The notes under the pieces: model-generated
What the model was told of the DNA's origin: nothing
Databases searched by the model: none
The model's input: only the letters and a program-made list of their open reading frames with translations
Shown here: positions 1-64,000 of the stretch, in pieces
How positions within the stretch are numbered: position 1 is the first letter of the stretch
Layout of the letters: the number at the start of each line of letters is the position of its first letter
Position numbers and translations under genes: made by a program
Assembly (NCBI GenBank): GCA_902540995.1
Contig: CACBOY010000001.1
Span: 62,001 to 126,000 of the forward strand
From: an uncultured SAR86 cluster bacterium
GTDB lineage: Bacteria; Pseudomonadota; Gammaproteobacteria; Magnimaribacterales; AG-339-G14
Direction: 5' to 3'
Length of the DNA: 64,000 nt

Positions 1-1836
1 TTTTCCTAGATTTGTTGCTCCTCCAGCAAAAGACGTTAGATTTTTTAAACTAATATTATTAGTTATCGGATAAAATCCAGGTTTTCTAATTTCTCCGCTC
101 ACAAGAGAAGCATTTTCTAAAGCAACAATAAGTAAATCTGGGTTGTCTTCAAAGATTTTTGGGCAGCCCTCATTCAAACCCAAACGATCAGAAATATTGG
201 TCTCTGATGTTGAAAATTTTAAGCTCTTAAGATTTGAAACAAGTGTGGATGCATTAAATTTAGCCACATACTTTAGAGACTTACATGGATATCTATCATC
301 AGGTATAAATTTAGTTAAATTTTTACTCTTTAAGTTAAATTCCTCTCTTTTTTCTTCCTCAGTCTTTTCTGGCAGTCTTTGAAAAGGATTATTTTGATCA
401 TTAAGAGTCACAGCAGGTGCATTGTCTTGTTCAGCCAGATTTTTTTTCCTTTCCTCCTCATAAAAAAGATCAATTTTAATTTTATCTTCTTCTGATAATA
501 GTCCTAATGCATCTGCTAAAAGAGCCGAATTTATAAAATCTATATCGAATTGAGAAAATACGTAAACGAAATCATTAGGCCTGAGTTTGAATTCTTCTCT
601 AGTTTTTAAATTTAGATCGGTAGCGATAAATTCTCTTGAGCCATTGTCATCTCGTCTAGAAATGACGCTAAAAGGTAGATAGGTTTTATCAGTTAAATCA
701 TTTTCATCAATGAAGTCTGAAATTTTTGAATTTTCAATATAAGAATAAACTCCTCTATTACTTATAAAACCTTCTATACGAATATTATTAGAAAGCTTCC
801 CAGATAAATCATGAATGAAAATTTCATCAGAATCTTTTAATTTCATGGAATTAATATCTTTCAAAGAGTAATCAGAAAATTCTCTTTCTCCTTGATCATT
901 TAATCTGCTTAAAGTGATTTTATTTTTATCAGCCTTACTTGATAGACCAGACGCAAAATTCAAAACATCACTAAATGTCTCACCTTCTTTAATTTCATAA
1001 ATTGCTGGTCTATTAACATTTCCCCAAATTTTTACCCTATCGCCCACAGGATTTACAAGCAATGCATCCCCAGATTGAATCCTTAAGTCATTTGAAGTGT
1101 TGGCATTAATTAGTAAGTTATACATATCTAGTGAGCCTATTTCTTTATTTGCTCTTTTCAAAGATATGTTTCGCAAGGAGCCATTCTCAGTAGGTCCTCT
1201 GGTATTAAAAAGAATGCTTGAAATTGAAGATAGTGGTGAAAAATTGTAAGAACCAGGTCTTTTTGAATTTCCCAGAACAAAGACTTGTATCGTTCTAAGC
1301 CTGCTCAAAGAAATTTCAACTTCTGTTCCAATTAATGAAGCTTGGGTAATATTTTTTAATTTTTCTGAGGCTTCATCAAAGGTTAAGCCGCTAAAAGATA
1401 TTGTTCCAAGTTCTCTTAAAAAAACATTGCCTTCGCGATTAACAGAAACCTTTTTTATGGCCTGAATACTTCCAGAAAAACTTATAGTCAATTCATCTCC
1501 AGGTCCTAATACATATTCTCTTGGAGCTGCGATGATGCCACTAGAATCAAACGAAGACTCTATATCAAAAAGATCATATCCAAAAAAAGAAGGGATAACG
1601 TTATCAAATTCATCATACTCAACAGGTTTTTCTTCCATTTCCATGAAAGATTCTCTCCTAAGCTGATTTAACTCATCGTAGTCAGAATCATCTTCAACAT
1701 CTGATTTGATTCTAGATTCTACAGAAGATCTAACGGATTCAGGTAAGAATCTTAGATATTCCTCGTAATCACTTACTTGTGCAAAAGAATTCGTGATAAA
1801 AAAGAGAAAAAGTATCTTCTTTAAATTATTTAACAA
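1..1836 (-). CDS. SLBB-domain polysaccharide export protein (partial, runs off left edge)
   Basis: I translated this frame by hand. It is open from a TTG at 1836 to base 1, about 612 codons, and is absent from the ORF track only because its stop lies outside the window. It begins with a signal peptide (LNNLKKILFLFFITNSFAQ). A polysaccharide-export motif, YVLGPGDELTISFSG, follows near residue 107. Four SLBB-like repeats have cores near residues 185 (VFVLGNSKRPG), 268 (VKIWGNVNRPA), 352 (IRIEGFISNRG) and 577 (LVSGEIRKPG). Proteins of this type (Wza/KpsD-like) form periplasmic and outer-membrane export channels for capsule or exopolysaccharide. The start overlaps the end of nadK by 11 nt, which suggests coupling. 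The TTG start is inferred from the signal peptide. The track ORF at 143-382 is a shadow. Confidence 0.85.
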   Translation of the reverse strand, partial: MLNNLKKILFLFFITNSFAQVSDYEEYLRFLPESVRSSVESRIKSDVEDDSDYDELNQLRRESFMEMEEKPVEYDEFDNVIPSFFGYDLFDIESSFDSSGIIAAPREYVLGPGDELTISFSGSIQAIKKVSVNREGNVFLRELGTISFSGLTFDEASEKLKNITQASLIGTEVEISLSRLRTIQVFVLGNSKRPGSYNFSPLSSISSILFNTRGPTENGSLRNISLKRANKEIGSLDMYNLLINANTSNDLRIQSGDALLVNPVGDRVKIWGNVNRPAIYEIKEGETFSDVLNFASGLSSKADKNKITLSRLNDQGEREFSDYSLKDINSMKLKDSDEIFIHDLSGKLSNNIRIEGFISNRGVYSYIENSKISDFIDENDLTDKTYLPFSVISRRDDNGSREFIATDLNLKTREEFKLRPNDFVYVFSQFDIDFINSALLADALGLLSEEDKIKIDLFYEEERKKNLAEQDNAPAVTLNDQNNPFQRLPEKTEEEKREEFNLKSKNLTKFIPDDRYPCKSLKYVAKFNASTLVSNLKSLKFSTSETNISDRLGLNEGCPKIFEDNPDLLIVALENASLVSGEIRKPGFYPITNNISLKNLTSFAGGATNLGK

Positions 1837-2659
1837 TTGGAAGACCCCAGTAAAGTTTTGACCTACATGCTTCAAAATAATCATAATCTGTTGGATGAAT
1901 TAAACGATATCTTGTTGAACTGTTTTTTATTTTTAAAGAATCTCCAGAATTTAAATCAAACTCATTGTGTCCATCTAGAATGACTTTTGCTTTTTCATCA
2001 TGTTCATATTTAAGTTCTAATTCATCTTCAGCTGGAATAATCATTGGCCTCGTGGATGAACTATGTGAAAACATCGGCATGATAGCAAAAACATCCAATG
2101 TAGGATATAAAACTGGTCCTCCGCCTGAATACATATAAGCTGTTGATCCAGTTGCGGATGAAACAATTAATCCATCAGATTTATGGTTAGCAATTAATTT
2201 ATTATTTTTAAAAAGAGAAAAACTTGTCATTTTTGCTAGTTCTCCTGAGTGAAGAACAACTTCATTTACTAGAAGAAAAGAATTATTTTTGTCAGAAACT
2301 TCTAGAAGATTTCTTGATTCTTCTTGGTAAGAACCTTTTAAAATTTTAGGTAATTCAAGCTCCAAAGAGCCTAATTGCAAATCTGTCAAAAAGCCAAGTC
2401 TTCCAATGTTCACTCCTAGAAATGGAGTATTTAAATGACAGAGATCTCTTATTGCTCCTATCATTGTTCCGTCTCCGCCAATTACCAAAATAAGATCTTC
2501 GGATGGCTCTAATTTTTTCAATTCTTTTTGAGACTTATTTGCCACAATGTGTTTTATGACCACATTATTTTCTTCCAAAGTTTTTTCACACCTCTTTAAG
2601 GTTTCTTTGTAGTCTCTGGTCGAGGAATGAATGATGTTTATTGACGAAATTTTATCCAT
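1826..2659 (-). CDS. nadK: NAD kinase
   Basis: This 277-residue protein phosphorylates NAD to NADP in the cytoplasm. The diagnostic GGDGT nucleotide-binding motif is at residues 61-65. It is followed by NIGRLGFLTD and by the C-terminal block with DGLIVSSATGSTAY and the SSSTRPMII segment of the NAD kinase fold. Length is normal for bacterial NadK (about 290). The start overlaps the end of the upstream transporter gene by 8 nt, and its own 3' end overlaps the SLBB export gene. The three genes therefore look like one minus-strand transcription unit. Confidence 0.95.
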   Translation of the reverse strand: MDKISSINIIHSSTRDYKETLKRCEKTLEENNVVIKHIVANKSQKELKKLEPSEDLILVIGGDGTMIGAIRDLCHLNTPFLGVNIGRLGFLTDLQLGSLELELPKILKGSYQEESRNLLEVSDKNNSFLLVNEVVLHSGELAKMTSFSLFKNNKLIANHKSDGLIVSSATGSTAYMYSGGGPVLYPTLDVFAIMPMFSHSSSTRPMIIPAEDELELKYEHDEKAKVILDGHNEFDLNSGDSLKIKNSSTRYRLIHPTDYDYFEACRSKLYWGLPIVK

Positions 2660-3392
2660 TTGTCGTTTGTAAATCCTTTGGATTAAAGTTTCTCACGAAA
2701 TAAATAAATATTGTATCTACTATTGCTATAAAAAACTTAAAAACGTATTTGGTTAAGGCAATTCCTAGGGCTACTTTAAACGACATTTGTCCTGCTAATA
2801 CCCATACAAAGGTATATATAAAAGTATCAAGGGCTTGAGAGCTTAAAGTTGAAACATTATTTCTTAACCAAAGATACTTATCCCCAGTTATGGTTTTAAT
2901 TTTATGAAAAACCCAAACGTCAAAAGTCTGACTTATCAGGTAAGCGGTTATAGACCCTATCACGAATATAGGCGAGTAAAGAGCTAAGGTAGATATTGCT
3001 TGATGTACTTCATTGGCCGAAGAGGCAATCCCTGATGGTAGATAATAAGTACTCAGAACAAGAGTAAACATTACTATCACATTTGCTACTGCCCCAATTA
3101 TTACCGCTCTATTTGCTTCAGCTCTACCATATTTTTCATTCAATAAATCTGTTGCGAAGTATATTCCGGAATACATTATCGCTCCCATACTTACTACAAA
3201 TGTGTTTCCAAAAATAGTTAGCTCACTTACTTTGCCGCCCTGTAAGTTTGCAAGAATAATTCCTAGAATAACGGCTGTATAGAGTCCATTTTTACCAAAA
3301 AAGTAAAATAATATTATTGCCAAAGTCAGGTCATAAAAAACCGTAAAAATCCATAATAATTCTGGGTTTTGGCTAAAAAATTCTAAGTTCAT
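2652..3392 (-). CDS. VUT-family queuosine precursor transporter (YhhQ-like)
   Basis: A 246-residue integral membrane protein with about six hydrophobic segments. The family signature FATDLLNEKYGRAEANRAV lies near residue 80. Members of this family (YhhQ/QrtT) import deazaguanine precursors of queuosine, so this is the likely substrate, although the family also carried the older vitamin-uptake label. It is first in a minus-strand run with nadK and the SLBB export gene. An 82-bp AT-rich gap separates it from the divergent acyl-CoA dehydrogenase. A TATAAT at 3465 lies too close to that gene's ATG to be convincing as its -10. Confidence 0.85.
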   Translation of the reverse strand: MNLEFFSQNPELLWIFTVFYDLTLAIILFYFFGKNGLYTAVILGIILANLQGGKVSELTIFGNTFVVSMGAIMYSGIYFATDLLNEKYGRAEANRAVIIGAVANVIVMFTLVLSTYYLPSGIASSANEVHQAISTLALYSPIFVIGSITAYLISQTFDVWVFHKIKTITGDKYLWLRNNVSTLSSQALDTFIYTFVWVLAGQMSFKVALGIALTKYVFKFFIAIVDTIFIYFVRNFNPKDLQTTNG

Positions 3393-3474
3393 GGCTGATT
3401 AATTATCAAAAATTGCTACAATTAGACACGTTTGGAAACAAAAAATCACTTAAAAACTTACATTTATAATAATT

Positions 3475-4692
3475 ATGGAAAATTTAGATCAATTTAGAAA
3501 AGAAACAAAAGAATGGCTGGAAGAGAATTGTCCGCCTGAAATGAGAAAACCAATGGGTCCTGGAGATGTAGTATGGGGTGGAAGAAACTGTAAATTCCCC
3601 CACCCAGATGCAAAATTGTGGTTAGAAAGAATGGGTGAAAAAGGTTGGACCTGCCCTACCTGGCCAAAAGAATATGGTGGCGGTGGTTTGAGTTTTGATG
3701 AAAATAAGATTTTACAGGAAGAATTGATGGCTATCAGAGCCAGACCTGCTTTATCCAGTTTTGGTATCTGGATGCTTGGGCCGGCATTACTTGAATTTGC
3801 TTCAGAAGAACAAAAAAAGAAATACATTCCTGAAATTGTTAAAGGTGAAATTAGGTGGTGCCAAGGCTATAGCGAACCTGGATCTGGATCGGATCTAGCT
3901 AGCTTGAAAACCAAAGCCGAAGATAATGGAGATCATTTTATAGTTAATGGCCAAAAGGTTTGGACTTCTTATGCTGACGACTGTGACATGATTTTTACTT
4001 TAGTAAGAACAGGTCCACAAGAGCCTAAACATGATGGTATAAGTTTTTTACTCATCGACATGGATCAACCTGGAGTTACTACTAAGCCGATCAAACTTAT
4101 CTCAGGAAAATCTCCCTTTTGTGAAACTTTTTTTGATAATGCGATTGTTCCAAAAGAAAATTTAGTTAGCGAATTAAATAAGGGCTGGGATGTTGCAAAA
4201 AGACTTCTTCAACATGAAAGAAATATGATCGCTGGAATGGGTCTTGGAGGCGCAGGTTCTGCCAAAAAGAAAAAAGATCAAACAATTTCATCTGGAATGG
4301 CAACCATGGCGAAGACATATGTTGGAGAAGAAGAAGGAAAATTAGCAAATGCTGGCTTAAGACAAAAAATTGCATCTTTTGACATTAACTCACACGCATT
4401 TTCTCTTACTATGAGAAGAGCAAGCGAAGAAAGCAAGTCTTCTAATTCTGGACCAAGTCCAGCTTCATCAATGTTCAAATATTATGGTAGTGAGAGCAAT
4501 AAACTCAGGTATGAGTTAATGCTTGAGGCTATGGGCACTAAAGCTCTTGGTTGGGAAGGAGAAGGTTTTGGCCCTGCAGAACTTGCAATAACCAGAGAGT
4601 GGCTGAGAACTAAGGCTAATTCAATTGAAGGCGGAACTTCTGAAGTTCAGCTTAATATTATTGCAAAACGAGTCTTAGATTTACCTCAATAA
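3475..4692 (+). CDS. Acyl-CoA dehydrogenase family protein
   Basis: A 405-residue flavoprotein predicted to oxidise an acyl-CoA to its 2-enoyl-CoA. The middle domain has the FAD/substrate segment WCQGYSEPGSGSDLAS near residue 130. The C-terminal helical domain ends in IEGGTSEVQLNIIAKR, the typical FAD-dimer-interface motif. A lysine-rich, less conserved stretch (GSAKKKKDQT) sits near residue 263, where this subfamily often carries insertions. It is followed after 24 nt by a second acyl-CoA dehydrogenase, a paired arrangement also seen for heteromeric FadE-like enzymes acting on steroids or branched acyl chains. Substrate cannot be told from sequence. Confidence 0.9.
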   Translation: MENLDQFRKETKEWLEENCPPEMRKPMGPGDVVWGGRNCKFPHPDAKLWLERMGEKGWTCPTWPKEYGGGGLSFDENKILQEELMAIRARPALSSFGIWMLGPALLEFASEEQKKKYIPEIVKGEIRWCQGYSEPGSGSDLASLKTKAEDNGDHFIVNGQKVWTSYADDCDMIFTLVRTGPQEPKHDGISFLLIDMDQPGVTTKPIKLISGKSPFCETFFDNAIVPKENLVSELNKGWDVAKRLLQHERNMIAGMGLGGAGSAKKKKDQTISSGMATMAKTYVGEEEGKLANAGLRQKIASFDINSHAFSLTMRRASEESKSSNSGPSPASSMFKYYGSESNKLRYELMLEAMGTKALGWEGEGFGPAELAITREWLRTKANSIEGGTSEVQLNIIAKRVLDLPQ

Positions 4693-4716
4693 TAGTAATT
4701 TTTTTGGGAGAAAAAA

Positions 4717-5853
4717 ATGTCATTAGTTTTGAATGAGGAGCAAGTCTTTTTAAAAGATAGTGCCAAAAAATTCGCATCAGAAAAGACTCCTACTACTCAC
4801 TTTCGTGAAGTAAGGGACAGTGAAATCGATAACTGCTATGACGATAAAATTTGGCAAGAAATGGTATCACTTGGTTGGACCGGTATTTTAGTTCCTGAAG
4901 AATTTGGTGGGTCAAATTTTGGAGTAGCTGGCATCTCTTCTATTTTAGAGGAGCTTGGTAGAACACTAACTCCTTCCCCTTTATTTTCTACCGCTGTTGT
5001 AGGTGTAAGCCTTATAAAGCATGCGTCCGATGATGTAAAAAAAGATATTCTTACAAAAGTTGTTCAAGATGGTTTGAGACTCTGCTTTGCCATCGAAGAA
5101 AGCAATCATCATGATCCAGTTAAAATATCTTGTGAAGCAAAAAAAGATGGCAGTAATTTCATAATTTCAGGAGAAAAGTCCTTTGTAATTGATGGTGGTT
5201 TTTCAGATAAAGTCATTGTTGCTTGTAGGACTTCAGGAGAAGAAGGCTCTAAAGATGGCCTGTCTCTTTTTGTCTTGGATTCTGATTCAAAGGGTTTGAC
5301 CATTACGGCCACTAAGATGGTAGATTCTAGAAACGCGGCAAATATGAAATTTGAAAATGTTAAAATTCCTTCAGAAAAGTTAATTGGAAAAGAAAATGAT
5401 GCCTATGAAATTATTGAATCAGTACTGGATATTTCTAGAGCTGCAATTTCTGCAGAAATGTTAGGTAGCGCTCTTCAAGCTTATCAAATTACTCTTGATT
5501 ACTTAAAGGAAAGAGAACAATTCGGTTCAAAAATTGGTTCCTTTCAAGCCCTTCAGCATAGAGCTGCAATTATGTTTTCTGAATTAGAACTATGCAAATC
5601 ATGTGTTATAGAATCTATAACTTCTTTTGACGAAGGAGGAAATGATTCTGAGAGATTAGCAAGTCTATCGAAAGCTAAAGTTGGAGAAGTATTTCATTTG
5701 ATCTCTAACGAATCAGTTCAAATGCATGGCGGAATAGGTGTTACAGATGAGTATGATATTGGACTCTACCTAAAACGAGCTAGAGTAGCTGAACAAATTT
5801 TTGGAGATTCTAATTTTCATAAAAATAGATATGCCGAATTAACAGGCTATTAA
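4717..5853 (+). CDS. Acyl-CoA dehydrogenase family protein (second of pair)
   Basis: A 378-residue acyl-CoA dehydrogenase fold: N-terminal helical domain, a beta domain, and a C-terminal helical domain with EREQFGSKIGSFQALQH near residue 267 and QMHGGIGVTDEYD near 330. It starts 24 nt after the preceding paralogue, behind a purine-rich GGGAG ribosome-binding site. The two are probably co-transcribed and may form a heteromer, as known for some steroid and branched-chain dehydrogenases; that is inference. The middle domain lacks the crisp TEPGAGSD motif of its partner (it reads IEESNHHDPVK), which fits an unequal-subunit pair. Confidence 0.88.
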   Translation: MSLVLNEEQVFLKDSAKKFASEKTPTTHFREVRDSEIDNCYDDKIWQEMVSLGWTGILVPEEFGGSNFGVAGISSILEELGRTLTPSPLFSTAVVGVSLIKHASDDVKKDILTKVVQDGLRLCFAIEESNHHDPVKISCEAKKDGSNFIISGEKSFVIDGGFSDKVIVACRTSGEEGSKDGLSLFVLDSDSKGLTITATKMVDSRNAANMKFENVKIPSEKLIGKENDAYEIIESVLDISRAAISAEMLGSALQAYQITLDYLKEREQFGSKIGSFQALQHRAAIMFSELELCKSCVIESITSFDEGGNDSERLASLSKAKVGEVFHLISNESVQMHGGIGVTDEYDIGLYLKRARVAEQIFGDSNFHKNRYAELTGY

Positions 5854-5862
5854 AGTTTAGTC

Positions 5863-6246
5863 GTGCATGAGAATAAAACAGAGAAACTTCTTAAAATTAT
5901 TTCTGAATTAAGAGATCCTATTTCTGGATGCGAATGGACTAAATCTCAAACTTCAAAAACCCTCCTCCCTTTTATAATAGAAGAAGCAAAAGAAGTTCAT
6001 GATGCTTTTGAAAAAGAAGATAACGAAAACCTTAAAGAAGAATTAGGAGATCTTCTTTTGCAAATAGTTCTCCAGAGTAAAATAGCTGAAGAAAATAAAC
6101 TATTTTCTTTTAATGAAGTAATTGATAACTTATGTGAAAAGCTGATTAGAAGACATCCATATGTTTTCCAGGATAAAAGACCTCATACAATAGAAGAACA
6201 AAGAGAGGCATATTTTAAAATTAAAGAGTTTGAGAAGAACAAGTGA
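5863..6246 (+). CDS. mazG: Single-domain MazG nucleotide pyrophosphohydrolase
   Basis: A 127-residue all-alpha NTP pyrophosphohydrolase of the MazG family. Metal-binding acidic residues are visible as EEAKE (40-44) and EELGD (59-63). The N-terminal CEWTKSQT corresponds to the CPWDxxQT of MazG. The enteric enzyme is about 263 residues with two MazG domains, whereas this one has only one. The start is GTG, nine bases after the preceding stop. The end overlaps the acyltransferase gene by 4 nt (GTGA), so translation of the two is probably coupled. Confidence 0.85.
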   Translation: MHENKTEKLLKIISELRDPISGCEWTKSQTSKTLLPFIIEEAKEVHDAFEKEDNENLKEELGDLLLQIVLQSKIAEENKLFSFNEVIDNLCEKLIRRHPYVFQDKRPHTIEEQREAYFKIKEFEKNK

Positions 6247-7124
6247 AGTTTTTATTTGAAAATCTTATAGGTATAACTTCTATCACTATTTTGGTACTGA
6301 ACACAGTCATCTTGTCATGTTTGTTGATACCCTTGGGAATAATTAAATTTTTCTTACCAATCACTTCACTAAAAGTGTTATTTACAAAATTTATTATAAA
6401 GGTAGGTGAATTATGGATTTTCACCAATAAAATTTGGGTAAAGGCTTTACACAATCCCAAATGGCAAATAATTGGTAAAGAAAATATCAAGTCCGATGGC
6501 TGGACAATAGCTACTTCAAATCATCAATCATTTGCGGACATATTTCTTCTGCAGGATATCACCAATAGAAAAATGCCCATGCTTAAATTCTTTATGAAAT
6601 ATGTTCTGATTTACGTTCCAATTATAGGTCTTTCTTGGTGGGCTTTAGATATGCCTTTTTTGAAGAGGTATACAAAAAAGGAACTAGAAAAAAATCCCAA
6701 GCTGGCTGGAAAAGACGTGAGAGAAATGAAAAGAGCTTTGAAACATTACGCCCTTTATCCTGTAACTGTTTTTAGTTTTGCTGAAGGAACAAGATTTACT
6801 CTTAAAAAACATCATAATCAAAATAGTCCTTTCGAAAATCTTTTGAGGCCTAAAGAAGGAGGCTTGGCTACAGCGTTAAGTTTAGTGAATAAAATTGATT
6901 CTCTTATTGATTTTACAATCAAGTTTGATTCTAAAAAAAGAAGTTTTTGGGACTATCTTTGCGGAAGAATGAATTCAGCTAAAATTATTATTAAGGAAAT
7001 AAAAATCCCAAAAAAATTTCTTAATGAAAATTTATTAGACAATCATTCTCTGAGAACAGAATTCAAGGAATGGGTTAATTCATTATGGTTGGAAAAGGAC
7101 CTTTTGCTCAGTAATAGAGACTAA
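6243..7124 (+). CDS. 1-acyl-glycerol-3-phosphate acyltransferase family protein (YihG-like)
   Basis: A 293-residue membrane-associated acyltransferase. An N-terminal hydrophobic stretch (residues 8-40) precedes the catalytic NHQSFAD (93-99, the HxxxxD motif) and EGTR (181-184). The spacing and the LSWWALDMPFLKRY segment match the YihG/lysophosphatidate acyltransferase branch. It probably acylates lysophospholipid at the inner membrane. The GTG start overlaps the mazG stop by 4 nt, and prc begins 4 nt after its end. Confidence 0.87.
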   Translation: MKFLFENLIGITSITILVLNTVILSCLLIPLGIIKFFLPITSLKVLFTKFIIKVGELWIFTNKIWVKALHNPKWQIIGKENIKSDGWTIATSNHQSFADIFLLQDITNRKMPMLKFFMKYVLIYVPIIGLSWWALDMPFLKRYTKKELEKNPKLAGKDVREMKRALKHYALYPVTVFSFAEGTRFTLKKHHNQNSPFENLLRPKEGGLATALSLVNKIDSLIDFTIKFDSKKRSFWDYLCGRMNSAKIIIKEIKIPKKFLNENLLDNHSLRTEFKEWVNSLWLEKDLLLSNRD

Positions 7125-7128
7125 ATCT

Positions 7129-9168
7129 ATGGTATTTAAATTCAATAAATTTCTTATTTTATTAGTTTACTTTCTGGCGTCACTTTATCTCCCAAGCGAA
7201 GAATCTTTGGTGGTAAAAAATGAATATAAACCGGTTGTAAATGAAATCATAGAAATTCTGGACCAAAATCACTTTAAAAAGAATATTGTAATTAATGAAC
7301 AAAAAGTTATTGATAACTTTTTGGTAAATATAGATAAAGAAAAAATTGTATTTACTTCTGTTGAGTTCAATTCATATAAAGCAAGATTCAAGAATATTTA
7401 CAACCTAGATGAAATTTTTAAAATTTATCAAGATTATTCTGATAGAACGCTTGAATTGATTAACTATCAAAAAGATGTTGTTCATTTGATTGATACTTCT
7501 GCCGACTTAAATACGACAGAATTTGTTGAAAAAAGTAGAGAGGATGAAAAAAGATTTAATTCCTTAGACTCAATCAAAAACTATCATGCTCTTTTAATTA
7601 GAAACGAATTTATAAACATTCTTTTGTCAAATGATAATTTTAAAAACTCTAAGTCAAAACTTCTCAAAAGACTCAAAAATAGAGTTAAAAGTTTAAAAAG
7701 AATTAAGTCAGACGATATCTTTTCTTTATACATAAATTCGATTACCTCTCTTTATGATCCTCATACAAATTATTTATCTCCAAAATCTCAGGAAGACTTT
7801 GAGATAAATATGAGTCTGTCTCTAGAGGGAATTGGAGCAATTTTATCTACAGAGGATGGAATTACTAAAATAGTGAGATTAATTCCAGGAGGGCCAGCTG
7901 ATAAATCAGGTCTCCTAAAAGTAAATGACAAAATTGTAGGGGTAGCCTCTCTGCCAGAAGATGATATAGAAGATGTACGAGATTGGAGAATCGATGAAGT
8001 GGTTCGACTCATCAGAGGTCCAAAAAATACCAAGGTCAGACTTGAAGTTATTCCTAATTCTTCTCCGGATGACATTTTAGGTAGAGTCATAGAAATCACC
8101 AGGGGGTTGGTAAAACTAGAAGATCAGGCTGCAAAGAAAAAGAAGGTAGAAATATATAAACCAAATAAATCTTACAATATTGGGGTAATAGATTTACCTG
8201 CTTTTTATATGGACTTTGATGCATTTAGCAGAAATCAATTTAACTACAAAAGTAGTTCAAAAGACGTCAGGAACCTTCTAAGGGAATTAAAAGAAGAAAA
8301 AGTAGATGGAGTTATTCTTGATTTGAGAGGAAATTCTGGAGGTTCCTTATATGAAGCTTACTCGCTTGCCAAGCTTTTCATAGGAAAAGGAAGTATTGTT
8401 CAAGTAATGGAGTCGAATGGCTCGATTCAGCCTTTGGGTCACACAAGAGGAATTCAAAACTATGATGGGCCAGTAATGATTTTGGTTGATAAATTGAGTG
8501 CCTCGGCTTCGGAAATTCTTGCAGGAGCTTTTCAAGATTACAAAAGGGGATTAATTGTGGGCTCAAACACTTTCGGTAAAGGGACTGTTCAAAGGCTGGA
8601 AAATCTTTCTTATGGACAACTAAAATTTACAGAACAGAAGTTTTATAGAGTCTCTGGGAAAAGTACACAAAATTTAGGAGTTATCCCCGATATTAACCTG
8701 CCCTATGTTTTTGATAGTGAAGAAGTTGGAGAAATGGCTCTTGAAAACTCTCTTCCTTATGATGATATTTCATCTTTAGATTATGAACCTTTTAATTCAA
8801 CTTCAAATATAGAGATGATTCAAAGTTTCTCAAAAAAAAGAGTATCCGATTCAAACTTGAATGAGTACATTAAAGATCAAAAAATTCATAGCAAAAACGA
8901 ATTAGATAAAAAATTGATTCCCGTAAATTATTTAGTAAGAAAATCTGAAAAAAAAGCACAAGAAGAAAAAAGACTATTCATTGAAAATAGATTTAGAGTT
9001 TCTGTAGGTTTAAAGCCCTATTTAAATTTTCAAGAGTTTTTGGATGCTGATCCTGAGGAATTAAATGAGTTTTCGGAGAGAATGGTTCTTGAAGAAGCAG
9101 CGAGAATTTTAATTGATCAAATTAATTTTAATAAGCCCAAAAGACTTTCTAGCTCAGACTTCAGATGA
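7129..9168 (+). CDS. prc: Carboxy-terminal processing protease Prc (Tsp), S41 family
   Basis: A 679-residue periplasmic protease matching the length of E. coli Prc (682). Order: signal peptide (first ~20 residues), N-terminal helical domain, PDZ domain around 235-330 (LIPGGPADKSGLLKVNDKI), then the S41 catalytic domain. The SASASE motif at 457-462 supplies the Ser nucleophile, and the Lys lies in NTFGKGTVQ near 485. The C-terminal extension typical of Tsp follows. Prc trims C-termini of envelope proteins and lipoproteins. Its stop overlaps the xthA start by 4 nt (ATGA). Confidence 0.93.
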   Translation: MVFKFNKFLILLVYFLASLYLPSEESLVVKNEYKPVVNEIIEILDQNHFKKNIVINEQKVIDNFLVNIDKEKIVFTSVEFNSYKARFKNIYNLDEIFKIYQDYSDRTLELINYQKDVVHLIDTSADLNTTEFVEKSREDEKRFNSLDSIKNYHALLIRNEFINILLSNDNFKNSKSKLLKRLKNRVKSLKRIKSDDIFSLYINSITSLYDPHTNYLSPKSQEDFEINMSLSLEGIGAILSTEDGITKIVRLIPGGPADKSGLLKVNDKIVGVASLPEDDIEDVRDWRIDEVVRLIRGPKNTKVRLEVIPNSSPDDILGRVIEITRGLVKLEDQAAKKKKVEIYKPNKSYNIGVIDLPAFYMDFDAFSRNQFNYKSSSKDVRNLLRELKEEKVDGVILDLRGNSGGSLYEAYSLAKLFIGKGSIVQVMESNGSIQPLGHTRGIQNYDGPVMILVDKLSASASEILAGAFQDYKRGLIVGSNTFGKGTVQRLENLSYGQLKFTEQKFYRVSGKSTQNLGVIPDINLPYVFDSEEVGEMALENSLPYDDISSLDYEPFNSTSNIEMIQSFSKKRVSDSNLNEYIKDQKIHSKNELDKKLIPVNYLVRKSEKKAQEEKRLFIENRFRVSVGLKPYLNFQEFLDADPEELNEFSERMVLEEAARILIDQINFNKPKRLSSSDFR

Positions 9169-9977
9169 AAATTTTTTCTTTTAATGTAAATGGCTTAAGA
9201 GCTAGACTGCACCAGATGAGTGCTTTAATTGATAAGCACTCTCCAGACATTATTTGTCTGCAAGAAACAAAAGTAGACAATGAAAACTATCCCATGGCGA
9301 GCATAAATGAATTGGGTTACAAAGCTATAATTAATGGGCAAAAAGGACATTATGGTGTGTCAACTCTCTATAAATCTGAACCTTTGGATTTTCAATTGGG
9401 CTTCCCGACTGATGAAGAGGACGCCCAATGTAGGCTAATTTCTTCAAGACACAAGTTTTCTTCTCAAGAAGTAACCATTATCAATGGGTATTTCCCTCAA
9501 GGAGAAAGCAGAGATCATCCAAAAAAATTTCCTTACAAAGAAAAGTTTTTTAAGGATCTGATGATCTATTTAAATGAGAACTTTTCTCCAGAAGACAATA
9601 TTATTATCTTGGGAGACCTAAATATTTCCCCAGAAGATATTGATATAGGTATTGGAGAAAACAATAGAAAAAGATGGCTTGCCACGGGAAAATGTAGTTT
9701 CTTACCTGAAGAAAGAGAATGGTTAGAAAATATAAAAACTTGGGGATTTTTTGATTCTTATAGAAAATTTTACCCAGATTCTAATGATAAGTTTAGCTGG
9801 TTTGATTACCGCAGCAGAGGGTTTGATGATAATCCCAAAAGAGGCTTAAGAATTGACCATCTATGGGTAACAAAACCTCTTTTAGAAATGGCAATTGAAT
9901 CTGAAATAGATTATGAAATAAGAGGTATGGAAAAGCCTTCTGATCATGCTCCGGTTTGGACTGAATTTAAAATCTAA
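9165..9977 (+). CDS. xthA: Exodeoxyribonuclease III
   Basis: A 270-residue EEP-fold AP endonuclease/3'-5' exonuclease of base-excision repair. Visible motifs: FNVNGLRARL near the N-terminus, LQETK with the metal-binding Glu near residue 34, GDLNISPEDIDIG, and the C-terminal SDHAPVWTEF containing the catalytic Asp-His. Length matches E. coli XthA (268). The ATGA overlap with prc implies coupled translation. The 3' end overlaps the convergent tadA gene by 4 nt. Confidence 0.94.
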   Translation: MKIFSFNVNGLRARLHQMSALIDKHSPDIICLQETKVDNENYPMASINELGYKAIINGQKGHYGVSTLYKSEPLDFQLGFPTDEEDAQCRLISSRHKFSSQEVTIINGYFPQGESRDHPKKFPYKEKFFKDLMIYLNENFSPEDNIIILGDLNISPEDIDIGIGENNRKRWLATGKCSFLPEEREWLENIKTWGFFDSYRKFYPDSNDKFSWFDYRSRGFDDNPKRGLRIDHLWVTKPLLEMAIESEIDYEIRGMEKPSDHAPVWTEFKI

Positions 9978-10441
9978 TTTCTCCTTTCTTGGAAAAATTT
10001 CTTTAATAACTCAGAACTTTCGGTTGCAAGAATTCCTCTTGAAACTGAAATTTTATGGTTAAAGAAACTTTCCTCTTTTAAATTCAAATTATTTATCACT
10101 ACTCCTGATTTTTGATCCTCTGTAGCAAAGATTAATCTATCTATTCGAGCATGAATGCATGCCCCAAAACACATCAAACAAGGTTCTAAAGTAACATAAA
10201 GACTGGCTCCATTGAGTCTATAATTGTCTACTTTTTTTGCAGCTTCTCTCAGCACATTCATTTCTGCATGCGCAGAAGGATCATTTTTACTTATTGATTG
10301 GTTATACGAACGAGAAATTACTACGTCGTCTTTGACTAAAACCGCACCAACCGGGACTTCTTTTTTAGAATAAGCTAATCTGGCTTCGTCTAAAGCCAAT
10401 TTCATATAAAAAAAATCCTTTTTAGTTTGGAAGTTATTCAA
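9974..10441 (-). CDS. tadA: tRNA-specific adenosine deaminase
   Basis: A 155-residue zinc deaminase that converts A34 to inosine in tRNA-Arg(ACG). The HAE motif is at residues 58-60 and the PCLMC zinc-binding motif at 87-91, followed by ARIDRLIFATEDQKSG. It starts inside the last codons of the SRPBCC gene (8-nt overlap) and converges with xthA. Confidence 0.93.
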   Translation of the reverse strand: MNNFQTKKDFFYMKLALDEARLAYSKKEVPVGAVLVKDDVVISRSYNQSISKNDPSAHAEMNVLREAAKKVDNYRLNGASLYVTLEPCLMCFGACIHARIDRLIFATEDQKSGVVINNLNLKEESFFNHKISVSRGILATESSELLKKFFQERRN

Positions 10442-10817
10442 GGATCTTTTTAATCATCTCGATGGATGATTTCATACCATCTGAAATTAATTTTTCAAAC
10501 TCATCTGGTTCAACTTCAGAGGTCCAAACTAATTTGGAGAAATTATTATCTTCAAGCACTATAACTTTGGCTAAATGGTGATTCAAAGGTGCGGGGGATT
10601 TAATCACGCTATAAGTCAAAGATTTATTTGCTTGATCCTTTTTAATGATCTTTTCCTTAATTTCTCCAACACCATCCATTTTGAAAGTCCTTACGTCGTT
10701 TTCAAGAACAATTTCGTTTGCAAAAGGAACCCAATCAGATCTCGTAACGTCTGCGAATAGTTCCCAAAGTGAATCGGCTGAACATTTAATCTGTTTTTCT
10801 ATCCTAATTTTTTTCAT
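10434..10817 (-). CDS. SRPBCC (START-like) family protein
   Basis: A 127-residue protein with the pattern of the polyketide-cyclase/SRPBCC helix-grip fold: an N-terminal IEKQIKCSADSLWELFADVTRS strand-helix, a run of beta strands, and a long C-terminal helix (SDGMKSSIEMIKKIL). Such proteins bind hydrophobic ligands in a cavity, and no catalytic residue can be assigned. It overlaps both neighbours (14 nt with the kinase-like gene, 8 nt with tadA), so it belongs to a minus-strand run. Confidence 0.7.
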   Translation of the reverse strand: MKKIRIEKQIKCSADSLWELFADVTRSDWVPFANEIVLENDVRTFKMDGVGEIKEKIIKKDQANKSLTYSVIKSPAPLNHHLAKVIVLEDNNFSKLVWTSEVEPDEFEKLISDGMKSSIEMIKKILE

Positions 10818-11874
10818 TAAATTCCTGTCTTAAGTAATTTGATACGTGATTATTGACGTGAAAATCGCTATCTAAAGGCATTATTTCATTATGAATTAAT
10901 TTTTTTGCAACTCTAATCATTATCACAGAAAATTTAAATAGACATAGTATTCGATAATAAAGGAAATTCTCAGCTGAATAACCGGTATTTTTTTCCCAAA
11001 ATTTTATCGCTTCTTCATTTGCAATTGAACCTGGAAGCTTTTCAACATTTAGCCCGTGGCTACTTACATCGTCGGTTGTAAGTCCCCAAGCTAAATCGCA
11101 TAGAGGATCTCCAATGGTTGCCATTTCCCAGTCAAGTAAACTCTTTACTTGAAAATCTTCAAAAAGTACGTTTCCTATCCTTGAGTCTCCCCAGCAAAGT
11201 TTTTTTGGATTTGGGCTTAAAGGAAGGTTTTCAGATAACCAAAGAAAAACTTCTTCTAAAAATGCATTTGTTTCTCCATCCATGCCCCATTCCATAAACG
11301 ATTTGTAGTATTGAAGATCAGACTTTAGATGAGAGCTTTCATTGCTTCTCTTATCGATCATACTCAATTCTAAATCTTCATAATTTATTTTATGAAAAGA
11401 TACTAAGTTTTCTAACCAGCCAAACCAAACTGATCTAATTTGATCTGGAGAAGCTTTCCCCATCATACCTTCAGGATCCATATGATATGGCGGATTATCG
11501 GAAGGCGCCTCTCCGCTAACATATTTCATTACATAAAATTCTGATCCAATAATTTCTTCATTTTGTTCAAAAAATAAAATTTCCGGCACAGGAAATTTTA
11601 GTTGTTTTAATTGCTTCATGATTTCGACTTGCAACCCGAGATCATATTCAGGAAATACTTGAAAACCGGTTGGCTTTATCCTCAAGACTATATCCTCTTC
11701 AATGTTTTTCCCTAAAATTTTGCAAGAGAAAGTTTCATTTGAAAAACCGCTTGCCTCAGATGATTCGTGCGGCTGGATAGAAATATTATGTTTCTTATAA
11801 CGCTCTTTAGTTTCGAGCCAGTTTTTAAAAATTAATAATTTTTTTTGAAAATTTTTTTCTGAAGAAACAGGCAT
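10804..11874 (-). CDS. Phosphotransferase (APH/ACAD10-like kinase) family protein
   Basis: A 356-residue protein-kinase-like phosphotransferase. An N-lobe with glycine-rich and EDIVLRIKP segments is followed by the catalytic loop CWGDSRIGNVL near 238. The metal-binding LLDWEMATIGDPLCDLAW follows. This family resembles the phosphotransferase domain of ACAD10/11 that acts on hydroxyacyl substrates linked to fatty-acid degradation. A link to the many acyl-CoA genes in this window is inference. It lies 2 nt after the next gene upstream, probably in one operon. Confidence 0.8.
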   Translation of the reverse strand: MPVSSEKNFQKKLLIFKNWLETKERYKKHNISIQPHESSEASGFSNETFSCKILGKNIEEDIVLRIKPTGFQVFPEYDLGLQVEIMKQLKQLKFPVPEILFFEQNEEIIGSEFYVMKYVSGEAPSDNPPYHMDPEGMMGKASPDQIRSVWFGWLENLVSFHKINYEDLELSMIDKRSNESSHLKSDLQYYKSFMEWGMDGETNAFLEEVFLWLSENLPLSPNPKKLCWGDSRIGNVLFEDFQVKSLLDWEMATIGDPLCDLAWGLTTDDVSSHGLNVEKLPGSIANEEAIKFWEKNTGYSAENFLYYRILCLFKFSVIMIRVAKKLIHNEIMPLDSDFHVNNHVSNYLRQEFNEKN

Positions 11875-11876
11875 TA

Positions 11877-12974
11877 TTAGGGTTTATCGAAAAGATCTTT
11901 AAACCCACTAGGCTCGTGAGGTCCCAAAAACAATTGTTCTAAAACACCTCGACCTTGAAGCTCTTTTTCTGGAGTCTTAAGCTTAACTCCACACAATGAT
12001 TGAATATGAAGAAATGGCGGATCTTGAGGATCATCATTTAAATCATAGGTGTCATAGTGAGTTTCTAATTCTCCTTTGAATTGGCCATGACCCCAATCAG
12101 GATGCATGTATCCTAAACCACACATAAACATATTTACTTCAGGCGTAATTTGAAATTCAAATAAATCCTCTTGTGAAGTTTTTAAGTTCAAAGATAAAGA
12201 TTCAACTCTTCTTGTTTTGGGTTTATATGAAATAGACTTTTGATGAGAGACAAAATTGGATTGTTCTTTTCCATCATCGAATTGAATTTTTGCGAAAGCA
12301 TTGTCAGCTTCTCCTTTTTCGTTATCAATGTAATAAATGTGTGTCGCTAAATCATCAAAATGAACAGGAGCCCAAAGCCAAAAAAATTGGGGCATTTCAA
12401 AAGGCACCATAGGTTGACTATCTCCTGCGCCAACAGGTCTAACTCCCCAAGATCTATCTCTAGTTCCTACAAACTCTTTTGGCGATATTTTGACAACTTC
12501 ATCTTTTATTTTTATTTCCCCAGACCAATTTCCATGCTGGGTTAACCTGCAGGTATCCATTATTTTTCTAGGACCATTAAAAAGAGTCATGTTTGGCTCC
12601 TGCATGGGTTCAAATCTTTTGGTAAATTCTAGCTTTGCTGTAATGTCTGAATCATTATTTGTAAGTTCGACTGAGAGCTTTTCTAAAGGCTCAAGAACTT
12701 TAACTTCAATAGGGCCCACTTTTGTATTAAGTCTCTCAAGCCCTAGAATTCTTGAAGTTCTTATATTATGTTGCTTTCCGTCAACTGCTAAAGTGAAAGA
12801 AGCATCCATGATATTCAAATTAGGATACAAACAAAGTACAGCAGCAAAATAAAAATCTTCTTTTTTAGAATATCCATTAAAAAAATAACGATCATAAAAA
12901 TTTCTTTCTGTACCGACTTCTGAAACAGGATGAGGTAGTTGGTGTATTGGATAGTCGTCTGCTTTAGTAATCAT
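11877..12974 (-). CDS. DUF7064/DUF7065-like (AttH/lipocalin-type) protein of unknown function
   Basis: A 365-residue cytoplasmic protein without signal peptide. It contains repeated beta-rich segments and the conserved-looking blocks EFVGTRDRSWGVRPVG, FEMPQFFWLWAPVHFDD and HYDTYDLNDDPQDPPFLHIQSLCG. These recall proteins annotated DUF7064/DUF7065, related to the AttH/CrtC lipocalin-like fold, and often found beside acyl-CoA metabolism genes. I recognise the family type rather than a function. It probably forms an operon with the phosphotransferase 2 nt downstream. Confidence 0.55.
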   Translation of the reverse strand: MITKADDYPIHQLPHPVSEVGTERNFYDRYFFNGYSKKEDFYFAAVLCLYPNLNIMDASFTLAVDGKQHNIRTSRILGLERLNTKVGPIEVKVLEPLEKLSVELTNNDSDITAKLEFTKRFEPMQEPNMTLFNGPRKIMDTCRLTQHGNWSGEIKIKDEVVKISPKEFVGTRDRSWGVRPVGAGDSQPMVPFEMPQFFWLWAPVHFDDLATHIYYIDNEKGEADNAFAKIQFDDGKEQSNFVSHQKSISYKPKTRRVESLSLNLKTSQEDLFEFQITPEVNMFMCGLGYMHPDWGHGQFKGELETHYDTYDLNDDPQDPPFLHIQSLCGVKLKTPEKELQGRGVLEQLFLGPHEPSGFKDLFDKP

Positions 12975-12987
12975 CTTTTTGATTAAA

Positions 12988-13530
12988 TTATTTGGAAAAA
13001 CTCATCGAAGCAATATCAATGTCCATATCAAAATCCCTTCCAGAAGCTTCAACACCAATAAGTTTTATTTTACTAGGATTGAGATTCCTTTTTTTTGGAC
13101 TTTTATTACTGTAACGAATGAATTCAGTGAATTCAATTTCAAAATCTTGCCATTCATTAGTAACTTCAAATTCACCGAGATATCTCACCCAAGGAAAGAT
13201 CGAGCCTTTGGTTTTAATATGGATAAAATATTTTTCGTTATTTCCTCTTGCCTTGAATTTCACTTTAGAAAAATCACTCAAGTTATTTGCATCAATTTCT
13301 TTCCTAAACATTAAGAACCCTCCGCCATCGGTAGATACATTTCCTTGTGCAGAGATAAAATCAAAATTTTCATCTGTAGATTCTTTTAATACCATGTAAC
13401 CATCTGATTTGCCTCCCATGACCTGATCTTTTACAAACCGCCAGGCATCTATATCGACATTTTTTTTTGGCAGAATTTCAAAAGAAAGCATATTAAAAGA
13501 CAAAAAGACTGATAAAAAATATTTCAGCAT
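12988..13530 (-). CDS. CIA30 family protein, exported
   Basis: A 180-residue protein. A hydrophobic N-terminus (residues 1-17) suggests export. The body matches the CIA30 (complex I intermediate-associated protein 30) carbohydrate-binding-like beta sandwich: AWRFVKDQVMGGKSDGYM near 30, GNVSTDGGGFLMFRKEI, VKFKARGNNEKYFIHIKT and a C-terminal IKLIGVEASGRD block. The bacterial role is unknown. It sits 3 nt downstream of def on the same strand. Confidence 0.75.
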   Translation of the reverse strand: MLKYFLSVFLSFNMLSFEILPKKNVDIDAWRFVKDQVMGGKSDGYMVLKESTDENFDFISAQGNVSTDGGGFLMFRKEIDANNLSDFSKVKFKARGNNEKYFIHIKTKGSIFPWVRYLGEFEVTNEWQDFEIEFTEFIRYSNKSPKKRNLNPSKIKLIGVEASGRDFDMDIDIASMSFSK

Positions 13531-13533
13531 AAT

Positions 13534-14094
13534 TTAGTCTAAAAGTTTTTCTGACGCTATATTTGTTAATTCTTCTTCAAAAACTAAATCCTTTGTAGAA
13601 TTAAGTCTATCCACGTAAAGAAATCCAAACAAATGATCAAGTTCATGCTGGAATACTGTTGCTAAGAAATCTTCAACTACCACTTCTTTTTCAACAGCAT
13701 TTTCGTTGAGATATTTAATTTTAAGCTTTCGCGGCCTTTCAACATAACCTCTTAAGCCAGGAACACTTAAACAGCCCTCCCAAAAGCCTTGTTTTTGTTC
13801 GTCAATTACTTCTAGTTTTGGATTAAATATGACAAATTCTTCAGAATTTTCTAAATTGTCGTATCTCTCAGAGTCGCTTTCCAATTTTATAACCGCTAAC
13901 TGGATAGAAATTCCTATTTGGGGTGCAGCTAGGCCAATTCCACCAGCGTTTTTCATAACATCCCACATTTTAGGGATTAATGCTTGTATTTCCGAAGATA
14001 AAATTTCTTCTTTGGTAAGTTCTCTAGCAGTTTGCCTTAAAATAGGATTGCCTAATTTTAAGATTTCAAACTCGTTTTCAGTGATTTTTGTCAT
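13534..14094 (-). CDS. def: Peptide deformylase
   Basis: A 186-residue metalloenzyme that removes the formyl group from nascent N-terminal Met. All three motifs are present: GIGLAAPQIG near 54, EGCLSVPG near 106 and the QHELDHLFG metal-binding helix near 148. The usual fmt partner is not adjacent. The C-terminal tail (SEKLLD) is slightly longer than in E. coli (169). Confidence 0.93.
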   Translation of the reverse strand: MTKITENEFEILKLGNPILRQTARELTKEEILSSEIQALIPKMWDVMKNAGGIGLAAPQIGISIQLAVIKLESDSERYDNLENSEEFVIFNPKLEVIDEQKQGFWEGCLSVPGLRGYVERPRKLKIKYLNENAVEKEVVVEDFLATVFQHELDHLFGFLYVDRLNSTKDLVFEEELTNIASEKLLD

Positions 14095-14136
14095 AAAAAT
14101 ACCAATTTTTATTGTTTAATTTAGCTTTCACTAAAA

Positions 14137-14165
14137 TTGACTTAAGTTTTTAAAGGTCTTAAACT
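14137..14165 (+). promoter_or_regulatory. Candidate sigma-70 promoter for the lipoprotein gene
   Basis: TTGACT at 14137 and TAAACT at 14160 are separated by 17 bases, close to the -35/-10 consensus. The predicted transcript would begin near 14172 and carry a TAGGAGA ribosome-binding site a few bases before the ATG at 14208. Position relative to the gene supports it; no experimental data. Confidence 0.45.
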
Positions 14166-14207
14166 TGCCGTCGTAAAGGCATATTAAGTGTCTTAGGAGA
14201 ATTATCA

Positions 14208-14699
14208 ATGATTTTAACTAATTTAAAGAACTTATTTGGTCAATTTTCAAAACTATTTGCTTCAGTGGCTCTATTAGTTTTAGTTGGTTGCTCAAGCACT
14301 CCTTTTATGCAGAACAATATTGTTGCAACAAAGTATCTTTTGGACAATTTTGTTGAAGATGCCGGTGGAAAAGGACAAGTAAATGCTGAAACTTATCATT
14401 GGGAAGTTGATGCTACAACATTAGGCTGTGCTGAACTTCAGGCTGAAAGAATCAGGCATTCTGCTTTAATTGATAGTGTTGCAGAAAAAGTAATTGAAAA
14501 TTCCTCAAGATCTACAAGTTATGCATCTTATGGCCTTGAAATGCATGATCCTACTGCCGGAACAAGTTTCATTGGTGTTAAGTCTACAGGTTTAAATCCT
14601 GAAGTAGCGGAGTACAGAAAATTAAAATTAGCTGTAGAAAAATTAAAATCCGCTTCAATTGATAAATGTACTTCTGCTGAAGTAATGAGAACCCCTTAA
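14208..14699 (+). CDS. Hypothetical lipoprotein
   Basis: A 163-residue protein with a lipoprotein signal: charged N-terminus, hydrophobic core and a lipobox LVGC with Cys28. The mature part has no motif I recognise. It holds two further Cys (GCAEL and KCTSAEV) that could pair in the periplasm. A strong ribosome-binding site and a plausible sigma-70 promoter precede it. It stands alone between divergent def and the convergent carboxyltransferase gene, so it is probably monocistronic. Confidence 0.75.
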   Translation: MILTNLKNLFGQFSKLFASVALLVLVGCSSTPFMQNNIVATKYLLDNFVEDAGGKGQVNAETYHWEVDATTLGCAELQAERIRHSALIDSVAEKVIENSSRSTSYASYGLEMHDPTAGTSFIGVKSTGLNPEVAEYRKLKLAVEKLKSASIDKCTSAEVMRTP

Positions 14700-14712
14700 T
14701 TTAGGGAAAAAT

Positions 14713-16227
14713 TTAACCAGTTTCCAAAGCTTTTATAATTATCGACCTAGTATCTGCTGGGTCGATAACTGCATCTATCTCTAATTGGGTGGCCGCCTCT
14801 AACGCTTTTCCAGCATCGTACATTTTTTGGACAAGCGTATTGAATAATTCTTCTCTTTCATTTTCATCTTCGACAGCTTCCAGCTCTTTTTTATAACCTA
14901 GTTTTACTGCTCCTTCTAAGCCCATTCCGCCAAATTCTCCAGTTGGCCAAGAAGCGGTGAAAATAGGTATATAAAAACTTCCTCCAACCATAGCCATTGC
15001 ACCCAATCCATAGCCTTTTCTTAAAAAGATTGCTACGAGAGGAACTGAGATATTTGCTCCTGCATTAAAAAGGCTGCCCATTTTCCTTACAGCTCCTTCT
15101 CTTTCGCTATCAACGCCAACCATAAAGCCAGGAGTGTCTGCTAAAGAAACTATTGGAAGATTATGTTCATTACAAATCGAAATAAACTGTCCAGCTTTTT
15201 CAGCTGAAGTTGCATCTACAGCTCCACCCAAATGCTGACAATCGTTTGCAATAAGAGCAACTGGTTTACCTTCTAATCTCATAAAGCCAGTAATTACACT
15301 TCGGCCATAGATTTTTCTTACTTCCAGAAAAGAATCTTTATCAGCAATGGTTTCTATAATATCTCTTACTGAGTAAGCCATTCTTCTATTTTCTGGAATG
15401 AGGTTTCTTAAAATTGACTGGTCCTTAGTTTCCCATTTATTTAGACTTCCCTGAAAATAAGAGAGTAATTTCTTCGCAAAGCTTGTTGCATCTGCTTCGT
15501 CTTCTGCAAGGTAATCGATTACACCAAATTTTTCTTGCTCTTCAGCTGGGCCAATATCTTTTGGATTAACCTTGCCAAGTCCTCCTCCTTCTATCATTGC
15601 GGGGCCTGCCATTCCCAACCAAGAATTTTTTGTAGAAATGCAAAAATCAGCAGTTCCAAATAATGCAGCATTACCAGCGAAACAATAACCATTATTGACA
15701 GCAATTCTAAGACTTTTTCCTTTTAATTTAGCCCAATTACTAAAAGAAGGAATTTGTAATCCTGCAAATTGAACATGTACATCCGTATCGCCTGGCCTTC
15801 CTCCGCCTCCTTCTGTATACATTACGACGGGTAAATTTTGTTTTTCGGCTGTCTCGCAAATCCTATCTAATTTTTTGTGGTGATAATAACCTTGAGTTCC
15901 TGCTAAGACTGAATAGTCATTGATGATTATTGCCGAAAGAGCTTTTTTAGCATCTAAGATTTCACTATTTATTTTACCAAATCCAGTAATTATTCCATCA
16001 GCAGCCGTTTCGGTTCTTAACTCTTCGAGTTCCCTTCTACTTTTTTGCGCTGCAATAGCAAGCTGGCCATATTCCACAAAAGAATCTTTATCCACTAAAT
16101 CATCAAGATTTTCTCTGGCTGTTCTGTAGCCTTTTTCGTATCTCTTCTCCCTAGCAGCTAATCTTTCTTCATCCAGAGTTTTAGATAATCTATTGTGGAG
16201 TTCTATGAGCTCTGATCTAGTTTTCAA
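14713..16227 (-). CDS. Acyl-CoA carboxylase carboxyltransferase subunit
   Basis: A 504-residue biotin-dependent carboxyltransferase of the propionyl-/methylcrotonyl-CoA carboxylase beta type. Crotonase-like halves are visible: N-terminal VMYTEGGGGRPGDTD and GNAALFGTADFCISTKNSWLGMAGPAMIEGGGLG; C-terminal IANDCQHLGGAVDATSAEKAGQF and LADTPGFMVGVDSE. It transfers a carboxyl group from carboxybiotin to an acyl-CoA. No biotin carboxylase/BCCP alpha subunit is visible in the window, so its partner must be elsewhere. The start lies 1 nt after the next gene upstream on this strand. Confidence 0.85.
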   Translation of the reverse strand: MKTRSELIELHNRLSKTLDEERLAAREKRYEKGYRTARENLDDLVDKDSFVEYGQLAIAAQKSRRELEELRTETAADGIITGFGKINSEILDAKKALSAIIINDYSVLAGTQGYYHHKKLDRICETAEKQNLPVVMYTEGGGGRPGDTDVHVQFAGLQIPSFSNWAKLKGKSLRIAVNNGYCFAGNAALFGTADFCISTKNSWLGMAGPAMIEGGGLGKVNPKDIGPAEEQEKFGVIDYLAEDEADATSFAKKLLSYFQGSLNKWETKDQSILRNLIPENRRMAYSVRDIIETIADKDSFLEVRKIYGRSVITGFMRLEGKPVALIANDCQHLGGAVDATSAEKAGQFISICNEHNLPIVSLADTPGFMVGVDSEREGAVRKMGSLFNAGANISVPLVAIFLRKGYGLGAMAMVGGSFYIPIFTASWPTGEFGGMGLEGAVKLGYKKELEAVEDENEREELFNTLVQKMYDAGKALEAATQLEIDAVIDPADTRSIIIKALETG

Positions 16228-16228
16228 C

Positions 16229-17224
16229 TTAAATTACCTCAAAATAAAAGGCTGCCGGTTCATGTTTTGCATTTAAATGAGGGCATACTTTCTTAAGTTC
16301 CTCAAAATAATCTTTTGCAAGATAATTTAAAGAAGCAATCACTCTATATCTATTTGAGTTAGAAAGCAGAGTTTCCAATAAATATTGTTCATTCCAAAAC
16401 TTTACATCTGTTTTTAGCCAAGTTTCCGGATAGTCTCTTGGAGAAAAAATATCATGTACATGAACAAATACACCGGGATTCAGCATAGGTATTACCTCAA
16501 GGTATTCATAAAGAACATCTCCTTGCGGTCTGATCATATGAGAAGAATCAATGAATAGAAAGTCTCCATCAGATAATTCTTTTGTCCAATCTAATGAGGT
16601 TTGTTCTAATTTTGACCTTAAAATTTTTATATGTTCGGTGCTTTTAAGCCAGGGTTTGTAAGGTTCAATACAAGTAAATTTTGGATTTGAACCTTCCTTT
16701 ATATTGAGTTTTAAAGCAGCTTCGATTACTTTTGTAGAGTTTCCACTGCCTATTTCTATAATCTTTGAAGGTTTTTTTAATCTTAAAAAGTTAAATAAAA
16801 TCTCGGCATCTCCAGCTCCATATGAACCATTGGTAATAGAAAAACTTCTTAGTGTTTTTAAGTTGGCTTCGCTATCTAAAAAAGACTGAAAATCTTTTTG
16901 GAATTTAAAACTTTTTAAAAGATCTAGTTGTTCTTGTTCTCGAAAATTAATTGAGGGTAGATTTCTAATTTTTGAAAAATCCTCGGTAAGAGTTTTATGA
17001 TTAAAAAAGGGCTCATAAAAATGATCTATTATAGGAAATACACCGATTTTTTTTAAAAGATTTGTATTTATGGGAAATCTCTTAGAACCTACTTTTCTGT
17101 AGAACTTAAGAAATATCCCTGAGAAAAAAATTATAGGAATTAAGATTAAATCTAGAAGAAATGAAATAGGCTTGCCTAATATCTGTAAAAAAGGAATTAA
17201 TTTATTTTTTATCCAGCGTCCCAT
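16229..17224 (-). CDS. Membrane-anchored class I SAM methyltransferase-like protein
   Basis: A 331-residue protein. A basic N-terminus and hydrophobic segment (about residues 12-40) suggest membrane anchoring. The central IIEIGSGNSTKVIEAAL (near 155) is the SAM-binding motif I, followed by FTCIEPYKPWL and a GDFLFIDSSHMIRPQGD acidic block as in Methyltransf_24/cephalosporin-hydroxylase-like proteins. Substrate unknown. It is adjacent to the carboxyltransferase by 1 nt. Confidence 0.7.
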   Translation of the reverse strand: MGRWIKNKLIPFLQILGKPISFLLDLILIPIIFFSGIFLKFYRKVGSKRFPINTNLLKKIGVFPIIDHFYEPFFNHKTLTEDFSKIRNLPSINFREQEQLDLLKSFKFQKDFQSFLDSEANLKTLRSFSITNGSYGAGDAEILFNFLRLKKPSKIIEIGSGNSTKVIEAALKLNIKEGSNPKFTCIEPYKPWLKSTEHIKILRSKLEQTSLDWTKELSDGDFLFIDSSHMIRPQGDVLYEYLEVIPMLNPGVFVHVHDIFSPRDYPETWLKTDVKFWNEQYLLETLLSNSNRYRVIASLNYLAKDYFEELKKVCPHLNAKHEPAAFYFEVI

Positions 17225-17289
17225 TTAAAAATTAACATCTTGAGTTTGAATATAAATCCTCAGGTTTGTAAAAGACATATTATTAGAAT

Positions 17290-18831
17290 TTAGGAAATTA
17301 AAGGGGCAGATTTCCCAAGTTTATTTTCTCTTAAAGTTCTTTTTAAAACTTTCCCTGTAGCGTTTCTTGGTAAAGCATCTATGAACTCTACACTCTTTGG
17401 TATTTTGAATTTTGCTAAGTTCTTTAGACAATGATTAATGATATCCTCGCCAGATAAATTTTCACTAGGCTTTAGTGCAATAAAAGCAAGACCAACTTCT
17501 CCCCACTTTTCATCAGGTATACCTATGATTGCAGCTTCAGCAATTTGAGGTAATTGATAAAGCACATTTTCTACTTCAGCTGGATATACATTTTCTCCAC
17601 CAGAGATGTACATATCCTTTTGACGGTCAACTATGTAGATGAAACCTTCGTCATCCATTTGTGCAGCATCTCCTGTCTTTAACCAGCCATCCACAAAAGA
17701 ATTTTTTGTTGCTTCCTCATTATTCCAATATCCTGGTGTGATATTGGGACCTTTGATAAGTATTTCTCCTACTTCACCTTGCTTTACTTCATTACCCTTT
17801 TCATCGACTATTTTTACCTCTGTATGTAACAAAGGTTTTCCTGCTGAACCAATTTTTCTCGCAGCATCATCACCAGATAATCCAATTCCGCCAGGGCTGG
17901 TTTCTGTCATTCCCCAACCTTGCCATAGTTCTACGCCCTTATTTTGCCAAGTCTCTATGATGACTTCAGCGCATGGTGCTCCACCTACACCGGCTCCTTC
18001 AATTTTTGAAAAATCTGTTGTCGCAAAATTTGGATGTTGCATCATAAACTGGAAAGGTGCAGGCACAGCAAAAAAATGTGTAATTCCAAAATCAGGGTTG
18101 TTAATAATTTCCAAAGCTTTTCCTGGATCAAACTCTTTCATCAAAACTATTTGTCCGCCATTGTGCAAAATTGGATTTGCGTAACAGTTCATGCCGCCTG
18201 TGTGAAATAATGGCAAAACAACAAGTTGAATTGTTTTATCAGTAATTCTTGCAGTAGCTCCTAAATTTACAGTATTGAAAAATTGCATTTGATGATTGAT
18301 CATGGCGCCTTTAGGATGACCAGTCGTACCGGAGGTATACATCAACATAATTAAGTCATCATGATTGGTTTCTACGGTTTCAAAATTATTATTTTCTAAA
18401 ATAGCTTGTTCATATTCACTGCCAAAGTTGTTCTCTTCTAACATCAAAGAGTTTTTTATTCCGCAATCTTTTATAAGTTCTTGAGCAATATCCTTAAACT
18501 CAACAGAATAAATTAAACACATTGGCTTGCTATCATTCAAAATGTATTCAAGTTCTGGCTTTGTTAGCCTCCAGTTAAGAGGTAATTCAACACCGCCAAT
18601 TTTTCCGCAAGCAAATTCAAGTTCAAAAACTTCGGCACAGTTATGGACTAAGATCGCAACTCGATCTCCTTTTTTTAAACCTTTTTTTTGCAACCATCCC
18701 GCCAATGATTTAGATCTTTGATTCAACTCATAATAAGAGGTTTCTCGACCACTTGAGATCTCTTTGATAGCAATTTTTTTTGGCCTAAAGTTAGATTGAT
18801 ACTCTACCCAGTCGTAATATTTTACAGTCAT
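17290..18831 (-). CDS. AMP-dependent acyl-CoA synthetase/ligase
   Basis: A 513-residue ANL-superfamily enzyme. The AMP-binding P-loop LMYTSGTTGHPKGAM is near residue 168, with GWGMTETSPGG in the middle. DGWLKTGDAAQMDDEGFIYIVDRQKDMYISGG forms the hinge, and the C-terminal PRNATGKVLKRTLRE contains the catalytic Lys. It activates a carboxylic acid to acyl-AMP and then acyl-CoA. Context favours a fatty or aromatic acid, but specificity is unknown. Confidence 0.9.
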   Translation of the reverse strand: MTVKYYDWVEYQSNFRPKKIAIKEISSGRETSYYELNQRSKSLAGWLQKKGLKKGDRVAILVHNCAEVFELEFACGKIGGVELPLNWRLTKPELEYILNDSKPMCLIYSVEFKDIAQELIKDCGIKNSLMLEENNFGSEYEQAILENNNFETVETNHDDLIMLMYTSGTTGHPKGAMINHQMQFFNTVNLGATARITDKTIQLVVLPLFHTGGMNCYANPILHNGGQIVLMKEFDPGKALEIINNPDFGITHFFAVPAPFQFMMQHPNFATTDFSKIEGAGVGGAPCAEVIIETWQNKGVELWQGWGMTETSPGGIGLSGDDAARKIGSAGKPLLHTEVKIVDEKGNEVKQGEVGEILIKGPNITPGYWNNEEATKNSFVDGWLKTGDAAQMDDEGFIYIVDRQKDMYISGGENVYPAEVENVLYQLPQIAEAAIIGIPDEKWGEVGLAFIALKPSENLSGEDIINHCLKNLAKFKIPKSVEFIDALPRNATGKVLKRTLRENKLGKSAPLIS

Positions 18832-19009
18832 TATTTATCTATATTTATGAAAATCAGTCGTTTTACTATGCTTCAAATAAATTTTGGATGCAATGATTTA
18901 GAGATGTATTAATTTGTAATAAAAAAAATTTTTTTAATAAATTTTATATAAAGGTATAAGTAAAAATTACCTGAAGATTGTCTATTATAAAACTCCCCTA
19001 AGAGATGAA

Positions 19010-19117
19010 ATGATTAGTGAGTATTTAAAATCAGTTTGGAATTTTTGTAGAGAATATCCTTTTTATGCAGTTGCCTTTTTCTATGGCGGCTACTTAATAG
19101 GCGTAGTCTACTTTTAA
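19010..19117 (+). CDS. Small ORF, predicted single-pass membrane peptide (35 aa)
   Basis: Too short for the ORF track. ATG at 19010 opens a 35-codon frame (MISEYLKSVWNFCREY...YLIGVVYF) ending in TAA at 19115-19117. The second half is hydrophobic and aromatic, compatible with one transmembrane helix. AAGAG just upstream could act as a ribosome-binding site. The stop abuts the convergent PhyH gene with no gap. It occupies the largest otherwise empty intergenic region (18832-19117), which also holds an A8T7 tract near 18920-18935. No homologue is recognised, and it may be chance. Confidence 0.4.
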   Translation: MISEYLKSVWNFCREYPFYAVAFFYGGYLIGVVYF

Positions 19118-20011
19118 TTATTTTGTAGATTTTTGAACCAGTTCCTTAGGATCTGGTATAGCAGAGAATTCGTCAAAAGCTTTATCCTTAAACATGTTTT
19201 CTGGTGAAACAGATTCATATTCTGCATTTTTATCTAAGGGATCAGAATAGAAACCCAGTACGTAGCCTCCCTTCGAATATCCTATTAAAGATCTTATTTC
19301 AGGCGAAATATCTTTTGCAATCTCAGGAGGACAGGATAGATATTGATTTTCTTCCTGACGAAGCCAATTAAGAGCATAATGCAGAAATACTCCAGTTCGA
19401 ATATCATTTTTTGAAGAATTTTCTCCTCCGCCATGCAGTACAGTTCCAGTATAAAGAAGTACTGATCCCGCTTTCATTTCGGCATAAGCTATTTCATCGT
19501 CATTAGGAATTCGGTCTTTTTCCCAGAGATGAGATCCAGGGACAATCTGCGTGGCTCCATTTTCCTTAGTAAAATCTGTTGCTGCCCAAATGGTACTCAT
19601 AAGTGGTTCAACTTTTCTAGGTAAATAACCACCCCAAATTCCTCTATCTCTATGTAGAATTTGTTTACTTTCTCCTGGGCCAATACTTACCGCCGAAGTG
19701 AAATGCAGTTGATAACCGTCGCAGTAAGGAGATAAATACTTTTTGGAAACTTCATTGATTAGAGGATTTAATGCCAATTCTCTGCAGGCTTCAGATCTTG
19801 CAATTAATGCCCCAACTCTTTTCGTTTTAAATCCAGTAAATTCATCCCTACCAAAAACATCATTTTTTAAGTATGGTTTAAGATCTTGATTGATTCTAGA
19901 AATATCATCTGAGTGTAAGAGGTTATCAATTATCACTCCAGCATCTTTCTTAAGAACATCGACAATCTCTTCCGAAGAAGCTGAGCTTGAGAGGTGAACT
20001 AAATCAGCCAT
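19118..20011 (-). CDS. Phytanoyl-CoA dioxygenase (PhyH) family protein
   Basis: A 297-residue predicted Fe(II)/2-oxoglutarate oxygenase. The HxD of the iron triad is in ILHRDRGIWGG near residue 119, and the distal His in VLLYTGTVLHGGGENSS near 200. R/F residues following it (DIRTGVFLHYALNWL) fit 2-oxoglutarate binding. The family hydroxylates phytanoyl-CoA and varied small molecules; the substrate here is unknown. Confidence 0.85.
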   Translation of the reverse strand: MADLVHLSSSASSEEIVDVLKKDAGVIIDNLLHSDDISRINQDLKPYLKNDVFGRDEFTGFKTKRVGALIARSEACRELALNPLINEVSKKYLSPYCDGYQLHFTSAVSIGPGESKQILHRDRGIWGGYLPRKVEPLMSTIWAATDFTKENGATQIVPGSHLWEKDRIPNDDEIAYAEMKAGSVLLYTGTVLHGGGENSSKNDIRTGVFLHYALNWLRQEENQYLSCPPEIAKDISPEIRSLIGYSKGGYVLGFYSDPLDKNAEYESVSPENMFKDKAFDEFSAIPDPKELVQKSTK

Positions 20012-20041
20012 CCAAGAAATATACTATTAAATGCGAGAAAC

Positions 20042-21085
20042 TTAAAAAGATTTTTGAAAGCCAAATACTATTTGGGTTTTATCTTTCATCTGGAGACCAT
20101 TTTTTTCATTGATTATTGGGTTAATAATCTCCAAGGCAAGCCTGTCTTCAGATCCAGGAAAGATTTGCGTAAGAAAATTAAAACCTAATCCTACTTCAGC
20201 TGTAAAACCGCCATAATTTGATGTAATGGAGGTCTGAATTGGTGTCTTGATATTGTAATCAAAGCCTGAAATTTCTTGCTGATGATTAAGTTTCAATCTC
20301 GATGAAATAGAAAAGTTTCTGCTGATTGAATATTGATACCAGGAGTCAAAATAAGTTTTATCTCCATAATGCCATTCCTCAGATGAAATATTTCTAAAGA
20401 ACCTCATTTGATTTCCAAAAATATGTTTATCAGATAATGTATAAAGGTTAGTAAAGCCAACAACTAAAGCAACAGAATCGTCTCCTGATTGCATACCATA
20501 AGGCAAAACCATTTCCATATTGGTATTCATGGGTGTTAGTACTTTACTTTTTTCGTTTTTATCTCCAACGGAAAACTTCAAGCCAATTTCTGCATGACAC
20601 TTGCTTTTGACTTGCTCGTTAATATTTACTAATGCAGAAAAAGATAAATCAGAAAGATCCGAAGAAGATGAATTGAATGAACCAATATTGTTTCTCATCA
20701 TTGCGTGATAAGTATTTAAATTCATGGATTTATCCATAAACATTGTCATGAACATCAAAGTAACTTCATCCGATGGAGCATACATACCACCAAGCATTAA
20801 CATTTTCATACTCATTTCGATTGGAACAACACTAAGTTTTGCTGGTGAATTTGAATGTGGGTTGTCTATAACTAAAATTTCGCCATCTGAGATCGAATTT
20901 CCATCTAAAGAATTACCTCTCATTTTCATGTAAGAGGCTCTTAAAGAAATCATTGATTCGCCTTTTTTGTGCATATGATCCGCCATAACTCCAATAGGTG
21001 CATGACCAATTGCCTGAGAGCCAAATGCCGAAATCGAGGAAAATAAAAGAAAAATTATTTGAATAGAACGCATGAGCATGCGCAT
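20042..21085 (-). CDS. Methionine/histidine-rich exported beta-barrel-like protein
   Basis: A 347-residue protein with a signal peptide (MRSIQIIFLLFSSISAFG; the ATG at 21073 is a reasonable alternative start). The mature N-terminus reads HAPIGVMADHMHKKGE. The first 130 residues are strikingly rich in Met and His (SMKMLMLGGMY, MFMTMFMDKSM). The rest alternates polar and aromatic residues and ends in Phe (GFQKSF), as outer-membrane beta barrels do. Metal handling (copper or similar) is a guess from the Met/His content. No function is established. Confidence 0.6.
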   Translation of the reverse strand: MRMLMRSIQIIFLLFSSISAFGSQAIGHAPIGVMADHMHKKGESMISLRASYMKMRGNSLDGNSISDGEILVIDNPHSNSPAKLSVVPIEMSMKMLMLGGMYAPSDEVTLMFMTMFMDKSMNLNTYHAMMRNNIGSFNSSSSDLSDLSFSALVNINEQVKSKCHAEIGLKFSVGDKNEKSKVLTPMNTNMEMVLPYGMQSGDDSVALVVGFTNLYTLSDKHIFGNQMRFFRNISSEEWHYGDKTYFDSWYQYSISRNFSISSRLKLNHQQEISGFDYNIKTPIQTSITSNYGGFTAEVGLGFNFLTQIFPGSEDRLALEIINPIINEKNGLQMKDKTQIVFGFQKSF

Positions 21086-21101
21086 TCTATCTTATTGAAA
21101 G

Positions 21102-21848
21102 CTATTGAAGTAAGAAATTAACTCCGCCGATATGAATTAAATCATTCTTTATCAAACCGAGTTCTTTTGCTTTTTCATAGACTATTTCTTTATTCTTTAC
21201 TGACAACTCAAAGGCGTTAATTCCCTCGCCCCTCTGATCGAGATCATCAACAAACCTGATTCTGGAGTCTGAGAAATTAATTTGAAGATTTTCATCTGCT
21301 TTAAACCCAAAAGCTTTTTCCCATTTTTTACAAAGAGCGGATTTATCATCCGATTGCATCACAACGCCGCACAATCTTTCAGCATTATCATTTTTGGAGA
21401 CGCACTTTTCCCAATCAAGGCCTGCCCAAAGCCATGCTGACTCAGGTTCCATTTTATCAATTGAAACTATTGCTCCACCAATATGTTTGGGATGCAAGTG
21501 AATGGTTTTTCCAGTTACGTGGCCTTCGCTTCTCTCAACTTCATAAACAATGCCAATATTTTCATTGGTTACTCGCTCTTTTTCTTTCGCAACATCATCG
21601 CAATCTACAATTACCATGTAACCACCATTTCCACCTCTACGATTTAAAAATCTTTCTGCAGTGGTGTTTTCTTTTACAGGAGTAACAATCTCTATAAAAG
21701 TATCCCCCAAAGGAATTAATGAGTTTATAAGTCCAAAGTGAATGAGACCATCATCATGAAAAGCTACTTTTAAATCAAACACATCACAAATTTGATTCGC
21801 AATAGAATTCCTTTCTTTAGCAACGATAACTAACTGTCTTAATCTCAT
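21102..21848 (-). CDS. VOC/glyoxalase-like domain protein
   Basis: The track start (21872) is a TTG. The ATG at 21848 gives MRLRQLVIVAKERNS, which is the natural beginning of a VOC beta strand, so I use that start (248 residues). Two betaalphabetabetabeta modules can be discerned, beginning RLRQLVIVAK and ERLCGVVMQS, with GLINSLIPLGDTFIEIVTPV typical of Glyoxalase_3-like proteins. Metal ligands are not obvious enough to assign a reaction. It is divergent from the crotonase gene with a 46-bp gap. Confidence 0.7.
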   Translation of the reverse strand: MRLRQLVIVAKERNSIANQICDVFDLKVAFHDDGLIHFGLINSLIPLGDTFIEIVTPVKENTTAERFLNRRGGNGGYMVIVDCDDVAKEKERVTNENIGIVYEVERSEGHVTGKTIHLHPKHIGGAIVSIDKMEPESAWLWAGLDWEKCVSKNDNAERLCGVVMQSDDKSALCKKWEKAFGFKADENLQINFSDSRIRFVDDLDQRGEGINAFELSVKNKEIVYEKAKELGLIKNDLIHIGGVNFLLQ

Positions 21849-21894
21849 AATATTTGTAAAATAATACTTCAAGGATAAATAAAAGGAGAGAAAA

Positions 21895-22710
21895 ATGAAA
21901 GAAATAGATATGGGAACAGATCACCTAAAAGCTCTGAAAGGAGATGGTTTGGGAAAAATTATAATGAACAGACCTGAAGCTAGAAATGCTATGTCGGATG
22001 AAATGAATGCAGCGATGATGGCAACTTTAGAAGATTTTGAAAATGATCCTGAAGTAAGAGCGGTCATTCTTACAGGTTCTGAAGGTGCTTTTTGTGCGGG
22101 CGGAGATGTAAAAGGTATGGCAAATAAAAAAGATGATCCTAAGCGAACAATAGATATAGCAATCCATGAGCAAAGAATGCATCAAAGAGGCACGTCGGGT
22201 AAATTATTTAAAATGCCCAAACCCACAATTGCTGCAGTGAATGGGCCCGCAGCCGGGGCAGGAATGTCTTATGCTCTTTCTTGTGACCTCAGAATAATGT
22301 CCGATAGTGCTTTTTTCACTACTGCTTTTGCAAAAGTAGGCTTTTCTGGTGACTATGGAGGGTCTTACTTTATGACCCAGTTAGTGGGTTTATCAAAGGC
22401 AAAAGAGCTTTATTTTTTATCAGACAAAATTCCTGCTGAAGAAGCTCTGAAACTTGGGCTAACTAATTGGGTTGTAAAACATGAGGAGCTTGAGCAGAAA
22501 ACTCTAGAAATAGCTAAGCAACTTGCTGAAGGTCCAGCAGTTGCTTTTCGATACATGAAAGAAAATCTAAACAGAGCCGTAAGTGGAGAAGTAGATGATT
22601 GTCTGGATCTAGAAGTCACGCATCATGTTCACTGCGGTCAAACAGAAGATCACAAAAATGCTACAAAAGCTTTTGTTGAAAAAAAACAGCCAGTATTCAA
22701 AGGTCGATAA
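21895..22710 (+). CDS. Enoyl-CoA hydratase/isomerase (crotonase) family protein
   Basis: A 271-residue crotonase. The oxyanion-hole segments are GAFCAGGDVKGM near 65 and NGPAAGAGMSYALSCDLRIMSD near 115. The following FAKVGFSGDYGGSYFMTQLVG holds the region of the catalytic acids; the Glu seen in classical hydratases is replaced by Asp/Gly here. It could therefore be an isomerase or a different crotonase. It has a good AAGGAGAG ribosome-binding site. It converges with the MDR gene with no spacer. Confidence 0.85.
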   Translation: MKEIDMGTDHLKALKGDGLGKIIMNRPEARNAMSDEMNAAMMATLEDFENDPEVRAVILTGSEGAFCAGGDVKGMANKKDDPKRTIDIAIHEQRMHQRGTSGKLFKMPKPTIAAVNGPAAGAGMSYALSCDLRIMSDSAFFTTAFAKVGFSGDYGGSYFMTQLVGLSKAKELYFLSDKIPAEEALKLGLTNWVVKHEELEQKTLEIAKQLAEGPAVAFRYMKENLNRAVSGEVDDCLDLEVTHHVHCGQTEDHKNATKAFVEKKQPVFKGR

Positions 22711-23844
22711 TTACTTATGAGGAGTAACTAAATACTTTTGGCCGGTAGCCTGTTTAGCGTATTTTTTCAAGATCTCTGGATCTAGCATTTCTTCAAGAGA
22801 AATTTCAGCTGTATAGGAGCTTGAAAAAGTAGTAGTGATTTCATTGGCTACTCTCTCTCTCATTTTTAAGAAAATTTCTGGTCCTGCTTTTCCAATGAAT
22901 GGTGTTAAAAGCCATCCTCCTAAACCCCATTGCAATCCATAAGATCTATTCAAAACTGTTGGTGTTGGGTCTAGGCCGCCATAAATATAAACTTGTTTAT
23001 AGGTATCCGAACCATATCTACTATATTCGGAAGCTTTCTTATTTGCTGAGATCTCCATTGCAGATAAAATCTGCCCGGCTAATTTTCCTTCGTTACCTCC
23101 CCCGGTAGCATCAAATCCTAAGGTTGCACCAGTAGCATCAATTGCAGCTATTAAATCAGTCATAAAAGAATCTTCGCTCATATTACAAACATATTCAGCA
23201 CCAAGATCTTTTAAGAGATTCACGTGTTCTCCTTTTCTAACGATATTTACCAAAGGAATATCATCTGCCTTACATATTTTTACTAACATCTGACCCAAAT
23301 TTGATGCTGCGGCAGTGTGGATGATAGCTGTATGATTTTCCATTTTCATGGTTTCTGTAAAACCAAGTGCAGTAAGCGGGTTTACAAATGAAGAAGCAGC
23401 TTCTTTGGGACTAGTTCCATCATTCATGACAAGGCAACTATCTGCAGGTACACATCTGTATTCGGAATACATCGCACCGCCTGCTACTCCCACAGTTTTG
23501 CCGATAAGGCCTTTTCCAGCTTCCCCGGCATCGACAACAACTCCGCCTCCTTCATTTCCAACTTTCATAGATTTATCAAATCTAGCAGCCATGGTTTTAT
23601 GCAAAGCGGGTAATATATTCATTGTTGTAACTTTGTCTTCTCCAGAGCCTTCTGTAGTTAAAGAACTAAGATCTGCTGCAAAGCTTATTAATAATCCCAA
23701 GTCAGATGGGTTGATAGGAGAAGCTTCAACTTTAAGTAAAACCTCGTGATCTTTAGGTGTAGGCATTTCCACACTTTCAATAGATAGCTTTAACTGACCA
23801 TCGCTCGTTACTTCCGAACGAATTTCTCTTGATGTATTAGACAT
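22711..23844 (-). CDS. Zinc-independent MDR-family NAD(P)H oxidoreductase
   Basis: A 377-residue medium-chain dehydrogenase/reductase. An N-terminal GroES-like domain (PKDHEVLLKVEASPINPSDLG) is followed by a Rossmann domain with IIHTAAASNLGQMLVKICK near 170. The structural and catalytic zinc Cys pattern of alcohol dehydrogenases is absent, pointing to the quinone oxidoreductase/enoyl reductase branch. An AGGAGAAAA ribosome-binding site precedes the start. Substrate unknown. Confidence 0.8.
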   Translation of the reverse strand: MSNTSREIRSEVTSDGQLKLSIESVEMPTPKDHEVLLKVEASPINPSDLGLLISFAADLSSLTTEGSGEDKVTTMNILPALHKTMAARFDKSMKVGNEGGGVVVDAGEAGKGLIGKTVGVAGGAMYSEYRCVPADSCLVMNDGTSPKEAASSFVNPLTALGFTETMKMENHTAIIHTAAASNLGQMLVKICKADDIPLVNIVRKGEHVNLLKDLGAEYVCNMSEDSFMTDLIAAIDATGATLGFDATGGGNEGKLAGQILSAMEISANKKASEYSRYGSDTYKQVYIYGGLDPTPTVLNRSYGLQWGLGGWLLTPFIGKAGPEIFLKMRERVANEITTTFSSSYTAEISLEEMLDPEILKKYAKQATGQKYLVTPHK

Positions 23845-23883
23845 TTTTTCTCCTATGTTAATTCAAAAATTTTTATCTTTTGC

Positions 23884-24696
23884 CTAATCAAATAGACAAA
23901 TCGCTCTAACTTCTATGCTCTCACGAGGGGAAACTTTTGAATCACAACTCAAATCATCAAAGGCGCTATGTAAAGTAGGCATAAAGGGATTTTCATTAGA
24001 ATCGTAAGTTTTAAACATCACCACTTCATCTCTGTTCATTTTTGGATAAAAGTACCATTTGTGATTATCGCTGTTCATTGATTGATATATTTCAACGGTA
24101 AAACCATTTTCATCGGCTAAAGTTTCAGTTTTTTCCTCTTCTTTTCCGTAATTGAATAAATCAGTAGGAATTAATTCTTTTTCAGAAACTGTTCTGGAAT
24201 CGCAAAGAGCAAAGGGTGCGTCCATCCCATCTTCATCAAAACGCCTCCATAAATTATAGACAGAGATTCTACTTGGGTTGGAACCATTCTCATCAAGTAA
24301 GGGTTGAATGGTTTGTTTGAAATTTGGAGTAAAGTCATTGTGTACCAATCTATGAGCGCCTAATCTTTTGCCTTCAGCAGCTTCAGCTTCGTTTCTTGTA
24401 ATGTGACTTACGATAAAAACTTGAGCAGCCCCAGTCTGCTTTTTAACCAAATTTGCCATTTCGCCGTAGTAGATTTCTGTTACTTCTTTGTCGTCATAAA
24501 AATCAGTCATTGCCGATTTATGATTCAATAAAATAAAACCGGACTCGGTTAAGGAGTGATCTTCTTCTCTAGCATTGAGAACTTCTTTCATGAAGCCCTT
24601 GTGGTCAGGCCTATCTGGATCAGGCTCCTTAACTCCAAAAGCTGGCTTTGGTTCCCCTTTCTTTAATGGGTTTCTGTAAAAAAATTCTGCTTTCAT
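23884..24696 (-). CDS. CmcJ/NvfI-family oxidoreductase
   Basis: A 270-residue protein resembling the CmcJ/NvfI (gibberellin desaturase-like) group. An N-terminal YYGEMANLVKKQTGA helix is followed by HRLVHNDFTP near residue 137, VYNLWRRF, and the C-terminal YFYPKMNRDEVVMFKTYDS ... HSAFDD ... PRESIEVRA series. The family includes enzymes of secondary metabolism and is predicted to use Fe(II)/2-oxoglutarate-type chemistry. A bacterial physiological role is not established. It lies 29 nt downstream of the FMN dehydrogenase gene. Confidence 0.72.
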   Translation of the reverse strand: MKAEFFYRNPLKKGEPKPAFGVKEPDPDRPDHKGFMKEVLNAREEDHSLTESGFILLNHKSAMTDFYDDKEVTEIYYGEMANLVKKQTGAAQVFIVSHITRNEAEAAEGKRLGAHRLVHNDFTPNFKQTIQPLLDENGSNPSRISVYNLWRRFDEDGMDAPFALCDSRTVSEKELIPTDLFNYGKEEEKTETLADENGFTVEIYQSMNSDNHKWYFYPKMNRDEVVMFKTYDSNENPFMPTLHSAFDDLSCDSKVSPRESIEVRAICLFD

Positions 24697-24725
24697 GATT
24701 TATTTTGCATATTCTATGCTAAAAA

Positions 24726-25880
24726 CTATCTCTTTCGAAGCATATGTGGTTTCAAATCTTTTAACTGATTTACTCCCATTAATTTCATATCTCTTTCGAT
24801 TTCATTTTTCATATTGCCTAGAGCTTTTTCGACTCCATATTGGCCAGCAGCAGCTAAGCCGAAAAGATACATTCTTCCCCCCGAGCAAGCTGTAGCTCCC
24901 ATCGCCATTGCTTTGAGAACATGCGTACCTCTTTGTATGCCCCCATCTAAAATAACTTCTATTTCACCGCCTACTTCTTGAAGAATTTCATCGAGTTGAT
25001 CAAAGGGACTTCTTCCTCCATCAAGTTGTCTGCCACCATGATTCGACACCATGATTGCATCGGCTTTCATCTCTACTGCTTTCCTAGCATCGCTTGGGCT
25101 CATAATGCCTTTGAGACAAAATTTTCTTCCCCAATCTTCTTTGAGCTTTATGACATCATCCCACGTCATACTTTGGTCCAACATAGTCGTGAAATAGTCT
25201 CCAACAGATATAGCGATATTTGTTCCCTCATTAACATGACTGGATAATTGAGATAATTCAAACTTTTCTCTAAACAAATAATTTAAAGCCCAGGCAGGTT
25301 TTATGCCAAATTGAAAAATACTTTTTGGTGTTAATTTTGGCGGAGTTGTGAAACCTGTTCGTAAGTCTCTCTCTCGATTGCCTCCGGTAATCGTGTCAAC
25401 AGTTAGAGTTAAAATTTCAAAATTGGCCTCTTGTGCCATAGAAATCATTGAATCATTCAAGCCTCTATCTTTATGAAAATAAAACTGAAACATTTTAGGA
25501 GTCTTAATCAATTCATCTATATCTTTAAGTTTTACCGTCCCTAAAGAAGACACGCCAAATAAGGTGTTGAACTTTTCAGCTGCTTTTGCAACTGCCCTTT
25601 CGCCTTGATGATGAAACAATCTCTGTAAAGCGGTTGGAGAACAAAAAATTGGTAATCCTAACTTGTGACCCATTACCTCTACCGACATATCAATATTTTC
25701 AACTCCTGCAAGTACATTAGGAATTAAATCAACATCTTGGAATGCTTCGGTATTTCTTTGATAAGTAGTTTCGTCCTCTGCTGCCCCATCAATGTAATGA
25801 TAAATTGGACCGGGCAGTCTTCTTCTAGCTAAGTCTTTTAAATCTTGAAAATTGTTACAGTTTTTAAGTGATCTTGGCAT
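24726..25880 (-). CDS. FMN-dependent alpha-hydroxy-acid dehydrogenase/oxidase
   Basis: A 384-residue TIM-barrel flavoenzyme of the LldD/glycolate-oxidase family. Visible: the N-terminal PGPIYHYIDGAAEDETTYQRN, FCSPTALQRLFH, and the catalytic VSNHGGRQLDGGRSP with the His-Gly-Gly-Arg. The phosphate-binding ILDGGIQRGTHVLKAMAMGA ends the barrel. It oxidises an L-2-hydroxyacid (lactate, mandelate or similar). It is probably co-transcribed with the CmcJ/NvfI-like gene. The substrate is not determinable. Confidence 0.88.
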   Translation of the reverse strand: MPRSLKNCNNFQDLKDLARRRLPGPIYHYIDGAAEDETTYQRNTEAFQDVDLIPNVLAGVENIDMSVEVMGHKLGLPIFCSPTALQRLFHHQGERAVAKAAEKFNTLFGVSSLGTVKLKDIDELIKTPKMFQFYFHKDRGLNDSMISMAQEANFEILTLTVDTITGGNRERDLRTGFTTPPKLTPKSIFQFGIKPAWALNYLFREKFELSQLSSHVNEGTNIAISVGDYFTTMLDQSMTWDDVIKLKEDWGRKFCLKGIMSPSDARKAVEMKADAIMVSNHGGRQLDGGRSPFDQLDEILQEVGGEIEVILDGGIQRGTHVLKAMAMGATACSGGRMYLFGLAAAGQYGVEKALGNMKNEIERDMKLMGVNQLKDLKPHMLRKR

Positions 25881-25953
25881 GATATTTTAAAAATCTATTT
25901 TAAACGGCAATCTTCTTATGTAATAGTAATGATTATAAAAAATAGAGGTCAAA

Positions 25954-26733
25954 ATGTCAGAATACAAAACGCCAAACTTTTCCATAGATTTATCAGGTCA
26001 GATTGCCTTGGTAACTGGAGCATCTTCAGGGCTAGGATACCGTTTTTCGAAAGTATTAGCTTCCTGTGGTGCAAAGGTCGCAATATCTGCTCGTAGGAAA
26101 GAGAAACTAGAATCTTTGGCTGAGGAAATAAAAGCCAATGGAGGTGAATGCATGGTTGTTCCGATAGACATGACTGACAGAAAAAGCATCAGGTCAGCAG
26201 TAGATGCTGTTTCTAAAGAAATGGGAACTATTAATACTTTAGTAAATAATGCTGGCATCCCAGATGCGCAATGGGCTGTTAAACAGTCAGAAGAATTGAT
26301 CGATAATGTAATGGAAACCAACTTAACTGGTCCATACATTCTTTCTTGTGAAGTAGCGAGAAAATTAATTGAAGAGAAAAAACCTGGCAGAATGGTAAAT
26401 ATAGCCTCTGTTGCAGCTTTCAATACCACGCCACAATCAGCAGCTTCTCTCTATTCAATAACTAAAAAAGCTGTAGTGAGAATGACTGAGGCCTTAGCTG
26501 TTGAATGGTCAAAAAGTTATATTAATGTGAATGCTATTGCCCCAGGTGCTTTTTCGTCAGAAATGCTTGATGGGATGATAGAAAGAGTCGGTGACTTTAG
26601 TCAGGCATTTCCAAGAAAAAGGATTTGTACTCCAGAGCAAATGGATTCAACTTTGTTATTCCTAGTATCTCCTTCTTCAGAGTGCGTCACTGGAACTTGT
26701 ATAAAAATTGATGATGGACAAGGCCCTAGGTAA
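25954..26733 (+). CDS. SDR family oxidoreductase
   Basis: A 259-residue classical short-chain dehydrogenase. VTGASSGLGYRF (about 18-29) binds NAD(P). NNAG is near 90. The catalytic triad appears as Ser in NIASVAAF and Tyr/Lys in YSITKKAVV. The C-terminus SECVTGTCIKIDDGQ matches the usual VTG...DGG motif with Gln in place of the last Gly. Substrate unknown. The start is supported by a GAGGTC ribosome-binding site. Confidence 0.9.
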   Translation: MSEYKTPNFSIDLSGQIALVTGASSGLGYRFSKVLASCGAKVAISARRKEKLESLAEEIKANGGECMVVPIDMTDRKSIRSAVDAVSKEMGTINTLVNNAGIPDAQWAVKQSEELIDNVMETNLTGPYILSCEVARKLIEEKKPGRMVNIASVAAFNTTPQSAASLYSITKKAVVRMTEALAVEWSKSYINVNAIAPGAFSSEMLDGMIERVGDFSQAFPRKRICTPEQMDSTLLFLVSPSSECVTGTCIKIDDGQGPR

Positions 26734-26738
26734 ATAAT

Positions 26739-27170
26739 TTACGCTTTCATTCTTTCAAGCATATCTTGCATTTGTTGATGAAGCTTATTCACCGCTTGAA
26801 GAGGTCTTACAATTACTTTGAACTCTGTGATTTTGTTTTCTTCGTTCCAAGAGATTAAATCAATACCGTTGACATAAATTCCATCGATCTCTGTTTCAAA
26901 TTCTAGAACTGCTGAATTTTCACCAATGATTTCCTTAATGTACTTAAATTTTGAAGGACTTTTTTCATCTAATATTTTTTTAGGCGAATCTTCCCCTCCG
27001 AAAACTCCTCCTGCTGCCATCAAATACATCTTGGTTATTTCTCTTCCTCTTTGAGGCGTGTAAACCACCGGAGAATAAAAAACGCAATCCTCAGCTAGGA
27101 CTTCATCATATTTGTCAGGATTATCTGATTTAATTACCTCGTACCATTTTTCTATAGCATTCATTTTCAT
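26739..27170 (-). CDS. NTF2-like/SnoaL-type protein
   Basis: A 143-residue protein with the cone-shaped NTF2 fold pattern: helix-rich start (IEKWYEVIKSDNPDKYDEVLAEDCVFYSPV), then curved strands ending in ISWNEENKITEFKVIVRPLQAVNKLHQQMQ. Such proteins can be isomerases, hydrolases or binding proteins, and nothing here identifies which. An AAGGAGA ribosome-binding site precedes the ATG. Confidence 0.7.
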   Translation of the reverse strand: MKMNAIEKWYEVIKSDNPDKYDEVLAEDCVFYSPVVYTPQRGREITKMYLMAAGGVFGGEDSPKKILDEKSPSKFKYIKEIIGENSAVLEFETEIDGIYVNGIDLISWNEENKITEFKVIVRPLQAVNKLHQQMQDMLERMKA

Positions 27171-27224
27171 CTCCTTATAAGAATTAAAATAGAATTTTTA
27201 TCATATAATAAAACTTTTATAAAA

Positions 27225-27887
27225 ATGATTGTAAATTTTCACAATATAGAACTAGAAAGCTCTGAAGATGCTTTTCGTCCTACCTTAATAAGTGAGGAAT
27301 GTGCATTGAAGGCTGATTTTAAAAATAAAAAAGTCTTGGATATGGGATGTGGCATTGGGCCTCTAGCAATTTATTTTGCAAAAAATGGAGCTACTGAAGT
27401 GGATGCTTGTGACATCTATGATAAGCACGTAGAACTTACCAGACTTAATGCAAAGCGAAACGATGTCTCAATAAATGTTATTGAGTCTGACTTATTTCAA
27501 AATGTGACTGATAAATACGATTTAATATGTTGTGATGTTTCAGGAGTATCAAAAAATATTGCCGAAGTAACTGGCTGGTTTCCGACCGAAGTTCCCAAAG
27601 CAGATGATACCGGATCAAATTTAATCGTAAGAGTTGTTGAAGGCAGTCCTCAATATCTAAAAGATGGGGGCTGTTTAAATATTTGCACAACTTCATTTTC
27701 AAATATTGAAGAAATTGAAAGCACTATGCAGAATTCTTTTCCAGACAAATGGGAAAAGATTCTAGAAAAAGAAGTCCCTTTCTCAAAACGCTTGATAGCA
27801 AATATTGATTTGTTGAAAGATGAAATGTACTTGGAAAAAAATGGGAATTATTTCTGGATATTCTCTATGTATAAGTTAAGTAAATAA
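27225..27887 (+). CDS. Class I SAM-dependent methyltransferase (PrmA-like)
   Basis: A 220-residue methyltransferase. Motif I reads VLDMGCGIGPLAIYFAKNGA near residue 37, followed by an acidic ribose-binding VDACDIYDKHVELTRLNAKRN. The motif IV position reads YDLICCDVSGVS rather than an NPPY, arguing against an N-methyltransferase of the PrmC type. Target unknown. Its end overlaps the convergent aldo/keto reductase gene by 12 nt. Confidence 0.75.
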   Translation: MIVNFHNIELESSEDAFRPTLISEECALKADFKNKKVLDMGCGIGPLAIYFAKNGATEVDACDIYDKHVELTRLNAKRNDVSINVIESDLFQNVTDKYDLICCDVSGVSKNIAEVTGWFPTEVPKADDTGSNLIVRVVEGSPQYLKDGGCLNICTTSFSNIEEIESTMQNSFPDKWEKILEKEVPFSKRLIANIDLLKDEMYLEKNGNYFWIFSMYKLSK

Positions 27888-28853
27888 ATTATTAAGTTCT
27901 TTTAATTGTTCTTCGCTTAACTCACCCATATTTTCAGTATCTAGGCACTCTTTTAACTCTTCAGTATTTTTTACCCCCAAAATCACTGAGCTTACTTTTT
28001 GTATCGAAAGAGCATAACGATGTGCTAAAGAGGCTGGAGATTCGCCCCACTTTTTTGCAAGTTCTCTAAAAGGCTTTGCTCTCTCGTAGTCATCAAAGTC
28101 GAGTTTGTCTCTTCCTGATGGATGCGGTTTGCGATCCATTTTTGATGTTAATGCTCCTGCTTGAACAGCTCTAATGGCCAAAATGGGAATGTCTTTATCC
28201 TGACACTCTTTTAAAATTCTATTTGGATTGGGTTTTTTGCTTATGAAGCCAATAGCTCCAATAGAATTCATCATGTTCACTGCGCACTGCATTGCCTCGG
28301 GTTGTTTTTCATGATTAATTGCAGAAATTAAAGCTTCTTCTTCGCCCAACCCTATTCCCCAAGAATCTATCTTTCCTTCAGACTTCAATCTTTCGAAGGC
28401 TGGAATCACTGAATCATAATAACAAGACAAAGAAGTTGTAATTGAATCTCTTAAATCATTTAAAACGGGTAATTGATAGTCATCTTTGATCAATTGAGAG
28501 TGCAAAAGAAATAAGTTCACCTTTTCTATATTCATTCTCTCAAAACTTTCGATAAGAGATTCATTGAGTTTTTCATAAACCTTATCGTGCGGAAGAGTGC
28601 CCAACTGACATTTGGTTGTAATATTTAATTTAGTTACGTCTCTATCTTTGAGAGCTTCTCCAACGACTAGTTCAGCCTCTCCTCTGCCATACATTGGAGC
28701 CATATCAAGATGATTGATACCAGAATCAATAGAATATAGAACAGTATCAACTGCTTCTTTTCTGGTTGTTTTACCCCATACATTCCCTATCCCACCTCCA
28801 CCTAAAGTTAAAGAACTGATTGATCCAAAAGGTGTGAAGTTTCTATATTTCAT
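27876..28853 (-). CDS. Aldo/keto reductase
   Basis: A 325-residue NADPH-dependent TIM-barrel reductase. The catalytic tetrad is visible: Asp and Tyr in HLDMAPMYGRGEAEL, Lys in ITTKCQLG and His in VNLFLLHSQ. The C-terminal SIQKVSSVILGVKNTEEL carries the cofactor phosphate-binding region. It lies 21 nt after the flavin monooxygenase gene on the same strand, so the two may act in one pathway. Confidence 0.87.
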   Translation of the reverse strand: MKYRNFTPFGSISSLTLGGGGIGNVWGKTTRKEAVDTVLYSIDSGINHLDMAPMYGRGEAELVVGEALKDRDVTKLNITTKCQLGTLPHDKVYEKLNESLIESFERMNIEKVNLFLLHSQLIKDDYQLPVLNDLRDSITTSLSCYYDSVIPAFERLKSEGKIDSWGIGLGEEEALISAINHEKQPEAMQCAVNMMNSIGAIGFISKKPNPNRILKECQDKDIPILAIRAVQAGALTSKMDRKPHPSGRDKLDFDDYERAKPFRELAKKWGESPASLAHRYALSIQKVSSVILGVKNTEELKECLDTENMGELSEEQLKELNNLFT

Positions 28854-28874
28854 AAACGTGTCCTAGTTAAAATT

Positions 28875-30050
28875 TTATTTTGAGATGGCATCGTATTTAT
28901 AAAAACTATCCATAATTTTTTTTATAAAAAATTTCATTACTAAGTTTCTAAAAATAGCAAAGAAATCCGAAAGATGAAAAATCGTTGCATTCCTAGTAGC
29001 AGTTTTTTGTGCCTTTGCTGTTCTATACTTTCTTTTATTCTCGTAATCATTAAGTCCTAATTCAACATTATCGAAAGAAGAAAGGCTTGAGGCCAAAACA
29101 ATACCATCTTCAATAGCCATAGCAGCTCCTTGAGCAACAAACGGTAACATTGGATGAGCAGCATCGCCAAGCAAACTAAATCTTCCTTTACTCCATTTAT
29201 TCATCGGCGCCCTATCATGCAATCCCCACTTGAACAAACTACCGGCTTTTGTACTTTCTAAAATCTCTTGAATTTCAGGATGCCAGTCGGAAAAAATATG
29301 CTTGAGTTCAGAAATATCTCCTTTTTCAGACCAATCTTCACTCGTCCAGTCATTTTGTTCAACAAGACATACGCAATTTAAAAAATTTCCACCTTTAACT
29401 AGATATTGTACAAAGTGCTTCTTAGGTCCCAACCAAACTTTGGTATTTTGTTTTATGAATTTTGAAGATATTTCTTCTATTGGGACTAGCATTCGCCACG
29501 CTACATTCCCTGTGTATCGCGCTTGATCTTCCCCCCAAAGCTTTTTGCGTACAACTGAATGAATACCATCTGCACCGATCACAGCATCCGACTCAATAAC
29601 CCTTTCTCTAGTTTTAATAAATGCACCATTTGCTTCTTCATATAAGTCTATGATTTCAGAATTTTTTTCAATCTGAATTTCTTCTTTATTAATAATTTTT
29701 AAAAGAGCTTTTTGTAAATCAGCTCGGTGAACATCGTAGTTTGGAGAACCGTATATCTTTACTGAGGAATTTTTTAAAGCCCGTTGAGCTAAAACTTTTC
29801 CAGTTCGATAATGCACAAATTGAAACGCTTCCGGTTCATAAACATCTGCCTGTAATTCTTCCATAACACCAAGATATTCAAGTACCTTATTAGCATTTGG
29901 AGAAAGCTGAATTCCTGCACCAAGCTCACTTAAAGATTCTGTCTTTTCGTAGATTGTTGGTTTATGACCTCTTTTTTTTAAGGCTAAAGCAGCTACCAAT
30001 CCTCCAATTCCAGCTCCAACAATTGAAATTTCTAAGGGTTTAGATTTCAT
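28875..30050 (-). CDS. FAD-dependent monooxygenase (salicylate hydroxylase-like)
   Basis: A 391-residue group A flavoprotein hydroxylase. GAGIGGLVAALALKKRGH (about 12-29) binds FAD. DAVIGADGIHSVVR supplies the DG motif near 160, and LLGDAAHPMLPFVAQGAAMAIEDG is the GD motif near 295. It resembles 6-hydroxynicotinate/salicylate monooxygenases that hydroxylate aromatic acids. The substrate is unproven. It follows an NTF2-like gene by 12 nt, a pairing common in aromatic degradation clusters. Confidence 0.85.
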   Translation of the reverse strand: MKSKPLEISIVGAGIGGLVAALALKKRGHKPTIYEKTESLSELGAGIQLSPNANKVLEYLGVMEELQADVYEPEAFQFVHYRTGKVLAQRALKNSSVKIYGSPNYDVHRADLQKALLKIINKEEIQIEKNSEIIDLYEEANGAFIKTRERVIESDAVIGADGIHSVVRKKLWGEDQARYTGNVAWRMLVPIEEISSKFIKQNTKVWLGPKKHFVQYLVKGGNFLNCVCLVEQNDWTSEDWSEKGDISELKHIFSDWHPEIQEILESTKAGSLFKWGLHDRAPMNKWSKGRFSLLGDAAHPMLPFVAQGAAMAIEDGIVLASSLSSFDNVELGLNDYENKRKYRTAKAQKTATRNATIFHLSDFFAIFRNLVMKFFIKKIMDSFYKYDAISK

Positions 30051-30062
30051 AAAGATCTACAG

Positions 30063-30512
30063 TTAGAGAACAGGAGAAGAATGATGAATTTTTATCTTAA
30101 TTTCTCCATCTTCAAGACAAAAAACAAAAGTGAAAGCAACCAAAGTCGTCTCACTCGATGAGACTGGTTTAAATGAGAGCGTACCCATTGCAGTTGATAA
30201 GTTTTCCTCATTTAATATATTCAATTCTTGAAGATTTATTTCTTCCCAAGGCTTTAAAGCAAAACCATTATCTTCTGCAAATTTTCCCTTAACAAAATAA
30301 GATAGAGCTTCTTCTAAGTTATTTCTAAATATTTTATCTTTGGTAAAAGTTGGTTTAAAAAGTATCTGTTGAGTCTTAAAAGCATAATGCTTAGATAAAA
30401 ATTTCAAAGCTTCTTTTTCAAAGTCCTCTTTTTTTGAATAAGCTTTTCCTATCTCAATTACCCCTTTGGTCCATGAATCAAGAAACTCTTTAATTTTAGA
30501 TTCGTTCATCAA
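30063..30512 (-). CDS. NTF2/CaMKII-association-domain-like protein
   Basis: A 149-residue protein with an N-terminal helical half (LDSWTKGVIEIGKAYSKKEDF) and a beta-rich half ending in KIKIHHSSPVL. The terminal HHSS signature resembles the SnoaL/CaMKII-association-domain group of NTF2-like proteins. Function unknown. It is probably co-transcribed with the flavin monooxygenase just downstream. Confidence 0.6.
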   Translation of the reverse strand: MMNESKIKEFLDSWTKGVIEIGKAYSKKEDFEKEALKFLSKHYAFKTQQILFKPTFTKDKIFRNNLEEALSYFVKGKFAEDNGFALKPWEEINLQELNILNEENLSTAMGTLSFKPVSSSETTLVAFTFVFCLEDGEIKIKIHHSSPVL

Positions 30513-30561
30513 ATCATGATAATTAATTTATTTAGGTATTGAAACTTAGTAAGATGAATTC

Positions 30562-31386
30562 ATGAGTATATATAAAGATAAAAAAGTCCTAATCACAGGT
30601 GCGTCAACTGGAATAGGCTATGCCTTGGCTGAAGAATTAAATAAACGAGGTGCAGAAGTTATTTTAACTGCAAGATCAGAGGATAAATTGCATGCTCTTG
30701 CTGAAAAAATCAAAGCATCTGGTGGGAAAGCGCATGTCTTTATAGAAGATCTTTCTATTCAAGGTTCCGCTGAAGCTTTATATAACCAAATTAAATCCCA
30801 AAATTTATCTATCGATATCTTAATTAACAATGCTGGATACGGTAGATGGGGAGAATTAACTAGCTTTGAAAGAGATGATTATGCAGAGATGCTACAGCTT
30901 AATGTTGTAACACTGACAGATCTTTGCCATTTGTATTTACCTGATATGGTAAAACAAGGTGGTGGTGGCATCATAAATGTTGGCTCTATGGCATCTTTAG
31001 CACCAATACCTTATGCAAGTATTTATTCTTCTTCAAAAGCATATGTTTTGATGTTTTCTGAAGCAATTAGGTTTGAATACCAAGATAAAAATATTAAAGT
31101 TATGGCGCTTCTTCCTGGAGGGACGGAATCGGAGTTTGCCCGAGTAGCTACAGAAAAATCGGAAGAACTTACGAAAAGATATCAAAATCGAGATAACTCA
31201 GCTTCTGGAATGACTATGCAAACTTCTCATGATGTTGCTTTAGAATGTCTTGAGGGTTATGAAAAAGATAAGCAATTCGTCATTTGTGGCAGAAGCAATA
31301 GAGTTTTAAATTTCGTTACTGGTTTTATGACTAGAAAAGCCGTTCTTAATTTCACCGGCAAAATGTTTAAAAAAATAGCTGGCTAA
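30562..31386 (+). CDS. SDR family oxidoreductase (ketoreductase type)
   Basis: A 274-residue short-chain dehydrogenase. LITGASTGIGYALAEEL (about 10-26), an NNAGYGRWGEL segment and Ser/Tyr/Lys in VGSMASLAPIPYASIYSSSKAY make the active site intact. The C-terminal region (TGFMTRKAVLNFTGKMFKKI) resembles membrane-proximal DltE/17beta-HSD-like SDRs. Substrate unknown. The metal operon follows 19 bp after its stop, at the operator. Confidence 0.88.
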   Translation: MSIYKDKKVLITGASTGIGYALAEELNKRGAEVILTARSEDKLHALAEKIKASGGKAHVFIEDLSIQGSAEALYNQIKSQNLSIDILINNAGYGRWGELTSFERDDYAEMLQLNVVTLTDLCHLYLPDMVKQGGGGIINVGSMASLAPIPYASIYSSSKAYVLMFSEAIRFEYQDKNIKVMALLPGGTESEFARVATEKSEELTKRYQNRDNSASGMTMQTSHDVALECLEGYEKDKQFVICGRSNRVLNFVTGFMTRKAVLNFTGKMFKKIAG

Positions 31387-31404
31387 ATTCCAAAATTGTA
31401 ATAC

Positions 31405-31423
31405 TATACCCCCCATGGGTATA
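31405..31423 (+). promoter_or_regulatory. Candidate CsoR-family operator
   Basis: TATACCC-CCCAT-GGGTATA: perfect 7-bp arms around a 5-bp GC-rich spacer. Inverted repeats flanking a G/C tract are the known binding architecture of CsoR/RcnR (DUF156) repressors. A gene for such a repressor is the last gene of the operon that starts here, so autoregulation is expected. Confidence 0.6.
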
Positions 31424-31446
31424 AGAATTATATTTTTTTTTGCTTA

Positions 31447-32016
31447 ATGACTTCTCTGTATAGTCAAGCAAGACCAATTTCTTATCCAGAAGGATTCACC
31501 CTCATGTCTCATTCTGATATTTACAAAGACTCAGTCTATTTTCATTATTCTCCTAGTTTTAAGTATTCAGTAGGCTTGGAAGTAGCAAAAGATGATTATT
31601 TTGATGATGAGTATTCTTTTTTTAGATTTACTTATTTACTAAACAGAAAAAATACACAAAATTCTCAAAGCAATTTATATTTTCAATCAGGCGTTGACCC
31701 TGAAAACTTTGATCGTCATTTTTATGGTCTCCATGGTGATTGGGAAACGAGAAGATGGTTTGTAGGCTTTGGATATAAAGAAAGCTTCAATGACTTTGAA
31801 GATTTTTCTGAAAAATATCTTCAATTCGGGATAGCACCCTACCTAGGAAAATATGGCGACTTGCATACCTGGTTGATGTTCAAAACAAAAAAGAATTCTT
31901 TAGGAGATAGCTGGTCAACTTATCCTGTAATTAAATTTTTCAAAGGTGATTTTTTAATCGAGCTTGGTTACAACAACAAAACAAGAACCGATGCTCATCT
32001 CATGTACAGATTTTAA
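31447..32016 (+). CDS. Putative outer-membrane beta-barrel protein of metal operon
   Basis: A 189-residue protein as called. It alternates polar and aromatic residues in strand-like stretches and ends in AHLMYRF, a C-terminal Phe typical of outer-membrane barrels. The called start lacks a signal peptide and has no ribosome-binding site. Upstream bases in the same frame read IFFCLMTSLYSQA, part of a good signal peptide. An ATG at 31415 would supply its beginning (MGIRIIFFF) if the T9 tract at 31433-31441 had one more T. So the start may be displaced by an indel, slippage or a sequencing error. It is the first gene of the CsoR-linked operon, and no known family is recognised. Confidence 0.6.
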   Translation: MTSLYSQARPISYPEGFTLMSHSDIYKDSVYFHYSPSFKYSVGLEVAKDDYFDDEYSFFRFTYLLNRKNTQNSQSNLYFQSGVDPENFDRHFYGLHGDWETRRWFVGFGYKESFNDFEDFSEKYLQFGIAPYLGKYGDLHTWLMFKTKKNSLGDSWSTYPVIKFFKGDFLIELGYNNKTRTDAHLMYRF

Positions 32017-32025
32017 GGAGGAAAT

Positions 32026-32433
32026 ATGAGACTAATATGTTTAATTTTAATGTTCATGGCGTCAGTAATTTTTGCCGAAAAAAATCATGATTCCCATGAG
32101 CACCAAGGTCATGCAGTTCATCAAAATGATGTTTACGTGGACGGAAAAAAATTCAAAATAGATAAAGAAAGGTTCGATGAATTTAAAAAAAATCTTAAAG
32201 ATGTTCAAGTTGCAATAATTAATGTTCAAGGCATGGTCTGTGATTTTTGTGCCCGAGGTATCGAAAAGGCTTTTCTTAAAGATACCAAGGTAAAAAAAAT
32301 AGATGTTGACCTTGAAAATGGAAAAGTTGTGATTGCCTATTCTTTAAATAAGAAAATTGAATTTAAGGAAATCAAAGAAAAAATATTAATGAATGGTCAA
32401 AACGCAACAGACTATAAGCTGATGAAAATTTAA
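32026..32433 (+). CDS. MerP-like periplasmic heavy-metal-associated (HMA) protein
   Basis: A 135-residue exported protein. A signal peptide (about 1-17, ending VIFAEK) is followed by a His-rich segment, NHDSHEHQGHAVH. An HMA domain with the metal motif GMVCDFC lies near residues 69-75. HMA proteins of this type carry Cu(I), Hg(II) or similar ions; MerP hands Hg(II) to MerT. The His-rich linker is unlike MerP and hints at copper, zinc or another metal. A very strong AGGAGGAAAT ribosome-binding site precedes it. Confidence 0.8.
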   Translation: MRLICLILMFMASVIFAEKNHDSHEHQGHAVHQNDVYVDGKKFKIDKERFDEFKKNLKDVQVAIINVQGMVCDFCARGIEKAFLKDTKVKKIDVDLENGKVVIAYSLNKKIEFKEIKEKILMNGQNATDYKLMKI

Positions 32434-32434
32434 C

Positions 32435-32800
32435 ATGTTTGACCGATCTGCTAATCTCATATCTTTGTTTGCATCTTCATCTACATTGATATGTTGTGCA
32501 CTACCTGCGGTATTTATAGTTATTGGAGCAGGAGCAACTTTTGCAAGCATCATTTCTATATTCCCTTTTTTGGTAGTGATTTCAAAATATAAAGTTTCTA
32601 TAACTTTGGTATCTCTTCTTATATTAGTTTTTGCTGGCTACATAAATTACAGAACCTATTATCTTCCTTGTCCAGCAGATCCCGAGTTAGGGAGAATTTG
32701 TCTTCAAACCAGAAAACGTTCAAGGTCAATTTACTATTTTTCAGTTATTCTCTTTACGTTTGCTACAATATTTACTTATCTCATTCCAAATATCATTTAA
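32435..32800 (+). CDS. MerT-like metal transporter
   Basis: A 121-residue inner-membrane protein of MerT size (116). The first helix contains the vicinal pair STLICCALPAVF near residues 20-21. A loop carries a second cysteine pair, CPADPELGRIC, as MerT does, and the last hydrophobic helix ends the protein. It starts 1 nt after the HMA gene, so the two probably work together in moving a thiophilic metal. No merA reductase is present nearby, so the physiological ion may not be mercury. Confidence 0.75.
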   Translation: MFDRSANLISLFASSSTLICCALPAVFIVIGAGATFASIISIFPFLVVISKYKVSITLVSLLILVFAGYINYRTYYLPCPADPELGRICLQTRKRSRSIYYFSVILFTFATIFTYLIPNII

Positions 32801-32807
32801 ATAAATC

Positions 32808-33068
32808 ATGAGTCATCCTAGTCATAAAAAAGAATTATCAAGTGTAAGGCGGATTGAAGGTCAGCTAAGAGGTATCGCTAAAATGATTGAAGAAGAGAAA
32901 TACTGTGTCGATATACTCAATCAAATCAAAGCTGTTAGAAAATCTATTGCTTCAGTGGAAGGAAAAATCTTAAAAACACATCTTGAGGAATGTGTTAAGG
33001 ACTCTTTGAAAGGTGAAAAAGAGTTCGAAAGCAAGGTCGAAGAAATAATTAAAGTCCTTAAAAGATAA
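32808..33068 (+). CDS. CsoR/RcnR-family (DUF156) metal-sensing repressor
   Basis: An 86-residue all-helical repressor. RRIEGQLRGIAKMI is the family's DNA-contact signature. The metal ligands read Cys33 (YCVDIL), His58 and Cys62 (THLEEC), the Cys-His-Cys set used by Cu(I)-sensing CsoR. RcnR instead has His at the last position. An N-terminal His3 is also present. It ends the operon that begins at a matching operator (31405-31423). Confidence 0.88.
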   Translation: MSHPSHKKELSSVRRIEGQLRGIAKMIEEEKYCVDILNQIKAVRKSIASVEGKILKTHLEECVKDSLKGEKEFESKVEEIIKVLKR

Positions 33069-33075
33069 AAGAACG

Positions 33076-33828
33076 TTAATCTAGTCTTGAAGCGATTTCA
33101 TTCAAATGGCTGAAAGTCTCTAAATTGGCGTTCATGATAATTTCCATTTCGGGAACCGTTTCACTTATATCGCCCATTTTGGTTAAAACCATGTGAACGT
33201 CGTCGTGATAAGGAAGCTTACTCATGTCCTCCAACCAACGACTTAGATTTTCGAAGTCACTATAGTCATAGAGATTGGTAAATTGCGTATTCAGTTGAGC
33301 AATTTCAACATAGGCTGAAAAATCGGCAATGGTGACGTGGTCTCCTGCAATAAATTTATTTTTTTTAAGCCACTGAGTTTCTAATGCTTTGAGGGCATTA
33401 TTAAACATTTTTTGAGACATATTGATTAAGTCTTCTGAAAGTCCTAAGTCAGGTCTTAAAATTGGCGCAAAATAACCAGTGGATGCCTCTTTGATACTTC
33501 GGTGATGATAGTGAAGGTAATGATCGACCTTTCCTCTCAGTTCGGGATCTTCTGGGTACAAATCGTCCCATTTGTGTTTGTTACATAAGTAACACATGAT
33601 TGCGATCGACTCCGATAATAAATATCCACTTGCAGGATCTTCCAAGCCAGGAATGGTTCCATTGGGATATTTTTCCAAATAAGAGGGATGACGAGTTCCG
33701 TTTTCTTTTGGAGAACCTGGTGCAGTAATAATCAACTCAAAAGGTAATTTTTTATAAAGCATCATCCATAGAACTGTCCTTACAGCCTGAGACATTGGAA
33801 CGCCAAAAATCTTAAGTTTACTGCTCAT
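33076..33828 (-). CDS. Glutathione S-transferase family protein (theta-like)
   Basis: A 250-residue GST. The N-terminal thioredoxin-like domain has LKIFGVPMSQAVRTVLWML and the glutathione-binding LLSESIAIMCYL near 70. The C-terminal helical domain has the N-capping KNKFIAGDHVTIADFSAYVE near 165. It conjugates or transfers glutathione; the substrate is unknown. It lies 2 nt after the YghU-like gene, so the two are probably co-transcribed. Confidence 0.85.
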   Translation of the reverse strand: MSSKLKIFGVPMSQAVRTVLWMMLYKKLPFELIITAPGSPKENGTRHPSYLEKYPNGTIPGLEDPASGYLLSESIAIMCYLCNKHKWDDLYPEDPELRGKVDHYLHYHHRSIKEASTGYFAPILRPDLGLSEDLINMSQKMFNNALKALETQWLKKNKFIAGDHVTIADFSAYVEIAQLNTQFTNLYDYSDFENLSRWLEDMSKLPYHDDVHMVLTKMGDISETVPEMEIIMNANLETFSHLNEIASRLD

Positions 33829-33830
33829 GT

Positions 33831-34673
33831 TTAATCAAGATCACTGGCATCATGTCTTTCAGGAATTGCATTGTCTTCCGGTCCACTAGGAGGTCGCCCT
33901 ACTCTAGCTCCTCTTTTGAAAGCAGGTCTCTCAGAAATTTCCTCAGCCCAACGAACGACATTTTTATAAGATTTCACATCTAAAAATTCTGCGGCATTGT
34001 ATGCATTTTTTAGCACCAAATAACCATACCAAGGATGAATGGCCATATCAGCAATGTTGTATTCATCGCCGCAAATAAATTTTCTATTTTCTAAATTTTT
34101 ATTCAAGACATCTAATTGACGCTTAACTTCCATAGCAAAACGATTGATGGGATATTCAAATTTTTCTGGAGCATAAGCATAAAAGTGTCCAAATCCTCCC
34201 CCCAAGTAAGGAGCGCTACCCATTTGCCAGAAAAGCCATGACATGCACTCTGCTCTTGCAGCAGGATCAGTTGGAATAAACTCCCCAAATTTTTCAGCAA
34301 GGTAAACGAGAATTGCACCGGATTCAAAAACTCTCGTATGTGGCTCTGAACTTCTATCTAAAAGAGCAGGAATTTTAGAATTTGGATTTATTTCAACAAA
34401 ACCACTTCCAAATTGATCGCCATTTCCAATGTTAATCAGATATGCATCATATTCGGCACCTTCGTGTCCCAAAGCCAAAAGTTCTTCAAGCAGAACAGTG
34501 ACCTTGACCCCATTAGGTGTTCCAAGCGAATAAAGTTGCATCGGATGTTTCCCTACCGGAAGCTCTTTATCATGGGTTGAGCCTGAAATTGGTCTGTTTA
34601 TGTTTGCAAATTTACCTCCGCTTTCTTGATCCCAAGTCCATACTTTTGGAGGTGAATATTTTTCGTCTGACAT
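33831..34673 (-). CDS. yghU: YghU-like disulfide-bond oxidoreductase (GST family)
   Basis: A 280-residue nu-class GST. The long N-terminal extension (KVWTWDQESGGKFANINRPISG) followed by HPMQLYSLGTPNGVKVTVLLEE is characteristic of YghU, which binds two glutathiones and reduces disulfides. FESGAILVYLAEKF near 112 binds glutathione, and RKFICGDEYNIADMAIHPW is the C-terminal domain signature. It is divergently spaced from the next gene by an AT-rich gap (34674-34787) with nothing recognisable. Confidence 0.9.
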   Translation of the reverse strand: MSDEKYSPPKVWTWDQESGGKFANINRPISGSTHDKELPVGKHPMQLYSLGTPNGVKVTVLLEELLALGHEGAEYDAYLINIGNGDQFGSGFVEINPNSKIPALLDRSSEPHTRVFESGAILVYLAEKFGEFIPTDPAARAECMSWLFWQMGSAPYLGGGFGHFYAYAPEKFEYPINRFAMEVKRQLDVLNKNLENRKFICGDEYNIADMAIHPWYGYLVLKNAYNAAEFLDVKSYKNVVRWAEEISERPAFKRGARVGRPPSGPEDNAIPERHDASDLD

Positions 34674-34787
34674 GAAGTTTCTCCTATTTTTTGAATACTT
34701 GCTGATTAATCATACTCTCAAAGTAAATAAATTTATGTAAATATAAAAAAATATAAAATCAATTTAAAAAGAAGTTCTGAATAAAAT

Positions 34788-35975
34788 CTAATTTAATTTA
34801 AAAACCTTATTTTCGGAAATGAGGGATGTTATCTCTTCCTCTGAGTAACCCAATTTTGAGAGTATTTCCTCTGTGTGTTCGCCAAGCTTTGGTGCAGGCT
34901 TAGATATCTCACTTGGTGTTTTCTCAAATCGTGCTGCTGGTCTTGCCTGACGAACTTCGCCAAAAGATTCGTAATTCGTTTTTAGAATAGATTCATTGGC
35001 AATTATTTGTTCATTTTCTAATAATTCCATTCGATCAAGTAAGGGTGCGCTGGGCACTCCTTCAGCTTGAAAACGAGCTAAAATTTCATCGCTATTCCAT
35101 TTTGAAATTTCTTCTCCAGTGATTTCTTTTCTTTCCTGGGCATTACTAACCCTGCCTGCAGGTGAGGCAAAACGTTCATCCTCGACCAAATCTTCTCGAT
35201 TTAAAGCTTTACACATACCTTTCCATTCAGCATCTGATACCGCGCCAGCTGTAATATATCTATCTTTTGCTTTATAAATTAAATCTTGTGAGCCTTGAAG
35301 TTTTCTAACATCGATTTCATTTTCGGCAAAAACTATTCCTGCCATTCCCTCGGGCCAAAAAAAAGAAATCATCGAATCAAGCATGGATAATTCAATATGT
35401 TGTCCAATTCCATGTTTTTCTCTTGCATACAAAGCAGAAGAAATTGCTTGGGCAGCAGTTAAAGAAGTTACTTTATCTGCAATTATGATTCTAAACATTT
35501 TAGGTCTACCGGTATCCCTATCGGCTTGAATGTCTGTTGCTCCAGATAAAGCTTGGATGACAGGATCATAAACTCTTGAATTTGCGTAAGGGCCATCATT
35601 TCCAAACCCACTAATGGAGGTATAAATTATCTTAGGATTTATTTTTCTTATTTCCTTTTCGCCAAAACCCATTCTATCGATGGCGCCAGGTCTAAAATTT
35701 TGCATGAATACATCTGCATCTTTCGCTAATTGAAAAAGAATTTTTTTTCCCTCCTCCGACTTCAAATCAATTGCTATAGATTTTTTTCCTCTATTACAAG
35801 AAAAGAAGACTGGGTTTACACCCTTATGAGGAGCAGCCATGTGCCTCACCAATTCTCCTGTTATTGGTTCAACTTTAATGACATCTGCACCTTGATCAGC
35901 CAAAATCATAGCTCCCACAGGACCCGAAACCATGCTTGTCAGGTCTAAAACTTTAATTCCTTTTAAGGGTCCCAT
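34788..35975 (-). CDS. CaiB/BaiF family CoA-transferase
   Basis: A 395-residue family III CoA-transferase. GIKVLDLTSMVSGPVGAMILADQGADVIKVEP forms the N-terminal CoA-binding domain, and QNFRPGAIDRMGFGEK and YTSISGFGNDGPY follow. The region GQHIELSMLDSMISFF near 197 continues the fold. The enzyme moves CoA between carboxylic acids, often in carnitine, bile-acid or branched-chain degradation. Pair specificity is unknown. It sits 3 nt after a GST gene on the same strand. Confidence 0.88.
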   Translation of the reverse strand: MGPLKGIKVLDLTSMVSGPVGAMILADQGADVIKVEPITGELVRHMAAPHKGVNPVFFSCNRGKKSIAIDLKSEEGKKILFQLAKDADVFMQNFRPGAIDRMGFGEKEIRKINPKIIYTSISGFGNDGPYANSRVYDPVIQALSGATDIQADRDTGRPKMFRIIIADKVTSLTAAQAISSALYAREKHGIGQHIELSMLDSMISFFWPEGMAGIVFAENEIDVRKLQGSQDLIYKAKDRYITAGAVSDAEWKGMCKALNREDLVEDERFASPAGRVSNAQERKEITGEEISKWNSDEILARFQAEGVPSAPLLDRMELLENEQIIANESILKTNYESFGEVRQARPAARFEKTPSEISKPAPKLGEHTEEILSKLGYSEEEITSLISENKVFKLN

Positions 35976-35978
35976 TTT

Positions 35979-36608
35979 TCAATTTGAATAGTTTATCTTC
36001 ATTGCCTTTTGATATGCAGTTCTTTTGGATATTTTATCTCGATATGATGAAATATTTTTAGGGAGAGAAAATTCATAAAATATAGCCCAATCTAGGCAAG
36101 TCATCAAAAAGATATCTGCTAAACCAAACCCATTTTTTAAAATTGTCTCCTGTGATTTTAGATGCTCTTCAATGACATTCAGTTGTTTTAAAAAATATTG
36201 TCTACAAGCTTTTACAACTACTGGAGATTCTCCATATATCTCCTTCAAATCATAATGACGTCTCATCACGTAAAGCGAAGTTTCATCCAATTCACCATAA
36301 ATAAAGTCACACCATTCCTCTTCTTTAGCGATGGAAACTTCATCATTAGGCAAAAAAATATTTTTAGACTTAAAATTTCTTTGAAGATATTTACATATTG
36401 CAAGACTTTCTGACAAGTTTAAGTCTTTGTGCTGCATCGCTGGAATTTTCTGCTTTGGATTTAAAGAAGTAAATTCTTTCGTTTGAGTTTCTCCAGTTCG
36501 AGGTCCTATTGGAATTAATTCATAATCTATTTCCAACTCTTCTGCCATCCATATTGGTCGTAAGGTCCTTGCTGTCCCTGCTCCCCATAGTTTTAGTAAT
36601 ATGCTCAT
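35979..36608 (-). CDS. Glutathione S-transferase family protein
   Basis: The track start at 36665 overlaps the PAP2 gene. The Met at 36608 gives MSILLKLWGAGTARTLRPIWMAEEL, a normal GST beginning preceded by GAAAAG, so I use it (209 residues). The glutathione-binding LNLSESLAICKYLQRNF lies near 63. The helical domain has LKNGFGLADIFLMTCLDW. Substrate unknown. It probably forms an operon with the CoA-transferase. Confidence 0.82.
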   Translation of the reverse strand: MSILLKLWGAGTARTLRPIWMAEELEIDYELIPIGPRTGETQTKEFTSLNPKQKIPAMQHKDLNLSESLAICKYLQRNFKSKNIFLPNDEVSIAKEEEWCDFIYGELDETSLYVMRRHYDLKEIYGESPVVVKACRQYFLKQLNVIEEHLKSQETILKNGFGLADIFLMTCLDWAIFYEFSLPKNISSYRDKISKRTAYQKAMKINYSN

Positions 36609-36612
36609 CTTT

Positions 36613-37470
36613 TCAGTTTGCAAGATTAAAGAATTTCCAAAATCTAGGAATGATCCAGGAAACAAAAATTGAAAAGAAAAGACCCAAGGAATAACTGTAT
36701 AGAATAGACATTAATCCAGATAACTTTACTAGCTCATCTAATTGAAAGAGAAATATCATCATGAAGAAAACTGCAGAGGTGCTCATTAGCGATAAAAAGA
36801 ATTTAACTAAGTTGTTTGAAGATATTTCTAAGTTTGATGCGCCCAAGAACCAACCTGTCATAGCTCCGAGTAACCAATTGGATATTTCATGTCCCTCGTG
36901 AGCAGGATAAAGCAAATGAACAAAAAATTGAGAGGATAACAAAATAAAAAACCATGATAACTTATCAAATTTTTCATAAATCTTATAAACAATTGCACAA
37001 TGCCAAAGCAGAAGTATAAAGCATCCAATTAAAAGGCCTGCAACTACATCTCCTAAATCATGAACGCCTAAATACATTCTGCTAAAAGCTACTAAGAAGA
37101 TAAAAGATATAGCTCCTATGGATATTAATTTATTTTTAAGTTCGTATGCCAAAAGCCCCCAAAGTGTTACAGCAATTTGAGCATGTCCGCTGGGCCAACC
37201 ATAACTAGTTCCGGTTCCTTCATCCAACATAAAGTCTGCTGGAGGTCTTGGATCCTGAAACAAATCTTTTAAAAAGCTATTTATAACAGCAGAAATAAAT
37301 AGCAACATTGCGACTCTTGAGAATCTTTGAGGTGACCAAAAAAAATACCCAAAGGCTATGAATAAAAATAAAAAAATTGGGTATCCAGTTAACGAAACAT
37401 TGTAAAAAAAGAAATTAAAAAAAGGAGTTCTTATCCCCTCAACCCACGATAAGTCGTTCCAAATAGACAT
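36613..37470 (-). CDS. PAP2-family membrane phosphatase
   Basis: A 285-residue membrane protein with multiple hydrophobic helices. All three acid phosphatase motifs are present: KDLFQDPRPP near 67, YGWPSGHAQ near 89, and SRMYLGVHDLGDVVAG near 130 with the catalytic His. It dephosphorylates lipid phosphates such as phosphatidate, PGP or undecaprenyl diphosphate on the periplasmic side. It is followed by a GST gene 4 nt downstream. Confidence 0.87.
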   Translation of the reverse strand: MSIWNDLSWVEGIRTPFFNFFFYNVSLTGYPIFLFLFIAFGYFFWSPQRFSRVAMLLFISAVINSFLKDLFQDPRPPADFMLDEGTGTSYGWPSGHAQIAVTLWGLLAYELKNKLISIGAISFIFLVAFSRMYLGVHDLGDVVAGLLIGCFILLLWHCAIVYKIYEKFDKLSWFFILLSSQFFVHLLYPAHEGHEISNWLLGAMTGWFLGASNLEISSNNLVKFFLSLMSTSAVFFMMIFLFQLDELVKLSGLMSILYSYSLGLFFSIFVSWIIPRFWKFFNLAN

Positions 37471-37481
37471 CTTTTATTTTT

Positions 37482-38291
37482 TTAAATAGGATCTCCACCA
37501 AGTACAGCAGGAGTTTCGCAATAAGTTTTCAAAATATAGTCTCGATGAGAAAGAATTCTATCTGTCAATACCTCTTTGATCTCTGGAATCTTGGAATTTG
37601 CCTCAAAGAAAAAAAGCATTCCCTCATTTTGTTTAGTCTTAGGCATAATTTCCAAAGAAGCTGGAAGGATTGTCATGCTGATAGTTGACCAGTAAATATC
37701 TACTGCAGAAATTTTGTCGCCAATTAAATATTTAGAGCCTCTTTCTTGCTGTTTTTCTAGCTGACGGTCAATCACTTTGACAATTTCTGCCATTTTGCTT
37801 GGAGCTTTGGAACTTGCGTCATCACTATAACCGTATTTTCTTGCAAGCGGACCATCCGATAAAATTCTCATATTCCAAACAAGTCCATCTTCACCCAAAA
37901 CTATGGCGCACAGCCCAAACATATCTGATCTGTCTTGGAAATTATCCGGAATCAAATTTATGCTATCTGAGGAGCCGATCTTTTCTGCCAAAGCAAGTTG
38001 TTCTACCCAAACGTTTCTAGGACGCTCTTCATCATGAAACATCGTAGGCAGAGAAGTTTGACTGGTAAGTTCGTAAAGCCTCGCTTGTCTATCTTTACCA
38101 GTATTTTTATCAATGCCCATGAAGGGGTGTAAAACTCTTATGATTTTTATTTTTTTTACATAACAAATATTTTTTAATGCTTCCGCATAAATTGCCTGAA
38201 TTCCCGGAACAAATGTAATTCTTGTTCCTTCTTTCATTTTTGCAGCTTCATCTAGTGAAATGAATTCTGGTGATGTAGTTTTTTTAGTCAT
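37482..38291 (-). CDS. GST-like protein, divergent
   Basis: A 269-residue protein with weak GST resemblance. A degenerate thioredoxin-like N-domain (TRITFVPGIQAIYAEALKNICYVKKIKI) is followed by TSLPTMFHDEERPRNVWVEQLALAEKI, where the usual Ser of the ESxAI motif is missing. The helical domain has KYLIGDKISAVDIYWSTI near 195. Glutathione binding is doubtful. It lies 11 nt from the PAP2 gene and may belong to the same transcript. Confidence 0.6.
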   Translation of the reverse strand: MTKKTTSPEFISLDEAAKMKEGTRITFVPGIQAIYAEALKNICYVKKIKIIRVLHPFMGIDKNTGKDRQARLYELTSQTSLPTMFHDEERPRNVWVEQLALAEKIGSSDSINLIPDNFQDRSDMFGLCAIVLGEDGLVWNMRILSDGPLARKYGYSDDASSKAPSKMAEIVKVIDRQLEKQQERGSKYLIGDKISAVDIYWSTISMTILPASLEIMPKTKQNEGMLFFFEANSKIPEIKEVLTDRILSHRDYILKTYCETPAVLGGDPI

Positions 38292-38418
38292 ATGCTCTCC
38301 CTGATATGTCTAAAGTTAAATTAAACAATTTAGGTATTTTTTACAAGACAAAGACTTTTAGTTACTCATTATTTTTTGTGTATAGTATTTTTAAAAATTA
38401 ACATTTTAGGAAAATATT

Positions 38419-39141
38419 GTGATTGAACTAGAAAAAAAAGAATCCATTTATCATTTGAGTATGAACGCAGGTGAAAACCGATGGAACACTACATTCGTGA
38501 GACAATTTGCAGAAGCATTGGATGAAATTGAAAAAGACGAGGGTCCAGGAGCGTTGGTAACATCTTCAAAAGATCCTAAATTCTTTTCAAATGGGTTAGA
38601 TCTTGACTGGATGCAAAAGCCTGAGGACTATCCTGAAAGTGGAGACAGAGAAGTTTTTGGTGAAGAATTCATGTACTTAATGGGAAGGATTATTACTTTA
38701 CCAATTCCAAGTATTTGTGTGGTCAATGGTCATGCTTTTGGTGCAGGTTTTATGTTGGCTCTCTCGCATGACATAAGATTAATGAGAGAGGATCGAGGAT
38801 TCCTTTGCGCAAATGAAATGCAACTTGGATTTAAAATTCCGAGACCTGAATTGGCTTTATTTAGACATAAAATTCCTGCAAATTCATTTTTTGAGACCGT
38901 TCAATTATCCAAACGTTGGACTGGGGAAGCTGCTTTTGCAGCTGGAATTGTTCAGGGCAAAGGTTCGTTTGAAGAATTACCTGAGATAGCAATAAAAAAA
39001 GCAGAAGAATTGGCGCCTCTTGCTAAAGATAGAAAACATTATGCAGCTCAAAAAGAAATGCTCTATGGAGAAAACGCAGCTATAAATCTAAACCATGGAC
39101 CGGCGCATATGTTAAAAAATTCAAAAGAATTTGAAGTCTAA
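38419..39141 (+). CDS. Enoyl-CoA hydratase/isomerase family protein (Delta3,Delta2-isomerase-like)
   Basis: A 240-residue short crotonase with a GTG start behind AGGAAAA. Oxyanion-hole segments: KFFSNGLDLDWM near 54 and NGHAFGAGFMLALSHDIRLMRED near 98, resembling plant/peroxisomal 3,2-enoyl-CoA isomerases. EMQLGFKIPRPELALF follows. An isomerase role is inferred from the short length and these motifs. The 127-bp upstream gap holds a TATAGT (38381) that could be a -10. Confidence 0.8.
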   Translation: MIELEKKESIYHLSMNAGENRWNTTFVRQFAEALDEIEKDEGPGALVTSSKDPKFFSNGLDLDWMQKPEDYPESGDREVFGEEFMYLMGRIITLPIPSICVVNGHAFGAGFMLALSHDIRLMREDRGFLCANEMQLGFKIPRPELALFRHKIPANSFFETVQLSKRWTGEAAFAAGIVQGKGSFEELPEIAIKKAEELAPLAKDRKHYAAQKEMLYGENAAINLNHGPAHMLKNSKEFEV

Positions 39142-39211
39142 CTTTATTTAATTTAAGTAATTAAGTTGCTCGCCCTGATAGTGTCTTCTCCCTTTAACAA
39201 TCCTTAATAAA

Positions 39212-40051
39212 ATGGAAAACAATAAGACTGCTCTTATCGTAGAAGGTGGCGGTCAAAGAGGTGTATTTTCTTTTGGAATAACTGACACTTTTATAAAAAG
39301 AAACTTCGATCCATTTGATATTTATATTGGCGTATCAAATGGTGTAGCTGTTCTTTACTGGTATCTGATTAGAGAAACAGATAATAATCTTGATAAAATG
39401 CTTTATGCCGCTTCCGGTGACTACTTCAGTTATAAAAATATTTTTACTGGGAAGGACATTTTCAAGGTTCATCAGATGTACACAGATGGAGAAAAAAAAT
39501 TTCGACCAAATATTGAGAAGATTTCAAATAACCTAAATAAAAAAAAATATATTGCAGTAGTGACAGATGCAATAAACGCGAAAGCAGAATATTACTCTTT
39601 TGGGGAAAGTGAATGGATGCCGAAAATGATCGCCTCTGGAACCCTGCCCATATTGGTAAGAACACCAAGCTTAATAAATGGCCGCAGGAAATTTGATGGA
39701 GGGATTGCAGACCCCTTGCCTGTAGAAAAAGCATATGAAATGGGAGCTAAAAAAATAATTGTAATAAGAACATATGAAAAAAAATTTAGAAGGAAGCTCA
39801 AGTTTGAAAATTACATAGGCGCCTTACTTTCGCGAGAATATCCTAAATTGAGAAGAGCATTACTTAATCACGACGAAACATACAATAAAGCTCTTAATTT
39901 CATTAACAATCCTCCAGAAGATTGTGAAATTGTTCAGTTATGTCCTCCAGAAAAACTTAAGTCAAAAAGAGATTCAAAAAATATTGAGATTTTAAAAGGA
40001 GACTACGAAATAGGAAAGAAAGTTGCTGAAAAATATTTAAAAAATAATTAA
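39212..40051 (+). CDS. Patatin-like phospholipase family protein
   Basis: A 279-residue predicted acyl hydrolase. Oxyanion loop EGGGQRGVFSFG (about 10-21), nucleophile elbow GVSNG with Ser near 43, and the catalytic Asp in KFDGGIADPLP near 157 give an intact Ser-Asp dyad. It resembles the bacterial YchK/YjjU group that hydrolyses lipids. A candidate intrinsic terminator lies just downstream. Confidence 0.87.
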   Translation: MENNKTALIVEGGGQRGVFSFGITDTFIKRNFDPFDIYIGVSNGVAVLYWYLIRETDNNLDKMLYAASGDYFSYKNIFTGKDIFKVHQMYTDGEKKFRPNIEKISNNLNKKKYIAVVTDAINAKAEYYSFGESEWMPKMIASGTLPILVRTPSLINGRRKFDGGIADPLPVEKAYEMGAKKIIVIRTYEKKFRRKLKFENYIGALLSREYPKLRRALLNHDETYNKALNFINNPPEDCEIVQLCPPEKLKSKRDSKNIEILKGDYEIGKKVAEKYLKNN

Positions 40052-40056
40052 ACAAG

Positions 40057-40097
40057 TTCACTTTTATACAAAAATTTGTCTAAAGTGAAACCTTTTT
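40057..40097 (+). terminator. Candidate intrinsic terminator after the patatin gene
   Basis: TTCACTTT and AAAGTGAA pair over 8 bp, with an inner ACAAA/TTTGT stem. CC and then T5 follow at 40093-40097. It sits 5 nt after the patatin stop and between two convergent genes. The stem is AT-rich, so its strength is uncertain. Confidence 0.5.
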
Positions 40098-40109
40098 AAT
40101 CTTAATAAG

Positions 40110-41186
40110 TCACTTCCCTACGAAACCAGGCCAGGCACCCATGTAATCTATGAATTTATCGCTTAGGCCCTCTTTACTCAAATGAGCTATTGAAACTGGA
40201 AGTTCTATAGGTTCAAAATTTGGATTTTCCATCACTCTCAATGGGAAATCATGATGAAGAATAGCTGCCCTTCCTATGGTCACAAAATCGACTTTATTAT
40301 TGAGGACCTTATGAACATTTTCTCCCGTTCTTATATTTCCTGCTACTGTTAACAAAACATCTTTAAAATCAAGTTCCGTAAAATGTTCAAGCAAATTTTT
40401 TCCCTGATGTTCTTCTTCTACAGGTTCTTTGAAAGAATCCCAAAGTGACATATCTAAAAAATCTATTTTGTCCGTATCAATAAGTTTTTTACATACTTCT
40501 TTTGATTCTCCCAATTTAATTCCAAATCTTTCTGCAGATAGTCTAACTCCTAATAGAAATTCAGAACCGCATTTGTCTCTGATACCATCAACTATCTCAA
40601 ATATTATTCTAGATCTATTTTCTAAATTTCCTCCATATTCATCGTCTCTATTGTTGATATCAGAACTCAAAAATTGACAAAGAATATAGCCATGAGCTCC
40701 ATGGATTTCTACTCCTTCATACCCTGCTTTTTTTGCTCTAACCCCTGCCTCAATGAAGTCATCTCTTAGTCTTTTAACTTCATCTATCGATAAGGCTCTT
40801 GAGTTTGTCTCCTCATCATCTGATGGGCAGACAGGCTGTTCACCAATGATATCTTCTGGAGATCTCATTCCGGCGTGATGTAGTTGAGCGACAGCCAAGC
40901 TATCATGGGATTTGATTTCATCAGTTAATCTTTTTAATCCTTCTATATGTTCGTCTCCAAAAATACCCAACTGACCGGGAAAGCCTTTACCAATTGCCTG
41001 CACGTGAGAAGCGCAAGACATGGTTAATCCAAAATTTCCTTTGGCCCTCATAGTTAGCCAGTTATATTCCTCATCTGAAAGCTTTCCGTTTTCATGACTC
41101 TGAGTGTTTGTTAACGGAGCAAGCATAAACCTATTTTTCATAGTTAAGCCGCATGGAAACTTAATCTGATCGTTTAAATTTTTCAT
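40110..41186 (-). CDS. NADH:flavin oxidoreductase (Old Yellow Enzyme family)
   Basis: A 358-residue FMN TIM-barrel ene-reductase. MLAPLTNTQSHENGKLSDEE is the N-terminal FMN-binding segment. VAQLHHAGMRS follows, then EIHGAHGYILCQFLSSDINNRDDEYGG with the His/Tyr substrate region near 170, and FVTIGRAAILHHDFP at the phosphate site. It reduces activated C=C bonds; the substrate is unknown. An AAGGAG ribosome-binding site precedes the ATG. Confidence 0.9.
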   Translation of the reverse strand: MKNLNDQIKFPCGLTMKNRFMLAPLTNTQSHENGKLSDEEYNWLTMRAKGNFGLTMSCASHVQAIGKGFPGQLGIFGDEHIEGLKRLTDEIKSHDSLAVAQLHHAGMRSPEDIIGEQPVCPSDDEETNSRALSIDEVKRLRDDFIEAGVRAKKAGYEGVEIHGAHGYILCQFLSSDINNRDDEYGGNLENRSRIIFEIVDGIRDKCGSEFLLGVRLSAERFGIKLGESKEVCKKLIDTDKIDFLDMSLWDSFKEPVEEEHQGKNLLEHFTELDFKDVLLTVAGNIRTGENVHKVLNNKVDFVTIGRAAILHHDFPLRVMENPNFEPIELPVSIAHLSKEGLSDKFIDYMGAWPGFVGK

Positions 41187-41238
41187 AGTTTTACTCCTTT
41201 TGAATAATGCCTTTTAAGGTGAAAATCCTTTACTAATA

Positions 41239-41589
41239 TTAATCATGACTAGCCCCATCTATTAGACCTATGTGAATATCTTCAGGCAAATCTAAATCAT
41301 CTAGACAGGCAAAATTTACTGCTATTTGATCAGGATATCTTCTTCTCTTATGATGAGTATAAACCCCGCAAAGTTTACAAAAATAATGCTCAGCAATATT
41401 TTTGTTCCATTTATACAAACCTAAATTTTCGTCACCTTCCAACAAAGTAAAAAATTCCTGAGATACCGGTTTCATTACAATAGATTTCTTTCTGCATAGT
41501 GAACAATTACACCTATATAAATCCTCATAAACTTTCTCAGTCTCTATTTGAAAACGTACTTTCTTACAATGGCAAGATCCTTCTATCAT
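41239..41589 (-). CDS. GFA family (glutathione-dependent formaldehyde-activating-like) zinc protein
   Basis: A 116-residue Mss4-like zinc protein. GSCHCKKVRF (Cys6, Cys8), YRCNCSLCRKKS and YFCKLCGVYTHHK supply the conserved cysteines of the GFA fold. Despite the family name, most members lack proven formaldehyde chemistry. Its ATG lies one base from the left repeat of the guaA-type island (41590-41609), and AGGAATAAATT within that repeat may be its ribosome-binding site. Confidence 0.8.
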   Translation of the reverse strand: MIEGSCHCKKVRFQIETEKVYEDLYRCNCSLCRKKSIVMKPVSQEFFTLLEGDENLGLYKWNKNIAEHYFCKLCGVYTHHKRRRYPDQIAVNFACLDDLDLPEDIHIGLIDGASHD

Positions 41590-41609
41590 AATTTATTCCT
41601 ACTCTATAG
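41590..41609 (-). repeat. Distal direct repeat of the guaA 3' end (candidate attachment site)
   Basis: AATTTATTCCTACTCTATAG matches 45234-45253 (AATTTATTCCCACTCAATAG) in the same orientation at 18 of 20 positions. The other copy is the last codons and stop of guaA. This copy lies just upstream of the GFA gene, where AGGAA may also serve as its ribosome-binding site. Partial coincidence is therefore possible. Confidence 0.5.
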
Positions 41610-41620
41610 GTTTATCACTC

Positions 41621-41647
41621 TGAAACCCAATATCTAAATGGGTTTCA
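41621..41647. repeat. Perfect 9-bp inverted repeat downstream of the GNAT gene
   Basis: TGAAACCCA (41621-41629) pairs with TGGGTTTCA (41639-41647) around a 9-base loop. It lies between the GNAT stop and the left repeat. On the minus strand no T-run follows the stem (GAGTGATAA), so it is not a canonical terminator for the GNAT transcript. It could still stall transcription, protect a 3' end or bind protein. Confidence 0.6.
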
Positions 41648-41696
41648 AAAAAGTTTGTATTAACTTTGTATATGGTAATTGTCATTTTTCCTGATT

Positions 41697-42359
41697 TTAA
41701 TCAAGAAGTTTACCCATCCTAAATTCTATAGGCACACCAAATTCAGCTGGTTTTGGAGCCCTCGTTTCAGCAAGTACTTCTAAACCAAGAGAACGATAAA
41801 ACCCTACGGCGGGGTTATCGGATAGAACATCAAGCTGAAATTCAAGATAACCAAGCTCTTTAGCTTTGTTAAATAAGTACTCCATCATCAAATAACCTAC
41901 TCGTTGACCCCTTGCCTCAGGCTTAACTGCAATGGCATGCACATAGAAGGTATTAGAGTAGATTACGGGATTCAACCAACTAGCTAATTTTGACCTTTCT
42001 GCAACTCCGACTATCTCTTCAGCAGTTACTTCTTCAGCTTTTAACATTTCTTCCCATAAAGGTCCTAGTGCTGCTACACGTTCTTTGAATTCAGTCCCAT
42101 TAAAAGCAATTGCAACTCCAAGTAATTTACCCTCTCTAATGCTCAATATTGCCGAATCAGCACTAAAAAGTGTACCGGGGGTTCGCCATGAACGTTGCAC
42201 CGAAGCATCAAATAGGGAGCGACGTTTCATATGATATTCGTAAGATAGCGGTCCTGTTGACCAGGCTAATTCTGGGATTTCATTCGCATACAATTCTATG
42301 AGTTCGCCTTCTGCTTTGACGATATCAATATTCTCTTTCTTCATAATATTCTTTATCAT
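41697..42359 (-). CDS. GNAT family N-acetyltransferase
   Basis: A 220-residue acetyltransferase. The acetyl-CoA-binding motif A reads YVHAIAVKPEARGQRVGYLMMEYLF near 140-164, followed by LEFQLDVLSDNPAVGFYRSLGLEV. The substrate is unknown. Sampled lines run roughly 35-47% GC, between backbone and GC-rich block. The ATG overlaps the TGA of the TetR gene (ATGA), coupling it to that gene across the composition change. It lies inside the guaA-repeat boundaries. Confidence 0.82.
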   Translation of the reverse strand: MIKNIMKKENIDIVKAEGELIELYANEIPELAWSTGPLSYEYHMKRRSLFDASVQRSWRTPGTLFSADSAILSIREGKLLGVAIAFNGTEFKERVAALGPLWEEMLKAEEVTAEEIVGVAERSKLASWLNPVIYSNTFYVHAIAVKPEARGQRVGYLMMEYLFNKAKELGYLEFQLDVLSDNPAVGFYRSLGLEVLAETRAPKPAEFGVPIEFRMGKLLD

Positions 42360-43105
42360 TTAGTTTCATAGCTGTACTTCAACCGAGGTGCTGACTCGAC
42401 TATTGCGCCGGCATTTATGCTGGCATTAGCAATGTTATCCAGTGGGTTGGCATCGAGCATCCTTGCCTGCGTTCTGATGAATTGATCGTGCCAGTGTTTT
42501 CTGTCAGCAGGTTTTTTGGCGATTCCGGCCAGCATCATGGAAACGGATGCTTCTGTTTCAAGTCTGAACTGCTGATCTGTCACCTGCTGCGTAACCCAGC
42601 GCTGCAGTAAACCCAGGTATGCATTCCTGATGGTGTGCGCCACGAGTACCGTGCTCATCGCCGTGTCAATCTGACCCTGAACTGCGGCATCTTTCAGCCC
42701 GTCTTCCCACAAGGCGAGCCAATCCTCCGCATCCTGGGTTTCCGGAGCTGACCCTGGAGCCAGCTTGAACAGGGTTGATAGAACCGGGCGGTACAGGGGG
42801 GCATCACTGATGTACCGTTCGACCCGGCTCATGGCAAATGCCATGGACTTTGTGAGTCCATCACTGTGGTCGGCGCTACCGTTCCGCGAAGCAGCTGCTT
42901 CGAGGGCGTGTTCGGGGTCCAGTACAGCAGCAAGGACACCGGCCTTGGACTGAAAGTAGCTGTAGGGCGTGACCAGTGCGACCCCCGCCCGTTCTGCCAG
43001 TTCCGGCATCGTGAAGTCTGCGTGGCCATGCTTCAGGATCAGCCCGGTAGCAGCTTCTATGATCTGCGCTTTCTTGCGTTCCTTGTTCTGGGCTCGCTTC
43101 GACAC
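42356..43105 (-). CDS. TetR family transcriptional regulator
   Basis: The track start (43219) lies inside the cupin gene in another frame. The GTG at 43105 gives (V)SKRAQNKERKKAQIIEAATGLILKHG, the standard TetR beginning, 19 nt after the cupin stop, so I use it (249 residues). The helix-turn-helix is TMPELAERAGVALVTPYSYFQSKAGVL. The ligand-binding C-domain is unassigned. The body is GC-rich, unlike the genome around it. It probably represses the divergent promoters between cupin and amidohydrolase, where two matching palindromes lie. Confidence 0.85.
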   Translation of the reverse strand: MSKRAQNKERKKAQIIEAATGLILKHGHADFTMPELAERAGVALVTPYSYFQSKAGVLAAVLDPEHALEAAASRNGSADHSDGLTKSMAFAMSRVERYISDAPLYRPVLSTLFKLAPGSAPETQDAEDWLALWEDGLKDAAVQGQIDTAMSTVLVAHTIRNAYLGLLQRWVTQQVTDQQFRLETEASVSMMLAGIAKKPADRKHWHDQFIRTQARMLDANPLDNIANASINAGAIVESAPRLKYSYETK

Positions 43106-43124
43106 GTTCGGGAGATCTCGCGTA

Positions 43125-43652
43125 TTACTGCCGGTCGGTACCGACCAGTACAACAGCCATCCGGCAGTGCTCCTCGACACGCCAGGCGTGGCGGGTACCG
43201 TTCTGCACGAACACGTCACCTGCCGTCAGTTCCACCTGCTCACCGTCGTCGAGTTCGAGCTTGATTTTACCTGAAATGATCACGCCATAGTCGACGCTGT
43301 CTGTGGTGTGCATGCTTGGGTCGTCCTGCTCCATGTGACTGGCAACACCGGGTAGCTGGGAAATAAACGCTTCGAGTTCGTCCGGTGATGGCGCGTCCGC
43401 CGCGTCCCTCGGTTTGAAATCCAGGACCCTGAACATCGACTGGTTCGTGACTGGAAACACGTTATGCACATCGGCGGTGTATTGTTCTCTCGATTTGCCA
43501 GCTGACGTGTCGACCGGGATCTTGTCATCGGCATGTGTCGCCCAGATTTCGTGCCAGTCAACGACCGGGGAGCCCACCGTGACTGCCTCGGATTCAACTT
43601 TGAAGAATACGGATTTGCCCTGTCCATCATGGCCGGTGATAACTTTTTTCAT
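43125..43652 (-). CDS. Cupin domain protein
   Basis: A 175-residue single-domain cupin. The conserved beta-barrel motifs are in HTTDSVDYGVIISGKIKLEL near 112 and ELTAGDVFVQNGTRHAWRV near 140. His ligands are partly retained (HTTD... and the later His in GTRHAW), and the first motif lacks the usual HxH. It may be a non-catalytic ligand-binding cupin or a metal isomerase/dioxygenase. GGAG nine bases upstream of the ATG is its ribosome-binding site. It heads the minus-strand cupin-TetR-GNAT run. Confidence 0.82.
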   Translation of the reverse strand: MKKVITGHDGQGKSVFFKVESEAVTVGSPVVDWHEIWATHADDKIPVDTSAGKSREQYTADVHNVFPVTNQSMFRVLDFKPRDAADAPSPDELEAFISQLPGVASHMEQDDPSMHTTDSVDYGVIISGKIKLELDDGEQVELTAGDVFVQNGTRHAWRVEEHCRMAVVLVGTDRQ

Positions 43653-43694
43653 TGTAACGCTCCATTGGTGTTTTTAAATGATTGCACAAAATAA

Positions 43695-43708
43695 CATAAT
43701 GAATTATG
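43695..43708. promoter_or_regulatory. Candidate TetR operator 1
   Basis: CATAAT-GA-ATTATG is a palindrome with perfect 6-bp arms. The context ACATAATGAATTATGGTT recurs almost exactly 27 bp downstream. It lies in the 109-bp divergent gap between the cupin and amidohydrolase genes, and a TetR regulator is encoded next door. Confidence 0.6.
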
Positions 43709-43721
43709 GTTTTCAAAAATA

Positions 43722-43735
43722 CATAATAAATTATG
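43722..43735. promoter_or_regulatory. Candidate TetR operator 2
   Basis: CATAAT-AA-ATTATG has the same 6-bp arms as operator 1, with its centre 27 bp away, so the sites do not sit exactly on one helical face (about 2.6 turns). The second site is 27 bp before the amidohydrolase ATG, where bound repressor could block that promoter. Confidence 0.6.
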
Positions 43736-43761
43736 GTTATTATTCTAGCGAGGAGGTTGCC

Positions 43762-45204
43762 ATGGAAAAGACTGTTATCCGCAATGCTTATGTCGCATCG
43801 CAAGACCCCCTGATCGGCAACCAGGCAGACCTGGACATTCTGATAGAAGACAATCAGATTGCGGCGGTAGGTCGCGATCTTGAGGTGGGAGATGCCGCAG
43901 TCGTCGATGCCACCGGCTGTATTGTTATGCCGGGTTTTGTTGATGCCCATCGCCATATCTGGCAGGGCGCCATCCGTGGCGTGTGCGCTGACTGGTCAAT
44001 CATGGACTACGCAACCCGCATCAGGATGAACGCAGCACGATTCTTTACGCCGGAGGATATGTATGCCGCGCAGTTGCAGGGGAGTCTGGAGGCTCTCAAC
44101 GCCGGTGTGACCACGCTGACCGATTACTGTCACAACATTCTGACGCCCGACCATGCCCATGAGGCGATCCGTGGCAGTGCGGAGTCAGGTATGCGTGCCG
44201 TATGGAACTATGGCTTTAATTTCCCGCCGTCCGAGTCCCCTCACTTCAAGTCGCTGGATCAACGCGTCGCTTTCCTGGATGAGATCGCGGCGGGATATTT
44301 TTCCTCACCGGATAACCTGTTAACGCTCGGCGTTGCGCCTGAAGAAGCCACGTTCGCCGGCTCACCGGAGGCGCTGGACCGTCAGATCAATGCTGCGCGC
44401 AACGTCGGTGCGCGTATGTTCTGGCACGCCAACGGCGGACCCTCGCCCGAAGGCCAGGCACCGCGAGACGTGGCCGCGCTGGCAGAGCGGGATATGCTGG
44501 GCAGCGACATCACGTTTGTCCACATGGCAGCGACAGAACCGGATGAATGGCAGATGCTAGCAGATGCCGGTGCATCGGTTGCCTTCACACCGGAAACGGA
44601 ACTACAGATGGGCATGATGTGGCCAAGCAGCATTACGGCGAGAGAATACGGTGTGAACCAGGCCTACGGGACCGACATCGTCTCCAACAATTCGGCCGAC
44701 ATGTTCACGGCACTGCGGCTCGGCCTGCAGGCAGTCCGAGGCAGGGTGCTCGAACTGGAAGGGGCGATGGAGACCGGTGTGCCCGTCACCTGTCAGGAAG
44801 TCCTGGACTGGGGAACAATTGATGCCGCCAAAGCGCTTGGCCTTGACTCGGTCATCGGCAGCATAACCCCGGGCAAGCGGGCAGACCTGGTGCTGCTGCG
44901 CGGCGATGCCATTACCCTCGCGGGATGGGATCGATCCAATGTTGCGGGCGCCATCGTTATGCAGGCGCAGTCAACCGACGTGGATACGGTCTGGGTTGAC
45001 GGCAGAGTCGTTAAAAAAGATGGTCAGCTCGTGGCGGATACAAAGAGACCCAGCGCCTTGCTTCAGGCAGCCAGTGAGCGCCTGCACGAGAAGATTTCAG
45101 CCGCAGGGGGCTTCGCACTGTCGCAGACGCAAGCTGCCGGTCGCATGATGGCGGTCGCGGGCAGTGAGCATGGCGAGTACGTATTTGACAATGAAGTCGT
45201 TTGA
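43762..45204 (+). CDS. Amidohydrolase superfamily protein (AtzB/TrzN/cytosine-deaminase-like)
   Basis: The ATG at 43762 follows AGGAGG at 43751-43756 and starts the natural beta strand MEKTVIRNAYVASQD, so I reject the longer track start at 43678 (480 residues result). Metal-binding residues: FVDAHRHIWQG near 65 (HxH), FWHANGG near 215, FVHMAATEPDEW near 245 and YGTDIVSNNS near 301 (Asp). This is a complete set for a mononuclear hydrolase of the chlorohydrolase/deaminase branch. It deaminates or dechlorinates a heterocycle or related compound, but the substrate is unknown. Its GC-rich composition and divergent TetR point to horizontal transfer. Confidence 0.88.
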   Translation: MEKTVIRNAYVASQDPLIGNQADLDILIEDNQIAAVGRDLEVGDAAVVDATGCIVMPGFVDAHRHIWQGAIRGVCADWSIMDYATRIRMNAARFFTPEDMYAAQLQGSLEALNAGVTTLTDYCHNILTPDHAHEAIRGSAESGMRAVWNYGFNFPPSESPHFKSLDQRVAFLDEIAAGYFSSPDNLLTLGVAPEEATFAGSPEALDRQINAARNVGARMFWHANGGPSPEGQAPRDVAALAERDMLGSDITFVHMAATEPDEWQMLADAGASVAFTPETELQMGMMWPSSITAREYGVNQAYGTDIVSNNSADMFTALRLGLQAVRGRVLELEGAMETGVPVTCQEVLDWGTIDAAKALGLDSVIGSITPGKRADLVLLRGDAITLAGWDRSNVAGAIVMQAQSTDVDTVWVDGRVVKKDGQLVADTKRPSALLQAASERLHEKISAAGGFALSQTQAAGRMMAVAGSEHGEYVFDNEVV

Positions 45205-45233
45205 AACCGGGATGTTTTTTAATAAAATCTTTC

Positions 45234-45253
45234 AATTTATTCCCACTCAATAG
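45234..45253 (-). repeat. guaA-end direct repeat (candidate attachment site, gene-proximal copy)
   Basis: AATTTATTCCCACTCAATAG comprises the last codons and stop of guaA (IEWE-stop) plus three bases beyond. It repeats with 2 mismatches at 41590-41609. In an integration at the guaA 3' end, this copy keeps the coding sequence intact. Confidence 0.5.
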
Positions 45254-46790
45254 TGGCCGGTGGTTTGCTGGAAATATCATAAACAACTCTAGAAACCTTT
45301 GGAATTTCATTAATAATCCTATCTGAGACTTTATTCAATAAATTATGGTTTAGTTGAGAAGCTTTAGCTGTCATGAAATCTATGGTCTCAGCAGCTCTCA
45401 AAGCAATCACATATTCATAACGCCTAGCATCCCCCACTACACCAACACTTTTGATTGGTAAAAATACTGCAAATGCTTGGCTTACCTTATTGTAAAGTTT
45501 TGCTGCTATTAGCTCTTCTATAAAAATATGATCTGCTTCCCTTAAGATATTTAATTTTTCTTTCGTAATCTCTCCAATTGTTCTTACTGCTAAACCAGGA
45601 CCGGGAAAAGGATGTCTACCAATCAAAGTCTTCGGCAGGCCCAGTGTAAGGCCTATTTTTCTTACCTCATCTTTGAATAAAGAATTTATAGGCTCTACCA
45701 AAGGTAACTTTAAATAGGATGGTAAACCGCCCACATTGTGATGAGATTTAATGACGTGCGCCTTGCCGCCTTTGACGCCAGAAGATTCAATTACATCGGG
45801 ATAGATAGTGCCTTGTGCTAGGAAGGAAACATCCTTAATTTTTTTTGCTTCTTTCAAAAAAACATCAATGAAGTTTTTTCCTATTACTTTTCTCTTTTCT
45901 TCGGGATCTTCTTTACCTTTTAAATTTTTAAGGAAAAATTTTTCGGAATCGGAAAAGTGAATCTTAATTTTTAAAGCTTTTTTTAAATCTTTAAGAACTT
46001 GTTTGGCTTCGTCTTTTCTTAATAAACCATTATCAACAAAAATACATTCCAATTGCTTGCCTATTGCCTTTGATAAAAGCGCAGCAACCACAGAAGAATC
46101 AACTCCACCAGAAATACCCAATAATACTTTTTTCTTACCTACTTGTTTTTTTATATCATCAACAAGTTTTTCAACTATGTTTTTTGGTCTCCATTTAGCC
46201 TGACAGCCGCATATTTCCCTGACAAAAGTTTTTAAAATTTGAGCGCCCTTTTCGGTATGTGTTACCTCTGGATGAAACTGCAAGCCATATTTTTTAATTG
46301 AATTGTTTTCAAAAGCTGCAATTGGACTATTTTTAGAGGAAGCAACTTTTTTAAAACCTTTGGGTAATTTAGTTACTTTGTCACCATGACTCATCCAAAC
46401 ATTTAGTGTAGAGATTTTGATATCTTGAAATAACTTACTTTTATTCAATTTAATTTCAGCATGGCCAAATTCTCTTTTCTTTGAGGTATTTACTAACCCC
46501 TTAAAGTGTTTTGACATGAGTTGCATGCCATAACAGATTCCTAAAATGGGTATTTCACTTTCTAAAATTTTAGGATCAGCTTTAAGGGTATTTTTTGCAT
46601 TTACTGACTCTGGGCCTCCAGAGATGATAATGCCTTTGGGATTAGCTTTAAGAATGTTTCTATAAGAAGTATTGCAAGACAGAATTTCGGAATAAACCCC
46701 AAGTTCTCTGATACGCCTAGCAATCAATTGAGTATATTGTGAACCAAAATCCAGAATAATTATTTTTTCTGAATCAATAGTGCTATTCAC
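45237..46790 (-). CDS. guaA: GMP synthase (glutamine-hydrolysing)
   Basis: A 517-residue enzyme making GMP from XMP, ATP and glutamine. The class I amidotransferase domain shows ILGICYGMQLM with the nucleophile Cys near 84, and HPEVTH near 170. The ATP-pyrophosphatase domain starts LLGISGGVDSSVVAALL near 220. The dimerisation domain ends in the conserved IEWE. It is 2 nt after guaB, the usual guaBA operon. The 3' end bounds the GC-rich island and carries the repeat described separately. Confidence 0.97.
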   Translation of the reverse strand: MNSTIDSEKIIILDFGSQYTQLIARRIRELGVYSEILSCNTSYRNILKANPKGIIISGGPESVNAKNTLKADPKILESEIPILGICYGMQLMSKHFKGLVNTSKKREFGHAEIKLNKSKLFQDIKISTLNVWMSHGDKVTKLPKGFKKVASSKNSPIAAFENNSIKKYGLQFHPEVTHTEKGAQILKTFVREICGCQAKWRPKNIVEKLVDDIKKQVGKKKVLLGISGGVDSSVVAALLSKAIGKQLECIFVDNGLLRKDEAKQVLKDLKKALKIKIHFSDSEKFFLKNLKGKEDPEEKRKVIGKNFIDVFLKEAKKIKDVSFLAQGTIYPDVIESSGVKGGKAHVIKSHHNVGGLPSYLKLPLVEPINSLFKDEVRKIGLTLGLPKTLIGRHPFPGPGLAVRTIGEITKEKLNILREADHIFIEELIAAKLYNKVSQAFAVFLPIKSVGVVGDARRYEYVIALRAAETIDFMTAKASQLNHNLLNKVSDRIINEIPKVSRVVYDISSKPPATIEWE

Positions 46791-46792
46791 TT

Positions 46793-48262
46793 TTAACTTA
46801 TTCTGTAATTTGGTGCTTCTTTTGTGACGCTCACGTCATGAACATGACTTTCGTTAATTCCTGCGGATGTAATCTGCACAAATTTTGTTTTGGTTCTCAT
46901 AGCTTTGATGTCTTTACTCCCCGTATAACCCATGCTTTGTCTTAAGCCGCCAAGCATTTGATGGATGGTTGTTTCTACCCAACCTTTATAAGGGACTCTA
47001 CCTTCAATTCCTTCCGGTACCAGTTTGTCAGAACTTGAAACATCATCTTGAAAATATCGATCTCCAGAATTTGTCTCTCCAGACATAGCTCCAACCGAAC
47101 CCATGCCTCTGTATGATTTATAACTTCTCCCTTGAAAAAGTTCTACTTGGCCAGGAGCTTCTTCTGTTCCAGCAAGAATACTACCAAGCATAACGGTACT
47201 GGCTCCAGCAGCTATGGCTTTTGCAATATCGCCAGAGAATCTAATCCCACCATCAGCAATAACTGGAATATTCTTCTTGCCAATTGCTTTGACTACATTT
47301 GCAATAGCAGAAATCTGAGGTACACCAACGCCAGTTACTATTCTGGTCGTACAAATCGATCCAGGACCTATGCCGACTTTGATGGCATCGGCACCAGCCT
47401 TGATTAAGTCTAAAGCACCATCGCCCGTTGCAACATTTCCTCCAATAACTTGAATGCCTTTTTTCAGCTTCTTAATTCTTCGAACTCGATCAATGATACC
47501 TTTGGAATGACCATGAGCACTATCAACGACAAGGACATCAACGCCCGCTTCAACGAGAGCGTCCACTCGCTCATCAGTTTCTTCACCGTTGCCAACTGCA
47601 GCTCCTACGAGAAGTCTACCTTCGGTATCTTTTGAGGCTAAAGGAAAATCCTTATTTTTATTGATGTCTTTTAAAGTTACGAGGCCTTTTAAAGCAAAAC
47701 TTTTATCAACCAATAAGATCTTTTCTATTCTGTTTTTATAAAGGAGGTTTTTAATAATATCTAACTTTGCATCTTCCTCTGCTGTAACCAAACGTTTTTT
47801 TGGTGTCATGATGGATTCTACTGGAGCAGATAAATCAGAGACATTACGAAAATCTCTGGAAGTAACAATGCCAACTAGATCTCCATCATTTACAACAGGC
47901 ATGCCTGAAATATTCAAGTCTTGCGTAAGCTTGATTAATTCCCCAACACTTTTTTTAGAGGAAATGGTAATTGGGTCTCTTACTACTCCGCTTTCAAATT
48001 TTTTAACCAAAGAAACTTCTTTTGCTTGATCAGGAATGGATATATTTTTATGAATTATTCCAATTCCACCTAATTCCGCTAAGGCAATTGACATTCTACT
48101 TTCGGTTACTGTATCCATGGCTGCGGATACTATTGGAATTTTTAAATTAACCTGTTTGGTTAATTTTGTGCTTAAATCGGTTTCTTGGGGAAGGACGCTA
48201 GAATATTTCGGTACCAAAAGTACATCGTCGAAGGTCAGAGCTTGCTCTTCAATACGCAACAT
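46793..48262 (-). CDS. guaB: Inosine-5'-monophosphate dehydrogenase
   Basis: The track start (48295) adds eleven residues. The ATG at 48262 gives [21 protein letters not shown], the standard beginning, so I use it (489 residues). A pair of CBS domains lies near 90-200. The catalytic [18 protein letters not shown] with the Cys is near 300, and MGSVGAMSG is the flap. It oxidises IMP to XMP, the first committed step to GMP. Divergent from the MFS gene across 47 bp. Confidence 0.96.
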
Positions 48263-48309
48263 TTTCAAATTATACAGAAAGAAAACAAAAAACAAAGTTA
48301 CCTTAAAAA

Positions 48310-49533
48310 ATGAAGTTCAAAGGCTGGCAAATGGTTTATACCGGGATGATGATGGAATTCTCCGTCGTAGGCTTCATTTTTTACTGCTTTCCTTTGATGT
48401 TCAACGCTTTAGAAAGAGATTTAGGTGCTACACAATCTCAACTTTCAGGTGCTTTGTCTCTTTGGTTTATAAGTTCTGCTGTAGCTTCAATTTTTCTTGG
48501 GAGATTATTAGATAAATTTTCCATAAAAAAAATAATGATGATTGGGGGAGTAATTTTCAGTCTTGGGTTATTTTCCATTTCCTTTGTTCAAAGCAGCTTT
48601 AGCCTGCTGTTAATTTATGCAACGTTGCTTGCTATTGGTGGGCCTGCTTTAGGAAATCTTTCTGTTACAAAATTAGTCGCTAATTGGTTTGAAAGTAATG
48701 CCGGTATGGCTCTCGGAATAGCTGCCATTGGTATATCCTTTTCTGGCGTAGTCTTGCCAATTTTAGTAGATCCGCTTATTGAAATGATAGGTTGGCGAAA
48801 CGTGTACATGGTTTTTGGGTTGATAGTAATTTTTTTATTGATTCCAACTGTTAGATATTTCGTAATCGATACCCCTGAAGAGATTGGTCAGCACAAAGAT
48901 AATCTTCCAGGTCAACCTACCCTGGATTCTTCTCAAGATTTAATGGAAATCAAAGACTTTTTTAAACATAGCATTTTTTGGATTATTTCTCTTGCTTTTG
49001 CTTTTCAATTTTTAGCAATGGGAGGAGTTTTACTTCACTTACCTTTGCATTCAGAAAATCAAGGTTTTCTAGAGACTTGGAACGTTTTGGGTTTTCCTAT
49101 AAAACAGACTGTGTTCGCATATTCTTTTGCAGCCTTGGGTGGAGTGGTTGGTAAAGTTTTCTTTGGTTATCTCATGGATAGATTAAATCCAAATATTCCT
49201 GTGATGATCATGATGGCAATGCAATCAATTGGAATCTTTGGCTTGACTTTGATAGATAATTATCTTTTCTTCACAATTTTTTGTTTTGTTTTTGGTTTAG
49301 GATTTGGTGGTGCTATGGTTCTTATGAGCGCCTGTTTTCTAAAAGCTTTTGGTTCACAAAATCTAGGCTCTGTTAGAGGAGTATCGGCATTATTAATCGT
49401 ACCTGTCCAACCCGTTGGTATGGTTTTGGTAGGAACAGCTTTTGATCTAAACCTTTATCTTGAGTCCTTCTTATTGATGGGAGCAATTACACTGATTGGG
49501 TTTGCAATTGGCTCTAGAATAATTATTCGCTAA
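48310..49533 (+). CDS. MFS transporter
   Basis: A 407-residue major facilitator with about 12 hydrophobic helices. Motif A appears as [13 protein letters not shown] near 61 and again as [12 protein letters not shown] near 289 in the second half. The substrate is unknown; the monocarboxylate/oxalate-like branch is a guess from [10 protein letters not shown] and [16 protein letters not shown]. Its last 11 bp overlap the convergent phhB gene. Confidence 0.85.
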
Positions 49534-49864
49534 ATAAAGCATCCGTTTTAGCGGCTGCTATAAAATCATTCTTGTGCAGCCCTTTGATTTTATGGGACCA
49601 CCAATTAACAGTGACTTTTCCCCACTCCAAAACTATTTCAGGATGATGATCTTCTTCTTCTGCGAGATGGGCAACTTTCTTTAAAAAATCCAGACCCGAG
49701 AGATAATCTTTGAAAGCAAAAGCACAAGTAAGCTGTTCTATGCCGTCAACCTCAATTACATCCCAACCGGGAATTTGTGGCATCAATGTTTTTCTCTCTT
49801 CAGGGGTCACTAGAGGAGCATCAGCTTTGCAAGCTTCGCATTTTCCCTCAATAAGTTTTTCCAT
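49523..49864 (-). CDS. phhB: Pterin-4a-carbinolamine dehydratase
   Basis: A 113-residue dehydratase. AHLAEEEDHHPEIVLEWGKVTVNWWSHK near 65 contains the His-His-Pro and Trp of the active site. It recycles 4a-hydroxytetrahydrobiopterin for aromatic amino acid hydroxylases. No phenylalanine hydroxylase lies in the window, so its partner is elsewhere or it moonlights. A 1-nt overlap with fumC's stop suggests co-transcription. Confidence 0.9.
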   Translation of the reverse strand: MEKLIEGKCEACKADAPLVTPEERKTLMPQIPGWDVIEVDGIEQLTCAFAFKDYLSGLDFLKKVAHLAEEEDHHPEIVLEWGKVTVNWWSHKIKGLHKNDFIAAAKTDALFSE

Positions 49865-51273
49865 TAATTGATTCCGCCTTTAGTTAATTTTGCTGGATTT
49901 AATAATTTTTGTAATTTAGCTTTTGATATGTTCGTTTCCTCCAGAGCAACATCGATTATTGCTCTGTCTTCCTTATAGGCTTTCTTTGCTATAGCTGCTG
50001 CTTTTGCATATCCGATGATGGGGTTTAAAGCTGTAACCAAGATAGGATTTTTATCCAAAGATACTTGAATTGATTTTTGATTTACTTTGAAAGTTTTTAT
50101 GGCTTTAGAAGCCAAAACATTCATGCCGCCACTTAAAATATTGATGCTCTTTAAAAGGTTATATGCAATTACAGGCAGCATCACATTAAGCTGAAAGTTA
50201 CCTGATTGTGCGCCAACACTTATGGCAACATCGTTTCCAATAACATCAGCAGCAACCATTGCCACGGCTTCTGGAATGACTGGGTTAACCTTACCTGGCA
50301 TGATACTGCTTCCGGGTTGTAAAGCTTGAAGTTCAATTTCTGATAAGCCTGCCAAAGGACCGCTGTTCATCCAACGGAGATCATTTGAGATTTTTAATAA
50401 AATGGTTGCTAAGTTTTTGAGCTCTCCAGAAACTTGAACAGCGGTATCTTGAGCACTTAACTCATGAAAAAAATTTTCGCTTGGGACATTTATACATTTT
50501 CCTCCACTTAACTTATTCAATTCTTGAGCAAATAGCTTTGCAAATCTAGGATGAGCATTAATACCTGTTCCGACTGCAGTCCCGCCTAAAGGCATCTCCA
50601 GCATTCTGGTTTCTAAGAACAAAAGAGTTTTTTTTGAATTCTTTAATTGAGCTACCCAAGCAGAAAGTTCTTGATGAAAATCTAATGGCATTGCATCCAT
50701 CAAATGAGTTCTTCCTGTTTTTATCAAACCTTTCAAAGAATTTCCTTTTTTTTCAGTAACCTCAATAAGTTTATCCAATGCAGGAAGAAGTTTTTTAGTC
50801 AGATCCATATGAGCGCTTACCTTTATTGCAGTTGGAATAACATCGTTACTGCTTTGACTCATGTTTACGTCGTCATTAGGATCAACTTGTGTTTTAGCAA
50901 ATTTGCTTGCTAAATTTGCTATCACTTCATTGGCGTTCATATTTGAGCTTGTCCCCGAGCCTGTTTGAAAAACATCTATCGGGAATTGATCATTATGTTT
51001 GCTCTGCCAAACCTCTTTTGCAGCTTTTGATATAGCGTTGGCCTTCTTAGAAGACATAAGACCAAGTGATTTATTTGCTCTGGCAGCAGCATCTTTAATA
51101 ATACCTAGTGAACCGATAAATGAATTAGTGAAAGGAAAATCCATTTTGATTCCGCTGATGGGGAAATTATCAATTGCTCTTTGGGTTTGTGCTCCATATA
51201 AAGCGGAATTAGGAACGTATACTTCTCCCAAGCTATCTTTTTCTATTCTGAAACCTTTTCTTTTCTTGGGCAT
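49864..51273 (-). CDS. fumC: Class II fumarate hydratase
   Basis: A 469-residue iron-independent fumarase. GSGTSSNMNANEVIANLA near 105, TGRTHLMDAMPL near 185 and the signature GSSIMPGKVNPVIPE near 320 make it FumC rather than aspartase or argininosuccinate lyase, although aspartase shares the last motif. It hydrates fumarate to malate in the TCA cycle. Confidence 0.92.
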   Translation of the reverse strand: MPKKRKGFRIEKDSLGEVYVPNSALYGAQTQRAIDNFPISGIKMDFPFTNSFIGSLGIIKDAAARANKSLGLMSSKKANAISKAAKEVWQSKHNDQFPIDVFQTGSGTSSNMNANEVIANLASKFAKTQVDPNDDVNMSQSSNDVIPTAIKVSAHMDLTKKLLPALDKLIEVTEKKGNSLKGLIKTGRTHLMDAMPLDFHQELSAWVAQLKNSKKTLLFLETRMLEMPLGGTAVGTGINAHPRFAKLFAQELNKLSGGKCINVPSENFFHELSAQDTAVQVSGELKNLATILLKISNDLRWMNSGPLAGLSEIELQALQPGSSIMPGKVNPVIPEAVAMVAADVIGNDVAISVGAQSGNFQLNVMLPVIAYNLLKSINILSGGMNVLASKAIKTFKVNQKSIQVSLDKNPILVTALNPIIGYAKAAAIAKKAYKEDRAIIDVALEETNISKAKLQKLLNPAKLTKGGIN

Positions 51274-51351
51274 AATTTTTTTATTAAAATGGAATATAAA
51301 TTGTACAAAATATTAAGTTAGAATATCGAAGAATTTTAAGGAGAAGATGAA

Positions 51352-52173
51352 ATGTCAGACGAAAAAGAAATAAAATTACCTATCGACACTTCTTTAGGAA
51401 AACTGCCTCAGAAAACTAAAGGTTCCATTGTTCCGGTTGAATGTAAAACCATGGAAGAAATAAGAAGACATCAGTTAGAGAGACTTGCTGCAGGTTTTAG
51501 GATGTTTTCTCATTTTGGATATGACGAAGGGATTGCAGGACATATAACTTTGAGGGATCCAGAGTACCCTCACTATTTTTGGGTAAATCCTTTTGGAATG
51601 CATTTCGGTCAGATATGTATATCTGATTTGATTTTGGTAGACAGAGAAGGAAATATTGTCCAAGGCGAAGATAAGATGCTTAACACTGCGGCTTTCGCTA
51701 TTCATTCCAGACTCCATGAGGCAAGATCAGACGTAAATGCTGCTGCACATTCTCATTCAATGTATGGAAAATCATTTTCCACTCTAGGCAGACTTTTAGA
51801 ACCTATTACTCAAGATTCTTGTGCCTTTTATGACGATCACGTTTTATTCGATGATTATACTGGAGTTGTTTTAGAGACTGATGAAGGAGATAGAATCGCG
51901 GAAGCTCTAGGAGACAAAAGAGCAGCTATTTTAAAAAATCACGGTTTGCTGACAACTGGTGAATCTGTAGATGCAGCTCTATGGGCATTTTTATCAATGG
52001 ACAGGTGCTGTCAATCTCAACTTCTCGCTGAAGCTGCAGGTCAAATGGAGAGAATTTCTGACGACGTTGCAAAGTTAACAAAAACACAAGTTGGTACAGA
52101 AATGGCAATGTGGGCTAGTTTTCAGCCTTTATATGACTTAATGCTTGAGAAAGACGATAGTTTTTTGAATTAA
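51352..52173 (+). CDS. Class II aldolase/adducin family protein
   Basis: A 273-residue zinc aldolase-like protein. FGYDEGIAGHITLRDPEYP near 55 (the His region), NAAAHSHSMYGKSFSTLG near 125 (HxH) and ILKNHGLLTTGESVDAA near 193 are the metal ligands and fold signature. Substrates of related enzymes are sugar phosphates or small aldehydes, so the reaction is unassigned. A strong AAGGAGAAG ribosome-binding site precedes the ATG. Confidence 0.85.
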   Translation: MSDEKEIKLPIDTSLGKLPQKTKGSIVPVECKTMEEIRRHQLERLAAGFRMFSHFGYDEGIAGHITLRDPEYPHYFWVNPFGMHFGQICISDLILVDREGNIVQGEDKMLNTAAFAIHSRLHEARSDVNAAAHSHSMYGKSFSTLGRLLEPITQDSCAFYDDHVLFDDYTGVVLETDEGDRIAEALGDKRAAILKNHGLLTTGESVDAALWAFLSMDRCCQSQLLAEAAGQMERISDDVAKLTKTQVGTEMAMWASFQPLYDLMLEKDDSFLN

Positions 52174-52193
52174 ACCCTTAAGATTCTTTCCAA

Positions 52194-53297
52194 ATGCCAG
52201 AAATTTTTCAGCCTTTCTATTTGGCTACATTTTCTTTTTTATTTTTCATAAGTCTAATTATTCATTTTTTATTTAGAATAATTTTAAGGAGACTAAAAAT
52301 AGTCGACGTACCGGACGGAGAAAAAAAGAAACATAGAATGTTAGTCCCCATCTCTGGCGGAATATCAGTCATGGCTTCTTTGGTTGTTATTGGATGCCTT
52401 TATTTAATATTAAGTTATTCACAATTTTTAGAAATCTTTTTTGAAACGGAATCTCTTAAACTTTCATCTTGGAATCTAGATATTCAAACAGGATTATTAT
52501 TTGGAATGACCGGGTTGATTGTTGCCGCTGTTTCATTCTTTGACGATGTTTTGGAACTGCCCGTATGGTTTAGATTTATGACCTTGATTTTATGCTCTGG
52601 AATAGTCATCGGAGTGACTGATCTAAGTATTACTTCACTAGGAAATCTTTTAGGTTTTGGGGAAATAAAGTTAGGCCCTATTTTTAGTCCGATTTTCACA
52701 ATCTTTTGTGTGGTAGGAGTAGCAAATGCTTTCAATTGGATTGACGGCTTGGATGGCCTTTTTTCAACTCAAGTTTTAATTGTATCTACTGCAATATTTT
52801 ATTTTAGTGGAGGAAACGGTATTTTCTTTGCAATATTTTTATTAGCTTTCATGCCATATCTAATGATGAATTTAAGTTTTTTTGGGAAGAAAAATAGAGT
52901 TTTTATGGGAGATCATGGCTCTATGGCCATTGGCTACACAACCGCATGGTTCTTGATAAGTGCTGCTGAGTTTGAAGTGATTAGCCCCATGACAGCTCCT
53001 TGGCTTATAGCTTTAGTTCTTTTAAATGCTTTAAGAGTTATGTTCAAAAGAGCACTCCTCAGGGTATCTCTCTACAGATCAGATAGAGAACATATTCACC
53101 ATTTCTTTTTAGATAATGGCTTTTCAAAAGGTCAAAGCCTTATTATTGTTACCTTGATAAGCATCTTTCTGACTTTAATTGGAATACTGTTTGAAATTTA
53201 TGAATTATCAGAATACTTATCTTTTTATTTCTTCATCTCAGCTTTTATCATTTGGAGTTTTTTTAGTTCCAGTATGAAAGAAAGATTTAAGAATTAA
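52194..53297 (+). CDS. Undecaprenyl-phosphate glycosyl-1-phosphate transferase (WecA/MraY family)
   Basis: A 367-residue polytopic membrane protein. VPDGEKKKHRMLVPISGGI is the first cytoplasmic loop. The Asp-rich AVSFFDDVLELP near 113 and NAFNWIDGLDGL near 179 are the catalytic motifs, and FMGDHGSMAIG near 236 and EHIHHFFLDNG complete the family set. It attaches a sugar-1-phosphate, probably GlcNAc, to undecaprenyl phosphate for O-antigen or exopolysaccharide. That would fit the SLBB exporter at the left edge; the link is inferred. Confidence 0.87.
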   Translation: MPEIFQPFYLATFSFLFFISLIIHFLFRIILRRLKIVDVPDGEKKKHRMLVPISGGISVMASLVVIGCLYLILSYSQFLEIFFETESLKLSSWNLDIQTGLLFGMTGLIVAAVSFFDDVLELPVWFRFMTLILCSGIVIGVTDLSITSLGNLLGFGEIKLGPIFSPIFTIFCVVGVANAFNWIDGLDGLFSTQVLIVSTAIFYFSGGNGIFFAIFLLAFMPYLMMNLSFFGKKNRVFMGDHGSMAIGYTTAWFLISAAEFEVISPMTAPWLIALVLLNALRVMFKRALLRVSLYRSDREHIHHFFLDNGFSKGQSLIIVTLISIFLTLIGILFEIYELSEYLSFYFFISAFIIWSFFSSSMKERFKN

Positions 53298-53301
53298 AAA
53301 A

Positions 53302-53901
53302 TTATTTTGAAAGAAGCTCTTCAATTTGCCAAAGAGTATCTTTACCAAAAAACATCTCATCGTCGACAAAAAAAGTAGGAATACCAAATACTCCTCTTTC
53401 TACAGCTGCCTCGGTATTTGAAATTAGTTTGGCTTTTACTTCTGGGTCTTGCATTTGAGCCATTAACTTTTCACCATCAAAACCTGATTCTTCGTAAGCC
53501 GCTTTTATAACTTCAGGATCATCCATTTTTTTTGGCTCTTCCCACATATGGACTAAAACTTTGTCAATATAATCTTCTAAGTAACCATCCATTTCAGCTG
53601 CTATAGCTCCGCGGATAATTTGAAGGCTTATAACTGGAAAATGAGGGTTCATTTTAAAGGCATTTAATTCATGTCTTTCAATGAATCTCTGCATTTCTAA
53701 GTTTTGATACTCGTTCTTGTTTTTTACGCCAAAAAATTGCTCCATTGGCGGTTTATTGTTAGTTGCTTTAAAAATTCCTCCAAGTAAAACAGGAATGTAG
53801 TTGACTTCTACATCGTAATTTTCTTTAATTTTTTGAATTACTTTGTGGCTCAAATAAGCATTTGGGCTAGCAAAATCAAAGTAAAAATCTATTTTTTTCA
53901 T
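53302..53901 (-). CDS. 2-hydroxychromene-2-carboxylate isomerase-like protein (DsbA/kappa-GST family)
   Basis: A 199-residue thioredoxin-fold protein. KIDFYFDFASPNAYLSHKV at the N-terminus has Ser instead of the CxxC of DsbA. ERGVFGIPTFFVDDEMFFGKD near 167 is the cis-Pro region, as in HCCA isomerases and kappa-class GSTs. It likely uses glutathione in isomerising an aromatic degradation intermediate or in conjugation. The substrate is unproven. Confidence 0.82.
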   Translation of the reverse strand: MKKIDFYFDFASPNAYLSHKVIQKIKENYDVEVNYIPVLLGGIFKATNNKPPMEQFFGVKNKNEYQNLEMQRFIERHELNAFKMNPHFPVISLQIIRGAIAAEMDGYLEDYIDKVLVHMWEEPKKMDDPEVIKAAYEESGFDGEKLMAQMQDPEVKAKLISNTEAAVERGVFGIPTFFVDDEMFFGKDTLWQIEELLSK

Positions 53902-53904
53902 TTC

Positions 53905-55689
53905 TTACTCTCCTTGTAAACATTTTTCATTATAAAAAGAAATGGCATCTTTTTCATAGGCATTTTGGACCAAATTATTTAGAAATTTACATTTGGTTTT
54001 ATTTTTTTTGATTCTTGAATCTGCATATAATCTTTTAAATTCATCAATTCTTCTTAATTCAAAATCGCTCATGACTATGCCTTGATCGTTTTGAGAGTCT
54101 AAGGTCAAAAATTTTTCACCTGACTTGGACCAAGAATTCCATTTTGGCAGGTTATTGTCTCTACCTTTTCCAGGATCCCCAGAGTAGGCAAATTCAGCCC
54201 AATAAGATTGCATGGCAATGGATAATCTGATGGCATCTGGAAGATTTTCATCATTAAACATAAATCTTTCAATTCCAAGAAGCTTCATAGTTCCTGTAAC
54301 AAAAGGTATTTCCATAGCATGAGCTGCTCCAAAGATTTTTGAAAAATCCATCCATAGCAACTTTCCTTGCTCATCCCAATCAAATCTATAAGCAAATACA
54401 TCTTTTTTGCCTGAAGCGATCATGTCTCTTGCAGGGTTATCGACAGCTGATATTTTCCAATTATTTGAAGCATATTCAGCTGTTAAGTCATACATCTCTT
54501 GATTACGAACAACGATTAATCTATTGAAAAGACTAGTTGAGTAATCTGATTCCATAGCAGCAAAAAGTTTTGTTTCGTCTCGATTGGTGCCAAAGATTAC
54601 TGGTACGTCGTTGAAAAAACTTTTTCTGGAAAATTGCATGCCTCGCTTAGGAATGACGTAACCATCGCTCAAAACCCTTGGAATCATTTTTTTTCCTACT
54701 TGTTTGGATTTATCTATTGCTTTGTAAACTTTAAAGATCTGACCTAAATCTAATCCTTGCATTTGCTCTAAGAGTTTGAATTCATTCATTGAATCTTGGG
54801 CAATGTTTGCTTCAAACAAATCTTTAGAGCTTTCAGAAGAAACTAATAATTTACTAACAACTTCTTTTGAAGAGGTTAACAAAGAAGATTCTTTATTATC
54901 AAAAAATTTAGATGCTTCTTTTAAATCAAAAGTATTTGTAGCCCCGCTTTGAGAAATTGCTTTATGAAAAAGGCCTTTTGCAAGAGGAGAACTAAGCAGA
55001 GCAAAAACATTATGTCCGCCAGCAGACTCTCCAAATATAGTGACGTTGTCCTTATCCCCGCCAAAATCTTCAATATTTTGTTTTACCCACTTCAAAGCCA
55101 TAATTTGGTCAAGTGTTCCAAAATTTCCTGATTTGTCTTCTAAATTATTAGATGTTGCAGCAAAAGCTGGGTGATAAAACCAACCTAAGAAGCCCAGTCT
55201 GTAATTTATAGAAACAACGACTAGGTCATGAGCGGATGCTAATTTACTGAAGTCATATGAGGCTGCCTCTCCTGAAGTATTACCACCTCCATGAATCCAA
55301 AACATAACTGGGAGTTTTTTATCTGAACTTATTTTTTTTGGAGTAAAAATATTTAGATAAAGACAATCTTCTGATCCAGTATATTCACCATTACCACCTC
55401 TATCCAAAGAGATAGAAGGAACCTGAGGACATGCATCGCTAAATTTAAAAGCCTTAACTTTTTCCTTTTGTTTAGTTAGAGCTCTCGGAGCTTTCCACCG
55501 CAAACTGCCTTGAGGAGGCTCGGCATAGGGAATACCCAGCCATTGATAGCTATTTTTTAGTTCGATACCAACATATTTATCTGAGATTGAAGAAATAAGT
55601 TTAGTTTCTTCAAGATTCTCTTTTTTTGTTGCATCTATGGCACAAGCCGAGATAAAAATCGTTATAAATAAAAAAGAAATTTTTTTCAT
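53905..55689 (-). CDS. Type B carboxylesterase, predicted lipoprotein
   Basis: The track start (55785) would overlap the divergent gene. The Met at 55689 gives MKKISFLFITIFISACAID, a lipoprotein signal with ISAC, so I use it (594 residues). The catalytic triad is visible: Ser in FGESAGGHNVF, Glu in FGTNRDETK and His in GAAHAMEIPF. SEDCLYLNIFTP and the oxyanion FWIHGGGNTSG are family signatures. It hydrolyses ester substrates, probably at the envelope. The C-terminal tail is Lys/Cys-rich. Confidence 0.88.
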   Translation of the reverse strand: MKKISFLFITIFISACAIDATKKENLEETKLISSISDKYVGIELKNSYQWLGIPYAEPPQGSLRWKAPRALTKQKEKVKAFKFSDACPQVPSISLDRGGNGEYTGSEDCLYLNIFTPKKISSDKKLPVMFWIHGGGNTSGEAASYDFSKLASAHDLVVVSINYRLGFLGWFYHPAFAATSNNLEDKSGNFGTLDQIMALKWVKQNIEDFGGDKDNVTIFGESAGGHNVFALLSSPLAKGLFHKAISQSGATNTFDLKEASKFFDNKESSLLTSSKEVVSKLLVSSESSKDLFEANIAQDSMNEFKLLEQMQGLDLGQIFKVYKAIDKSKQVGKKMIPRVLSDGYVIPKRGMQFSRKSFFNDVPVIFGTNRDETKLFAAMESDYSTSLFNRLIVVRNQEMYDLTAEYASNNWKISAVDNPARDMIASGKKDVFAYRFDWDEQGKLLWMDFSKIFGAAHAMEIPFVTGTMKLLGIERFMFNDENLPDAIRLSIAMQSYWAEFAYSGDPGKGRDNNLPKWNSWSKSGEKFLTLDSQNDQGIVMSDFELRRIDEFKRLYADSRIKKNKTKCKFLNNLVQNAYEKDAISFYNEKCLQGE

Positions 55690-55779
55690 AGGAACTATTA
55701 AAAGGATTTTTTGAATTCTAAATAAAATTATATAGTAAAATTTAATTATTAAACTTAATAAAACAATATAGGAAGAAAC

Positions 55780-56997
55780 ATGCAAATTTCACCGATACCT
55801 ACTTTATCTGATGATATTAATGATATTAGGACAAGGACAGCAAATATAGTTGCTGAAAAAATTATTCCTAATGAAAGAGAAATTTATTCAAAAAGCGAAA
55901 ATTCTGCTTCAGTTAGAAAAGAAATAAGAGAACAAGTAAAGAAAGAAAAATTGTGGGCACCTCACCTTCCAGAAGAATATGGTGGTATGGGTATTGGTTT
56001 TATGGCTCATGCTTACATGAATGAAATCCTTGCATGGTCACCACTTTCTAACAGACTTTTTGGTGTTATTGCTCCTAACTCTGGAAATCAAAAAGTACTT
56101 CTTAAATATGGCTCTGAAGAACAAAAAAAGAAATGGCTTGAACCTTTGATTGCAGGAGAAATGGAATCAGCATTTTCTATGACTGAGCCTGATAATGCAG
56201 GATCTGACCCAAGATCTATTCAAACTACTGCAAAAAAGGAAGGTGATGAGTGGGTCATTAACGGGCACAAAGTTATGACTTCAAACGGAATCAAGGCAGA
56301 TTTCGCAATCGTAATGTGCAGAACAGAAGAGGAAGGAGAAGATGGCGAGGTTAATTCTCGAATGACCCAGATAATTGTCCCTACTAATACACCTGGATTT
56401 AATGTCATTCGTTCGGTTCCTATTTGGGGACATACAGGAGGAGATCACGTTGAAATTAAATATGAAAATGTCAGAGTTCCAGTAGAGAATCAACTGGGTG
56501 CGAGAGGAACTGGACATGCTGCAGCCCAAGATAGATTAGGTGCTGGAAGAGTCTTTCATTGCATGAATAGTATTGGTCAAATGTGGAGAGCTTTCGATCT
56601 AATGCTGCAAAGGACTATTACAAGAGAAGTTCATGGCGGCAAGCTTGAGACAAAGCAATTGATTCAAGGCTTTATTGCAGATTCATACATTGATATTCAA
56701 ACTGCAAGATTAATGACAATTCATTGTGCTGAAGTAATGGATAGTGAAAATGATCCTAGAGTCGATATTTCAGCAATAAAAATTTATGTTCCTGAAGCCA
56801 TGCATAGAGTTGTAGATCGAGCTATTCAAGTTTACGGTTGGAAAGGAGTGTCTGCTGATCTGCCTTTATTTGGAATGTATCAAGGAGCTAGAACTCTTAG
56901 ACTGGCTGATGGTCCAGATGAAGTTCATAGAATTTTAATAGCAAAGCAGGTGCTAAAAAAATATCACCAAGGACTATCTTGGGACTTTGGAATTTAA
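55780..56997 (+). CDS. Acyl-CoA dehydrogenase family protein
   Basis: A 405-residue acyl-CoA dehydrogenase. SAFSMTEPDNAGSDPRSIQTTA near 130 is the FAD/substrate motif, and GAGRVFHCMNSIGQMWRAFDLML near 255 starts the C-domain. YGWKGVSADLPLFGMYQGARTLRLADGPDEVH ends it, resembling ACAD10/11-type enzymes and fitting the APH-like kinase at 10804-11874. Preceded by AGGAAGAAAC. The end overlaps the convergent thioesterase by 4 nt. Confidence 0.88.
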   Translation: MQISPIPTLSDDINDIRTRTANIVAEKIIPNEREIYSKSENSASVRKEIREQVKKEKLWAPHLPEEYGGMGIGFMAHAYMNEILAWSPLSNRLFGVIAPNSGNQKVLLKYGSEEQKKKWLEPLIAGEMESAFSMTEPDNAGSDPRSIQTTAKKEGDEWVINGHKVMTSNGIKADFAIVMCRTEEEGEDGEVNSRMTQIIVPTNTPGFNVIRSVPIWGHTGGDHVEIKYENVRVPVENQLGARGTGHAAAQDRLGAGRVFHCMNSIGQMWRAFDLMLQRTITREVHGGKLETKQLIQGFIADSYIDIQTARLMTIHCAEVMDSENDPRVDISAIKIYVPEAMHRVVDRAIQVYGWKGVSADLPLFGMYQGARTLRLADGPDEVHRILIAKQVLKKYHQGLSWDFGI

Positions 56998-57446
56998 GCT
57001 TTTATTATTTTCGCTTCCTTAGCTATATTATCTTTAAGAAAATCCTTCTGAGAACCTTCAATTTTTACCAGTTTTAAACTGGATGATGCGGTAGCAATTA
57101 TTTCACCATCTTGATGTAGCTCTGCACAGGCAAACCCAATCGATTTTCCTAATTTAATAATTTTTGACTTACAGTCTAATTGTCCTGGTCTTCCTGCAGC
57201 CAAAAATGAGACATTTATATCAATCGACATAGGTGTGTAGATAAAATCAGTCAATTCCATGACTAAGAAAGCCATACATGAATCCATCATGACCGTAGTA
57301 AAACCACCCTGAATGATCGTCCCATTTGAATGACAAATGTCTTCAGTAGCTAGAAATGACATTTTTAGAGACTGAGATTTGAAATTGATCTCCAACACTT
57401 TCCCAGATAACTGTTTCATATATTCAGGGGTATTATCTTTTTTCAT
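56994..57446 (-). CDS. PaaI-type hotdog thioesterase
   Basis: A hotdog-fold protein, 150 residues from the Met at 57446 (the longer track start at 57479 lies inside the photolyase gene). SNGTIIQGGFTTVMMDSCMAFLVMEL near 60 is the PaaI-type active-site helix with Gln-Gly-Gly and Asp. ISINVSFLAAGRPGQLDCKSKI near 95 follows. It hydrolyses acyl-CoA thioesters; substrate unknown. No clear ribosome-binding site is visible for either start. Confidence 0.75.
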   Translation of the reverse strand: MKKDNTPEYMKQLSGKVLEINFKSQSLKMSFLATEDICHSNGTIIQGGFTTVMMDSCMAFLVMELTDFIYTPMSIDINVSFLAAGRPGQLDCKSKIIKLGKSIGFACAELHQDGEIIATASSSLKLVKIEGSQKDFLKDNIAKEAKIIKA

Positions 57447-57450
57447 TTTT

Positions 57451-58842
57451 TTATTTTGAAAAGTTAGAAAAAGCCTCAATAGCCTTTTTTCTTGATTCTT
57501 TTAGATCTACTAAATGATTACTATACCCTAGGTCATTTCTTTCATCAGGTGATGGGTCGTGGATATTTTTTACAGATGATATTTTAGGAATCCATTTTTT
57601 TATAAAATCTCCTTTTTTATCGAATTTTTCAGATTGAGTAATGGGATTAAAAATCCTGAAATATGGTGCAGCGTCGACACCCGTTGATGCGCTCCACTGC
57701 CAGCCACCATTATTGGAAGCAAAATCTCCATCAATCAAATTCTGCATGAAATATTTTTCACCCTTTCGCCAATCGATTAGTAAATTTTTTGAAAGATACA
57801 TCGCAACTATCATTCTTAGCCTGTTATGCATCCAGCCGGTTAAATTTAGCTGTTTCATTGCAGCATCAATTATCGGAACTCCAGTCTCGCCATTGGACCA
57901 AGCAATAAAATGATCTTGATTATCTGACCATGGAAACTCATCATATTTCTCTGAAAAAGATAAATTTTTACTAACTCTTGGATTATGAAAAAGAATGTAT
58001 TTATAAAATTCTCTCCAGATGATCTCATTTACCCAAGTCTTGACTCCATCTTCTTCTTCTGAGAGTTTTTCAAAAACCTCAAAAAGACATTGCTTTGAAG
58101 ATAAAACTCCTGAAGAAAGATAAGGCGAAAGCGAACTTGTTCCATCAATTGCAGGAAAATCTCTTTTTTCTTTATACACAAGTATTTTCTGGTCAATAAA
58201 TTCATTTAATTTATCTAGCGCATACTCTTCCCCAACTCTATAAAGATCTAAAATTTTTTTTCTTTCTTCATTTAAAGGAATGTTTTCAACTTCGTCGCTT
58301 TCTTGAGTCATTTTCTTTTGTTTTTTTGGTAAGCCTAATACTTGAAGTTTATTTACTAAAAGCTTTGATCTAAAAGCTCTTGAAAATGGTGTAAATACTT
58401 TAAAAAATGTGTTGCTTTGAGTTTTAATACTTTCAGGAAGAAAAACAGAGGAATCAAATGAGTTAAGCTTCTTGTTTAAACTGACTAACTCTTTTTCTAG
58501 ATTTTGGTCTCTATTTATTTCATTGATTCCATATTCTTTATTAATGAATACTTCATTTATATCATTATTTTTTATGTACTCAATAATTTTTTTATTCTCT
58601 TCGTCTATTCCTTCAGCGTGTATGACTTTTAGAGATATGTTGAGCTCGGCAAATTTTCTAGAAATATTTTTTAGATTATCAATTTGAAAAGCAATTTTTA
58701 AATTACTTTCATTGTGACTTTCCCATTTTTTAGGATTGTGAATAAACATAGCTACTAAAGACTCGCCATTTTCGGCAGCATAAAAAAGAGCGGGATTATC
58801 TCTTACCCTAAAGTCTGTATTAAAAATAAATAAATTAGTCAT
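57451..58842 (-). CDS. phrB: Deoxyribodipyrimidine photolyase
   Basis: A 463-residue light-dependent DNA repair flavoprotein. The N-domain starts LFIFNTDFRVRDNPALFYAA. FAD-binding motifs are LTGWMHNRLRMIVAMYLSKNLLIDWRKGEKYF near 325 and DFASNNGGWQWSASTGVDAAPYFRIFNP near 365, the class I CPD photolyase core. It restores cyclobutane dimers using blue light, consistent with life in sunlit water. The upstream gap holds a leader hairpin and the terminator of the preceding gene. Confidence 0.92.
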   Translation of the reverse strand: MTNLFIFNTDFRVRDNPALFYAAENGESLVAMFIHNPKKWESHNESNLKIAFQIDNLKNISRKFAELNISLKVIHAEGIDEENKKIIEYIKNNDINEVFINKEYGINEINRDQNLEKELVSLNKKLNSFDSSVFLPESIKTQSNTFFKVFTPFSRAFRSKLLVNKLQVLGLPKKQKKMTQESDEVENIPLNEERKKILDLYRVGEEYALDKLNEFIDQKILVYKEKRDFPAIDGTSSLSPYLSSGVLSSKQCLFEVFEKLSEEEDGVKTWVNEIIWREFYKYILFHNPRVSKNLSFSEKYDEFPWSDNQDHFIAWSNGETGVPIIDAAMKQLNLTGWMHNRLRMIVAMYLSKNLLIDWRKGEKYFMQNLIDGDFASNNGGWQWSASTGVDAAPYFRIFNPITQSEKFDKKGDFIKKWIPKISSVKNIHDPSPDERNDLGYSNHLVDLKESRKKAIEAFSNFSK

Positions 58843-58853
58843 ATTATGGTGAC

Positions 58854-58905
58854 AAGACGATGTGTATAGTTGCGCCCAACATAAAATTTAACACACATCA
58901 TCTCG
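58854..58905 (-). promoter_or_regulatory. Structured leader upstream of the photolyase gene
   Basis: On the minus strand GATGTGT pairs with ACACATC across about 27 bases, and an internal GTTG-GGCG-CAAC hairpin lies in the loop. It sits between the terminator (58908-58943) and the phrB ATG. No promoter consensus or known riboswitch is recognised. Confidence 0.3.
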
Positions 58906-58907
58906 CC

Positions 58908-58943
58908 AAAAAAAGCGAGCCTTTTATGGGGAAAAGACTCGCT
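58908..58943 (-). terminator. Intrinsic terminator upstream of phrB, downstream of the saccharopine-dehydrogenase-like gene
   Basis: On the minus strand AGCGAG-T-CTTTT CCCCAT AAAAG-G-CTCGCT forms a 12-bp stem (one U-G wobble) with a T7 tail. It lies about 110 nt after the stop at 59052, separating that transcript from phrB. Confidence 0.75.
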
Positions 58944-59051
58944 GAATCCAGATTTAGGAGAGTTTCTTTGGGAGAAAATGAAAATCTGAATAAATGTATG
59001 ATATATAAATAAAATTTATATTGGGTTATAAAATACTTAAATTTAGTTATA

Positions 59052-60233
59052 TTAAGAAAGCTCTTTAAAGGTGATCCCCGCTTTCATTAACCTGCTTATT
59101 AGGGGATTACCTAGTCCTACAGCTGAAGTTAAAACTCCTCCAAATTCATTACCAAATGGTAAATCATCTGAAAAAGCTAAAGTTAAGGCTGATTCACAAA
59201 CCATTTTTGAGGTAGATTTGTAACCTGGATCTCCAGAACCATAGATTTCAAAACGTTTCTCTCCACCATCCTGAAGTTTTGCTACAAAAAGGCCTCTAAA
59301 CCAACCATTATCTCTTGTCTCCTTGTCGGGACCTTCTCCTGGTTTAGGAAGAAATGGTCTCACTAGACGACGAAGAGGAGTTGCTATTACTAAAAAAGCA
59401 GAAATTAAGACAAAAGAAGTTATTCTAGCTGCAGCCTTGGAAGAATAACTGCCTAATTCTTTAAAAGTAAAATCTTTGCCATATGATTTTTGATTTAAAT
59501 CAAACAATGCTGCACTTCTTCGAACAACTCTTGTGTTAGCGAAAGCCATTAGTCCCATCCCTGAAAATTCATTAGTTCCAGAAATTGGCTTTACAGAAAA
59601 ATCGTCAGAACTATTTCTTCTTTGAATATCAGATACCGTATCTTCAGGGTTTAATAAAAAAGGGTCTCGCATCTCTTTTGGAAGAGGTCCCATGGTAAAC
59701 ATTGTTTCAGTTGTGCCTCCACTAGCTCCACCTTTTGCAGAATGATAAACAGTTACATGAGAAATTGGTTTTTCAGATCTAGTAACTGAAAAATAAACGC
59801 CCATATCAGAGGGGATTGAATCATAGCCGCACGAAGGAATTATTCTTGTTCCATCCAACGCAGCTTTCTCATGAAATCTATCTATCAATCCTTTTACCCA
59901 GTGATTTTCTCCAGTTATATCTGTGTAATGGGTTTTGCACTCCACACAAGCCTCCACAACTTTTGTACTATATCTTGCAAAAGGTCCTGCAGCAGACAAG
60001 ACAACTTTAGTTTGTTTTACAAAGTTTTGTATTGCCTCATAGTCTTCTGAATCAGCAACAAAAATATCACAATCTAAATTCAACTCGGCTTTTAAATTTT
60101 CTAACTTTTCTTTATTTCGACCTGCTATAGCCCAATTAAGATCTGGATAATTAGAATGATAGTATTCGGCACAAAGTTTTCCTGTAAAACCTGTCGCTCC
60201 ATACAGGATTATTTGATATTTCTTTTCTTCCAT
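59052..60233 (-). CDS. Saccharopine dehydrogenase-like (trans-acting enoyl reductase type) oxidoreductase
   Basis: The track start (60242) is TTG. The ATG at 60233 follows GAAG and gives MEEKKYQIILYGATGFTGKLCAEYY, so I use it (393 residues). The Rossmann glycine motif is GATGFTG near 12, followed by WAIAGRNKEKLENLKAEL. SAAGPFARYSTKVVEAC near 80 is the usual saccharopine-dehydrogenase N-domain block. A hydrophobic ITSFVLISAFLVIATPLRRLV near 280 suggests membrane association, as in mycobacterial trans-acting enoyl reductases. Reaction unknown. Confidence 0.82.
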   Translation of the reverse strand: MEEKKYQIILYGATGFTGKLCAEYYHSNYPDLNWAIAGRNKEKLENLKAELNLDCDIFVADSEDYEAIQNFVKQTKVVLSAAGPFARYSTKVVEACVECKTHYTDITGENHWVKGLIDRFHEKAALDGTRIIPSCGYDSIPSDMGVYFSVTRSEKPISHVTVYHSAKGGASGGTTETMFTMGPLPKEMRDPFLLNPEDTVSDIQRRNSSDDFSVKPISGTNEFSGMGLMAFANTRVVRRSAALFDLNQKSYGKDFTFKELGSYSSKAAARITSFVLISAFLVIATPLRRLVRPFLPKPGEGPDKETRDNGWFRGLFVAKLQDGGEKRFEIYGSGDPGYKSTSKMVCESALTLAFSDDLPFGNEFGGVLTSAVGLGNPLISRLMKAGITFKELS

Positions 60234-60244
60234 GAGCTTCAAAT

Positions 60245-60556
60245 TTAAATCATGCTGTAATAAACATCTGTACTAATATACTTTACATCGGGATAACCCT
60301 CATTTATGAATGCTTGTATCCCTGTCCAAAATTCTGAATCCATCATTTTGTCATTAAACTTTCCATATTCCTCATGAGAATCAAACTCTATTGAATAGTA
60401 TGCTCTCTGAAAGTTTCCTCCAGTCATAGCTCTCCAAAATCTTGGATTTTTAGCTCCAATGGACTCGTGGAAGTCAGCAGAAGCCTTTACATCGTCTACT
60501 AAAGATTGAATTTTTTCGGGAGTTCCTTCCCATGTGGTAACTGCTTGAACAATCAT
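60245..60556 (-). CDS. Small ferredoxin-like-fold (dimeric alpha/beta barrel) protein
   Basis: A 103-residue protein with a beta-alpha-beta pattern (IVQAVTTWEGTPEKIQSLVDDVKASADFHES ... FQRAYYSIEFDSHEEYGKFNDKMMDSEFW). It resembles NIPSNAP/Dabb-type dimeric barrels, which can bind or modify small molecules. No active site is assigned. TAGGAGA is its ribosome-binding site. It is probably co-transcribed with the reductase 11 nt downstream. Confidence 0.6.
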   Translation of the reverse strand: MIVQAVTTWEGTPEKIQSLVDDVKASADFHESIGAKNPRFWRAMTGGNFQRAYYSIEFDSHEEYGKFNDKMMDSEFWTGIQAFINEGYPDVKYISTDVYYSMI

Positions 60557-60620
60557 AAAATCTCCTAAAATAAGTTTTCTAATATTAATTTAAACAATAT
60601 AAAAATGACAAGATATATTT

Positions 60621-60697
60621 TGGTCGGGGTGGCGGGATTTGAACCCACGACCACTTGACCCCCAGTCAAGTGCGCTACCAGGCTGCGCTACACCCCG
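60621..60697 (-). tRNA. tRNA-Pro (anticodon GGG)
   Basis: The minus strand folds as a standard cloverleaf. Acceptor CGGGGTG pairs with CACCCCG. The D-loop is AGCGCAGCCTGGTAGCGC. The anticodon arm ACTTGA-CTGGGGG-TCAAGT has GGG at 34-36, and the T-arm has GGTTCAAAT. Discriminator A and an encoded CCA complete it. It reads CCC and CCU proline codons. The gene begins on the base after the merR stop codon. Confidence 0.96.
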
Positions 60698-61018
60698 TTA
60701 GGTTTTTAATATTTTGAGAACCTCTTTTAATGATTCTATTATTTCTACTTCAAGTTCCAAAGAAAAGTCTCCTTCTTCCAAAATTTTTTTAATCGCCTTG
60801 ACATTTAAGCCTCTCTCAGAGAGTTCTTTTATTTTTAAGAAAATGACCAAGTCTGATTTTTGGAACATTCTTCTATTGGAAATTCTTTTAACAGTAAAAT
60901 AATTTTTAAAAGCTTTTTCCCAATATCTCAAAATATAGTCTTTTACGCCCAATAAGTTACTTGCCTCTCCAATAGAAAGGTATTTTTTATCAGGCAAGTT
61001 AGCAAGGTCAATTTCCAA
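60698..61018 (-). CDS. MerR family transcriptional regulator
   Basis: A 106-residue MerR-type protein. The winged helix is [27 protein letters not shown] (about 12-38), and the second block is [29 protein letters not shown]. Only a short dimerisation helix follows, with no metal-binding Cys. The family member found after ihfA in Pseudomonas and relatives has the same position and size, and its target is unknown. The stop abuts tRNA-Pro with no spacer. Confidence 0.9.
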
Positions 61019-61020
61019 TT

Positions 61021-61296
61021 TTACAAAGACTCTCTAAGTTTTTTTGAAGCTTTAAAAGAAACAACATTTCTATCCGAAATTTTATATGGTTCACCTGTTT
61101 TTGGATTTCTTCCGGGTCTACTTTTTTTATGCTTCACAACAAAATTTCCAAGCTTTGGAATTTTTACTTCTTCTCCATTTTCTAGGCATTTACTAATTTC
61201 TTCAAAATAAGTATTAACTATTTTCAAACAATCTTTTTTTGGAAGACCTAGTTGCTCCCTCAATAAATTAACAATATTCGCCTTGGTTAATGTCAT
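61021..61296 (-). CDS. ihfA: Integration host factor subunit alpha
   Basis: A 91-residue DNA-bending protein of the HU/IHF family. MTLTKANIVNLLREQLGLPKKD starts the helical body. IPKLGNFVVKHKKSRPGRNPKTGEPYKIS contains the beta-arm with the intercalating Pro in GRNPKTG. It partners with IhfB in nucleoid structure, recombination and regulation. It is directly between pheT (adjacent, no gap) and merR, the usual gammaproteobacterial order. Confidence 0.95.
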   Translation of the reverse strand: MTLTKANIVNLLREQLGLPKKDCLKIVNTYFEEISKCLENGEEVKIPKLGNFVVKHKKSRPGRNPKTGEPYKISDRNVVSFKASKKLRESL

Positions 61297-63315
61297 TTAT
61301 CTTAAAATTGCTCCAAGTTTTTTTTGCATACCAGAAATAATAAGATTAGCTTCTTTATTTATCTCTTCCTCAGATAAAGTTTTTTTACTTGATCCCCATG
61401 AGACTCTGAAGGCAATACTTTTTTTGCCATCAGAAATATTTTTGCCATCATAAACGTCAAAAATTTTTGTGCTGATCAAAAAATTTTTTGATGAAATGTG
61501 AATGCAATTCTCTATTTGTTCGAAAGAAACTTTATTATCTATTTCAAAAGAGAAGTCTCTTTGAGATATAGGATAAATTGAAGGCGCTATTAATTTTCCA
61601 AGATCATTAAGTGGTAAGGATTCAACCTTTATTTCAAAATATAAGAAAGCTTTATTGAGTCCAAGTGATTTTATAAACCTTGGATTGATGCTCCCAACAG
61701 AGCCAATAAGCTTATTTTTGAGGTAAATGTCAGCAGATGCATAAGGATGTAATAAATCATTTTGAGATTTTTTCCAGAATATTTTCTCTATTCTGAACTC
61801 TGCAAAGAAGTTTTCCAAGATTCCTTTCAAATAGTAAAAATCATAATTTTGATTTGTATTCCAATTTTTAAACTTTTCATCATCATAAATTAACCCAGCA
61901 AGATTTATCTCTTCCATATGAGTATCGTTTGAGAAGGATTTACCCATTTCAAAAATACTTAAGAAATTTTGCCCTCTATTGATATTAAATTCTAAATTTG
62001 TTGCTAGGCTGGGCAGTAAAGAAGTTCTTAAGACACTTAAAGAATTATTAAGAGGATTTTTTATAGCAATACTTTTGTTTTCTATACCCAAATTTTCTAA
62101 AACCTGTCTATCAAGAAAAGAATAGTTTATGACTTCATTAAATCCTTTGTTGGTCATAAAAGTTTTGATCTGATTGATAAAATCATAATCTGATTTTTCA
62201 TAATGCTGATTTATTGAATTGTTTTTAATTTGAGGTAAATTGTCATAACCGATAATTCTTGCAACCTCTTCAATTAAGTCTTCTTTAATTGATAAATCAA
62301 AACGATGACTAGGTACTTCGAAAGTTAAATTATTTTTATTTTTTTTCATAAATTTTATCTCAAGTCTATTCAAAATAGACTTGATTGTATTTTCTTTAAG
62401 ATCGGTTCCAAGTTTCAGATTTACGTCTTCCATGGAAATGTTTATGAGTTTTTTTCTAGGAAAATACTTATTTTTTATTGTCTCTACATTAGAAATATCT
62501 GCCTGGTAAATTTCTCTGATAATTGAGAGAGCCTCCTTTAAAGCATCCTCATGAAGATTAAAATCAACGCCTCTTTCAAATCTTTGTGAAGCATCAGTTT
62601 GAAAACCATATCTTCTAGCTTTGCCTTTAATAATACTGGGAAGAAAAAAAGCAGATTCGATCAGAAAATTTTGTGTTTTTTTAGAAACTGAATGATTTAA
62701 ACCTCCTGAAATTCCCGCAAAAGCTATAGGTTCTTTTTCATCAGCAATAACAAGGCAATCTTTAGTAAGTTTAAGATTCTTTTCACCTAAAATTTTTATT
62801 TGTTCTTTTGTTTTTGCAAATCTAACTTCAATATCTCCCTCAATTTTATCTTGATCAAAGACATGCATTGGCTGACCACTTTCTAACATGACAAAATTCA
62901 CGATATCTACTAAGGGGTGGATGGATTGAATTCCAGCCGCTTTAAGAGTCTTTTTTATATGATCCGGAAACTTCTTAATTAATTTTAAATTTGAAATAGA
63001 AACGGCTGAATAGGCTGAACATGCATCTTTAGCAAATAAATTAATTTTTTTATTAAATTTTTTTTCTCCTTTGAAAGAGCTTTTCGTTGCTGAAGAAAAT
63101 TTTTTATCTTTGTATGCACAATAATCTCTCGCCAAGCCTTTTACAGAAAAGCAATCTCCCCTGTTAGGAGTTAAGTCAAAATCAATTATCTTATCTCCTT
63201 GAAAAGACTTTATCTCGTCAACTTCTATGCCTATTAATGTAAGGTCATCGCAAAGGTTTTCTATCTTAGGTTTAGCCTTAATAGCCTTGGTAATATTTGA
63301 ATATAAAACTTTCAT
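61297..63315 (-). CDS. pheT: Phenylalanyl-tRNA synthetase beta subunit, lacking the tRNA-binding insertion domain
   Basis: A 672-residue beta subunit. E. coli PheT is 795. The N-terminal LCDDLTLIGIEVDEIKSF runs straight into KIIDFDLTPNRGDCFSVKGLARD near 45-68. In the full-length protein an OB-fold EMAP-like domain of about 110-120 residues lies between them, so that domain is absent. The B3/B4 editing domain (QPMHVFDQDKI near 150), B5 and a C-terminal anticodon-binding domain (SIYPISQRDFSFEID near 590) remain. With PheS it charges tRNA-Phe. It begins 2 nt after the pheS stop. Confidence 0.93.
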   Translation of the reverse strand: MKVLYSNITKAIKAKPKIENLCDDLTLIGIEVDEIKSFQGDKIIDFDLTPNRGDCFSVKGLARDYCAYKDKKFSSATKSSFKGEKKFNKKINLFAKDACSAYSAVSISNLKLIKKFPDHIKKTLKAAGIQSIHPLVDIVNFVMLESGQPMHVFDQDKIEGDIEVRFAKTKEQIKILGEKNLKLTKDCLVIADEKEPIAFAGISGGLNHSVSKKTQNFLIESAFFLPSIIKGKARRYGFQTDASQRFERGVDFNLHEDALKEALSIIREIYQADISNVETIKNKYFPRKKLINISMEDVNLKLGTDLKENTIKSILNRLEIKFMKKNKNNLTFEVPSHRFDLSIKEDLIEEVARIIGYDNLPQIKNNSINQHYEKSDYDFINQIKTFMTNKGFNEVINYSFLDRQVLENLGIENKSIAIKNPLNNSLSVLRTSLLPSLATNLEFNINRGQNFLSIFEMGKSFSNDTHMEEINLAGLIYDDEKFKNWNTNQNYDFYYLKGILENFFAEFRIEKIFWKKSQNDLLHPYASADIYLKNKLIGSVGSINPRFIKSLGLNKAFLYFEIKVESLPLNDLGKLIAPSIYPISQRDFSFEIDNKVSFEQIENCIHISSKNFLISTKIFDVYDGKNISDGKKSIAFRVSWGSSKKTLSEEEINKEANLIISGMQKKLGAILR

Positions 63316-63317
63316 TG

Positions 63318-64000
63318 TTATTGAGATAGAAATTTTATGTCGTTTGAAAATAGAGAGCGCATATCATCTATTTCATAAGAAAGCTTAGCCATTCTTTCAA
63401 TACCCATTCCAAAAGCAAAGCCAGAAAATTTCTTTGAATCCAATCCTGACATTTCTATTACGTTAGGATGCACTAAACCGCAGCCCATGATTTCTAGCCA
63501 ATTTTTGGACTTTTTTTCCATAATATCCACTTCAGCAGAAGGTTCTGTAAAAGGAAAATAAGAAGGTCTAAACCTAACTTTGGTATCTAGCCCAAAAAAG
63601 AAATCTATGAAGGTCATAATTTCATTTTTAAGATGGCCAAAATTAATATTTTCATCAATAACTAGACCTTCTACCTGATGAAACATAGGCGTATGAGTTT
63701 TGTCTGCATCACTTCGATAAACTTTTCCAGGACAAATAATTTTTAAGGGTGCGCCTCTTTTTTCAATGGATCTTATTTGAACAGGAGAAGTATGTGTTCT
63801 TAAAAGATTTCCGTTATCTAAATAAAAGGTGTCATGCATATCGCGAGCAGGATGGTCTTTGGGAATATTCAAAGCATCAAAATTATAATAATCGCTTTCA
63901 ATCTCAGGACCATCTTCAATCAAATATCCCTTGGAAGAAAAGAAATCTGTTATCTTTTTGGTAGTTATAGTCAAAGGATGAAGCTTCCCTTGAGATTTAA
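63318..64000 (-). CDS. pheS: Phenylalanyl-tRNA synthetase alpha subunit (5' end beyond right edge)
   Basis: The catalytic domain of Phe[57 protein letters not shown] (motif 2), [12 protein letters not shown] and the C-terminal [28 protein letters not shown] (motif 3). The frame stays open to base 64000 ([15 protein letters not shown]), so the track start at 63974 (a TTG) is not the true start. About 100 N-terminal residues lie outside. It is part of the pheST-ihfA-merR-tRNA unit. Confidence 0.95.

Follow-up and report, generated by a model that had tools for sequence, protein, structure and literature searches.

Loss of domain B2 from a SAR86 PheT

Can a bacterial phenylalanine--tRNA ligase beta subunit (PheT) dispense with its EMAP-like OB domain, B2, and how far has such a loss spread? 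The question is raised by pheT of an uncultured SAR86 cluster bacterium, located at 61297..63315 (-) of the window, the whole stretch of 64,000 nucleotides that was analysed. A sequence-only reading had described this gene as one continuous frame of 672 aa without a frameshift, and reading the ORF directly confirmed both points. Pfam and TIGR00472 identify the product as PheT, and its best sequence match among solved structures is a bacterial PheRS beta chain. The protein scored 586.2 bits against TIGR00472, the bacterial PheT equivalog (cut-off 402.65), and 106.1 bits against TIGR00471, the archaeal/eukaryotic PheRS beta model, below the cut-off of 282.65. The TIGR00472 alignment covered model positions 158-798 only, of 798. 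Pfam detected the B3/4 editing domain (aa 98-269, 62509..63024 (-), B3_4 3.1e-57), the B5 domain (aa 291-357, 62245..62445 (-), 3.2e-20), the catalytic-like module B6/B7 (aa 373-563, 61627..62199 (-), tRNA_synthFbeta 1.6e-50) and the B8 anticodon-binding domain (aa 579-672, 61300..61581 (-), FDX-ACB 5.8e-26). The same scan of the 672-aa protein found no tRNA_bind domain, and B2 was likewise absent by TIGR00472 and by alignment. This does not disqualify the protein as a bacterial PheT, because forms without B2 have been reported in bacteria, among them many CPR PheRS beta subunits (PMC5370408); B2 within B1 is usual but not universal. We consider it very probable that the protein is the single PheT of this bacterium and that it would be enzymatically functional.

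The sequence-only reading had placed the missing OB fold at the N-terminus. Its absence is borne out by Pfam and TIGR00472, but the site is different: B2 is an internal domain, normally inserted within B1, and both halves of B1 are still present and directly joined (aa 1 to about 51, 63163..63315 (-)). In an alignment with gammaproteobacterial PheTs that carry B2, B1 runs from its first half (LTLIGIEVDEIKSF) through QGDKII into its second half (DFDLTPNRGDC), at a junction where other PheTs carry about 113 extra residues. The spacer between GIEVDEIKSF and DFDLTPNRGDC is thus short, as had been noted, although QGDKII is all of it, six residues rather than about a dozen. The AlphaFold2 model of the chain has a mean pLDDT of 85.7, with values of about 80-90 at the junction, and predicts a hairpin at the usual B2 insertion point, its strands (31-38 and 41-48) linked by a turn of two residues. 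The nearest solved folds to the model were bacterial PheRS beta chains; their rmsd was high, probably because the domains of a chain modelled by itself are placed with uncertainty (pTM 0.59).

The short form is shared across the SAR86 order

A profile search found PheT matches in 99 of 121 genomes of the SAR86 order. The matches that reach the junction, from more than 90 genomes in four families, all lack B2: they begin at profile position 135-159 and none covers the domain. In family f2 there is a separate, extra PheT profile match at 1-43. All PheT relatives with 82-95% identity carry the name SAR86, and the same short PheT is present in eleven named SAR86 genomes and in the MAG MED-G81, as matches of 2010-2022 bp spanning query residues 1-672; five N-termini read among the named relatives have the short form. 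The suggestion that the domain is absent throughout the lineage therefore held for all four families, and the circumstance that would have spoken against it, retention of B2 by close relatives, was found in no junction-reaching PheT of the order. Pairwise dN/dS of pheT against nine close relatives was 0.09-0.13, and the short PheT is therefore maintained by purifying selection.

These results also bear on the possibility that the gap arose in assembly or sequencing, as an in-frame deletion confined to the contig that contains the window. The genome is an incomplete draft in 28 contigs, as an artefact might lead one to expect, but the identical junction occurs in every junction-reaching member of the order, across many independent single-cell genomes and MAGs. 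Such order-wide sharing is far beyond chance; we reject the artefact and regard its probability as virtually nil.

Two further observations were made on PheT in the order. In the SAR86 isolate AH-324-J20 (L141), pheT carries a one-base frameshift with a stop after 636 aa and the locus is one base longer, which is probably an assembly error. In families f3 and f4, four PheTs (L127, L128, L132 and L133) are very divergent: two of them are 28-29% identical to the PheT of the window, they share a branch of 1.9 changes per column in the PheT tree, and they have S at the editing-site position that matches E. coli T354.

PheS, the operon and the editing site are conserved

The partner subunit is encoded beside pheT. 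The pheS gene (63318..64000 (-)) is cut by the window end; in the genome it is full length, encoding 325 aa with the N-terminal region present. Downstream of pheT, sequence reading identified an HU/IHF-like gene of 91 aa (61021..61296 (-)) and a MerR-like regulator gene of 106 aa (60698..61018 (-)). From the translations, the gene order is infC, rplT, pheS, pheT, HU/IHF-like, MerR-like, which is the familiar gammaproteobacterial order, with the HU/IHF-like gene as the usual downstream neighbour of pheT and the MerR-like gene likewise a customary member of the operon.

The editing-site residues of E. coli PheT, which we take to be H265, E334, T354 and A356, correspond to H151, E220, T240 and A242, all kept in the B3/4 domain of the window PheT. 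Among the B2-less PheTs of the order, the equivalents of H265 and E334 are unchanged, T354 is T or S and A356 is A or S, the same range as in PheTs that carry B2. This conservation is relevant to the idea that SAR86 lost B2 on giving up PheRS editing. Editing has been given up in mitochondrial PheRS, and a 2006 paper by Roy and Ibba, going by its title, reportedly describes B2 as a dispensable RNA-binding domain that contributes to editing, a tie that would favour such a coupled loss. Against it, the order retains both B3/4 and its editing residues, and pheT is under purifying selection. Joint loss of editing and B2 is thus unsupported, and we judge it very unlikely.

B2 is also missing outside SAR86

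In a class-wide sample of 232 genomes, in which low scorers were re-searched and the mid-scoring G214, G306 and G336 were left out, most genomes have a full-length PheT among the matches listed. At least 13 gammaproteobacterial genomes outside the SAR86 order, from 11 families, lack B2 (G156, G157, G185, G190, G205, G211, G240, G247, G270, G283, G317, G344 and G346), and all 13 are 1.0-2.0 Mb in size. In 11 of them the only tRNA_bind match lies in a MetG-sized frame (in G247 it stands alone, at 115 residues); G156 has no tRNA_bind match and G270 only a CsaA-like one. The stand-alone match in G270 and in its family mate G137 was rejected as a candidate B2, since by eye it appears to be of CsaA type. 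A phylum-wide sample of 199 genomes gave no clear further B2-less case among the matches listed or re-searched. One match that begins late in the model, G355 (150-798), lies at a contig end, and the N-terminal part is on another contig.

The distribution could alternatively be read as ancestral absence, with the B2-less PheT older and B2 gained by others, or as spread of the short form by horizontal transfer. The PheT tree leaves room for this: the best tree has 8 changes in B2, of which at least 2 are forced by well-supported branches, and its deep branches are too poorly supported for losses to be counted. However, nearly all other gammaproteobacteria and Pseudomonadota sampled have a full-length PheT among the matches listed, the operon position is conserved, and within family f86 B2 is absent from G205 and present in G313. 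This pair alone argues for independent loss. Ancestral absence or transfer is given very little credence, and loss of B2 is the reading that we prefer.

B2 loss as probable trimming of an accessory domain

Compared with the bacterial PheT of TIGR00472, for which there are structures from Thermus, E. coli, Pseudomonas and Acinetobacter, the SAR86 form is alike in its other domains, their order, the operon and the editing site, and differs in lacking B2 and in having 672 instead of about 795 aa. The CPR PheRS beta subunits are likewise bacterial and without B2 (PMC5370408), but belong to a different lineage and are likened here by report rather than by sequences. Mycoplasma pneumoniae remains viable when its PheT is split after B1-B2-B1 (PMC12494982), suggesting that the N-terminal part tolerates rearrangement, although that engineered variant, unlike the SAR86 form, keeps B2 on the separate B1-B2-B1 fragment. 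The work of Roy and Ibba was reportedly also on engineered enzyme, and its title calls B2 dispensable, whereas the loss in SAR86 is natural. Archaeal and eukaryotic cytosolic PheRS beta subunits, about 590 aa in solved chains, are also shorter than the bacterial form, and they too are not known to carry B2. They differ in lacking B8 (PMC3275996) and represent another subfamily, the PheT of the window being below the TIGR00471 cut-off.

Collectively, the results point, with high probability, to a reduced genome that has lost an accessory domain of PheT while the enzyme would still charge and edit. B2 would have been precisely excised from PheT no later than in the common ancestor of the SAR86 order. 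The protein would still fold, with a short turn closing the B1 strands in the model, and with full-length PheS it would form an (alpha-beta)2 enzyme in which B8 would read the anticodon, tRNA-Phe would be charged and the B3/4 editing site would be kept. Contact with the anticodon loop is made by B8, and the tRNA is bound and charged by the coiled coil of PheS together with the catalytic module (reviewed in PMC3275996). With all of these retained, and with B2 dispensable according to the 2006 title, normal charging would be expected, possibly with weaker tRNA affinity or editing. The loss probably costs little beyond some tRNA affinity and editing efficiency, because B2 is an accessory RNA-binding module outside the catalytic and anticodon-reading machinery, and it may have been tolerated or favoured in a small-genome lineage. 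We infer that the enzyme is active, that its tRNA binding or editing may be weaker, and that streamlining may be the cause. Streamlining is plausible because the genomes of SAR86, a group with an isolate (HIMB1674), are streamlined and of small size (PMC11582366). A small genome is not in itself enough to bring about the loss: G139 and G272, of the same class and only 0.3-0.4 Mb, have PheT matches over the whole model. Without B2 the gene is shorter by only about 340 bp.

The sequence-only reading had proposed a lineage-specific streamlining; the loss is lineage-wide, but it is not specific to SAR86, having already been reported for CPR bacteria and recurring in other small-genome gammaproteobacteria. 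A literature search on SAR86 synthetases found nothing. What the SAR86 case adds is that the loss is order-wide in an abundant free-living group, that the editing site is kept and that the loss recurs elsewhere in the class. Here an enzyme that cells cannot do without carries a natural deletion, in a bacterial group that ranks among the most abundant in the ocean. Together with the other small-genome losses, this indicates that bacteria can do without B2 over long evolutionary times. SAR86 PheRS offers a natural setting in which to study the part that B2 plays in tRNA binding and editing. As an instance of enzyme trimming, the case is modest but well supported.

The remaining EMAP-like OB domain belongs to MetG

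A single tRNA_bind match was found in the source genome. It is the MetG C-terminal domain (TIGR00399, 128.5 bits, cut-off 116.65), and B2 as a separately encoded protein was rejected on this ground. No second tRNA_bind match was found in any of the 60 relatives searched, with at most one per genome. The source genome is 79% complete and by itself proves little; taken over 61 genomes, of which 29 reach 90% completeness or more, the pattern shows that B2 did not move elsewhere in the genome.

The MetG domain could nevertheless work in trans as a tRNA-binding factor of the Trbp111 kind, shared between MetRS and PheRS. The genome yielded no other EMAP-like OB domain, this one is encoded as a separate 110-aa ORF that overlaps the metG stop by 8 nt, and Trbp111-type OB domains bind tRNA 3' ends broadly (PMC11286949). 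However, family f3 lacks B2 while its OB domain remains fused to MetG, most B2-less genomes outside the order also keep the fusion, and the separate protein, a homologue of the MetG C-terminus by TIGR00399, is simply explained as a MetRS subunit. We therefore regard supply in trans as highly improbable. The broader version, in which SAR86 would have gathered all EMAP-like OB function into one domain, mostly freed from MetRS and acting in trans for several synthetases including PheRS, is improbable to the same degree. Loss of B2 without replacement remains our preferred reading.

The split of MetG was itself seen in three of the four SAR86 families, where an ORF of its own, of ~110 aa, encodes the C-terminal EMAP-like OB domain; family f3 has the fused form. 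In the source genome the stand-alone ORF lies outside the window, at L001:1489-1821 (-), in G000:C4 around the match at 6254-6535. The start of the OB ORF overlaps the metG stop in the 8-nt motif RTGGATGA in 26 of the 28 split loci read, which suggests translational coupling of a two-subunit MetRS. The family f4 locus L027 has ATGAGTGA at the junction of metG and the OB ORF, and in the family f2 locus L028 metG ends just upstream of the OB ORF. Beyond the SAR86 order, the MetG-type OB domain stands alone in G247, while in the family mate G346 it lies in a 665-aa frame (L104, L102), apparently a second split of MetG.
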